Shown one piece after another: positions 1 through 36,282 of a stretch of 36,282 bases of DNA. Every line of letters begins with the position of its first letter. Position 1 is the first letter of the stretch. The position numbers and the translations under genes are program-made. Source of the stretch: Candidatus Tiamatella sp. (lineage in GTDB: Archaea; Thermoproteota; Thermoprotei_A; Sulfolobales; Acidilobaceae). The DNA is taken from positions 1 to 36,282 of the forward strand of contig WALV01000056.1 of NCBI GenBank assembly GCA_015522645.1. The letters are read 5' to 3'. Below the pieces are notes generated by a model. The model was not told where the DNA came from. It made no database searches and saw nothing but the letters and a program-made list of their open reading frames with translations.

Positions 1-190
1 AGGGGGTAACCGCTGAAAGCATCTAAGCGGGAACCCCTCCCCGAAAAGAGGCGGCCATCTGCTACTGGGGTTTCCCGGTAGCGGCGAGGGCTCCCGTAGA
101 AGACGGGTTTGATGGGGTGGGGGTGTAAGCCCCGAGGGTTCGCCCGAGGGGTTGAGCCTACCACTCCCAATCGCCCGAGGCTGTTGGGCG
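1..190 (+). rRNA. 23S ribosomal RNA, 3' end (partial)
   Basis: The window opens inside the large-subunit rRNA. The stretch around positions 5-60, with CTGAAAGCATCTAAGCGGG and the following CCCC...GAAAAGAGG, is the conserved 3' domain close to the end of 23S rRNA. The segment GTGTAAGCCCC...GAGGGGTTGAGC (about 121-157) matches the last conserved hairpin, and ACTCCCAATCGCCCGAGGC (about 163-181) corresponds to the terminal ACTAAT...GAGGC region. The exact 3' end is not certain from sequence alone and lies roughly at 185-195. The 5' part is outside the window. No 5S gene follows here; 5S lies alone near 31373, as is usual in Crenarchaeota. Confidence 0.93.
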
Positions 191-195
191 CACCT

Positions 196-330
196 GGGGG
201 CGGGTTGCACGCTATTATGGCACGCGTGGCCCGCTGTGGGACTCTAGCCAGGGCTGGGAGGCTGGGATTCAACCTCTCACCGCGTTGGAGCCGGTTTTTG
301 GGTGCCCGGGCTTCAAAACCCTAAAACGGT
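196..330 (+). other. structured, GC-rich trailer of the rRNA transcript
   Basis: This stretch just after the 23S 3' end is as GC-rich as the rRNA and holds several stems. GCGGG (about 200) can pair with CCCGC (about 230), closing an inner CACGC/GCGTG stem. GAGG..CCTC lies around 259-277, and GGGT..ACCC lies around 299-321. It is probably part of the pre-rRNA (processing stem or trailer) and not a gene. The open frame across it looks like ordinary GC-rich read-through and has no recognisable protein features. A separate small RNA cannot be excluded. Confidence 0.4.
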
Positions 331-397
331 GTTTCTGTATTACCTTGTTGTAACGATTAATCATTGCCACTGCTGAAACTATTCTCAGGGTTGGATT

Positions 398-1324
398 TTG
401 CCGAGCAGGCTTGACCCTGGAGAGCCTCCTGTTGGAGTAGAGGATCTGGGGGTTAGAGAGGCTGTTGATGAGTACCTACTAGCTTTAGAGCTAGCTGGAG
501 CTAGCAAGAGGACGCTGAGGGTTTATAGGGCAGCATTAATTGATTTCGCCGGTTTTGTAGGTGGAGATGTTAAATGCGTTGATGCTGTTAAGAGGCTTCG
601 TGACTGGCTTGTTGCTAGGAGAAGAAACGGGTTCTCTAGGAGTAAGACTGGAGGCAGGGGGGTTCTTGTTACTCTTCACTATTATTACATGTTTATCAGG
701 AGATTCCTCTCGTGGTGTGGAGTCGAGCCTCGTGCTCCTAGAATCCCTAGGCCTAGGAGTGGTGTGAGTGATGCTTTGAAGTGGGATGATGTTATCAGGC
801 TACTTAGAGCTTCTAGGGATTTGCTTGACAGGGTTATTGTTTTGCTTTTAGCTGAGACCGGTCTACGTAGCAGTGAGCTTTTGGGGTTAAAGGTCAAGGA
901 TATCGATTTTGATTCGGGGGAAATTATTGTTCGTAACGCTAAGTATGGTAAAGAGCGTATAGTATTTCTAGGGGAGGAGAGTGGGAGGATTCTTAGGGAA
1001 TTCATTAGCCTGAAGGGACTGGGGCCCGATGATAGGGTTATCAAGTTTTCGTATCAAGCATTGTATAAAAGGCTGAAGAGGCTTGCCAGGGATGCCGGGT
1101 TGCCTGTTGAGAAGGTTAGACCCCACGTATTAAGACATACTTTTGCCACAGAAGCCCTTAGGAGAGGTATGAGTTTACCTGCACTACAGAGAATTCTAGG
1201 GCATAGTGATATCAAGATTACGCAGGTTTACCTGCACTTGGTCAAAGAGGATGTGAAAAGAGAGTATCTCAGTGTTTTCAGTAATTTACCTCGTGATAAT
1301 GCTGGGGTTCCTGGCAACGCTTGA
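398..1324 (+). CDS. xerA: XerA-like tyrosine recombinase (archaeal XerC/XerD family)
   Basis: This 308-residue protein has the two-domain layout of archaeal XerA, which resolves chromosome dimers at a dif site without partner proteins. The N-terminal SAM-like core-binding domain spans about residues 20-115. The catalytic domain carries box I ETGLRSSEL (first catalytic Arg), a beta-hairpin Lys in NAKYGKERIV, box II HVLRHTFATE (His and Arg), GHSDIKIT (second His) and the nucleophile Tyr in TQVYLHL. The full R-K-H-R-H-Y set is present, so it should be active. The start is TTG; no strong ribosome site precedes it, and a slightly downstream start is possible. It lies next to rDNA, not beside a mobile element, which fits a housekeeping role. 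Its 3' end overlaps the convergent acyl-CoA dehydrogenase gene by 39 bp. Confidence 0.88.
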   Translation: MPSRLDPGEPPVGVEDLGVREAVDEYLLALELAGASKRTLRVYRAALIDFAGFVGGDVKCVDAVKRLRDWLVARRRNGFSRSKTGGRGVLVTLHYYYMFIRRFLSWCGVEPRAPRIPRPRSGVSDALKWDDVIRLLRASRDLLDRVIVLLLAETGLRSSELLGLKVKDIDFDSGEIIVRNAKYGKERIVFLGEESGRILREFISLKGLGPDDRVIKFSYQALYKRLKRLARDAGLPVEKVRPHVLRHTFATEALRRGMSLPALQRILGHSDIKITQVYLHLVKEDVKREYLSVFSNLPRDNAGVPGNA

Positions 1325-2335
1325 AGCTATGTAAGACTTCAATACTTCCCTAGCTCCCTCACCTATATCTAGTGCACGTGAGTCCCTGTAAAGTCTTTCT
1401 GGCTTAGAGTGTAACTCTAGTCCTTTTCCACCGTGGATTTCTACATCTATCCATGCGGCTTTTTGTGCTATGTAAGCGGCCTCATTCTTTAAGACTGCTG
1501 CTTCTATGGGATCGATGTTTGGCAGCTTTTCCAGCGCCTGCCTATACAACGCCTTCACAGTCTCCAGCCTTGAGTATGCATCTGATATCATCCACTGGAT
1601 GCCTTGGAATTCTATGAGGCTCTTGCCGAACGCATTTCTGTTTTCAGCGTAGTTTAAAGCATCCGTGAGAGCTCCTTCAGCTATCCCTATACCGATGGCG
1701 GTATAGCCTAGTCTGCCAAGGTTTATTGCTTGAAGAACAGTTCTCAACGCTTTTATTTCCCCTAACCTAACTGCCTTCGCACACTTATATAACACCCTAG
1801 AGATCCCTGCGCCCCTGAATGATGACAAATCAAGCGGATCCACTCTTATAGAGCTCCTATCACCGGTCAAAAACAATGATGGCTCGCCACCGTGTAGAGC
1901 AAGAACCAGGAAGTAATCAGCATACAATCCGTTACTTGTGAAAATCTTCTCGCCATTCAAACAGTAACCGTCACCTGTTTCTTCGGCTCTAACCGTTATA
2001 TTTCTAGCAAGATCGCTTCCTCCACCCCTCTCAGTCAGTGAAACCGCCGATACCCCCCTGTTTAACACTAACTTAACCAAATCATTTTCGGTAGAATCAA
2101 TAACATGGTACAATAGGAACTGAACGCTTAAATTTATGAGAACAACACTCGCTACCCCAACGGAATCCCTAGCTAGCATCCTCACAGACTCCAAGCCCTC
2201 TCTAGCAGACTCCACGCCTGTATAAGGACCCAGCAAACCAGACGACCCTAACCTAAACAATATATCCTGCGAGATACGGTTCTCCTCGTCTATCAGTGAT
2301 GCCTCCTCCTCACTAAGGCCTGGAAAAGCATGCAT
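1286..2335 (-). CDS. acyl-CoA dehydrogenase family flavoprotein
   Basis: The protein has the acyl-CoA dehydrogenase fold: an N-terminal helical domain, a middle beta domain with the FAD/substrate motif SLTERGGGSDL, and a C-terminal helical bundle with RNAFGKSLIEFQGIQWMI. Near the end, DIGEGAREVL aligns with the family's YEGT segment, so the catalytic-base Glu appears retained. Members oxidise acyl-CoA thioesters to enoyl-CoA, passing electrons to ETF or a similar acceptor; the substrate cannot be read here. I chose ATG at 2335 because the longer frame runs into tRNA-Leu; TTG at 2341, after AGGGTG, is an alternative. At about 350 residues it is a little short for the family (about 380), shortened at the N-terminus. 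It sits 40 bp downstream of tRNA-Leu on the same strand and may share its promoter. An enoyl-CoA hydratase lies far away at 33773. Confidence 0.85.
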   Translation of the reverse strand: MHAFPGLSEEEASLIDEENRISQDILFRLGSSGLLGPYTGVESAREGLESVRMLARDSVGVASVVLINLSVQFLLYHVIDSTENDLVKLVLNRGVSAVSLTERGGGSDLARNITVRAEETGDGYCLNGEKIFTSNGLYADYFLVLALHGGEPSLFLTGDRSSIRVDPLDLSSFRGAGISRVLYKCAKAVRLGEIKALRTVLQAINLGRLGYTAIGIGIAEGALTDALNYAENRNAFGKSLIEFQGIQWMISDAYSRLETVKALYRQALEKLPNIDPIEAAVLKNEAAYIAQKAAWIDVEIHGGKGLELHSKPERLYRDSRALDIGEGAREVLKSYIASSVARNPSIITR

Positions 2336-2376
2336 AGCCAATGCAAACACCCTTAAACAGCTCTGCTGTTGAATGG

Positions 2377-2459
2377 TGCGGGGGGTGGGATTCGAACCCA
2401 CGCTGGCCTACGCCAACGGGTCTTGAGCCCGCCCCCTTGGGCCGCTCGGGCACCCCCGC
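2377..2459 (-). tRNA. tRNA-Leu (anticodon CAA)
   Basis: On the minus strand the acceptor stem GCGGGGG/CCCCCGC closes a class II tRNA with discriminator A and an encoded CCA (2374-2376). The anticodon arm is GCGGG-CTCAAGA-CCCGT, giving CAA (reads UUG). The long variable arm and T-arm GTGGGTTCGAATCCCAC are clear. No intron is needed to fold it. Confidence 0.95.
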
Positions 2460-2496
2460 AATCCACTGCTCTAAAATGAATACAGCTATCGGAGGG

Positions 2497-2504
2497 CTAT
2501 AAAA
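2497..2504 (-). promoter_or_regulatory. TATA box for tRNA-Leu
   Basis: On the minus strand TTTTATAG ends about 38 bases before the 5' end of tRNA-Leu, the expected place for an archaeal TATA box with a short tRNA leader. It may also drive the acyl-CoA dehydrogenase by read-through. Confidence 0.55.
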
Positions 2505-2616
2505 CCTAATACACCGGGCCATAGAAACACTTACAATGAACCCTCTAACCAGGATAAGATACTAACGTACATAACAATCTATAACTAGGAGACACTGAGC
2601 ACTGCGGGATAATTCA

Positions 2617-3135
2617 TTGGCCATTGAAAAATGCCCTTACTGCGGGTCGAAAAACCTGGTTATAGACTACTGGACAGGTACAATAGTATGCGCGGACTGC
2701 GGATCCGTTATAGAAGAAAACGTATCCGAGTACGAGATAAACGAGGCGAGGAACCCTAGAGTAGTGAAAGCCTATTTCACGTCAAAGAAGAAGCATAGCA
2801 CCAAGCTAAGATTCAGTAGAATGATATGGAGGGAGGGGAAAACAATGCATGTTGCCTCCTATGCAGCCCTTAACACTTGGAAACTTCTAAGAAAAGAGCA
2901 ACCTCTAATAGAAGAATACCTCCGGAAAATAGAAGATCACCCGCTACTTTCAGCTAGAAGTATTAGAGTGAGACTAGGCTTAGCATATGCTCTATACCTG
3001 CATGAAACTAACAGTAAAACCGTCTCAAAAGCAGTAAAGGAATCAGCATCAAGGTTCTATTTAAGCGAGAAAAATCTTAGAAAACTGTTTAACCACTATA
3101 TGAGCGATACACACCTGGGAGCCACGGATGAATAA
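2617..3135 (+). CDS. TFIIB-type zinc-ribbon protein, short TFB-like
   Basis: The N-terminus is a TFIIB-type zinc ribbon with Cys6, Cys9, Cys25 and Cys28 (CPYCG ... CADCG), the domain with which archaeal TFB contacts RNA polymerase. The rest of this 172-residue protein is basic and helical. It lacks the two full cyclin repeats of a TFB (about 300 residues), so it probably cannot bind TATA-TBP and BRE as TFB does. There may be one degenerate cyclin-like repeat around residues 75-160. Whether it is a transcription factor, a TFB competitor or something else is unknown. The start is TTG, with a TATA-like CTATAACT about 35 bases upstream that suggests a very short leader. The gene overlaps the NOG1 GTPase gene by 8 bp, so the two are translationally coupled. 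Confidence 0.7.
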   Translation: MAIEKCPYCGSKNLVIDYWTGTIVCADCGSVIEENVSEYEINEARNPRVVKAYFTSKKKHSTKLRFSRMIWREGKTMHVASYAALNTWKLLRKEQPLIEEYLRKIEDHPLLSARSIRVRLGLAYALYLHETNSKTVSKAVKESASRFYLSEKNLRKLFNHYMSDTHLGATDE

Positions 3136-4159
3136 AAAGGCTGAAACAATTACACCGCCAGAGAAAGCGAAGCACATACAGGTACCAGAGTATAAGGAAT
3201 TACTGACACGCATGAAGAGAAGATACGAAAAAGTGGGGAGAAACCTCCCTATACTAGAAATGGAGTTAGCTCGCCTGCAAATGATATCTGACACCATTGA
3301 ATCGAAAACCAGTTTCGTAAAGGAATTATACCGCCTCCTAAAAAACCTACATCCCTTCTATAGAAGCCTAGTATTCCTAGAATTCGATGAAACCAAAGTC
3401 CAAAAATACATCGAATGCATTTTCAAAGCACGCAAACTGGCACAGTACTTCGAGAAGAAATACCGGTACATCCTCATGGCACAGGAAGAGAGAAAAGCTA
3501 TTAAGAAGAAAGCCAGCGAAGCTAGGGGGAGAATGCTGTCTCCCATAAAGAGGTGCAGTAGAGGACTCCTCTACCTGAAAAACCTCGTCGTATATCTATC
3601 CCATCTACCTGGAATAAACCCCTCGTTACCGACGATTATAGTTGCCGGACCGCCTAGTGTAGGTAAATCCAGTTTCGTGGCTTCAGCGTCAAGAGCTAGA
3701 ATCGAAATTGCAGAATATCCGTTCACAACAAAAGATATACATGTAGGCCACACTACTATAAACGGAGAAGAGATACAGTTAATAGACACTCCAGGACTAC
3801 TCGATAGAAGACTCGAAGAAAGGAACGAGATCGAGTTGAAAGCCATTACAGCGTTAAAACATTTGAAAGGCATAATAGTATTCCTCCTAGATCCCACTGA
3901 AACATCATCATACCCTATACCCGTACAGCTGGAAATAGCTGAAGACGCAAAGAGTGTAACAGGGAACAAACCGTTCATCTACACGGTATCGAAAATAGAT
4001 CTAGTACCGTCTAAGACACTATCTAATACTATAGAGCTAATTAAAGCAAAAACAGGACGCACCCCCTACACTGTGAAAGCCAATGACCCAAAATCAGTAC
4101 ATGATTTGATCCGAGGAATAATAGGCAGCCACGTGGAAAAACAGGGTTCATCCATGTAG
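3128..4159 (+). CDS. NOG1-like ribosome-biogenesis GTPase
   Basis: A 343-residue protein with an N-terminal helical NOG1 domain (about residues 1-165) followed by an OBG/NOG-type G domain. Visible motifs are G1 GPPSVGKSSF, a switch I Thr in YPFTTKDI, G3 DTPGL and G4 SKID (Ser in place of the usual Asn of NKxD). NOG1 proteins bind the pre-50S/60S particle at the peptide tunnel and peptidyl-transferase region and act in large-subunit assembly. Archaeal forms like this lack the long eukaryotic C-terminal extension. The ATG lies inside the end of the TFB-like gene, so the pair forms an operon. Its 3' end overlaps convergent rtcA by 12 bp. Confidence 0.9.
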   Translation: MNKKAETITPPEKAKHIQVPEYKELLTRMKRRYEKVGRNLPILEMELARLQMISDTIESKTSFVKELYRLLKNLHPFYRSLVFLEFDETKVQKYIECIFKARKLAQYFEKKYRYILMAQEERKAIKKKASEARGRMLSPIKRCSRGLLYLKNLVVYLSHLPGINPSLPTIIVAGPPSVGKSSFVASASRARIEIAEYPFTTKDIHVGHTTINGEEIQLIDTPGLLDRRLEERNEIELKAITALKHLKGIIVFLLDPTETSSYPIPVQLEIAEDAKSVTGNKPFIYTVSKIDLVPSKTLSNTIELIKAKTGRTPYTVKANDPKSVHDLIRGIIGSHVEKQGSSM

Positions 4160-5242
4160 AGAAGCGGGATCAATGCCCTTTAACTTCAAGGTAAAAGGTT
4201 TTCCTACCTCTCCATCCAACTCATATTCAAGTCCACTGTCCCCAAAAAAGATTTCCAGCAACCTGAGAACCGTGCTAGCATGCATCGTCAATTTAGAACC
4301 TCCTATCTCTGAGACTCCCCCCGTGAAGGCCAGGAAAGATGGTAGCATATCCGACATATACCTGTCAAACGCCATTCCCGTTGACAAATCCTCAACTAAT
4401 ATTGAAGACGCCTCCTCTCCTACTCTTTCCGCAGGCTTTCCCTTAGCCCCCAAACTATCTGCCCCCAAGAGAGTTTTCCCACAGCTAGCCCATAATACAA
4501 TTCCACTACCAGGCCCTAAATGGGGATCCCACTCCTTCTTGTAATGCTCAATCTCTATTGAAACGTGAATGTCCCCTAGTTTCTCCTGAATGTACCTCCT
4601 CGCAGCCAGGGCTTGCCTGCTTGCAACGTGAAATGGAAGCCTTACTGCATGTGATACCCCCTTAACTTCCAGAATATTCCCTCTTTTGACAGCTTTTAGA
4701 ACCCTCAATCTTGAAATCGTTTTTTCAATAACTAACTCAGCCACTCCCCCACCTTTAGGGTAGTGACCTCTCCGATGCAAGACTATGTCAAAACTTGCAC
4801 CAAGCAACCTGAGGTTATGCCTGAACACATATCGCATATAATCTATAGGCGGAGCCATTGGAACGTCTGTTCCACCTGTTAATCTGACAACACTGGGTTC
4901 GCTGGCGAACAATAAAGGCAGAATTATGGCTTGTATAACAAGAGATACGCTCCCAGCCGTGCCTATATCGAATCTATACGAGCCTCCCTTCAGTTCCTTG
5001 GGAATAAAGATTACTTCCGTAGAACCTATATTCGCTCCTGACACTTCGGCGTGTGATATCTCTGAAAGCGCTTTAACAGCAATAAGATGCTGAGGCCGTA
5101 ACCCCGGTTTAGACCTTTTGGCTCTAATATTATACACTCTAACCGGTTTACTGGAAACCGCAGATAAAGCTAAAGCCAACCTTAGTATTTGACCACCGCC
5201 TTCGCCCATGCTACCATCTATATTAACCACTTCCTCCGCCAA
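4148..5242 (-). CDS. rtcA: RNA 3'-terminal phosphate cyclase
   Basis: RtcA converts an RNA 3'-phosphate into a 2',3'-cyclic phosphate through an enzyme-AMP (histidinyl) intermediate and RNA-adenylate. Signature segments are IDGSMGEGGGQILRLALAL near the N-terminus, the KPGLRPQH motif, the HRRGHYPKGGG segment and, near residue 321, a His in KLTMHASTVLRLLEIF that corresponds to the adenylated His of the family. Length (364) is normal. The TTG start directly abuts the nadM stop codon, so the genes are co-transcribed and probably coupled; a GTG four codons later follows GGAGG but at too short a spacing. The role of cyclisation in archaea is unsettled. Confidence 0.93.
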   Translation of the reverse strand: MAEEVVNIDGSMGEGGGQILRLALALSAVSSKPVRVYNIRAKRSKPGLRPQHLIAVKALSEISHAEVSGANIGSTEVIFIPKELKGGSYRFDIGTAGSVSLVIQAIILPLLFASEPSVVRLTGGTDVPMAPPIDYMRYVFRHNLRLLGASFDIVLHRRGHYPKGGGVAELVIEKTISRLRVLKAVKRGNILEVKGVSHAVRLPFHVASRQALAARRYIQEKLGDIHVSIEIEHYKKEWDPHLGPGSGIVLWASCGKTLLGADSLGAKGKPAERVGEEASSILVEDLSTGMAFDRYMSDMLPSFLAFTGGVSEIGGSKLTMHASTVLRLLEIFFGDSGLEYELDGEVGKPFTLKLKGIDPASLHG

Positions 5243-5773
5243 CTACTCATCGCCTCTAGAAAGCCTCTTAAGCCTCTCAGCGAAACCCATCTTGTTTAGA
5301 TCTTCGACAATAGTTTCGGGGACACAATCCTCCCATTGAGATCCCTCTATAATGGCTTTCCTGATATACGTCCCGCTACACTTACTCCTACTAAACATCG
5401 GCGGTGTATAAACCTCATAACCGCTATCCTCAAACAATAACTGGACTAAAGGATTCCCAGATATTACAGTGTTGAAAGGGGGCAGAAGCATTTCCAGATA
5501 CCTAACCCATTGCTTATTGCTATTTATATCCATGACCGGGACAATGCTTATTCTATGCAAGTAGCTCCCGGCTTCATTGACGAGAAGCTTTCTTAGCAAG
5601 GTAAACCGTTCACCAGCTGTCAAAGGGTTCTTTAAGGAGAAACTATCCTGCGCGGATCCGATAATAACAATAAGCTCATCAGCAACCTTGTCTAAAGCCC
5701 ATTTAATCGCTTTAACATGGCCATAATGGGGAGGCTGGAATCTACCTGGGAACACTCCTCTTTTCAACTTCAT
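5243..5773 (-). CDS. nadM: nicotinamide-nucleotide adenylyltransferase
   Basis: Archaeal-type NMN adenylyltransferase joins NMN with ATP to give NAD+. The nucleotidyltransferase fold starts at once with GVFPGRFQPPHYGHVKAIKW (the HxxH ATP motif), followed by IIGSAQDSFSLKNPLTAGER. The C-terminal ATP-phosphate motif appears as CSGTYIRKAI. I chose ATG at 5773 (MKLKRG) because archaeal NadM proteins begin just before GxFPGRFQ; a TTG four codons upstream is in frame but would lie close to the predicted transcription start. It is first in a two-gene operon with rtcA and is transcribed divergently from the NSUN gene. Confidence 0.92.
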   Translation of the reverse strand: MKLKRGVFPGRFQPPHYGHVKAIKWALDKVADELIVIIGSAQDSFSLKNPLTAGERFTLLRKLLVNEAGSYLHRISIVPVMDINSNKQWVRYLEMLLPPFNTVISGNPLVQLLFEDSGYEVYTPPMFSRSKCSGTYIRKAIIEGSQWEDCVPETIVEDLNKMGFAERLKRLSRGDE

Positions 5774-5805
5774 GCACCCAAACAATTTAGAGTGAACCCT
5801 AACTA

Positions 5806-5815
5806 CTATAAAAGA
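5806..5815. promoter_or_regulatory. shared TATA element between nadM and the NSUN gene
   Basis: CTATAAAAGA reads as a TATA box on both strands. On the plus strand it sits about 23-32 bases before the GTG at 5838, implying a leaderless or nearly leaderless NSUN mRNA. On the minus strand it lies about 33 bases before the nadM ATG, giving a leader of a few bases. Confidence 0.5.
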
Positions 5816-5837
5816 TAAAAAGAGGGAAGATTGTGAA

Positions 5838-6836
5838 GTGCGGAACAGTCAAACCGATAAGTTAGACAAGGTTTTCTCCGTGAAACCCAGCAATATAGCG
5901 GAGAAATTAGCGGAGAAATACGGGTATAGACCATGGATTGTGGAGAGATACCTTGAAATGCTCTCCTATGAAGATGTAATTAAACTCCTAGAGACGAATG
6001 AGAAACCTCTACCCAAGGCCATACGATGTAACAGCTTCCTAATAGATTGCAACATGCTAAAAGAGCGACTATACCGTAAGGGTGTGGAGCTAGAGGAGAT
6101 ACCCTTCACAAAATACGGCTACCTAGTTAAGAGGGGGGGAGAGAAAATAGGGTACCTGCATGAATATCTTCTCGGTTACTATTACATACAAGGGCCCGCT
6201 TCAATGATACCTGTAGACGTACTAGCCCCCAGGGAAGGGGAGGACATACTTGATGCAGCAGCGGCACCTGGTGGAAAGGCAACGCAAATACTCCAATACA
6301 CGAGCGACAAGGCTTATTTGACAGCGGTAGATAAAAACAGGGATAGAGTAAAAGCACTAAGAAGTCATCTCTCCCGAATGGGTTTTACCAGTTATATAAT
6401 TATACGAATAAATGCGCTCGACATGCCCCGCATTCTCCTATATGATAAAATACTCTTAGACGCGCCTTGCAGCGGAGAGGGAATAATTAGAAAAGACCCA
6501 AGGAGGAAAAAATCCAGGGAAATCCTTGACTTGATCTACCTGTCTAAACTCCAAGTAAGCCTTCTAAACCATTTAACGATGAACCTTAAGGAGGACGGCG
6601 AAATCGTCTACTCGACCTGCACTATAGGCGTAGAGGAAAACGAGTATGTTATAACTAAGGCTCTGGCAAGTAATCCATGTCTAGAACCCGTTGAAACCGA
6701 TGCACCTGGAGAAAACGGGATAGCAGAATACTCTAACGTAAAATTCGATGAACGCGTTAAAAAGTGTAAACGAATATACCCACACACTCTTGATACGGAG
6801 GGGTTCTTCATATGCAAAATAAGAAAAAAATGCTAG
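5838..6836 (+). CDS. NOL1/NOP2/Sun-family RNA cytosine-C5 methyltransferase
   Basis: A 332-residue SAM-dependent m5C methyltransferase of the NSUN/RsmB group, acting on tRNA or rRNA. The SAM site is DAAAAPGGKATQIL. The two catalytic Cys motifs are DAPCSGEG (motif IV) and STCTIGVEENE (motif VI), both intact. A short RNA-binding N-terminal region with KPLPKAIRCN is typical. The substrate is uncertain: archaeal members modify tRNA positions 48/49 or rRNA. The GTG start is close to the predicted transcription start. The gene overlaps the next one by 25 bp. Confidence 0.92.
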   Translation: MRNSQTDKLDKVFSVKPSNIAEKLAEKYGYRPWIVERYLEMLSYEDVIKLLETNEKPLPKAIRCNSFLIDCNMLKERLYRKGVELEEIPFTKYGYLVKRGGEKIGYLHEYLLGYYYIQGPASMIPVDVLAPREGEDILDAAAAPGGKATQILQYTSDKAYLTAVDKNRDRVKALRSHLSRMGFTSYIIIRINALDMPRILLYDKILLDAPCSGEGIIRKDPRRKKSREILDLIYLSKLQVSLLNHLTMNLKEDGEIVYSTCTIGVEENEYVITKALASNPCLEPVETDAPGENGIAEYSNVKFDERVKKCKRIYPHTLDTEGFFICKIRKKC

Positions 6837-7354
6837 AACTAGCGGAACTAGCAAATGTTCATTCCAAACTAGTACTAAACCTGCTAAACACCATTACAGC
6901 GTGCAGTCACATGAAAATCCTTCCTGGAAGACTTTACGGTCAATACGGTGGGCCTTATGTAGAGGTATACAGTATAACACCGTGCTTGGAGGAACGTGTG
7001 AGAAAGATACTTACCGCGAAAATTAATCCATACTCTGTCGGATTACATGTTGCAACAATCAAAAAGAGAGGAGTCACGCCAAGCCTAGATCTAGCCAAAT
7101 ACGTTACTAGGAAATGCAAGTCAAGTGATTATAGACACGCTATGGTCTCACCAAAAGGAGAGCAAGCCTTCTTATATGGGAGGGATGTATTCAAGAATAA
7201 TATAATTGAAACACCCGAGGATGAAGGTTTGCTTATTGTTCTTAACACTAGAAAAGAGCCTTTAGGATGGGGTTACCTGAAACGGGAAGATGGAAAAGAA
7301 CTTTTAATAGAAAACATTAAGGATGTTGGGTGGTACGTTAGATCAGGAGGGTAG
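6812..7354 (+). CDS. Nip7-like protein with C-terminal PUA domain
   Basis: The C-terminal half (about residues 105-178) is a PUA-type RNA-binding domain. The stretch SPKGEQAFLYGRDVFKN followed by PLGWGYLK resembles Nip7 (UPF0113), which in eukaryotes joins ribosome-subunit assembly. The N-terminal 100 residues would be the Nip7 pre-PUA domain but are more divergent. It follows a m5C methyltransferase with a 25-bp overlap and a strong GGAGGGG ribosome site inside the upstream gene, so the two may act on the same RNA. It could alternatively be the detached PUA module used by some NSUN enzymes. Confidence 0.72.
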   Translation: MQNKKKMLELAELANVHSKLVLNLLNTITACSHMKILPGRLYGQYGGPYVEVYSITPCLEERVRKILTAKINPYSVGLHVATIKKRGVTPSLDLAKYVTRKCKSSDYRHAMVSPKGEQAFLYGRDVFKNNIIETPEDEGLLIVLNTRKEPLGWGYLKREDGKELLIENIKDVGWYVRSGG

Positions 7355-7360
7355 AAAACG

Positions 7361-8116
7361 ATGCCTATACAGGACGGAGATATAGTGTTAGTATCATACA
7401 CTATAAAAGACAAGGAAGGCAATTTAATTGAAACAACTAACGCAGAACTAGCTAGAAAGGAAAACAAGTACAGTGAGGACGAGTACTATGGGCCAAAACC
7501 TATAGTCGTAGAGGAAAACATACTGGTTAAAGGGTTCTACAAAGCACTTAAAGAAATGGATGTTGGGGAGAAGAAAACCGTTGAGATACCACCGGAGGAG
7601 GCCTACGGACCTAAAGATCCTTCCAGGATAAGAAAATATCCTGTTAGGCGATTCGTAAAAGCGGGAGTAAGACCAGAGGTTGGCAAGATTGTGGAAATAA
7701 ACAATGAGTTAGGCATTATCACTAGAGTCACTGACAGGATAGTAGAAGTAGACTTCAACCACCCATTAGCAGGTAAAAGACTAGTATATGAAATCGAGGT
7801 ACTTGACAAAGCTGATACGCTAGAAAAGAAAGCTAAATTCCTTGTGGCTAGGAGACTTAAGATAAACCCTGATGAAGTTAATGTAGCAATTGAAAACAAT
7901 GAAATAACTATAGAATTGAAACCCGCTATTCTAAACATTAAGGACGTCCCATTATACATCAAAGTTCTGGGGGCGGAGATTAAGAAGCATATACCTGATA
8001 CCGTGAAACTAACCTTCAAAGTCTCAATAGCTTACGAGCAAGAGAAAAAAGAAGAGTCAAGTCGAGAGAAGCAAGAAGAAAAGGTGGAAGCCAAGGCTGA
8101 AGAAGCTAGTCAATAA
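7361..8116 (+). CDS. long-type archaeal FKBP peptidyl-prolyl isomerase
   Basis: This is the long archaeal FKBP type: an FKBP domain interrupted by an insert-in-flap (IF) chaperone domain, plus a C-terminal extension. The N-terminal part has GDIVLVSYTIKD and LVKGFYKALKEMDVGEKK, then PPEEAYGPKDPS. The IF segment covers about residues 85-145 and closes with FNHPLAGKRLVYEIEV. The remaining residues 150-225 form an alpha/beta extension, and the last 25 residues are a Glu/Lys-rich tail. It isomerises prolyl bonds and helps folding in the cytoplasm. The ATG follows GGAGGGT, six bases after the Nip7-like gene. Its end overlaps convergent G1P dehydrogenase by 11 bp. Confidence 0.93.
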   Translation: MPIQDGDIVLVSYTIKDKEGNLIETTNAELARKENKYSEDEYYGPKPIVVEENILVKGFYKALKEMDVGEKKTVEIPPEEAYGPKDPSRIRKYPVRRFVKAGVRPEVGKIVEINNELGIITRVTDRIVEVDFNHPLAGKRLVYEIEVLDKADTLEKKAKFLVARRLKINPDEVNVAIENNEITIELKPAILNIKDVPLYIKVLGAEIKKHIPDTVKLTFKVSIAYEQEKKEESSREKQEEKVEAKAEEASQ

Positions 8117-9161
8117 CTCCCGTTTTCCTAGCTAACGCCTCTGCCGCCTCCCAAGTCAAACCTTTCTCTCCTAGTATAGTATATCGTTCAGGTCTTATCT
8201 TATGAGCCATAGTTAACGCCCTTACCACCTCAACATCCTCTATTCCTAAATCCTTAGCCTTCACTGGTAAACCCACACGTGTCATTACTCTCTTAGCTTT
8301 TATCCAGTTCCTACCATGCAAGTAAAGCATCATAATAGTGCCCAATGCTACTTGCTCTCCATGAAGAGCAGGGTGCTTCGCTACAATATCAAGGGCGTGG
8401 CTGAATAAATGCTCTGAACCACTCGCAGGCCTAGAGGATCCTGCGATACACATAGCCACTCCGCTGCTTACCAGAGCTTCTAATATAATTCTAGTACCTT
8501 CAGGCGTTATCGAAGCGATTTCGTCTGAATTATTTATAACATGCTTAGCGGTCATTAAAGCTAGAGAAGCAGCGTATGCCCCATAATACTCTCCTTTGAG
8601 TTTATGAGCTAATTTCCAATCCAGTACAGCGGTCCATTTTCCGAGTATGTCACCAATACCTGACCTTATTAGCCGTTTAGGAGAGTTGGCTATTAGGCCT
8701 GCATCCAATAAAATTAATTGAGGGACACTAGCCTTAACAGAAATTGGTTTCTCGAATCCCTTAAGGCTAGCGAAGGGGGAGGTTATACCATCGTGGGAGG
8801 CTGCAGTTGGTATACTAACAAAATCCTTAGATGTTTTGAATGAAGCAAATTTAGCTATATCTATAGACTTTCCCCCTCCTAGTCCTGCTATAACATTATA
8901 CTTCGACTTCGATATCTCCTCAACAGCTTGCTCAGCCACATCAACTGTGGGTTTTTCAACTATCAAATAGTTTACATCAAACCCTGATTCCTCAAGGCTC
9001 TCTTTTACTCTGGGATAAATAAGTGAATACACGTGAGGACCCGTCACAATGAGCACATAAGTACCTTTAGGCCATAGTTTAGCGAAATACGGTCCTATCT
9101 TATCAATGATCCCATTGCCTACTACGAGGTTTCTAGGGAGAGAAAAATAATGCTCCTCCAT
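8106..9161 (-). CDS. egsA: glycerol-1-phosphate dehydrogenase [NAD(P)+]
   Basis: The enzyme reduces dihydroxyacetone phosphate to sn-glycerol-1-phosphate, the first committed step of archaeal ether-lipid synthesis. The NAD(P) site is GLGGGKSIDIAKFA and the zinc site is built from PTAASHDGITSP (Asp), SGSEHLFSHAL (His) and LHGEQVALG (His). Length of about 351 residues is normal. I prefer ATG at 9161, with AGGTG seven bases upstream, over the GTG at 9170. It is a single gene, with psmB divergent. Confidence 0.95.
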   Translation of the reverse strand: MEEHYFSLPRNLVVGNGIIDKIGPYFAKLWPKGTYVLIVTGPHVYSLIYPRVKESLEESGFDVNYLIVEKPTVDVAEQAVEEISKSKYNVIAGLGGGKSIDIAKFASFKTSKDFVSIPTAASHDGITSPFASLKGFEKPISVKASVPQLILLDAGLIANSPKRLIRSGIGDILGKWTAVLDWKLAHKLKGEYYGAYAASLALMTAKHVINNSDEIASITPEGTRIILEALVSSGVAMCIAGSSRPASGSEHLFSHALDIVAKHPALHGEQVALGTIMMLYLHGRNWIKAKRVMTRVGLPVKAKDLGIEDVEVVRALTMAHKIRPERYTILGEKGLTWEAAEALARKTGVID

Positions 9162-9220
9162 GGCCTTCACCTATATTCTACCCTTGGAATAATCCCTGTC
9201 GTTTATTTGTAATGGCTAAC

Positions 9221-9230
9221 TTTTATTATA
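9221..9230 (+). promoter_or_regulatory. TATA box for the first psmB gene
   Basis: TTTTATTATA lies about 38 bases before the TTG start at 9268; initiation near 9253 would leave a leader of about 15 bases containing GGGGAGA. Confidence 0.5.
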
Positions 9231-9267
9231 ACTGGTCATTCAAAACCATCTACCATGGGGAGATCTT

Positions 9268-9912
9268 TTGTTCGAGACGTGGAAAGGCGGGTTGAACTAC
9301 ACCAGAGAACCTGGTATTGAACCGTTCCATGGAACTACAACTGTAGGTATCAAAATAGCTGATGCCGTTGTTTTAGCAGCCGATAAAAGAGCAACAGCAG
9401 GGCATTTAATAGCCAGTAGAACTGTTAAGAAGATAGTCAAAATCACGGATAACGTGGCAATGACTATAGCAGGAGTAGTAGCAGACGCCCAGGCTTTAGC
9501 AGATACTGTGAGGGCTGAAATGGAATACTATAGTATAACTGCCAAAACAAAACCAAAAGTTAAGAATTATGCGAACCTGCTAGCTAGGATACTATTCTCT
9601 TCCAAATGGTTCCCATATATAGTACAGTTGATTGTAGGGGGATATGATGACTCCCCCCGGATATATAGTCTTGATTGGTACGGGAGCGTCTTAGAGGAAG
9701 AGTCGTTTACCTCGACAGGCTCAGGGTCCCCTATAGCTCTAGGGGTTCTAGAAGAGGGATACCGGAGTGGTATGAGTGTGAATGAAGCCATAGAATTGGC
9801 AAAGAAGGCGGTAAAGGCAGCTACCATGAGAGACTCCGCATCTGGAGACGGAGTTGACATTGTGATTATAGAAAAAAGCGGGTCAAGAGAACTTACAGTA
9901 AAGTTCACCTAG
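9268..9912 (+). CDS. psmB: 20S proteasome beta subunit, catalytic
   Basis: This is an N-terminal nucleophile hydrolase subunit of the 20S core. A 22-residue propeptide ends in FHG, and cleavage before TTTVGIKI would free the catalytic Thr1. Counting from Thr1, Asp17 and Arg19 (ADKR), Lys33 (VKKI), Ser at about 130 (GSGS) and the Asp/Ser of RDSASGDG at about 167/170 are all present. It is therefore the active beta subunit, and the second copy at 14372 differs at two of these places. The TTG start follows GGGGAGA. It is monocistronic under its own TATA box, not linked to other proteasome genes in the window. Confidence 0.95.
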   Translation: MFETWKGGLNYTREPGIEPFHGTTTVGIKIADAVVLAADKRATAGHLIASRTVKKIVKITDNVAMTIAGVVADAQALADTVRAEMEYYSITAKTKPKVKNYANLLARILFSSKWFPYIVQLIVGGYDDSPRIYSLDWYGSVLEEESFTSTGSGSPIALGVLEEGYRSGMSVNEAIELAKKAVKAATMRDSASGDGVDIVIIEKSGSRELTVKFT

Positions 9913-10060
9913 AATTCAACCAAAAAACCGATAAACAATATTAATTACTTATAAACCCTGATTTACACACTTTAAGATAGCATCAGCTCCTAAGAGTAGA
10001 AACGTGATGCGCTTCAATTGAATTATAAGTATTAATCCCGCGGGAGAGGTGCCTGGCAAT
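9913..10060 (+). promoter_or_regulatory. promoter region before fttA with two TATA-like boxes
   Basis: Two TATA-like elements are visible: ACTTATAAA around 9948-9956, and TTATAAGT at 10023-10030, which suits initiation near 10050 just before the FttA start. Between them GCATCA and TGATGC (about 9978 and 10004) form an inverted repeat with a 19-20-base loop. I see no open frame. A small RNA from the first promoter is possible but unproven. Confidence 0.35.
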
Positions 10061-12052
10061 TTGGCTTCAACGGACTTACGTGGAAACGAGAGATTAACAG
10101 GCAAAAATCTCAGACTATTTCTTATGAGAAACATTTACACGTATCTAGGTAATGCCGATATTAGCACTGTAGAATTTGAAGGCCCCGAAATAGCTATCTA
10201 TGTTAAGAACCCGAAATTCATAGTTAAAAACAGTGATATAATAAAAGAACTAGCAAAAAAACTAAAGAAGAGAGTTGTAATAAGGACAGACCCTAGTGTA
10301 AGGAAACCCCCAGAAGAAACTAAAGCCTTCATCATAAACAATGTAAACCCGGAAGCAGGAATAGATCCTAACTTAATTGAGTTTGACGACGTTCTAGGGG
10401 AAGTCGTAATTAGAGCAGAGAAGCCGGGGAAAGCTGCAGGTAAAAACAAGCAATTCATTAATAAGGTACTAGCAAATACTGGATGGCGTATGGTGGTTTA
10501 CAGGAAACCGCCGTTAATTAGTAATGTTTTGAACAGTATTCTAAGCCATATGCTCAGATCCTCATCGGAGAGGAAAAAAGCGTTTAGAGAAATAGGTGAA
10601 CGGATATTCAGAGACACCATTAAAGGAACTCAGTATGTTCGAATAATAGGTTTGGGATCTTTCTGCGAAGTCGGCAGATCGGCTATACTGGTGGATACTG
10701 GTGAAAGCAAAGTATTACTAGATGCTGGAATAAACCCCGGGGGGTCTGGTGTAGATAGATTTCCGAGACTAGACTCGCCCGAGTTTAATATCGAAGAACT
10801 CGATGCTGTAGTGATAAGTCATGCCCACTTAGATCACATTGGTATCCTACCCCTATTATATAAGTACGGTTATAGAGGACCGGTTTATGCTACAAAACCA
10901 ACTAGAGACATAATGGTTCTCGTCCAAAAAGATCTAATCGAACTGGCCCGCAAAGAAGGGGAAGAGCCTCTCTACGGTATGAGAGAAATATCGACGATGC
11001 TTTCAAGAACTATTACCGTAGATTACGAGGTTGTCACGGATGTTGCTCCAGACACGAAACTAACATTCCACAATGCCGGGCATATCCTAGGATCGTCTCT
11101 TGTCCATTTACATGTCGGGCAAGGGCTGTATAACATCTTATATACTGGGGACCTGAAGTTTTACAAGATAAAGGGAGATATGGCAACACGTTTGCTCCCC
11201 CCTGCAAACCATGAGTTTCCACGGATAGAGGCTCTTATTATGGAGTCAACTTATGGAGCTACAGAGCAACAGCCGAGAGATGAGGCAGAAAAACAACTGC
11301 TAGACGTGATAAGGAAAGTGTCTGAAAGAGGGGGGAAAATACTAATACCAGTAATGGCTGTAGGAAGAGGCCAAGAAATACTAGTTGTATTAAACGAAGC
11401 CATGAAGAAGAAGGAGATACCGGAAATACCCGTATATGTTGACGGCATGGTATATGAAGTAACGGCGATTTACACTAATTACCCCGAGCTATTGGTTCCA
11501 CCTATTAGGAACAAAATACTCCACCAAGGCGAGAACCCGTTCATAAGTGAAAACACTGTATATGTAAGCCATAAAGAAGAAAGAGAATCGGTGATGCAGG
11601 GAGATAAAAGCGCCATAATACTTGCAACTTCCGGAATGCTAACAGGTGGACCTAGCGTGGAGTATCTTAAGGCTTTAGCAGAAGACGAGAAGAATGCTTT
11701 AGTATTCGTTAGTTACCAAGCGGCTGGAACACTGGGTAGAAGAATAGTGGAAGGGGACAGAGAATTACAGTTCGTAGAAGAGGGGAAGGTAAGAACGCTA
11801 AAAATAAAGATGGAGGTACAGAAAATAGAGGGGTTCTCCGGGCATGCAAGCCGGTCAGAATTAAGGATGTTCTATAAATTCCTGAAACCAAAGCCTAGAA
11901 ATATAATATTGAATCATGGTGAACCAACTGCTATTCAAACACTCAAAAACCTGTTATACAAAGATGCGTCTAAACTAGAAGAAAAGGGAGTTATAAACAG
12001 GAAACCAGAGATCTACACCCCCAAACTCCTTGAATCCATTAGACTCTACTAA
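10061..12052 (+). CDS. fttA: FttA/aCPSF1 transcription-termination ribonuclease (beta-CASP)
   Basis: FttA is the archaeal CPSF73 homologue that cleaves nascent RNA and terminates transcription. The first 150-160 residues form two KH domains. The metallo-beta-lactamase core follows: GLGSFCEVGRS, SHAHLDHIG (HxHxDH metal motif), HNAGHILGSS and YTGDLKF. The beta-CASP part has ESTYG, PVMAVGRGQE, SGMLTGG and FSGHASRSE, and NHGE near the end supplies a late metal His. I place the start at TTG 10061 because GAGAGGTG precedes it at normal spacing; the upstream GTG at 10049 is itself part of that ribosome site. The resulting 663 residues suit the family. Confidence 0.95.
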   Translation: MASTDLRGNERLTGKNLRLFLMRNIYTYLGNADISTVEFEGPEIAIYVKNPKFIVKNSDIIKELAKKLKKRVVIRTDPSVRKPPEETKAFIINNVNPEAGIDPNLIEFDDVLGEVVIRAEKPGKAAGKNKQFINKVLANTGWRMVVYRKPPLISNVLNSILSHMLRSSSERKKAFREIGERIFRDTIKGTQYVRIIGLGSFCEVGRSAILVDTGESKVLLDAGINPGGSGVDRFPRLDSPEFNIEELDAVVISHAHLDHIGILPLLYKYGYRGPVYATKPTRDIMVLVQKDLIELARKEGEEPLYGMREISTMLSRTITVDYEVVTDVAPDTKLTFHNAGHILGSSLVHLHVGQGLYNILYTGDLKFYKIKGDMATRLLPPANHEFPRIEALIMESTYGATEQQPRDEAEKQLLDVIRKVSERGGKILIPVMAVGRGQEILVVLNEAMKKKEIPEIPVYVDGMVYEVTAIYTNYPELLVPPIRNKILHQGENPFISENTVYVSHKEERESVMQGDKSAIILATSGMLTGGPSVEYLKALAEDEKNALVFVSYQAAGTLGRRIVEGDRELQFVEEGKVRTLKIKMEVQKIEGFSGHASRSELRMFYKFLKPKPRNIILNHGEPTAIQTLKNLLYKDASKLEEKGVINRKPEIYTPKLLESIRLY

Positions 12053-12058
12053 ATCAAG

Positions 12059-12580
12059 TTATAGGTCTTTCCACACCTGATCCCCTACATAGTGAAGATT
12101 AAGGACGACCTTCCCATGGGACTTAGAGGAAACCATGGCCTTCAAGTCTTCAGAAGACACCAGTGCCTTACCCACTGAAACAGGCGCTTTCGAGTCCTCA
12201 TCTAGAATAACTACTATGTCACCATTATTGAAATACCCGGTTACGTTTCTTATACCGGGAACCATGAGATCTGCTCCACGCATCAAAGCCTGAACCGCTC
12301 CTCGATCAACCTCAATGTCCCCGCGCCAAATACCTTTTCTAAACAAGTGCAACAACCTCTTTAAGCACGGTACATATAGATTCTCCCCCTGGTATTGTAG
12401 AACTAATAAGAAGCATTGGGAGTCGCATAGATATACGATTCCACTATTGTATTCGCCTATCTCCAGCAAGCTGCAATCACTGTAATCCAGCATTGCCAGC
12501 AGCTTCTCTGAGAGAATCCTCTGGAGCTTCCTCTTTTCTTTCTTGGATAAAGAATGCCGGTTTCTTAGCTGAGCAGGCAT
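12059..12580 (-). CDS. PUA-domain RNA-binding protein, MCT-1/Tma20-like
   Basis: The start RNRHSLSKKEKRKLQRIL and the C-terminal PUA domain (about residues 85-160, with VDRGAVQALMRGADLMVPGI and FNNGDIVVI) match the archaeal COG2016 family, related to eukaryotic MCT-1/Tma20, which binds the small ribosomal subunit. Its archaeal job is not firmly known; translation initiation or recycling is a reasonable inference. I choose ATG 12580 because the in-frame TTG at 12601 lies about at the predicted transcription start. It ends 6 bp from the end of convergent fttA and is divergent from lsm, sharing a TATA element. Confidence 0.82.
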   Translation of the reverse strand: MPAQLRNRHSLSKKEKRKLQRILSEKLLAMLDYSDCSLLEIGEYNSGIVYLCDSQCFLLVLQYQGENLYVPCLKRLLHLFRKGIWRGDIEVDRGAVQALMRGADLMVPGIRNVTGYFNNGDIVVILDEDSKAPVSVGKALVSSEDLKAMVSSKSHGKVVLNLHYVGDQVWKDL

Positions 12581-12620
12581 CTCCTCACACTCTCCCGTCA
12601 AATCGATTTAGCGAATATAC

Positions 12621-12630
12621 CTTTTTATAG
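12621..12630. promoter_or_regulatory. shared TATA element between the MCT-1-like gene and lsm
   Basis: CTTTTTATAG works as a TATA box on both strands: CTATAAAAAG on the minus strand lies about 41 bases before the ATG at 12580, and the plus-strand reading suits initiation near 12655, leaving a leader with GGTG before lsm. Confidence 0.5.
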
Positions 12631-12633
12631 TAG

Positions 12634-12906
<273 letters not shown>

Positions 12907-12916
12907 GGTGAACTAA

Positions 12917-13108
12917 ATGGGTAAAGGAACACCTTCCATGGGTAAACATGGGAGAAGTAAAACACATATAAGATGCAGGAGATGCGGGAGGAACTCTTTC
13001 AATGTCGCGAAGGGCTACTGTGTAGCTTGCGGCTTCGGTAGATCAAAGAGAATTCGCAGATACTCGTGGCAAAACAAAAAAGTCACTACGAGAGCTAGAT
13101 TCCGTTAA
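12917..13108 (+). CDS. rpl37e: 50S ribosomal protein L37e
   Basis: A 63-residue basic protein with the L37e zinc ribbon [20 protein letters not shown] and the N-terminal start [16 protein letters not shown]. It sits on the large subunit. GAGGTG precedes the ATG by 7 bases. It lies 10 bp after lsm and forms a two-gene operon with it. Confidence 0.96.
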
Positions 13109-13222
13109 ATATTACTTCACGGAATGTTATAACAAATACTTGAATGAACTAAAATACAGGTCCTTACCAATTATATAGACTGCAATAATCTAAGTTTTAA
13201 CCTGGAATAGCAAACTAAGAAT

Positions 13223-13241
13223 CCACCGGGAGAACAGGTGG
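13223..13241 (+). promoter_or_regulatory. hairpin covering the ribosome binding site of the Xaa-Pro peptidase gene
   Basis: CCACC (13223-13227) can pair with GGTGG (13237-13241) across a 9-base loop. GGTGG is the likely ribosome binding site for the TTG at 13248, so the stem would mask it. TATA-like ATTATATA lies near 13170, so the hairpin would be in the leader. At high growth temperature a 5-bp stem alone may be weak. Confidence 0.35.
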
Positions 13242-13247
13242 CTTATC

Positions 13248-14360
13248 TTGTGGAACTCGCCTTCCAGACTTGAGAAGCTAGTCTTAAAAGAAGACTTGAA
13301 AGATCCTGTTCTAATAATCTCTAATCCATCTAACATCTCATACTTTACCGGCATACCTAGCCCGGAAGGATCTATTCTCGTGTCAATGCCTTACAGAGAG
13401 AAACACTTTGTTCTAACAAACATACTAGAATTCTACAGGTTCCGAGACTACTCCCCAGAATGGCTAGAAGTATACGGTTTTTATAGATCAGCGAACGAGA
13501 TGGTCATGCCGGATGATATTAAAATTATAGGTGAAGATCCTTATTCGTCTATATCCAGGATCATAGGTGGGAGCGAGGAAGAGATTGTGTGTGATCTAGC
13601 GGGCCTTCCTTGCAACTATAGAGAGAAATTCAAGAAAATATGCAATAAAGGCTTTATTGAGAGCAAGATCAGTGAAATACGTATGGTCAAAACAGCGGAG
13701 GAAATAAATGTCATTACGGAAACCCTCAAAACAGCGGAGGAAGCCTTTCTCAAAACAGTTAATGACATAACTGAAGGGGTTTCAGAGTTATATCTTGCAG
13801 GCAGGCTAGGTCTACATATGAGGGTACTTGGAGGCGAAAGAGAGGCATTTCCAACAATAGTCGCCTTCGGAGAAAACGCGGCTTACCCGCATGCCATACC
13901 GGGAAACAAGAAATTAGAGAGAAACGAACTAGTCTTAATTGACTGGGGAACAGTGAAACACAATTATAACAGTGATTCAACGAGAACGTTGATCCACGGC
14001 GAAAACAAGGATTTGCAGAGGGTTATAGAAATAGTGAATGAGGCTGTTGAAAGCGCTGTTGATATCGTTCAACCTGGAATTAAAGCTAAGGAGATAGATA
14101 ATGCAGCGAGGAGCGTTCTTGAGAAACACGGGTTTGGATCTAAATTCATTCACGGACTCGGCCATGGAGTCGGTGTAGATGTTCATGAAGAGCCGTACAT
14201 AAGACCTGGCTCGAATACTATAATCGAAAAAGGAATGTTATTCACTATAGAACCAGGAGTCTATATACACGGTAGATTCGGTGTCAGGATAGAAGATATG
14301 GTGCTGGTTACGGAAACAGGTGCCAAAGTTTTAACAAGGTTACCGCGAATCTTTAGTTAG
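13248..14360 (+). CDS. Xaa-Pro dipeptidase/aminopeptidase (M24B)
   Basis: A creatinase N-terminal domain (about residues 1-135) precedes the pita-bread catalytic domain. The five metal ligands are visible: Asp in LIDWGT, Asp in NSDSTRT, His in GLGHGVG, Glu in FTIEPG and Glu in VRIEDM. It removes residues next to proline from peptides in the cytoplasm, downstream of proteasomal degradation. The TTG start lies 6 bases after GGTGG. The second proteasome beta gene follows 11 bp later, so peptide release and peptide trimming share one transcript. Confidence 0.92.
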   Translation: MWNSPSRLEKLVLKEDLKDPVLIISNPSNISYFTGIPSPEGSILVSMPYREKHFVLTNILEFYRFRDYSPEWLEVYGFYRSANEMVMPDDIKIIGEDPYSSISRIIGGSEEEIVCDLAGLPCNYREKFKKICNKGFIESKISEIRMVKTAEEINVITETLKTAEEAFLKTVNDITEGVSELYLAGRLGLHMRVLGGEREAFPTIVAFGENAAYPHAIPGNKKLERNELVLIDWGTVKHNYNSDSTRTLIHGENKDLQRVIEIVNEAVESAVDIVQPGIKAKEIDNAARSVLEKHGFGSKFIHGLGHGVGVDVHEEPYIRPGSNTIIEKGMLFTIEPGVYIHGRFGVRIEDMVLVTETGAKVLTRLPRIFS

Positions 14361-14371
14361 GGTGCTAGCAG

Positions 14372-14962
14372 ATGTATGTGCAAGGGTCGACTGTAGTTGG
14401 AATCGAAGTCGATGAAGGCGTAATCATAGCAGCCGATAAACGGTATACCCTAGGTAACTTAGTTATCAGTGGGAAAGCAAAGAAGGTTCATGTAATAAGT
14501 GATGGGATAGCAGTCGGTGCTGCATGGATGTATGCGGATTCCCAGGCAATAGCATCTATACTCAAATATGAGCTAGAGTACCATAAGCTATCAACCAAGT
14601 CTTCCTTGTCAGTAAAGGGTGTGGCTAAATTGTTATCTAGCATTCTTTACTCAAGTAAAATGTTACCATATCTAACAGAAGTCATAGTTGGGGGAGTAGA
14701 CTACAGGGGACCCCATCTATACGTGTTAGACAGTCTTGGAGGTTATAGTGAGGAGAAATACGCGGCGCTTGGAACAGGGGCAACACTCTCCCTCGGTCTT
14801 CTTGAGGAGAAGTACGATGAAAAAGTAACCTTAGAGGAAGCTGAGAGCCTTGCAATTGGGGCTGTGAGGACTGCCATAAAAAGAGACTCGTTATCCGGTG
14901 ATGGTATAGATGTTGTTTCAATAAGTGATAGAGAGGTCAAAGAATACAGTGTCCAACTATAA
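14372..14962 (+). CDS. psmB: 20S proteasome beta subunit, second copy with Ser at position 1
   Basis: The fold matches the first beta subunit closely, but the propeptide is only five residues (MYVQG) and the residue after the Gly is Ser, giving STVVGIEV where the active copy has TTTVGIKI. Counting from that Ser, Asp17, Arg19, Lys33 and the RDSLSGDG Asp/Ser pair are kept, while the usual Ser near 130 (GSG) is Thr (GTG). In Sulfolobales one of two beta subunits is known to be non-catalytic and to shape the ring; this copy may play that part or have weak Ser1-type activity. The ATG has GGTG seven bases upstream, and the short gap after the peptidase gene leaves no room for a longer propeptide. 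Confidence 0.9.
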   Translation: MYVQGSTVVGIEVDEGVIIAADKRYTLGNLVISGKAKKVHVISDGIAVGAAWMYADSQAIASILKYELEYHKLSTKSSLSVKGVAKLLSSILYSSKMLPYLTEVIVGGVDYRGPHLYVLDSLGGYSEEKYAALGTGATLSLGLLEEKYDEKVTLEEAESLAIGAVRTAIKRDSLSGDGIDVVSISDREVKEYSVQL

Positions 14963-15677
14963 TCCTCTAGATATATGTAGGAATATACGATCTAAGTTTA
15001 ACTCTCGAAGAGCATTTATCACTCAAAAAACTCTTTCTAAAAAGATTCTAAAGAATGATTACATCAAGGAAATCCGTAGTTTAGGTGGACTGGATCTCTC
15101 TTACATTAGCGATAAATCTGTTGGAATAGCTGTTCTTTCTATAGTTGACTATCAATCCCTAGAACTAATAAAGTGTTTTTATGCAGCAGCATATACTTGC
15201 ATACCATATATTCCCGGATTTCTCGCGTTTAGAGAAATGCCTCCCATAGCTTTATTGCTTACTTGGGCAAAGAAGAGGGAACTGCTACCTGACGTATTAA
15301 TAGTCGACGGCCATGGGATAGCTCATCCTAGGGGTTTCGGTATAGCATCTCACGTTGGAGTAGTGTTTGATATTCCCTCAATCGGTGTAGCCAAACGACG
15401 GCTGACTGGTATTGAAGATAACGACAAAGTAGTTAATAGGGAGACGGGAGAAATTATTGCCTATATATTACATAAAGGAAATAGAAAGATCTACGTCAGC
15501 ATAGGGCACAAAGTTTCTCTGGAAACCGCTGTTAATATAGTAAGAAGAACCTGGACGCGTGGAAGAATACCTATTCCCACCCTTTTAGCAGATAGGTTCT
15601 CGAAACAACTCAAACGGATAGTCAATGCTGGAGATTTAGGTTCCATAAAAGAGTGCCCCAGGCTAGGTCTTTACTAG
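14949..15677 (+). CDS. nfi: endonuclease V
   Basis: Endonuclease V cuts near deoxyinosine (and inosine in RNA), starting repair of deaminated adenine. The family motifs are in order: GLDLSY (metal Asp), YIPGFLAFREMP (Tyr wedge and metal Glu), VDGHGIAHPRGFGIASHVGV (metal Asp and His) and IGVAKRRLTG. I choose GTG 14949, which follows GAGGTC and overlaps psmB by 14 bp; a GTG at 14925 is also in frame. Co-transcription with the proteasome and peptidase genes looks positional rather than functional. Its end overlaps the convergent FAD synthase gene by 15 bp. Confidence 0.92.
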   Translation: MSNYNPLDICRNIRSKFNSRRAFITQKTLSKKILKNDYIKEIRSLGGLDLSYISDKSVGIAVLSIVDYQSLELIKCFYAAAYTCIPYIPGFLAFREMPPIALLLTWAKKRELLPDVLIVDGHGIAHPRGFGIASHVGVVFDIPSIGVAKRRLTGIEDNDKVVNRETGEIIAYILHKGNRKIYVSIGHKVSLETAVNIVRRTWTRGRIPIPTLLADRFSKQLKRIVNAGDLGSIKECPRLGLY

Positions 15678-16367
15678 GTTGCAATAGCTTTTGCATATTG
15701 ATCTAATAATGTCCGTAGAGCTTTTTATGCCATTGAAAGCCTTCTTATCTGGGTACCTAGCTACTAATGGTTTGTATCCCAGTCTTCTCTCCACTTCTCC
15801 TGCTACAACCTCTTCTGATATTGACTGATCAGGCCCTAATACGATAATGTCAGGACGTATATCCTCTATAGGTCTAAATATATCAGTTTCATCTCCTAAG
15901 CGGGCTTCATAGACATATCTAATGCTCCGCACGATCTCTAGCCTAACAGACTCAGGTAAAACCGGTCTTCTTCCCTTAGATTTCACGGCATTAATATCTC
16001 TAGCCACGACAACATAAAGCTTCCCAAAACTTGAAGCCCACTTCATTAGTTCAATATGCCCTGGATGGAGGATGTCAAATGTTCCTGCAAGGAAAACTTT
16101 CTTTTCTTGCCTGCGTTCAGGCCAGTGCAGTTCAAGTTCACCTATATATTTAAGGGAATCCAATAATCCTTCAGCATAAGCTATCGCCACTAAACTAGTT
16201 TCAATGTCTCCTTTCTCCAGGTAATAACGGGAGTCCTTCAAGTATCTTTTAATAGCGTCTAAAAGACTTGGATAATTATTCCTTAAGAATTCGGAGTGGC
16301 TCCCCAAAACTGTCTCTAACCCGTTAATATATCGTCTAACTCTATCAACACTGATCCCTGATTCCAA
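15663..16367 (-). CDS. FAD synthase (RibL-type cytidylyltransferase) with N-terminal DUF357 domain
   Basis: Residues 1-80 form a helical DUF357 domain (RRYINGLETVL ... AIAYAEGLLDSLKYIGELE). From residue 90 a nucleotidyltransferase of the cytidylyltransferase superfamily follows: VFLAGTFDILHPGHIELM (HPGH motif), KSKGRRPVLPESVR and a C-terminal KSSTDIIRSI. The archaeal enzyme of this type, RibL, adenylates FMN to FAD; substrate here is inferred from the family. The TTG start follows GGTG by seven bases. Confidence 0.82.
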   Translation of the reverse strand: MESGISVDRVRRYINGLETVLGSHSEFLRNNYPSLLDAIKRYLKDSRYYLEKGDIETSLVAIAYAEGLLDSLKYIGELELHWPERRQEKKVFLAGTFDILHPGHIELMKWASSFGKLYVVVARDINAVKSKGRRPVLPESVRLEIVRSIRYVYEARLGDETDIFRPIEDIRPDIIVLGPDQSISEEVVAGEVERRLGYKPLVARYPDKKAFNGIKSSTDIIRSICKSYCNLVKT

Positions 16368-16422
16368 AGCTTAACACCATACCTCTGTTTCTAACAATAA
16401 AACCGGCTATCCTTAAACTATA

Positions 16423-16430
16423 ATTTTATA
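16423..16430 (+). promoter_or_regulatory. TATA box for tRNA-Lys
   Basis: ATTTTATA ends 36 bases before the 5' end of the tRNA, at the expected distance for an archaeal tRNA promoter. Confidence 0.6.
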
Positions 16431-16465
16431 TCCCTGCCAGAGTATCCTTGAAGGATGGGATGGAA

Positions 16466-16579
<114 letters not shown>

Positions 16580-16703
16580 AACCCGCCGCCCACAAGGCTC
16601 CTACGATTTAACCCGTAAACAAGTAGTTTGGAGATGATCAAATTTAATAAACCCGATAGTTAACCTTTCTTGAGTTTGCAGGTGGAAGGGGGTTTATATA
16701 GGG

Positions 16704-16961
16704 ATGACCCCATCAAAGGTTAGAGTTAAGAAGAAAATTCTTAGTCATAAGCTTGTCCCGAAACACGAGCTTCTCAGTGTAGAGGAGGCTGCAAAGGTAC
16801 TTAAAGAGTATAATGTGAAGCCATACCAGCTTCCGCACATTAGCGTCAATGATCCTGTAGTTAGATTGTTAAATGGTCATCCAGGAAATATTATTAGGAT
16901 TACAAGAAAGAGTCCTACTGCGGGCGAATCAGTGGTCTATCGGATTGTTGTAGCATACTAG
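16704..16961 (+). CDS. rpoH: DNA-directed RNA polymerase subunit H (Rpb5 C-terminal homologue)
   Basis: An 85-residue protein with the RpoH signature: HKLVPKHELLSVEEAAKVL, PYQLPHISVNDPVVRLL and GNIIRITRKSPTAGESVVYRIV. It corresponds to the assembly domain of eukaryotic Rpb5. It heads the RNA polymerase cluster, 13 bp before rpoB. The ATG is preceded by GGTGGAAGGGGG; a TTTATATA just 4 bases before the start is too close to serve as its own TATA box, and TTTAATAA near 16641 is a better one. Confidence 0.95.
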   Translation: MTPSKVRVKKKILSHKLVPKHELLSVEEAAKVLKEYNVKPYQLPHISVNDPVVRLLNGHPGNIIRITRKSPTAGESVVYRIVVAY

Positions 16962-16974
16962 GGGGATATTTAGA

Positions 16975-19900
16975 TTGTCATCGAATAATGATTGGATTCC
17001 AGGACAGAGGGATTTATTTACCCTAGCCAAATCTTTCATCGAAGAAAAAGGCTTATCGCGCCAGCACCTAGAGTCGTTTAATAGGTTTGCCCAGAAAACC
17101 ATATACGAGATAGTTGCATCGAGGAAAACTGTTCATCCAGGACCAGCCAGGCCATATTACTACTATGGTAGACGCCAACAAGTAGAGCCTCATCCTTTAA
17201 TGTTTTCAACGTTCGTGAAAATAGGTAGATTACGGATAGGTAAGCCGCTTGTGAAAGAAGTTGATGGAGCAAAGAGAAGCGTTAATCCAACTGAGTGTCG
17301 GTTAAGGAATCTAACTTACAGTGTCCCCCTATATTTGGAGATGACCCTTGTTGAAAACGGTATTGAACGAGAACCCGAGGAGGTGCATATAGGCGATCTC
17401 CCGGTCATGGTAAGATCTGTTCTAGACCCTCTAGCAGATAAAAGCGGTGAAGAACTAGCAGAGCTCGGTGAAGACAGTAGAGACAAGGGTGGCTACTTCA
17501 TTATCAATGGGAACGAAAAAGTTGTCGTGGCCCAGGAAGAATTAGCTATTAATAGACCTCTAGTATCCATAGGGGGAGGCAGTTTCGCGGCTTCCTCAAA
17601 AGTGACATACAGTGTGAAGCTCTCATCCCTTAGTCAAGGCGTCAGAAGTAGAATAATGATCGATAGAATGGCTAACGGTACATTCCAGGCTGTGGTTACA
17701 AGGATAAGAGGCAGAATACCTGTTGCAATATTGCTCAAGGCTCTAGGCTTAGAAACAGATAAAGAAATACTTATGGCAATATCGCCGGACCCTGAATTCC
17801 AAAACGAGTTCATTCTATCCTTATTAGAGGTTTCAATGATTAGAAGCAGGGAAGAAGCACTCGAATTCATAGGTAACAGAGTGGCAAGTGGGCAGCCGAA
17901 GGATATTAGAATTCAGAGAGCACAGGAAATACTTGACAACTATTTCATGCCGCATATAGGAAGGTCGCCAGATGAAAGGATAAGAAAGAGGAAAGCTTTA
18001 CTTATAGCTGATATGATTAGACGTATAATCGAACTAATGAAAGGATACCGTGAACCGGACGACAAGGATCACTATGGGAATAAGAGGCTTAGGCTTGCAG
18101 GGGACCTTATTGCCGAAGTATTTAGACTCGCTTATGACACTTTTCTAAACAATATGGCTAAGCAGATGGAAATTCTCATAAGCCAACGCCGAAAGATACA
18201 TCTAGCCCAAATAGCTAGATCAGATATAATCTCAGACATGCTGAAAAGAAGCCTTGCAACCGGTAATTGGCCGGGTAATAGAACCGGAATAAGCCAGACT
18301 CTAGACCGTGTTAACTGGATATCCTCGCTCAGCCATCTTAGAAGAGTCGTCTCCAGTTTATCTAGAACGCAGAGCCATTTTGAAGCAAGAGACCTACACG
18401 GCACGCACTGGGGTAGGTTGTGCCCGTTTGAAACCCCGGAAGGTGCGAACTGTGGTTTAGTCAAGAATCTTTCTTTACTATCCTACATATCTGTAGGCCT
18501 TACAGAGTTGGAGAACACGAAACTTATAGACAGGTTATATAAGCTTGGTGTTTTACCTGTAGAGGAAGTGCTGGAAAAAGCCAAGAACGATGATCCCCAA
18601 GCCATAGATGCACTCGGCAAATACTCTAGAGTGTTCCTCAACGGTATACCGCTAGGCTTCCATCCTGACGGTAGAAAACTAGCTGAAGAATTCAGGGAAC
18701 TCCGTAGACAAGGTGAAATACCCTTCGAAGCAAGCATTGCCTTCATCGAAACAGGGAAAATAGGAGAGGTTTACGTGAACACCGATGCTGGGAGACTAAT
18801 GAGGCCACTTATAGTCGTGGAAAACGGCAAGATAAAGCTTACGAGAGAGCACATCGAGAAAACTAGGAAAGGAGAGATCAGTTTCACGGACCTTGTGAAA
18901 AAAGGAATAATAGAGTACATAGACCCTGAGGAGGAAGAGAATGTACTAGTAGCATTATACCCGGAAGATGTAACAAAGGAACATACTCATCTAGAAATGT
19001 GGATACCGGGCATTTTCGGTGTTGCAGCTTCAACCATACCGTTCCTCGAGCACAACCAAAGTCCGCGTAACACTTATCAGTCTGCCATGGCCAAGCAAGC
19101 ACTCGGACTATACGCTGCAAACTATAAACTAAGAACGGATAGCCGTGGCCACCTATTCTATTACCCGCAAAAACCGTTAGTACAAACACAAGCTCTAGAC
19201 CTAATAGGATTCAATGATAGGCCCGCGGGAATAAATGCAGTAGTAGCAATAATGTCCTTCAGCGGATATAATATTGAAGACGCTTTGATCTTCAATAAAT
19301 CATCAATCGATCGAGGCTTTGCACGATCAACATTCTTCCGTCTATATTCTACAATAGAAAACAAATACGCTGGAGGATTAGAGGATGAGATAACAATACC
19401 GCAACCCGGAGTTATAGACTATAAGCAACCAGAACATTACCGGCATTTGGGTCCTGATGGAATTATTGCGCCAGAAGTAAAAGTATATGGAGAAGATGTT
19501 CTAATAGGAAAGGTAAGTCCTCCTAGATTTACGGCAGAGCAACAATTAGTCACGGGAGTATCGCCTTTCCAGGCAAGAAAAAGGGATACCAGTGTAGTAA
19601 TGAGGCCTAAGGAAACGGGCATAGTAGATACGGTTCTTATAACCCAAACAATAGACGGTAACAAACTAGTCAAAGTAAGAGTAAGGGATGAAAGGATACC
19701 TGAAATAGGAGACAAGTTCGCCTCTAGACACGGGCAGAAAGGAGTCATAGGGATGATGTTCCCGCAATATGATTTGCCTTATACTGAAGATGGGATAAAC
19801 CCAGACATAATCATTAACCCACACGCATTCCCCTCCAGAATGACGCTTGGGCAGCTTATTGAAACGATAGCTGGAAAAGTAGCAGCTTTATCAGGTAGAT

Positions 19901-20511
19901 TCGTGGATGGGACGCCTTTTATCGGGGAGAAAGTAGAAGACATTAAAATGGAATTACTGAGTAAGGGATTGCCAGAGGATGCTAGTGAAATTATGTATGA
20001 TGGAAGAACCGGTCTAATGCTAAACAAACCCATTGTGATAGGAATAGTCTACTATCAAAGGCTGCATCATATGGTATCAGACAAGATGCATGCCCGTGCG
20101 AGTGGGCCTGTTCAAATGTTAACGAGACAACCGACAGAGGGTAGAGCAAAGAAGGGCGGGTTAAGATTCGGTGAAATGGAAAGAGATACCTTAATAGGTC
20201 ATGGTACCGCAATGGTACTGAGGGACAGGCTTCTAGAGAACAGTGACGCCTATATAATGTATGTGTGTAGAAAATGCGGTCACATAGCATGGTTCAATGC
20301 AAACAAACGAAAATTCGAATGCCCAATTCATGGAACGGATGGGGACATCGTGCCTGTAAAAGTTCCATACGCATTCAAGCTCCTTTTACAAGAAATAACC
20401 AGTCTAATGATCAAGCCTAAGCTCCTAGTCTCAGATATCTCCAGTGTAGTAGAACGGGAAGTAAAGGAAAAGGGGTCGAACTCGTCAAACGGAAAAGAGG
20501 AAAAGGGGTGA
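16975..20511 (+). CDS. rpoB: DNA-directed RNA polymerase subunit B
   Basis: At 1178 residues this is the intact crenarchaeal type, not split into B' and B''. Recognisable segments are DKGGYFIINGNEKVVVAQE near residue 170, the fork-loop region around RDLHGTHWGRLCPFETPEG, SRHGQKGVIG, the C-terminal LTRQPTEGRAKKGGLRFGE clamp contact, and a zinc site starting CRKCGHIAW and ending FECPIHG. It forms the catalytic cleft with RpoA'. The TTG start follows GGGGGAT. It is second in the rpoH-rpoB-rpoA1-rpoA2 operon. Confidence 0.98.
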   Translation: MSSNNDWIPGQRDLFTLAKSFIEEKGLSRQHLESFNRFAQKTIYEIVASRKTVHPGPARPYYYYGRRQQVEPHPLMFSTFVKIGRLRIGKPLVKEVDGAKRSVNPTECRLRNLTYSVPLYLEMTLVENGIEREPEEVHIGDLPVMVRSVLDPLADKSGEELAELGEDSRDKGGYFIINGNEKVVVAQEELAINRPLVSIGGGSFAASSKVTYSVKLSSLSQGVRSRIMIDRMANGTFQAVVTRIRGRIPVAILLKALGLETDKEILMAISPDPEFQNEFILSLLEVSMIRSREEALEFIGNRVASGQPKDIRIQRAQEILDNYFMPHIGRSPDERIRKRKALLIADMIRRIIELMKGYREPDDKDHYGNKRLRLAGDLIAEVFRLAYDTFLNNMAKQMEILISQRRKIHLAQIARSDIISDMLKRSLATGNWPGNRTGISQTLDRVNWISSLSHLRRVVSSLSRTQSHFEARDLHGTHWGRLCPFETPEGANCGLVKNLSLLSYISVGLTELENTKLIDRLYKLGVLPVEEVLEKAKNDDPQAIDALGKYSRVFLNGIPLGFHPDGRKLAEEFRELRRQGEIPFEASIAFIETGKIGEVYVNTDAGRLMRPLIVVENGKIKLTREHIEKTRKGEISFTDLVKKGIIEYIDPEEEENVLVALYPEDVTKEHTHLEMWIPGIFGVAASTIPFLEHNQSPRNTYQSAMAKQALGLYAANYKLRTDSRGHLFYYPQKPLVQTQALDLIGFNDRPAGINAVVAIMSFSGYNIEDALIFNKSSIDRGFARSTFFRLYSTIENKYAGGLEDEITIPQPGVIDYKQPEHYRHLGPDGIIAPEVKVYGEDVLIGKVSPPRFTAEQQLVTGVSPFQARKRDTSVVMRPKETGIVDTVLITQTIDGNKLVKVRVRDERIPEIGDKFASRHGQKGVIGMMFPQYDLPYTEDGINPDIIINPHAFPSRMTLGQLIETIAGKVAALSGRFVDGTPFIGEKVEDIKMELLSKGLPEDASEIMYDGRTGLMLNKPIVIGIVYYQRLHHMVSDKMHARASGPVQMLTRQPTEGRAKKGGLRFGEMERDTLIGHGTAMVLRDRLLENSDAYIMYVCRKCGHIAWFNANKRKFECPIHGTDGDIVPVKVPYAFKLLLQEITSLMIKPKLLVSDISSVVEREVKEKGSNSSNGKEEKG

Positions 20512-20517
20512 CATGCC

Positions 20518-23160
20518 GTGTTAAGGTTTGAAGACTATGTTATTGATGGAATTAAATTCGGGATTATAAGCCCTGATGAAGCTAGGAAGCTGAGTAGAGT
20601 AGCGCTTGTCACGGATAAGCTATATGACGAGGAGCTTCCCGTTAGAGGAGGGCCGCGAGACCCGCATATGGGTGCTATAGAACCGGGTGAACGGTGCCCA
20701 GTATGCGGTAATCCACCATCCACTTGCCCAGGACACTTTGGTCATATAGAACTAGCTGCACCGGTAATTCATGTAGGATTCGTCAGCATAATAAATGACT
20801 TGCTCAAATCAACCTGCAGGTCCTGTGGAAGAATACTTCTCCCTCAAGATGAAATAAAACGCGACCTAGAATTATATAGGAAGCTGAGGGTGAAATGGCC
20901 CAGATTAGCCAAAGACTTAGTTAAGAATGTTATTCAGAAAGCGGCAAAAACCCCAAAGTGCCCCCATTGTGGGGAACAGCAATATAAGATCATACTCGAT
21001 AAACCATATAAATTCTATGAAGAGAGACCTGAAGGAAGGATCTTCCTAACCCCCCATGAAGTAAGGCAGAGACTCGAGATGATACCAGACGAACATGCCG
21101 AACTATTAGGACTAGACCCAGAACACGCTCGCCCTGAATGGATGGTACTCACTGTACTCCTGGTACCTCCACTGCCAGTCCGTACCCCAATATCACTTGA
21201 GACTGGTATTAGGAGCGAAGACGACTTAACGCACATCCTCGTCACTATTATAAGAGCAAATAATGACCTGAAGAACATCATTATGAGCGGGGCACCGCAA
21301 AGTATAGTTGAAGAACGGTGGAATGTCCTACAATACAATGTTTCCATATTATTCGATAACGAACTGCCAGGTGTCCCCGTAGCAAGGCATAGGAACCTTA
21401 GACCGTTGAAAGGAATAGTTCAGAGGCTCAAAGGTAAAGAAGGCAGATTCCGAGGCAATCTCTCAGGTAAGAGAGTTAATTATTCTGCGAGAACAGTGAT
21501 TTCTCCCGACCCCCTGATAAGTATAAACGAAGTAGGGGTGCCTGAGGAGATAGCGAAAACACTCACCATAGCAGAGAATGTTACACCGTTCAATATAGAA
21601 AAACTAAGGAAACGCATTTTAAACGGTCCGAATAAATGGCCTGGAGCAAACTATGTAATCAGAGACGATGGGAGGAAAATCGATTTACGATTCTTTAAAG
21701 ACAGAAAGGCCTTAGCTGAAAGCCTCAGACCTGGTTATATTGTTGAGAGACACTTAGAGGATGGGGATATCGTATTATTTAACAGGCAACCCAGTCTCCA
21801 CAGAATGTCGATGATGGCGCATATCGTTAGAGTCTTCCCGGGTAAAACTTTTAGACTAAACCTGCTTGTATGCCCGCCATACAATGCTGATTTCGACGGT
21901 GACGAGATGAACCTGCACGCACTAAGACTGCCGGAAGCCATAGCTGAAGCCTACGAGTTAATGCTAGTAGAAAAACATATCCTATCACCTAGGTATGGGG
22001 GGCCGATAATAGGAGGCGGCCAAGACTATGTCAGCGGTGCGTATCTTCTAACAAGTAAGACAACCCTTCTCACGAGAGATGACGTAGAGTTTATACTATC
22101 AGTAACAGGATATCACGGCGAACTGCCAGAGCCTGCTATTATAAAACCTAACGAGTACTGGACAGGTAAACAAATCATTAGCCTATTCCTACCTAAAGAA
22201 TTCAATTTCCAAGGCAAAGCTAAAATAAACTCCGGCAAACTCGAGTGTGCTGATCCTGACTGCTTCTATGACTCATACATAGTGATAAAGAACGGTGAAC
22301 TTCTGGAAGGAGTGTTTGACAAGAAAGCTGTAGGAGCGCAACAATCAGAAAACATAATACACCATATGATCAAGGAATACGGAGAATCGTTTGCCAGAGA
22401 ATTCTTTGACAATGTGTTCAAAATGTTCATCAGAATGTTAGAGTTGAAAGGATTCACGATGACCTTAAGCGATGTGGAGATACCGCCTGAAGCAAGGGAG
22501 AGAGTTGAACAAGTAATCAAAGAAACATATGAACGGGTGGACAAGCTTATTCAACAATACCAGGAAGGAGTACTAGAACCCATACCTGGTAGAACTATAG
22601 AAGAAACGTTAGAGTTGAAGATTATTCAGGTCCTAAACGAGGGAAGAGAGCGAGCGGGAAAAGAAGCAATCGAATATCTTGACCCATTCAATAATGTTTT
22701 CATTATGGCACGTACCGGAGCAAGAGGTTCTGATGTAAACATCACTAACATGGCTGTAATGCTAGGTCAGCAAGTAGTGAGAGGCAAACGAATAACGAGG
22801 GGGTATAGGGGGAGGACTTTAGCACACTTCAAGAAGGGAGACTTGAGCCCTGAAAGCCGGGGGTTTGTTAAAAACAACTTCAGAACAGGCCTAGACCCTC
22901 TCGAGACTTTCTTCCACGCAGCTGCTGGAAGGGAAGGATTGGTGGACACGGCGGTAAAGACTAGTCAAAGTGGTTACATGCAGAGAAGGCTTATTAATGC
23001 ATTAATGGATTTGCGTGTAACTTATGACGGAACAGTTAGAGATAGTGAAGGTAATATTGTGCAATTCTCATATGGAGAGGATCTAGTGGATCCTATGAAA
23101 TCGATGCATGGAAAATCTGTTGATATAGACCGGATAATCGAGAAGTACAGGGAGGTGTAA
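20518..23160 (+). CDS. rpoA1: DNA-directed RNA polymerase subunit A'
   Basis: The N-terminal two thirds of the largest subunit (880 residues). The clamp zinc site reads [17 protein letters not shown], followed by CRSCG and CPHCGEQQ. The active-site Mg loop is [13 protein letters not shown] with three catalytic Asp. The bridge-helix region [20 protein letters not shown] is near residue 815. The split between A' and A'' comes shortly after, as is normal in archaea. GTG start with GGGGTG seven bases before it, 6 bp after rpoB. Confidence 0.98.
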
Positions 23161-24333
<1,173 letters not shown>

Positions 24334-24347
24334 GCAGGTGACTTAGT

Positions 24348-24653
24348 GTGGCAAACTTTGAGAGAGAGTTGAAAAACTTGCTTAAAAGCGGTAAGTTCGT
24401 CATAGGGTCGAAGGAATCGATTAAGACGGTGAAAACGGGTAAAGCGAAAATGGTAATAGTTGCTATGAACGCGTTGCCTAGATATAGGGAAAGTGTGAAG
24501 TACTACGCGAAACTCGGGAACATACCTATTTATGAATATGAGGGAACTACAGTAGACCTAGGGGCCCTCTCAGGTAAACCATACCCAGTATCTATGATAG
24601 CAGTACTGGATGAGGGCTCTTCGAGAATTTTAGAAGCTATAGAGGAGGGCTGA
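24348..24653 (+). CDS. rpl30e: 50S ribosomal protein L30e
   Basis: A 101-residue L7Ae/L30e fold protein: LKSGKFVIGSKESIKTVKTG, then AKMVIVAMNALPRY, YEYEGTTVDLGALSGKPYPV and MIAVLDEGSS. It binds a kink-turn in rRNA. The GTG start follows GGTG. Its place directly after rpoA2 is conserved in archaea. Confidence 0.96.
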   Translation: MANFERELKNLLKSGKFVIGSKESIKTVKTGKAKMVIVAMNALPRYRESVKYYAKLGNIPIYEYEGTTVDLGALSGKPYPVSMIAVLDEGSSRILEAIEEG

Positions 24654-24659
24654 AACCGA

Positions 24660-25094
24660 GTGCCTGAACGAAAGCTTGGACCTGAAGAACTAAGGTATAT
24701 TGCCTTATTCCAGAGTATAACAGGTACTTCAGTTCTCGACTGCATAGTTGACGAAGATTTCAATAGAATAATCTATATAGTTCGCCCAGAAGATATGGGG
24801 AAGGCTATAGGGAGAAAAGGAATTAATGTTAAGAAACTATCTGATCTCTTAAAGAAGAATATAGAGATAGTCGAACACTCTGACAACCTTGAAAACATGG
24901 TTAAAAACGTGTTTAGAGAGGCGCGAATAGTATCGATAAATCTAGTCGAAAGAGCCGGGCAAAAAACATTGTATGTAAGAGTACCAGGCACTGATAAAGG
25001 GAAAGCCATAGGAAGGGAAGGCAAAAACCTGAAACGGGCACGTTTGATACTAAAACGCTTTTTCGATGTTGATAAAATAGTTGTAACAGCATGA
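24660..25094 (+). CDS. nusA: NusA-like transcription factor (two KH domains)
   Basis: A 144-residue protein made of two KH domains, with GKAIGRKGINVKKLSDLL (KH1) and GKAIGREGKNLKRARLIL (KH2) GxxG loops. It lacks the N-terminal RNAP-binding and S1 domains of bacterial NusA. Archaeal NusA binds RNA; its role in elongation or termination is not fully settled. GTG start, 6 bp after rpl30e, with GAGGAGGG upstream inside that gene. Confidence 0.94.
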   Translation: MPERKLGPEELRYIALFQSITGTSVLDCIVDEDFNRIIYIVRPEDMGKAIGRKGINVKKLSDLLKKNIEIVEHSDNLENMVKNVFREARIVSINLVERAGQKTLYVRVPGTDKGKAIGREGKNLKRARLILKRFFDVDKIVVTA

Positions 25095-25162
25095 AACAAC
25101 AGAAAGAATATTTAGACCATGAACATATTTAGGGTTTACAGGCTGAGGGGTGTGCAGTAAGT

Positions 25163-25606
25163 TTGACTGGAAAGAAATCGCCTATGGGATTGTTCGCGGC
25201 TAGAAAACTAAAGAAAAAGAGACTGAAATTCAGGTGGAGCCAGAGGGAATTCAAAATTAGAATGCTGGGATTAAAACTCAAAGTAGACCCCCTTGAAGGA
25301 GCACCGATAGCAAGGGGCATAGTACTTGAAAAAGTAGGTGTAGAGGCGAGGCAGCCTAACTCTGCTCTTAGAAAGGCAGTAAAAGTCCAGTTAGTAAAGA
25401 ACAATAAGGTTGTAACAGCGTTCGTGCCTTGGGATGGAGGTTTGAAAATGATAGACGAGCATGATGAAGTGATAATAGAAGGTATAGGGGGACCTAGAGG
25501 TAGGTCTATGGGTGACATTCCTGGAGTTAGATACCGTGTTATAATGGTGAACGGAGTCAGCCTGATGGAACTGTTGAAAGGAAAGAAGCAGAAACCTAGA
25601 AGGTAA
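25163..25606 (+). CDS. rps12: 30S ribosomal protein S12
   Basis: A 147-residue archaeal S12 (S23 in eukaryotes): [18 protein letters not shown], then [20 protein letters not shown] with the decoding-site PNS loop, and [16 protein letters not shown]. It monitors codon-anticodon pairing in the A site. The TTG start follows GAGGGGTG. The gap to nusA is 68 bp and contains an AT-rich AATATTTAG that could be a weak internal promoter. Confidence 0.96.
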
Positions 25607-25629
25607 CCTCCTGTTTAATATGTCTTCTA

Positions 25630-26094
25630 TTAACCTTGATCCCCTGTTTCTTCTACAAGGGACTTATGCACGTAAACGGGTTTATCAGCTATTCTCGCTA
25701 GAAATATGGCATGGCTAGGTATCATTTTCTTTTGAATAGTCACGGTATCAAAAGTTAATTCTATTGTAGCAGTATAAAGTCCTGATGATTCGTCTAAAGA
25801 ATCAATTAAAACTCTTTTCACAGTCCTCTGAGCATTATCTTTAAAGAACTCCAGCTGTGGTAGAAGATCGAATAACGACTCCCTCTTAACAACATACTCC
25901 CCTGTAAAATTGTCATTCACCACTTGATTAAGAGCCGAGACTATTTCCAGTGGGACATAATACATTGTAAACGTTTTACCGTTCTCTAAGAAGAGATTTA
26001 TCACGCCAACATAACCGAGCTCGTCCTTGTCTACTACAACGAAAGTGTTAAGATCAACGACTTTCAGTAGTTCTTTCTCTCTAGAGGAGCTCAT
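25630..26094 (-). CDS. DUF151 / bifunctional nuclease-domain protein
   Basis: This 154-residue protein resembles the DUF151 (BFN) family: VVLI-type substrate face near the N-terminus (LGYVGVINLFLENGKTF), the central TVKRVLIDSLDESSGLYTATIEL and the signature IPSHAIFLARIADKPVYVHKSLVEE, which matches the family's PSDAIALA...PIYV...V segment with His in place of the usual Asp. BFN proteins have reported nuclease activity in plants; function in archaea is unknown. It is inserted antisense between rps12 and rps7, with ATTAATAAAT near 26138 as a likely minus-strand TATA box. Confidence 0.72.
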   Translation of the reverse strand: MSSSREKELLKVVDLNTFVVVDKDELGYVGVINLFLENGKTFTMYYVPLEIVSALNQVVNDNFTGEYVVKRESLFDLLPQLEFFKDNAQRTVKRVLIDSLDESSGLYTATIELTFDTVTIQKKMIPSHAIFLARIADKPVYVHKSLVEETGDQG

Positions 26095-26246
26095 TATACC
26101 CTACCATCTCCTCATCCAATACATCCTATTGGAGAGCATTTATTAATTACATGTTATATAGCCCATGATTGCGTGGAAGATTTAAAATAGGTAGATTAAA
26201 AGAGGTTAAATGCCTAGGGTATATGGTATAGATAGAGGTGTCTGGT

Positions 26247-26846
26247 TTGGCAAGCGAGTTAGCTAATGTAGAGCTTAGAGCTGATGAGATTAGATTATTC
26301 GGTAAGTGGAGTTTTGTGGGTGTTGATATTAGAGATCCTGGTTTAAAGAAATACATATCGCTCAAACCAGTATGGCTGCCACACACGGGGGGTAGACACG
26401 AGCACAGGAGATTCGGTAAAGCAGAGGTACCTATTGTAGAGAGACTGGTGAACAAACTAATGCACCCCGGGAGGAATGGTGGAAAGAAACACCTGGCATA
26501 CAACATTGTGAAAACAGCGTTCGATATAATATATCTTAGGACAGGAGATAACCCTCTTCAGGTACTAGTGCGGGCAATAGAAAACAGTGCACCCCGGGAA
26601 GAAACTACCAGAATAACCTACGGTGGAATCACGTATAGAGTATCTGTAGACGTATCTCCGCAGAGAAGAGTTGATCTAGCATTAAGGTTCATAGCCGAAG
26701 GAGCTAGAAACTGTGCATTTGATAATCCGAAACCCATAGAGGAATGCCTTGCAGACGAGCTTCTCCTAGCAGCTAGCGGAGACCTTAACAGTCATGCTAT
26801 CAAGCAAAAAGAGGAAATAGAACGTATAGCTCTCAGCTCCAGGTAA
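26247..26846 (+). CDS. rps7: 30S ribosomal protein S7
   Basis: A 199-residue archaeal S7: IKLFGKW-like [10 protein letters not shown], then [41 protein letters not shown], and [18 protein letters not shown]. It nucleates assembly of the 30S head. I place the start at TTG 26247 because GAGGTG lies six bases upstream; the GTG at 26238 is part of that ribosome site. ATTTAAAAT near 26179 may be its TATA box, since the operon is broken by the antisense gene before it. Confidence 0.95.
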
Positions 26847-26916
26847 TGACATAGTTAATCTTTTAAAACCTCTATCCCACGAAGTATTATCTCCCGAATA
26901 TATAGGGTGGTGTAGA

Positions 26917-28224
26917 ATGGCTGAAAAACCTCATATGAACCTGGTGGTAATAGGCCACGTGGACCATGGAAAGAGCACCCTAGTAGGTCACCTGCTCTTC
27001 CGTTTAGGGTTCGTTGACGAGAAAAAAATCAAAGAACTAGAAGAGGCGGCGAAAGCAAAGGGGAAGGAGTCCTTTAAATTCGCATGGCTACTTGACAAGC
27101 TGAAAGAAGAGAGAGAAAGAGGAGTTACAATAGACCTAACCTTCATGAAGTTCGAAACAAGAAGATATTACTTCACAATAATAGATGCCCCTGGACACCG
27201 TGACTTCATCAAGAATATGATTACGGGTGCAAGTCAAGCCGACACTGCGGTTGTTGTTGTTTCTGCAAGGAAAGGTGAATTCGAGGCAGGTATGAGCCCT
27301 GAAGGACAGACTAGAGAGCACCTGCTACTAGCTAAAACAATGGGTATAGACAAGGTTGTAGTGGCAATAAACAAGATGGATGCAACTGATCCGCCGTTCA
27401 GTCAGAAGAGATACGAGCAAGTAGTATCTATACTCAAGAAATTTATGAAAGGCCTAGGATACAATGTTGATAAGATAGCATACGTGCCTGTCTCAGCATG
27501 GACTGGTGCAAACCTAATAGAAAGAGACCCTAATATGCCGTGGTACAATGGGCCAACCCTAGTAGAAGCACTAGATCAGCTGGAGCCTCCAGCAAAACCT
27601 GTTGACAAACCTTTGAGGATACCTATACAGAACGTTCTCCAGGTACCTGGAGTAGGTGTAGTACCTGTGGGTAGAGTAGAGACGGGGGTCCTCAAGGTAG
27701 GAGACAAAGTAGTATTCATGCCGATTGGGAAAACAGGTGAAGTCAGAAGCATAGAAATGCACTATACCAAACTCGAGAAGGCAGAACCAGGAGACAACAT
27801 AGGATTTAATGTTAGAGGAATAACGAAGAAGGATGTTAAAAGAGGAGATGTAGTAGGTCATCCTAATACCCCGCCTACTGTAGCTGAGGAGTTTACAGCA
27901 CAAATATTCGTAATATGGCACCCGTCAGCAATAACAGTCGGTTATACTCCAGTCATCCATGTACACACAGCAAGCGTTGCATCAAGAATAGTAGAGATAG
28001 TGGCAAAGGTAGATCCGAGAACGGGTAAAGTGCTGGAAGAACACCCTGACTTCCTCAAACAGGGAGATGCTGCTATAGTTAGATTCAAACCAATAAAGCC
28101 GCTGGTAATAGAGAAATACAGTGACTTCCCTCCACTAGGGAGGTTCGCAATGAGAGACATGAACAAGACCATTGGAATAGGGATAGTCAAAGACGTAAAA
28201 CCTTCAAGCGTAGAAATAAAGTAA
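26917..28224 (+). CDS. tef1a: translation elongation factor 1-alpha
   Basis: A 435-residue aEF1A that delivers aminoacyl-tRNA to the ribosome. The G domain has GHVDHGKST (G1), the switch I region with RERGVTIDLTF, DAPGHRDF (G3), NKMD (G4) and VPVSAWTG (G5 region). Beta domains II and III follow with GVVPVGRVETG and GRFAMRDMNKTIGIG. The ATG follows GGTG. It normally precedes rps10; here rps10 is on the opposite strand. Confidence 0.98.
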   Translation: MAEKPHMNLVVIGHVDHGKSTLVGHLLFRLGFVDEKKIKELEEAAKAKGKESFKFAWLLDKLKEERERGVTIDLTFMKFETRRYYFTIIDAPGHRDFIKNMITGASQADTAVVVVSARKGEFEAGMSPEGQTREHLLLAKTMGIDKVVVAINKMDATDPPFSQKRYEQVVSILKKFMKGLGYNVDKIAYVPVSAWTGANLIERDPNMPWYNGPTLVEALDQLEPPAKPVDKPLRIPIQNVLQVPGVGVVPVGRVETGVLKVGDKVVFMPIGKTGEVRSIEMHYTKLEKAEPGDNIGFNVRGITKKDVKRGDVVGHPNTPPTVAEEFTAQIFVIWHPSAITVGYTPVIHVHTASVASRIVEIVAKVDPRTGKVLEEHPDFLKQGDAAIVRFKPIKPLVIEKYSDFPPLGRFAMRDMNKTIGIGIVKDVKPSSVEIK

Positions 28225-28378
28225 ACGCCTTACCTGAATCCTCTTTACCTAAACAATTATTTTACAGATAGCTTTCCTTCTCCATCATTTCCTTAGTAGT
28301 TACGGAATTCTATGCGGAGCCAGTAAATTATTCAAACTTCCCATCAAAAGAATTCTAGGATGAAATATTAGATAATGG

Positions 28379-28462
28379 CGCCGGGGGCGGGATTTGAACC
28401 CGCGCGGGCTTCCGCCCACTGGCTCTCAAGGCCAGCCCCTTGGGCCGCTCGGGCACCCCGGC
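28379..28462 (-). tRNA. tRNA-Ser (anticodon TGA)
   Basis: Acceptor GCCGGGG/CCCCGGC with discriminator G and an encoded CCA (28376-28378). The anticodon arm CTGGC-CTTGAGA-GCCAG gives TGA (reads UCA). The long variable arm GGGCGGAAGCCC and T-arm GCGGGTTCAAATCCCGC identify a class II tRNA-Ser. It follows rps10 on the same strand, as in other Crenarchaeota. Confidence 0.95.
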
Positions 28463-28551
28463 TTGTCTATTGTCATGTAGAAAGGTCCTGGTTGTAACCG
28501 TAATTAATATTGATACTGTAATTTAAGAGTTTTAGAATTATTAGTGTAAAA

Positions 28552-28860
28552 CTAGACTATTTTTATCTCGATATAAACATCCTTTGGTACTCTAACTCTC
28601 ATTATTTGTTTCATCACTCTTTCATCAGCCACGATGTCGATCAGCCTCTTATGTATCCTCATCTCCCAGTGCTCCCAATGTTTCGATCCTTCACCATGAG
28701 GCAAACGGAAGACTGGCACCTTCAGTCTTTTCGTAGGAAGCGGTATAGGTCCCCTCATCCTAGCGCCTGTTTTCTCAGATATCTTCCTTATTTGCTCTTC
28801 AACTTGTTTGAGACTATTTACATTAGGGCTCCACAGCCATATTCTCACTTTGTTTACCAT
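28552..28860 (-). CDS. rps10: 30S ribosomal protein S10
   Basis: A 102-residue S10: [37 protein letters not shown], and [21 protein letters not shown]. It forms part of the 30S head. ATG 28860 follows GGAGGAGTAGTGGT; the longer frame to 28908 adds 16 residues not found in S10. It is transcribed away from the methionine aminopeptidase gene and toward tRNA-Ser, opposite to tef1a. Confidence 0.95.
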
Positions 28861-28987
28861 ACCACTACTCCTCCATAACCATCTTCTCTTCCATACCTGC
28901 ATCATCATATAAGGTTTATCCCCCTAATAAAAAGCTAATATTTAATGCCAAGCAAATCTTACCATTTTGCCTAATGGTTGATGCGAG

Positions 28988-29896
28988 TTGGGTGAACTAA
29001 CCGAAGAAGTTATAAAAAAGTATATAGAAGCAGGGAGAATAGCGAAAGAAGTGCGTGAATACTCGGATAAGATCGTAAAACCAGGAGAGAAAGCGCTAAA
29101 TGTTTGCTTGGAGCTTGAGGGAAAAATAATAAGCATTGGAGGTAAACTAGCGTTTCCATGCAATATATCTATAAACGAGGTAGCCGCCCATTTCACGCCT
29201 TCCCATAACGATGAAACGAGAATTCCGCCAGACGCTGTGGTGAAAATAGACTTAGGTGTTCACATAGACGGCTATATTGCTGATACTGCGAAAACAATAG
29301 ATCTCTCGGACAAACATGTTCTTCTACTTGAAGCATCAAGGGAAGCACTCGAAAAAGCCGTTGAAAAACTAAAGCCGGGTGTTAAGGCGTTCGAAATTGG
29401 ACTAGTCATAGAGCAAGCTATAAAGAACTATGGCTTCAAGCCTGTCAGGAACTTAACGGGGCATAGCATCGATCGATATAGGATACACGCTGGTCTTTCC
29501 ATTCCTAATTATGGGGACAGGTTTGCGGTATTCAAGATGATTAAAGGCATGACTGTGGCTATAGAGCCTTTCGCGACCAATGGAAAAGGTTTAACTAGAG
29601 AGGGGAGAATTACTAATATTTATTCGCTAGCTAAAACTAATCCCCGTAAACTCGATCAAGAGTCAAGAGAGGTCTTCGATTATATTTCACAGGAATATAA
29701 AACTCTTCCATTTACGCCAAGATGGCTTGTCCCCATCTTTGGGGAAACGACTGTTCAACACGCAATGAGGGTACTGATAAAAACTAAAACCCTTTATGTC
29801 TATCCTATCCTGGTTGAGGTGGGTAAGGGGTTAGTATCCCAGTTTGAGCATACTATATTACTTACAAAAGATGGTAAAATAGTTACTACTGCATGA
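28988..29896 (+). CDS. map: methionine aminopeptidase, type 2
   Basis: A 302-residue M24A peptidase that removes the initiator Met from nascent proteins. Metal ligands are Asp in KIDLGVHIDG, Asp in IADTAKT, His in TGHSID, Glu in AIEPFA and Glu in QFEHTI. The about 60-residue helical insertion after GHSID marks type 2. The TTG start has no clear ribosome site; TAATATTTAA near 28940 may be its TATA box. The stop overlaps the ATGA of the next frame, so DUF1512 is coupled. Confidence 0.95.
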   Translation: MGELTEEVIKKYIEAGRIAKEVREYSDKIVKPGEKALNVCLELEGKIISIGGKLAFPCNISINEVAAHFTPSHNDETRIPPDAVVKIDLGVHIDGYIADTAKTIDLSDKHVLLLEASREALEKAVEKLKPGVKAFEIGLVIEQAIKNYGFKPVRNLTGHSIDRYRIHAGLSIPNYGDRFAVFKMIKGMTVAIEPFATNGKGLTREGRITNIYSLAKTNPRKLDQESREVFDYISQEYKTLPFTPRWLVPIFGETTVQHAMRVLIKTKTLYVYPILVEVGKGLVSQFEHTILLTKDGKIVTTA

Positions 29897-29910
29897 GGTG
29901 TATGTATCTA

Positions 29911-31035
29911 ATGGCAACGAATGGGGCAAGCCTAGCAGATTGGATTTCCGCTATAAGCCAACTTGCATTCCTTCTAATATTCGTTTTATTATTCGTTGGA
30001 GCCAATCAAAGATTTCAAATGTACCTATGGGGTAAAGAAGTAAGAGCAGCGCTTGGAGTATTTTACAAGTACTATAGTGAGGCTGAGGAAAAAACGAGAG
30101 ACCTGCTTGTACGAAACGGTGCAAAACGGCCGAAAACTATTGTTGACAGAATAAAAGATTATGTGACAATATCACCAGTAGACATTGAGCCTACTGATAT
30201 TATTAGAAGACTCGATCACATACTCACAACGGAGAGAAATCATATCAAGGATTTATTGCTAAAAGAAATGCCCGAAAAGGATAAGAGCATAAGGTATAAG
30301 ATTGAGACCTCTCTAGGAATCACCTATGCATTAAACATGCTCTACAAAATCGTGAGACACTACTTACTCACGAGTGAGAAAACCAATAACTACATACTCT
30401 TAATGCAGCTAAAACTCATTCTTCCCCAGATACTCAAAATAGCTGAAAGCTACCGGAAAGCATTAGACGATTTCGTAAAGGGAGCTCCCATAGGTGACTC
30501 TATAGGCCCGCTAATAGTGCATAGGATAGCCCGATCCAATGGAACTTCTGAGTGGATAAACCTAGATGAGGACACGGTAGCTTCGCTTGTAGAGTTCGAG
30601 GATCGTAAAATTATACTGGTAAAAGCCAGTGGCCCTGAATCAAATGTTGGGAGACCTGGAGTAGCCATAGAAGAGATCATAGAGAAGGATTTATTCAAAA
30701 CAGGGAAACCAAAGCTACTCATTACTGTCGATGCTGCATTGAAACTGGAAGGAGAGGAAACAGGGTCTGTAGCTGAAGGAGTTGGAGCAGCCATAGGTGA
30801 CCCGGGGCCTGAGAAAATCAGGATAGAGAGAGTTGCTGCAAAATACAGTATACCACTAAGGACTGTTATAATAAAAATGGGAATGGACGAGGCGATATAT
30901 GCTATGAGAGAGGAAATTTATAAAGGCGGTATCGAAGCATTGAATAGAATTAAGACTATTCTTAAGGAAGAAACCCGGGAAGGCGACACTGTCTTACTGG
31001 CAGGCATAGGAAACAGTATAGGTGTATCACAGTAG
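29911..31035 (+). CDS. DUF1512-family membrane-anchored protein
   Basis: A conserved archaeal protein of unknown function. After a short N-terminus there is one transmembrane segment (ISQLAFLLIFVLLFVGA, about residues 9-30), then a helical region (about 40-185) and an alpha/beta domain (about 190-374) with LLITVDAALKLEGEETG, GAAIGDPGPEKIRIE and VLLAGIGNSIGV. I place the start at ATG 29911 because GAGGTG lies about 10 bases upstream; ATG 29893 overlaps the map stop. The family name rests on my recognition of overall layout and conserved acidic/Gly motifs. It is followed 10 bp later by another small membrane protein. Confidence 0.7.
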   Translation: MATNGASLADWISAISQLAFLLIFVLLFVGANQRFQMYLWGKEVRAALGVFYKYYSEAEEKTRDLLVRNGAKRPKTIVDRIKDYVTISPVDIEPTDIIRRLDHILTTERNHIKDLLLKEMPEKDKSIRYKIETSLGITYALNMLYKIVRHYLLTSEKTNNYILLMQLKLILPQILKIAESYRKALDDFVKGAPIGDSIGPLIVHRIARSNGTSEWINLDEDTVASLVEFEDRKIILVKASGPESNVGRPGVAIEEIIEKDLFKTGKPKLLITVDAALKLEGEETGSVAEGVGAAIGDPGPEKIRIERVAAKYSIPLRTVIIKMGMDEAIYAMREEIYKGGIEALNRIKTILKEETREGDTVLLAGIGNSIGVSQ

Positions 31036-31045
31036 GGTGGGAACA

Positions 31046-31345
31046 ATGCTTGACACCCAGAATAATCCCTATATTCAGTTCCTCTTCCTCCTACTACTCA
31101 TCGGATCAACGATCTGGCTCTTCATACAGACCAGTCAGTCAAAGAAAAAAGAAGCTCCGAGAAAAATTATTACCGTAATTGAGTGCAGCGAAGATGGTAA
31201 AGAAAAGAAAAGAGACTTCCAAGAAGGTGATTATATAGGTAAAACACTAGGGGGATGCGGAGAACATGGTGTAGAAGTAATAAAAGCAATATACACCATA
31301 GAAGAAAAACAACAACCCGCTTCAAAACCCGGGATAACTTTATAA
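31046..31345 (+). CDS. small single-span membrane protein, unknown function
   Basis: A 99-residue protein with one transmembrane helix (FLFLLLLIGSTIWLFI, about residues 11-26), a Lys-rich stop-transfer stretch (SKKKEAPRK), then a small hydrophilic domain with two Cys (VIECSED and LGGCGEHG) about 33 residues apart. I do not recognise a family. It starts 10 bp after the DUF1512 gene with GGGTGG before the ATG, so the two probably act together at the membrane. Its stop codon lies inside the TATA box of the 5S rRNA gene. Confidence 0.68.
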   Translation: MLDTQNNPYIQFLFLLLLIGSTIWLFIQTSQSKKKEAPRKIITVIECSEDGKEKKRDFQEGDYIGKTLGGCGEHGVEVIKAIYTIEEKQQPASKPGITL

Positions 31346-31346
31346 T
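31339..31346 (+). promoter_or_regulatory. TATA box for 5S rRNA
   Basis: TTTATAAT ends 27 bases before the 5' end of 5S rRNA. It includes the TTA-TAA end of the preceding reading frame, so promoter and stop codon share the same bases. Confidence 0.6.
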
Positions 31347-31372
31347 CCTTCAGAACATGATGTATATGACTT

Positions 31373-31498
31373 GCCCGGCCCGGTCATAGCGACCGGGAAA
31401 CACCCGGACTCATCTCGAACCCGGCAGTTAAGCCGGTCGCGTTGGGGTGCCCAGTAGGGTCCGAGAGGACCTGCAGGGGCCCCAAACCGGGACCGGGC
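31373..31498 (+). rRNA. 5S ribosomal RNA
   Basis: The ends GCCCGG... and ...CCGGGC pair as helix I. Inside are GGTCATAGCGACCGGGAAACA, the conserved CACCCGGACTCATCTCGAAC loop, CAGTTAAGCCGGTC and GGGTGCCCAGTAGGGTCCGAG, all characteristic of archaeal 5S rRNA. At about 126 nt it has normal length. The gene is alone, away from 23S. Confidence 0.95.
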
Positions 31499-31582
31499 AC
31501 TATCTCCATCCTTCTAATAACAATTTTATCCTTCTAGCCTTTTTCATGAACAAGCTAGATTCGACGGGGGCGGTGTTAGTCA

Positions 31583-33316
31583 ATGGCAAAGATTATAGTG
31601 ACCTCGGCATGGCCGTATGTTAATAATGTACCCCACTTGGGTACATTGATAGGTAGTTTGTTAAGCGCGGATTTCTTTGCTAGGGCAATGAAGCTGTCTG
31701 GGCATGATGTCATATATGTAACGGGGAGCGATGAACATGGTACACCTATAGAGCTCGAAGCAAGGAAACGGGGTATCGAACCCCGAGTTCTCACAGATCA
31801 AATTCACGAATATGACCTTAAACTGTTTAATGAATTCAACATAGAATTTTCTCTTTACAGCAGAACGGAAAGCGAGGTTCACAAGGAATTCGTTAAAGAG
31901 ATGCTTATGAAAATATACAATAATGGATACATATTCGAGCAAACCGATATACTCCCCTATTGTCCTAGTGATAAAATGTTCCTTCCAGACCGATATGTGG
32001 AGGGAACATGCCCATACTGTGGATACGAACATGCTCGTGGAGACCAGTGCGATAACTGTGGCAGGTTACTACATCCAACCGAGCTAATCAATCCACACTG
32101 TGTTCTATGCGGTGCAACCCCGATCTTCAAAGAAACAAAGCACTGGTTTATAGATCTTAGAAGGCTGCAAGGCCGATTGGAGGAATGGTTAGTCAATCAT
32201 AAACACATGCCTGATAATGTTAAGAAATACAGTTTGTCATGGCTTGAAACGGGGTTGAAGCCCAGGGCTGTTACTAGAGATATAAAGTGGGGTATACCAG
32301 CTCCGTTCCCGGGTGCAAAAGATAAAACCATCTACGTGTGGTTTGACGCTCTCCTAGGTTATGTTTCGGCCACCAAGGAGTATCTAGCCATGAAAACTGG
32401 TAACCCGGATGAATGGAAGAAATGGTGGTTTGACCAGGAAACAAGAACCTATTTCTTCATAGGAAAAGACAATATTCCATTCCACTCGATAATTTTCCCA
32501 GCAATGCTTATGGCTTCTGGTGATCCTTATGTTTTACCATATTTCATTTCTGCTACAGAATACCTTACCTTCAAGGGAGAGCAATTTAGCAAATCCCGTG
32601 GAGTAGGAGTATGGGTGGACGAGGCGCTGGAGATAGCTCCAGCAGACTATTGGAGATGGGTATTAGCCAGGGTCAGACCTGAACAAAGGGATATGAATTT
32701 CTCGTGGAGCGAGTTCTACCGCATAGTGAACAGCGAGTTAAACGACACCATAGGGAATCTGGTTCACAGGGTTCTCACATTAATATACAGGAAGCTTGGA
32801 GGGAAAATGCCTTGCAAACCAAAAATAGATAACGAGGATGAGGAAATGCTAGAAACAGTTAGGGAAAAAGCTTGGAGTGTCGTGCAAAAATACGAGGAAG
32901 TGAAGATTAGGGCCGCCACGGAAGGGATTCTTAGCATAGCGAGAATAGGGAATCAATATTTAAATTCTACTGAACCTTGGAAACATGTCAAATCCAACAA
33001 AGCAAAAGCCACAAGCGTTCTATGGATAGAAGCAAATATCTTGCATCTCATAGCCCTCACCTCATGGCCTATCATACCAAACGCGTCTACCAGACTATGG
33101 AGAATGTTGGGGCAAAAACATGAGATAAGCGAAGCACAGTGGAGCTATATAGATCGAACGCCTGATAAATGCGTTGAAATACCCCAACCAGAACCGTTAT
33201 TCAATAAATTGCCTGAAGATTTTCTAGAGAGAGCTGATCAAATACTTGACGAGGCGCGTGAAAAGGCTAGGCTGAAAAGGCCTCCCGCCCTCAAAGAGTA
33301 CAGGGTAGTAGGATAA
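31583..33316 (+). CDS. metG: methionyl-tRNA synthetase
   Basis: A 577-residue class I synthetase. The HIGH-type motif is PHLGTLIGS and the KMSKS-type motif is EQFSKSRG. A double zinc-knuckle insert carries CPYCGYEHARGDQCDNCG and HCVLCG. TGSDEHGTPIE and WFDALLGY line the Met/ATP site, and the anticodon-binding helical domain fills the C-terminus with NLVHRVL and TEPWKHVK. There is no C-terminal tRNA-binding (Trbp) extension. The ATG follows GGGCGGTG. Confidence 0.96.
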   Translation: MAKIIVTSAWPYVNNVPHLGTLIGSLLSADFFARAMKLSGHDVIYVTGSDEHGTPIELEARKRGIEPRVLTDQIHEYDLKLFNEFNIEFSLYSRTESEVHKEFVKEMLMKIYNNGYIFEQTDILPYCPSDKMFLPDRYVEGTCPYCGYEHARGDQCDNCGRLLHPTELINPHCVLCGATPIFKETKHWFIDLRRLQGRLEEWLVNHKHMPDNVKKYSLSWLETGLKPRAVTRDIKWGIPAPFPGAKDKTIYVWFDALLGYVSATKEYLAMKTGNPDEWKKWWFDQETRTYFFIGKDNIPFHSIIFPAMLMASGDPYVLPYFISATEYLTFKGEQFSKSRGVGVWVDEALEIAPADYWRWVLARVRPEQRDMNFSWSEFYRIVNSELNDTIGNLVHRVLTLIYRKLGGKMPCKPKIDNEDEEMLETVREKAWSVVQKYEEVKIRAATEGILSIARIGNQYLNSTEPWKHVKSNKAKATSVLWIEANILHLIALTSWPIIPNASTRLWRMLGQKHEISEAQWSYIDRTPDKCVEIPQPEPLFNKLPEDFLERADQILDEAREKARLKRPPALKEYRVVG

Positions 33317-33335
33317 AACCTATAAACCAACCAAT

Positions 33336-33344
33336 CTATACATA
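33336..33344 (+). promoter_or_regulatory. TATA box for tRNA-Asn
   Basis: CTATACATA ends 29 bases before the tRNA. A short inverted repeat CCCAC/GTGGG lies between it and the tRNA. Confidence 0.5.
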
Positions 33345-33372
33345 ATTCTTGCCCACAGTAAACGTGGGTCGA

Positions 33373-33445
33373 GCCGGGGTAGCTCAGCTGGTAGAGCGTC
33401 GGGCTGTTAACCCGATGGTCGGGGGTTCAAGTCCCCTCCCCGGCG
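33373..33445 (+). tRNA. tRNA-Asn (anticodon GTT)
   Basis: Acceptor GCCGGGG/CCCCGGC, D-arm TAGCTCAGCTGGTAGAGCG, anticodon arm TCGGG-CTGTTAA-CCCGA giving GTT, variable loop TGGTC, T-arm GGGGGTTCAAGTCCCCT. Discriminator G and encoded CCA (33446-33448). No intron. Confidence 0.96.
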
Positions 33446-33550
33446 CCATAACGTGTGGAGAGGGGGCCCCGGCGCACAAACCCATTCTTCAAAACAAACC
33501 CTCACTTTGAGTTAACTCTTAAAATCCTAGAGAGATAATCCATTGAAACA

Positions 33551-33663
33551 AGGGGCGGACGGGGGTCGATGCTCCAGTAATCCCTGGCTCCAGACCCGGC
33601 GAATAGAATACGGGTCTAATGACCCCAAGCGGGGATGAACTATTACTGGAGCTAAGCTCGGAG
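33551..33663 (+). ncRNA. structured RNA segment in front of the orphan tRNA 3' half
   Basis: A perfect 11-bp stem joins GCTCCAGTAAT (33571-33581) and ATTACTGGAGC (33642-33652). Inside it are a 7-bp hairpin AGACCCG/CGGGTCT (33592-33598 and 33611-33617) and CCCC/GGGG (33623-33626 and 33631-33634). A TATA-like CTTAAAAT at about 33518 would start a transcript near 33550. I do not recognise an RNA family, and no C/D or H/ACA boxes are clear. It may be leader or intervening RNA of the adjacent tRNA half. Confidence 0.5.
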
Positions 33664-33665
33664 AG

Positions 33666-33701
33666 ACCCGTAGGTCGGGGGTTCAAGTCCCCCCGGGCCC
33701 A
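33666..33701 (+). tRNA. orphan tRNA 3' half (positions 38-73); candidate split tRNA
   Basis: From 33666 the sequence is a flawless tRNA 3' half: A38, anticodon-stem strand CCCGT, variable loop AGGTC, T-arm GGGGG-TTCAAGT-CCCCC, acceptor strand CGGGCCC, discriminator A and CCA (33702-33704). CCCGTAGGTC is identical to the spliced tRNA-Lys in this window. No 5' half with GGGCCCG and a D-arm lies upstream back to tRNA-Asn or within 1 kb downstream. Bases 33660-33666 fit half of a BHB (GGAG then bulge AGA). Trans-splicing is therefore likely; a relic of integration or a dead fragment are the alternatives. Likely identity Lys(CUU), Arg(CCU) or Ile2(CAU). Confidence 0.65.
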
Positions 33702-33772
33702 CCACACCCAAACAGGGGAATAACGGGCTCCTAACCCCAATTACTCAATAACTCTCCTCGGGGATGAGAGCA

Positions 33773-34504
33773 ATGCCAGTAATAGAAGAAACTCGGCATG
33801 GGATAAAAATCATAGTCATAAACCGACAGGAAAAACTGAATAGTTTAGATAGTGCGATATTAAACGATCTGGCAGAGAGAGTTGCAAACTCATGCCAAGA
33901 TCCTAGTATAAAAGCAGTAATGATAACAGGTGAAGGGAGAATATTTTCTTCCGGAATAGATCTTGAAGAGGTAGCTAAATCTGAGGCACCCAGTGCGGCA
34001 AGGAAGCCTTTTGAAGCTCTTGGAAATCTGCTAGAAGCTATAATCAACTGCTCAAAGCCCGTAGCAACATTTCTTAATGGCCCGGCAATAGCAGGAGGTG
34101 CAGAAATAGCATTAGCGACTGACATAGTATTCTCAAGTCCAACGTCATTTATCTCATGGCCGGAAATAAAGTGGGGACTGATTGCTCCGATGCTAGCAGC
34201 TAGGCTCCAATCAACGCCACATCACAAATTACTGCATGCAGCATTAACAGGTGATAAGATAACAGCAAAAGAAGCAGAAGAGCTAGGGTTAATTGGAGGT
34301 ATATACAATACAATGAACGATGCTTTGAACTATATGGCTGAAACACTTGAAACGGCCTCCAAGAACCCATTAGCAGCAAAACTATACCTAGAATATAGGA
34401 GGATACACCTAAGAGAAAACCTAGATAAAATAAATCAACTAGCAAAACTTGCTGAAACGCCGGAACTTATAGAAAAAGCAAGGAAATTCCTTTCTAAACA
34501 GTGA
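33773..34504 (+). CDS. enoyl-CoA hydratase/isomerase family protein
   Basis: A 243-residue crotonase-fold protein. The oxyanion-hole and CoA segments are FSSGIDLEEVA and FLNGPAIAGGAEIALATDIVF. Both Glu that serve as acid/base in enoyl-CoA hydratase seem present (GGAE and WPEIKWG). It would hydrate trans-2-enoyl-CoA or act on a related thioester. I prefer ATG 33773, with GGGGATGAG upstream, over ATG 33764. It stands alone between two tRNA 3' sequences that are 33/35 identical, so it may have moved as a unit. Confidence 0.87.
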   Translation: MPVIEETRHGIKIIVINRQEKLNSLDSAILNDLAERVANSCQDPSIKAVMITGEGRIFSSGIDLEEVAKSEAPSAARKPFEALGNLLEAIINCSKPVATFLNGPAIAGGAEIALATDIVFSSPTSFISWPEIKWGLIAPMLAARLQSTPHHKLLHAALTGDKITAKEAEELGLIGGIYNTMNDALNYMAETLETASKNPLAAKLYLEYRRIHLRENLDKINQLAKLAETPELIEKARKFLSKQ

Positions 34505-34514
34505 AACGCTAACA

Positions 34515-34523
34515 CTTATTTAT
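34515..34523 (+). promoter_or_regulatory. TATA box for tRNA-Val
   Basis: CTTATTTAT ends 34 bases before the tRNA, at the usual promoter distance. Confidence 0.5.
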
Positions 34524-34556
34524 CCAAGACCAACCGAATAAGAGAAACACCCGGTA

Positions 34557-34631
34557 GGGCCCGTCGTCTAGCCTGGTTAGGACGCCGCCCTCACACGGCG
34601 GAGGTCCGGGGTTCAAGTCCCCGCGGGCCCA
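34557..34631 (+). tRNA. tRNA-Val (anticodon CAC)
   Basis: Acceptor GGGCCCG/CGGGCCC, D-arm CGTCTAGCCTGGTTAGGACG, anticodon arm CCGCC-CTCACAC-GGCGG giving CAC, variable loop AGGTC, T-arm CGGGGTTCAAGTCCCCG, discriminator A and encoded CCA (34632-34634). It is intact, and an integrase gene begins about 145 bp downstream. Confidence 0.96.
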
Positions 34632-34636
34632 CCACA
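34593..34636 (+). mobile_element. probable attachment site (tRNA-Val 3' end) of an integrated element
   Basis: Archaeal integrases of the type encoded next door insert into tRNA 3' halves and leave the gene intact. The site is inferred from position alone: the far copy, needed to prove it, would lie beyond the right edge of the window. Its start is approximate. Confidence 0.4.
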
Positions 34637-34699
34637 TTTATATACTACCAGTATTTTATGAATATCTGTGATTCGTGTTTTATTCATATCAATTTTAAT

Positions 34700-34731
34700 C
34701 ATGCATATCTCCACCCTCCAACATGCATATC
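34700..34731 (+). repeat. direct repeats CATGCATATC before the integrase gene
   Basis: Two exact copies of CATGCATATC lie at 34700-34709 and 34722-34731, 22 bp apart (about two helical turns). A partial copy CATATCAA lies at 34685. They sit just upstream of the integrase TATA box, where a repressor or the integrase itself could bind. Confidence 0.5.
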
Positions 34732-34734
34732 AAG

Positions 34735-34742
34735 TTTTATAT
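34735..34742 (+). promoter_or_regulatory. TATA box for the integrase gene
   Basis: TTTTATAT ends 36 bases before the TTG at 34778, giving a leader of about ten bases. Confidence 0.45.
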
Positions 34743-34777
34743 CACAATGGATATCCAGTTTAAGCGGGTAATACGGT

Positions 34778-36130
34778 TTGGTTGACCCCGCCTTAGTTGA
34801 TATTTCTAAAATAGACCAGGAGACGCGGTATAAGATATTCATGTACCTATGGAAGAAGCGTGTAGGGAGTAAAGACTTACACATTCATCCTACATATGCG
34901 AATAGGATAAAGAACCGGCGGGTACGTGTCTCGGATAATGTTCTCGGTAAGCTTTTGGAATATTTGACAGCAGAGGAGTTAGCGGAACTCACGGGAGTAT
35001 ATACTATTGAGAAAGTGGAACCTCACACACTAATACAGGTTGTAAAGGCGGGGCTGGCGGACCCACAGCTGAGGGACATTGTGATTGATATGGTTATGAG
35101 GTACGTGGATCTAGGGGAGTACGAGAGGAAATACAGGGTATTAGAGGATGACCTAAAGAAGTTCGAGGAGTTCCTGAGGAGGAACAGGAGGCGTAAAACA
35201 GTCCAAGACAGGCTTTACTATCTCAAAGTAGCGTTAAAGGATAACCAGTTCGTCCTAGACGCCTCTAGGCTAGACGACTACATAATGGAGAAGGCCGAGG
35301 ATTCGATAGACAGAGCAATACACATAGCAAGAGCACTCAAACTATTCCTAAAGGTAGTCGTGAGGCCGAAGGAGCCTAGAAAGTTCCTAATACTATACAA
35401 CAGCTTCACGACCCCCAGCAAGAGAAGAAAGCAACTCCCACGAGCCCTGAAAATACTACACGACAAAGAGGAACCACTCTCACTCGAGGACATAAGAGAG
35501 GTAGCCAGACACATAGAGAATCCAGCCGCTAAGCTAGCCTATGTATTATTGGCAGAGACGGGGCTTCGCCCTAGCGAGGTATTCAACTTAACACTGGGAG
35601 ACATGGACTTAGAGACGAGATCAGTCATACCAGCCAAGATAACGGAGAGCAAAAGGGCATACATAAGCTTCTTCTCGCAGGCAACCCGAGACTACATCGA
35701 GAAAGAATATCTTGAATGGCGTGAAAATTACATCAAGGACAACCTCGCTAGGATAAGGAACATAGCTAGGCAATGGACTCCTAGAGGCCTGTATAACTCG
35801 ATAGATGAGCTAGTAGGGGATTGGGAAAACAAGCTAATACCGATCAAAGAGTCCAGACTACGTTCAATGATAAATGATGCAATGACCGAAGCAGGAATAG
35901 CCTTCAGACTATACGAGCTTAGGAGCTTCTTCACAAGCTGGATGATACAACACGGAGCCCAAGAGATATGGGTAAACATCTTCCAAGGAAGAGCCCCTCC
36001 AAAACAATTCGAAGTAATGGTAAACCACTACCTACAACCAGTACTAGAGAAACGGGGAACATGGAAACAAGCTTTAATCCGAGTACGAGAAAAATTCTAT
36101 GACCCGTTTGCATATACTATATTCCAGTAA
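34778..36130 (+). CDS. archaeal tyrosine integrase (SSV/pNOB8-like)
   Basis: A 450-residue protein whose C-terminal part is an archaeal-type tyrosine recombinase. Box I is AETGLRPSEVFNL (first Arg); a Lys occurs in ITESKRAYISF; box II reads YELRSFFTSWM, with Tyr where many recombinases have His; QGRAPP replaces the usual GH motif; the nucleophile is probably Tyr in VNHYLQPV. This pattern is typical of crenarchaeal virus and plasmid integrases. The N-terminal 230 residues are helical and basic and probably bind arm sites. The TTG start has no strong ribosome site, consistent with a short leader. Placement beside tRNA-Val suggests it made the insertion; the gene is uninterrupted, as in the pNOB8 style. 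Confidence 0.85.
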   Translation: MVDPALVDISKIDQETRYKIFMYLWKKRVGSKDLHIHPTYANRIKNRRVRVSDNVLGKLLEYLTAEELAELTGVYTIEKVEPHTLIQVVKAGLADPQLRDIVIDMVMRYVDLGEYERKYRVLEDDLKKFEEFLRRNRRRKTVQDRLYYLKVALKDNQFVLDASRLDDYIMEKAEDSIDRAIHIARALKLFLKVVVRPKEPRKFLILYNSFTTPSKRRKQLPRALKILHDKEEPLSLEDIREVARHIENPAAKLAYVLLAETGLRPSEVFNLTLGDMDLETRSVIPAKITESKRAYISFFSQATRDYIEKEYLEWRENYIKDNLARIRNIARQWTPRGLYNSIDELVGDWENKLIPIKESRLRSMINDAMTEAGIAFRLYELRSFFTSWMIQHGAQEIWVNIFQGRAPPKQFEVMVNHYLQPVLEKRGTWKQALIRVREKFYDPFAYTIFQ

Positions 36131-36181
36131 ATACTAATATGCCGTCCCATTCAAAATTACATACCAGTTTGGGGTAAAAGA

Positions 36182-36282
36182 ATGAATTGGCTGGAATTAA
36201 ATTCAGTAGAATCGCGTAGCTCCTTATCCTATATACTATCTAGTTCCTCCCTAGCTGGTAAACGAGTCTATCTGTCAGGAAC
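36182..36282 (+). CDS. start of an unidentified gene, cut by the window end
   Basis: An open frame begins at ATG 36182, ten bases after GGGGT, and runs to the edge with no stop (33 codons, starting MNWLELNSVESRSSLSYIL). It is on the same strand as the integrase gene, 51 bp after it, so it is probably element-encoded. It is too short to assign. Confidence 0.45.
   Translation, partial: MNWLELNSVESRSSLSYILSSSSLAGKRVYLSG

What the first reader, a model, noticed from the sequence alone, without database searches (positions are those of the whole stretch)
33660..33704. Candidate trans-spliced (split) tRNA: orphan 3' half with a half-BHB
A perfect tRNA 3' half (positions 38-73 plus CCA) has no 5' half nearby. 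Seen directly: GGAG (33660-33663) then AGA (33664-33666) then CCCGT. In a BHB the four bases before the bulge pair with tRNA positions 32-35; GGAG pairs with CTCT or CTCC, which means C32, T33 and an anticodon starting CT or CC, so Lys(CUU) or Arg(CCU). CCCGTAGGTC equals the spliced tRNA-Lys in this window, favouring Lys. Split tRNA-Lys(CUU) genes have been reported in Staphylothermus, and a split tRNA-Asp in Thermosphaera and Aeropyrum, all Desulfurococcales. Against Lys: discriminator A here, G in the other tRNA-Lys; A would suit Ile2(CAU), which fits GGAG with one mismatch.
Basis: partly seen in the sequence, partly recalled or inferred. Interest (0 to 1): 0.9.

Follow-up and report, generated by a model that had tools for sequence, protein, structure and literature searches.

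The report
Split tRNA-Trp gene in Acidilobaceae archaea
In an uncultured lineage of heat-loving archaea, the only gene for the tryptophan transfer RNA is broken into two genes on different stretches of the genome whose RNA products must find each other by base pairing and be spliced together, and close relatives still carry the unbroken gene with an intron at exactly the break point.

Summary
The 3' end at 33666-33704 belongs to tRNA-Trp(CCA). GGAG-AG (33660-33665) is the end of a cis intron; its upstream exon, positions 31-37 (GCTCCAG), lies at 33571-33577. Positions 1-30 are encoded on another contig (G000:C44:5532-5502, minus) and end in a trailer that pairs over 13 bp with 33552-33564, giving a textbook bulge-helix-bulge at joint 30/31. 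The joined sequence is called tRNA-Trp(CCA) and differs at 3 of 77 positions from an intronless relative's. The same two pieces, in matching gene neighbourhoods, occur in four genomes of two genera; the helix sequence differs between genera (5 two-sided changes) but stays paired. No intact tRNA-Trp was found in any of the four. Intact genes were seen in 35 of 44 other family members, most with a cis intron at 30/31. So an intron-bearing gene was split once, in one clade. In other genera Trp, a small gene and tRNA-Asn lie together; here the 5' piece kept the small gene and the 3' piece kept tRNA-Asn. No RNA data were available. No earlier report of a split tRNA-Trp turned up in the papers searched.

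The parts
33517..33526 (+). TATA-like promoter element (TCTTAAAATC) in front of the 3' gene
   Evidence: best hit in the 90 nt upstream to a matrix built from this genome's tRNA upstream regions, 5.6 bits, 0.26% of window 10-mers reach it; modest
33552..33564 (+). Leader strand of the trans helix (GGGGCGGACGGGG), pairs with the trailer CTCCGTCCGCCCC of the 5' gene at G000:C44:5500-5488 (minus)
   Evidence: 13 of 13 pairs (one G-U); helix kept in four genomes with different sequence
33565..33568 (+). GTCG, central 4-bp helix of the bulge-helix-bulge, pairs with C25-G26-G27-C28 of the 5' gene
   Evidence: GCCG in the three relatives; inspection with duplex fold
33569..33571 (+). 3' bulge AT|G; predicted cut between 33570 and 33571
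   Evidence: boundary fixed by intact and intronless tRNA-Trp of relatives
33571..33577 (+). Exon 2: tRNA-Trp positions 31-37 (GCTCCAG), anticodon CCA at 33574-33576
   Evidence: identical to positions 31-37 of intact relatives
33578..33665 (+). Cis intron at 37/38 (88 nt) with box C/D-guide-like core; contains the GGAG and AG of the finding at its 3' end
   Evidence: intron core conserved order-wide
33610..33654 (+). Conserved intron core CGGGTCT..GACCCC..GGGGATGA..ACTGGAGC; stretches complementary to tRNA-Trp around the anticodon
   Evidence: same pattern in most intron-bearing relatives; guide function inferred
33666..33701 (+). Exon 3: tRNA-Trp positions 38-73
   Evidence: joined product called tRNA-Trp(cca) by ARAGORN
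33702..33704 (+). Encoded CCA
33373..33448 (+). tRNA-Asn(GUU), ancestral neighbour of tRNA-Trp, directly upstream of the 3' gene
   Evidence: Trp - small gene - Asn order in five other genera

Best explanation
A two-gene (split) tRNA-Trp(CCA). Gene 1 (outside the window, G000:C44:5532-5488, minus) makes positions 1-30 plus a G+C-rich trailer. Gene 2 (window 33552-33704) makes a G+C-rich leader, exon 31-37, an 88-nt intron, exon 38-73 and CCA. Leader and trailer pair over 12-14 bp and form a bulge-helix-bulge across joint 30/31. The tRNA splicing endonuclease would cut GG|A and AT|G, and the RNA ligase would join position 30 to 31. The 37/38 intron would be removed by ordinary cis splicing. Evolution: the ancestral gene had a cis intron at 30/31; in the common ancestor of two genera the DNA was broken inside that intron, and the 5' piece stayed with the NUDIX gene and a small gene while the 3' piece stayed with tRNA-Asn. 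Shown from sequence: both genes, pairing, covariation, no intact gene found, synteny, one derived clade. Inferred: transcription, cutting, ligation, and the exact DNA event.
For: Intact orthologous tRNA-Trp genes across the order. The 5' piece found in all four genomes that lack an intact gene. Trans helix 13, 13, 12, 14 bp; duplexes of -36 to -44 kcal/mol, 0 of 2000 shuffles as good; five two-sided compensatory changes between G001 and G012. Joined sequences called tRNA-Trp(cca), 2-3 differences in 77 from an intronless relative. Both pieces in matching gene neighbourhoods in two genera. The four genomes form one clade, 100/100, inside a family of intact genes. TATA-like elements before both pieces.
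Against: No RNA evidence. All four genomes are drafts. Only one PF01974 endonuclease gene per genome was found, while noncanonical joints are thought to need a heteromeric enzyme. Promoter support for the 3' piece is modest.
Confidence: 0.95

Rival explanations
1. One reading: a 3' half joined at 37/38 to a distant Lys(CUU), Arg(CCU) or Ile2 5' half.
For: GGAG could pair with positions 32-35 of such halves (sequence).
Against: All three isotypes have complete genes. No such 5' half was found. Exon 31-37 of Trp lies just upstream and the intron is orthologous to cis introns in relatives.
Confidence: 0.01
2. The piece is a dead fragment: an attachment-site remnant of an integrative element or a pseudogene, and the real tRNA-Trp gene lies in an unassembled part of the genome.
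For: This genome has other partial tRNA copies that look like such remnants, and an integrase gene lies at 34778-36130 beside tRNA-Val.
Against: No intact Trp gene in four independent assemblies, two of them 95-98% complete. Both pieces are conserved with compensating helix changes. G001 has the piece, and no integrase matched in its neighbourhood.
Confidence: 0.03
3. Assembly artefact: an intact gene was broken between contigs.
For: Draft metagenome genomes.
Against: Both pieces lie inside contigs, between genes in the same neighbourhoods in G000, G001 and G012, and the 3' piece in G002 also lies inside a contig; the leader and trailer are not a contiguous intron.
Confidence: 0.01

Closest known systems
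Split tRNA-Lys(CUU) of Staphylothermus marinus and S. hellenicus (PMC3218864); the same joint in Nanoarchaeum equitans
   Same: Two genes, joint 30/31, standard bulge-helix-bulge, 13-nt trans helix, one split tRNA in the genome, G-U to G-C change in the helix between sister species
   Different: Isotype Trp instead of Lys; an additional cis intron at 37/38 in the 3' gene (none is listed for the split Lys); unbroken genes with an intron at the same position are visible in sister genera, with traceable synteny
[quoted passage not shown]
   Same: Split tRNA in the same family, two transcripts with complementary ends
   Different: Joint 37/38 and halves adjacent in the genome there; in the genome studied here tRNA-Asp is intact, so the events are independent
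Intron-containing archaeal tRNA-Trp(CCA) with a box C/D guide RNA in the intron (PMC4090602)
   Same: Same tRNA, intron at 37/38, stretches complementary to the tRNA anticodon region
   Different: Here the tRNA is in two genes and the intron lies wholly in the 3' gene; guide boxes are imperfect

Membership tests
Archaeal split (trans-spliced) tRNA | tRNA encoded by two separate genes, no contiguous gene in the genome | tested here: met
Archaeal split (trans-spliced) tRNA | The pieces add up to one complete, standard tRNA | tested here: met
   ARAGORN tRNA-Trp(cca) for all four joined sequences
Archaeal split (trans-spliced) tRNA | G+C-rich complementary trailer and leader | tested here: met
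   12-14 bp, compensatory changes
Archaeal split (trans-spliced) tRNA | Bulge-helix-bulge at the joint | tested here: met
   4-bp helix 25-28 with GCCG/GTCG, bulges GG|A (GG|G in G012) and AT|G, in four genomes (inspection)
Archaeal split (trans-spliced) tRNA | Each piece has its own promoter | tested here: inconclusive
   TATA-like elements at 9.0 bits (5' piece) and 5.6 bits (3' piece), no transcription data
Archaeal split (trans-spliced) tRNA | Joined product seen in RNA | not testable with these tools
   no RNA data held
Archaeal split (trans-spliced) tRNA | Heteromeric splicing endonuclease | tested here: inconclusive
   one PF01974 gene per genome; a second, divergent subunit may be missed
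Integrative-element attachment-site remnant | 3' fragment duplicates an intact tRNA present elsewhere | tested here: not met
   no intact tRNA-Trp in the genome; the nearest similar 3' end is tRNA-Ile(GAU), not identical
tRNA-Trp intron box C/D sRNA | Intron at 37/38 of tRNA-Trp with C and D boxes and guides matching the tRNA | tested here: inconclusive
   position and complementary stretches are present, GGATGA is C-like, D boxes are degenerate; Rfam match below threshold

The most novel reading that the evidence does not exclude
The split arose by tandem duplication of a Trp - small gene - Asn cluster followed by reciprocal loss of the two halves of the duplicated Trp genes inside an existing 30/31 intron. 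This would catch the intron-to-split route with before and after states in living sister genera, for an essential single-copy tRNA whose 3' gene also carries its own guide-like intron.
Probability: 0.4. Interest if true: 0.85.

Novelty: new member of a known kind. Interest (0 to 1): 0.72.

Why it matters
Whether split tRNAs are relics of ancient tRNA assembly or recent breakages of intron-bearing genes is a long debate. Here the unbroken gene with an intron at the same position is present in sister genera and outgroups, both halves keep parts of the ancestral gene neighbourhood, and the split lineage is one clade. That is direct comparative evidence for the late, intron-to-split route. It also adds an isotype, tRNA-Trp, that none of the published lists I could read contains, in a case where UGG has no other decoder. 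And it combines trans splicing with a guide-like cis intron in one tRNA.

Tried and rejected
The nearby downstream AACGGGCTCCTAACC (33722-33736) looked like a permuted 5' half, but it lacks a D arm and a similar motif follows intact tRNA-Trp in relatives, so it is not one. The upstream ACGGG at 33559-33563 is part of the leader stem, not an anticodon stem. Single-strand folding of the segment gave no signal (z -1.15). A MetRS tree was dropped because no MetRS match was found in G012; DUF1512 was used instead. A second split (tRNA-Tyr) was suspected because G000 lacks Tyr, but G001 has a contiguous Tyr gene. A MAFFT alignment of the four 3' pieces used wrong coordinates for G001 and was not used. 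The original Caldivirga paper could not be read.

Full report
What is there. The window is contig C56 of a 1.54-Mb draft genome (G000, 71 contigs, 98.4% complete). The named bases are as described: GGAG 33660-33663, AG 33664-33665, tRNA positions 38-73 at 33666-33701, CCA 33702-33704. Neither ARAGORN nor Rfam at gathering threshold reports a tRNA there.

Which tRNA. What no scan showed was tRNA-Trp(CCA). GGAG pairs with C32-U33-C34-C35, which Trp has. A search with the segment and its upstream DNA matched tRNA-Trp genes across the order. In these relatives the gene is intact: GGGCCCGTAGCTCAGCCAGGCAGAGCGGCGG, in some an intron at 30/31, then GCTCCAG, a second intron, then ACCCGTAGGTC, with a conserved core in the second intron. 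Intronless relatives (for example G003) fix the mature sequence as GCGGGCTCCAGACCCGTAGG.

Where positions 1-30 are. In G000 and in three relatives (G001 and G002 of the same genus g1; G012 of another genus, g11) the 5' exon is not in front of this piece. It is on another contig: G000:C44:5532-5502 (minus), G001:C14:14955 (minus), G002:C242:10019 (minus), G012:C35:17623 (plus). In G000 it reads GGGCCCGTAGCTCAGCCAGGGAGAGCGGCGG. It is followed by ACTCCGTCCGCCCC (G000), ACCCCGTCCGCCCC (G001), ACCCCGCCGCCCC (G002) or GCCTGCCCCGTCCCC (G012). In front of GCTCCAG the 3' pieces have GGGGCGGACGGGG-GTCG-AT, GGGGCGGACGGGG-GCCG-AT, GGGGCAGGCGGGG-GCCG-AT and GGGGACGGGGCAGG-GCCG-AT. These pair over 13, 13, 12 (one bulged A) and 14 bp. 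Between G001 and G012 five pairs change on both sides and stay paired. Duplex energies are -36 to -44 kcal/mol, 0 of 2000 shuffles reach them, and pairing across the two genera is weaker. With C25-G26-G27-C28 pairing to GCCG/GTCG and bulges GG|A and AT|G this is a standard bulge-helix-bulge at 30/31.

Joined product. The four joined sequences are each called tRNA-Trp(cca) by ARAGORN and differ from the intronless G003 tRNA-Trp at two or three of 77 positions. A search for a continuous Trp anticodon-arm sequence with up to three mismatches found none in the four genomes. A separate tRNA scan of G001 finds Tyr, Ser(CGA) and Leu(GAG), which G000's assembly lacks or has only in part, but again no Trp. 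Both pieces have TATA-like elements upstream, weaker for the 3' piece.

Taxon and distribution. G014 is taken to be Aeropyrum pernix: the published split tRNA-Asp 5' half lies at the published coordinate. NCBI puts Aeropyrum in Acidilobaceae. Of 48 genomes of this family, 4 are split and 35 have an intact Trp gene (one of these, G004, is cut by a contig end). In 9 it was not seen, or, in G031, the 5' exon runs into a contig end. Intact genes mostly carry an intron at 30/31; g8 has one at 37/38; g2, g7 and g10 have none. A DUF1512 protein tree joins the four split genomes with 100/100 support, next to the other 34 sampled family members.

How it arose. In G056 of a sister family (f10) the gene has both introns, and its 30/31 intron ends in GGGCCGAT|GCTCCAGT, as the split leader does. 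In g13, g12, g14, g7 and g2 the order is tRNA-Trp, a small gene (B133), tRNA-Asn, all in one direction, often with a NUDIX gene upstream. In the split genomes the 5' piece sits with NUDIX and B133 (B133 now convergent), and the 3' piece lies directly after tRNA-Asn and before tRNA-Val. Both arrangements are shared by g1 and g11, apart from an inversion of the block holding the 5' piece, B133 and a CLP1-like gene. So the split is best read as one old event, and both pieces descend from one ancestral cluster. Tandem duplication of that cluster and reciprocal loss of the two Trp halves would give the observed order and orientation; this step is inferred.

Known or new. Split tRNAs are an established kind (N. 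equitans, Caldivirga, Aeropyrum, Thermosphaera, Staphylothermus; PMC3218864, PMC4390854, PMC4033280). The nearest is Staphylothermus tRNA-Lys(CUU), with the same joint and a 13-nt helix. The table of PMC3218864 lists no split Trp, and full-text searches for a split tRNA-Trp returned nothing. From memory, a joined tRNA first labelled Trp in N. equitans was later shown to be Lys(CUU). The Caldivirga paper was not readable here, but a review lists its two-piece split tRNAs as Gly, Glu and Ala. I file this as a new member of a known kind, with two distinctive points: isotype Trp, and a guide-like cis intron in the 3' gene.

Limits. Draft metagenome genomes, no RNA, second endonuclease subunit not found, box C/D function of the intron inferred from position, literature (PMC4090602) and complementarity only.

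Noticed in passing
window 33586-33598: The 37/38 intron contains GGCTCCAGACCCG, an exact copy of the spliced junction region (positions 30-42) of mature tRNA-Trp; it can pair with the guide-like CGGGTCT at 33610-33616. Some relatives (L215, L219, L216, L239, L242) have comparable target mimics in the intron.
   Followed up: partly
window 33725-33734: A motif GGGCTCCTAA about 20 nt downstream of the encoded CCA follows tRNA-Trp and several tRNA-Lys genes in relatives across the order. Function unknown, perhaps a termination or processing signal.
   Followed up: no
window 33373-33448 and 33666-33701; L310 and L056: tRNA-Asn and the adjacent Trp 3' exon share T-loop variants (TTCAAGTC in both in G000, TTCGAGTC in both in G001), which suggests gene conversion between neighbours.
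   Followed up: no
G000 C13:2416-2487, C49:10567-10639, C49:12848-12891, C18:8065-8113, C70:7264-7344, C19:84101-84162: Several partial tRNA copies with one end replaced by other sequence, which look like attachment-site remnants of integrative elements.
   Followed up: no
window 34778-36130: Phage-integrase-family gene directly after tRNA-Val(CAC), near the end of the contig; no match in the G001 or G012 neighbourhoods.
   Followed up: partly
window 16466-16573: tRNA-Lys(UUU) has a noncanonical intron in or near the variable region; tRNA-Lys(CUU) in this genome and many relatives share it.
   Followed up: no
L392 (G031:C25:31442-31521): A tRNA-Trp 5' exon followed by an unusual sequence runs into a contig end; it could be a longer intron, a break in assembly or another split.
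   Followed up: partly
L187:3776-5098: A CLP1-family RNA-kinase-like gene (PF16575) lies two genes from the split 5' piece and keeps that place in both split genera.
   Followed up: no
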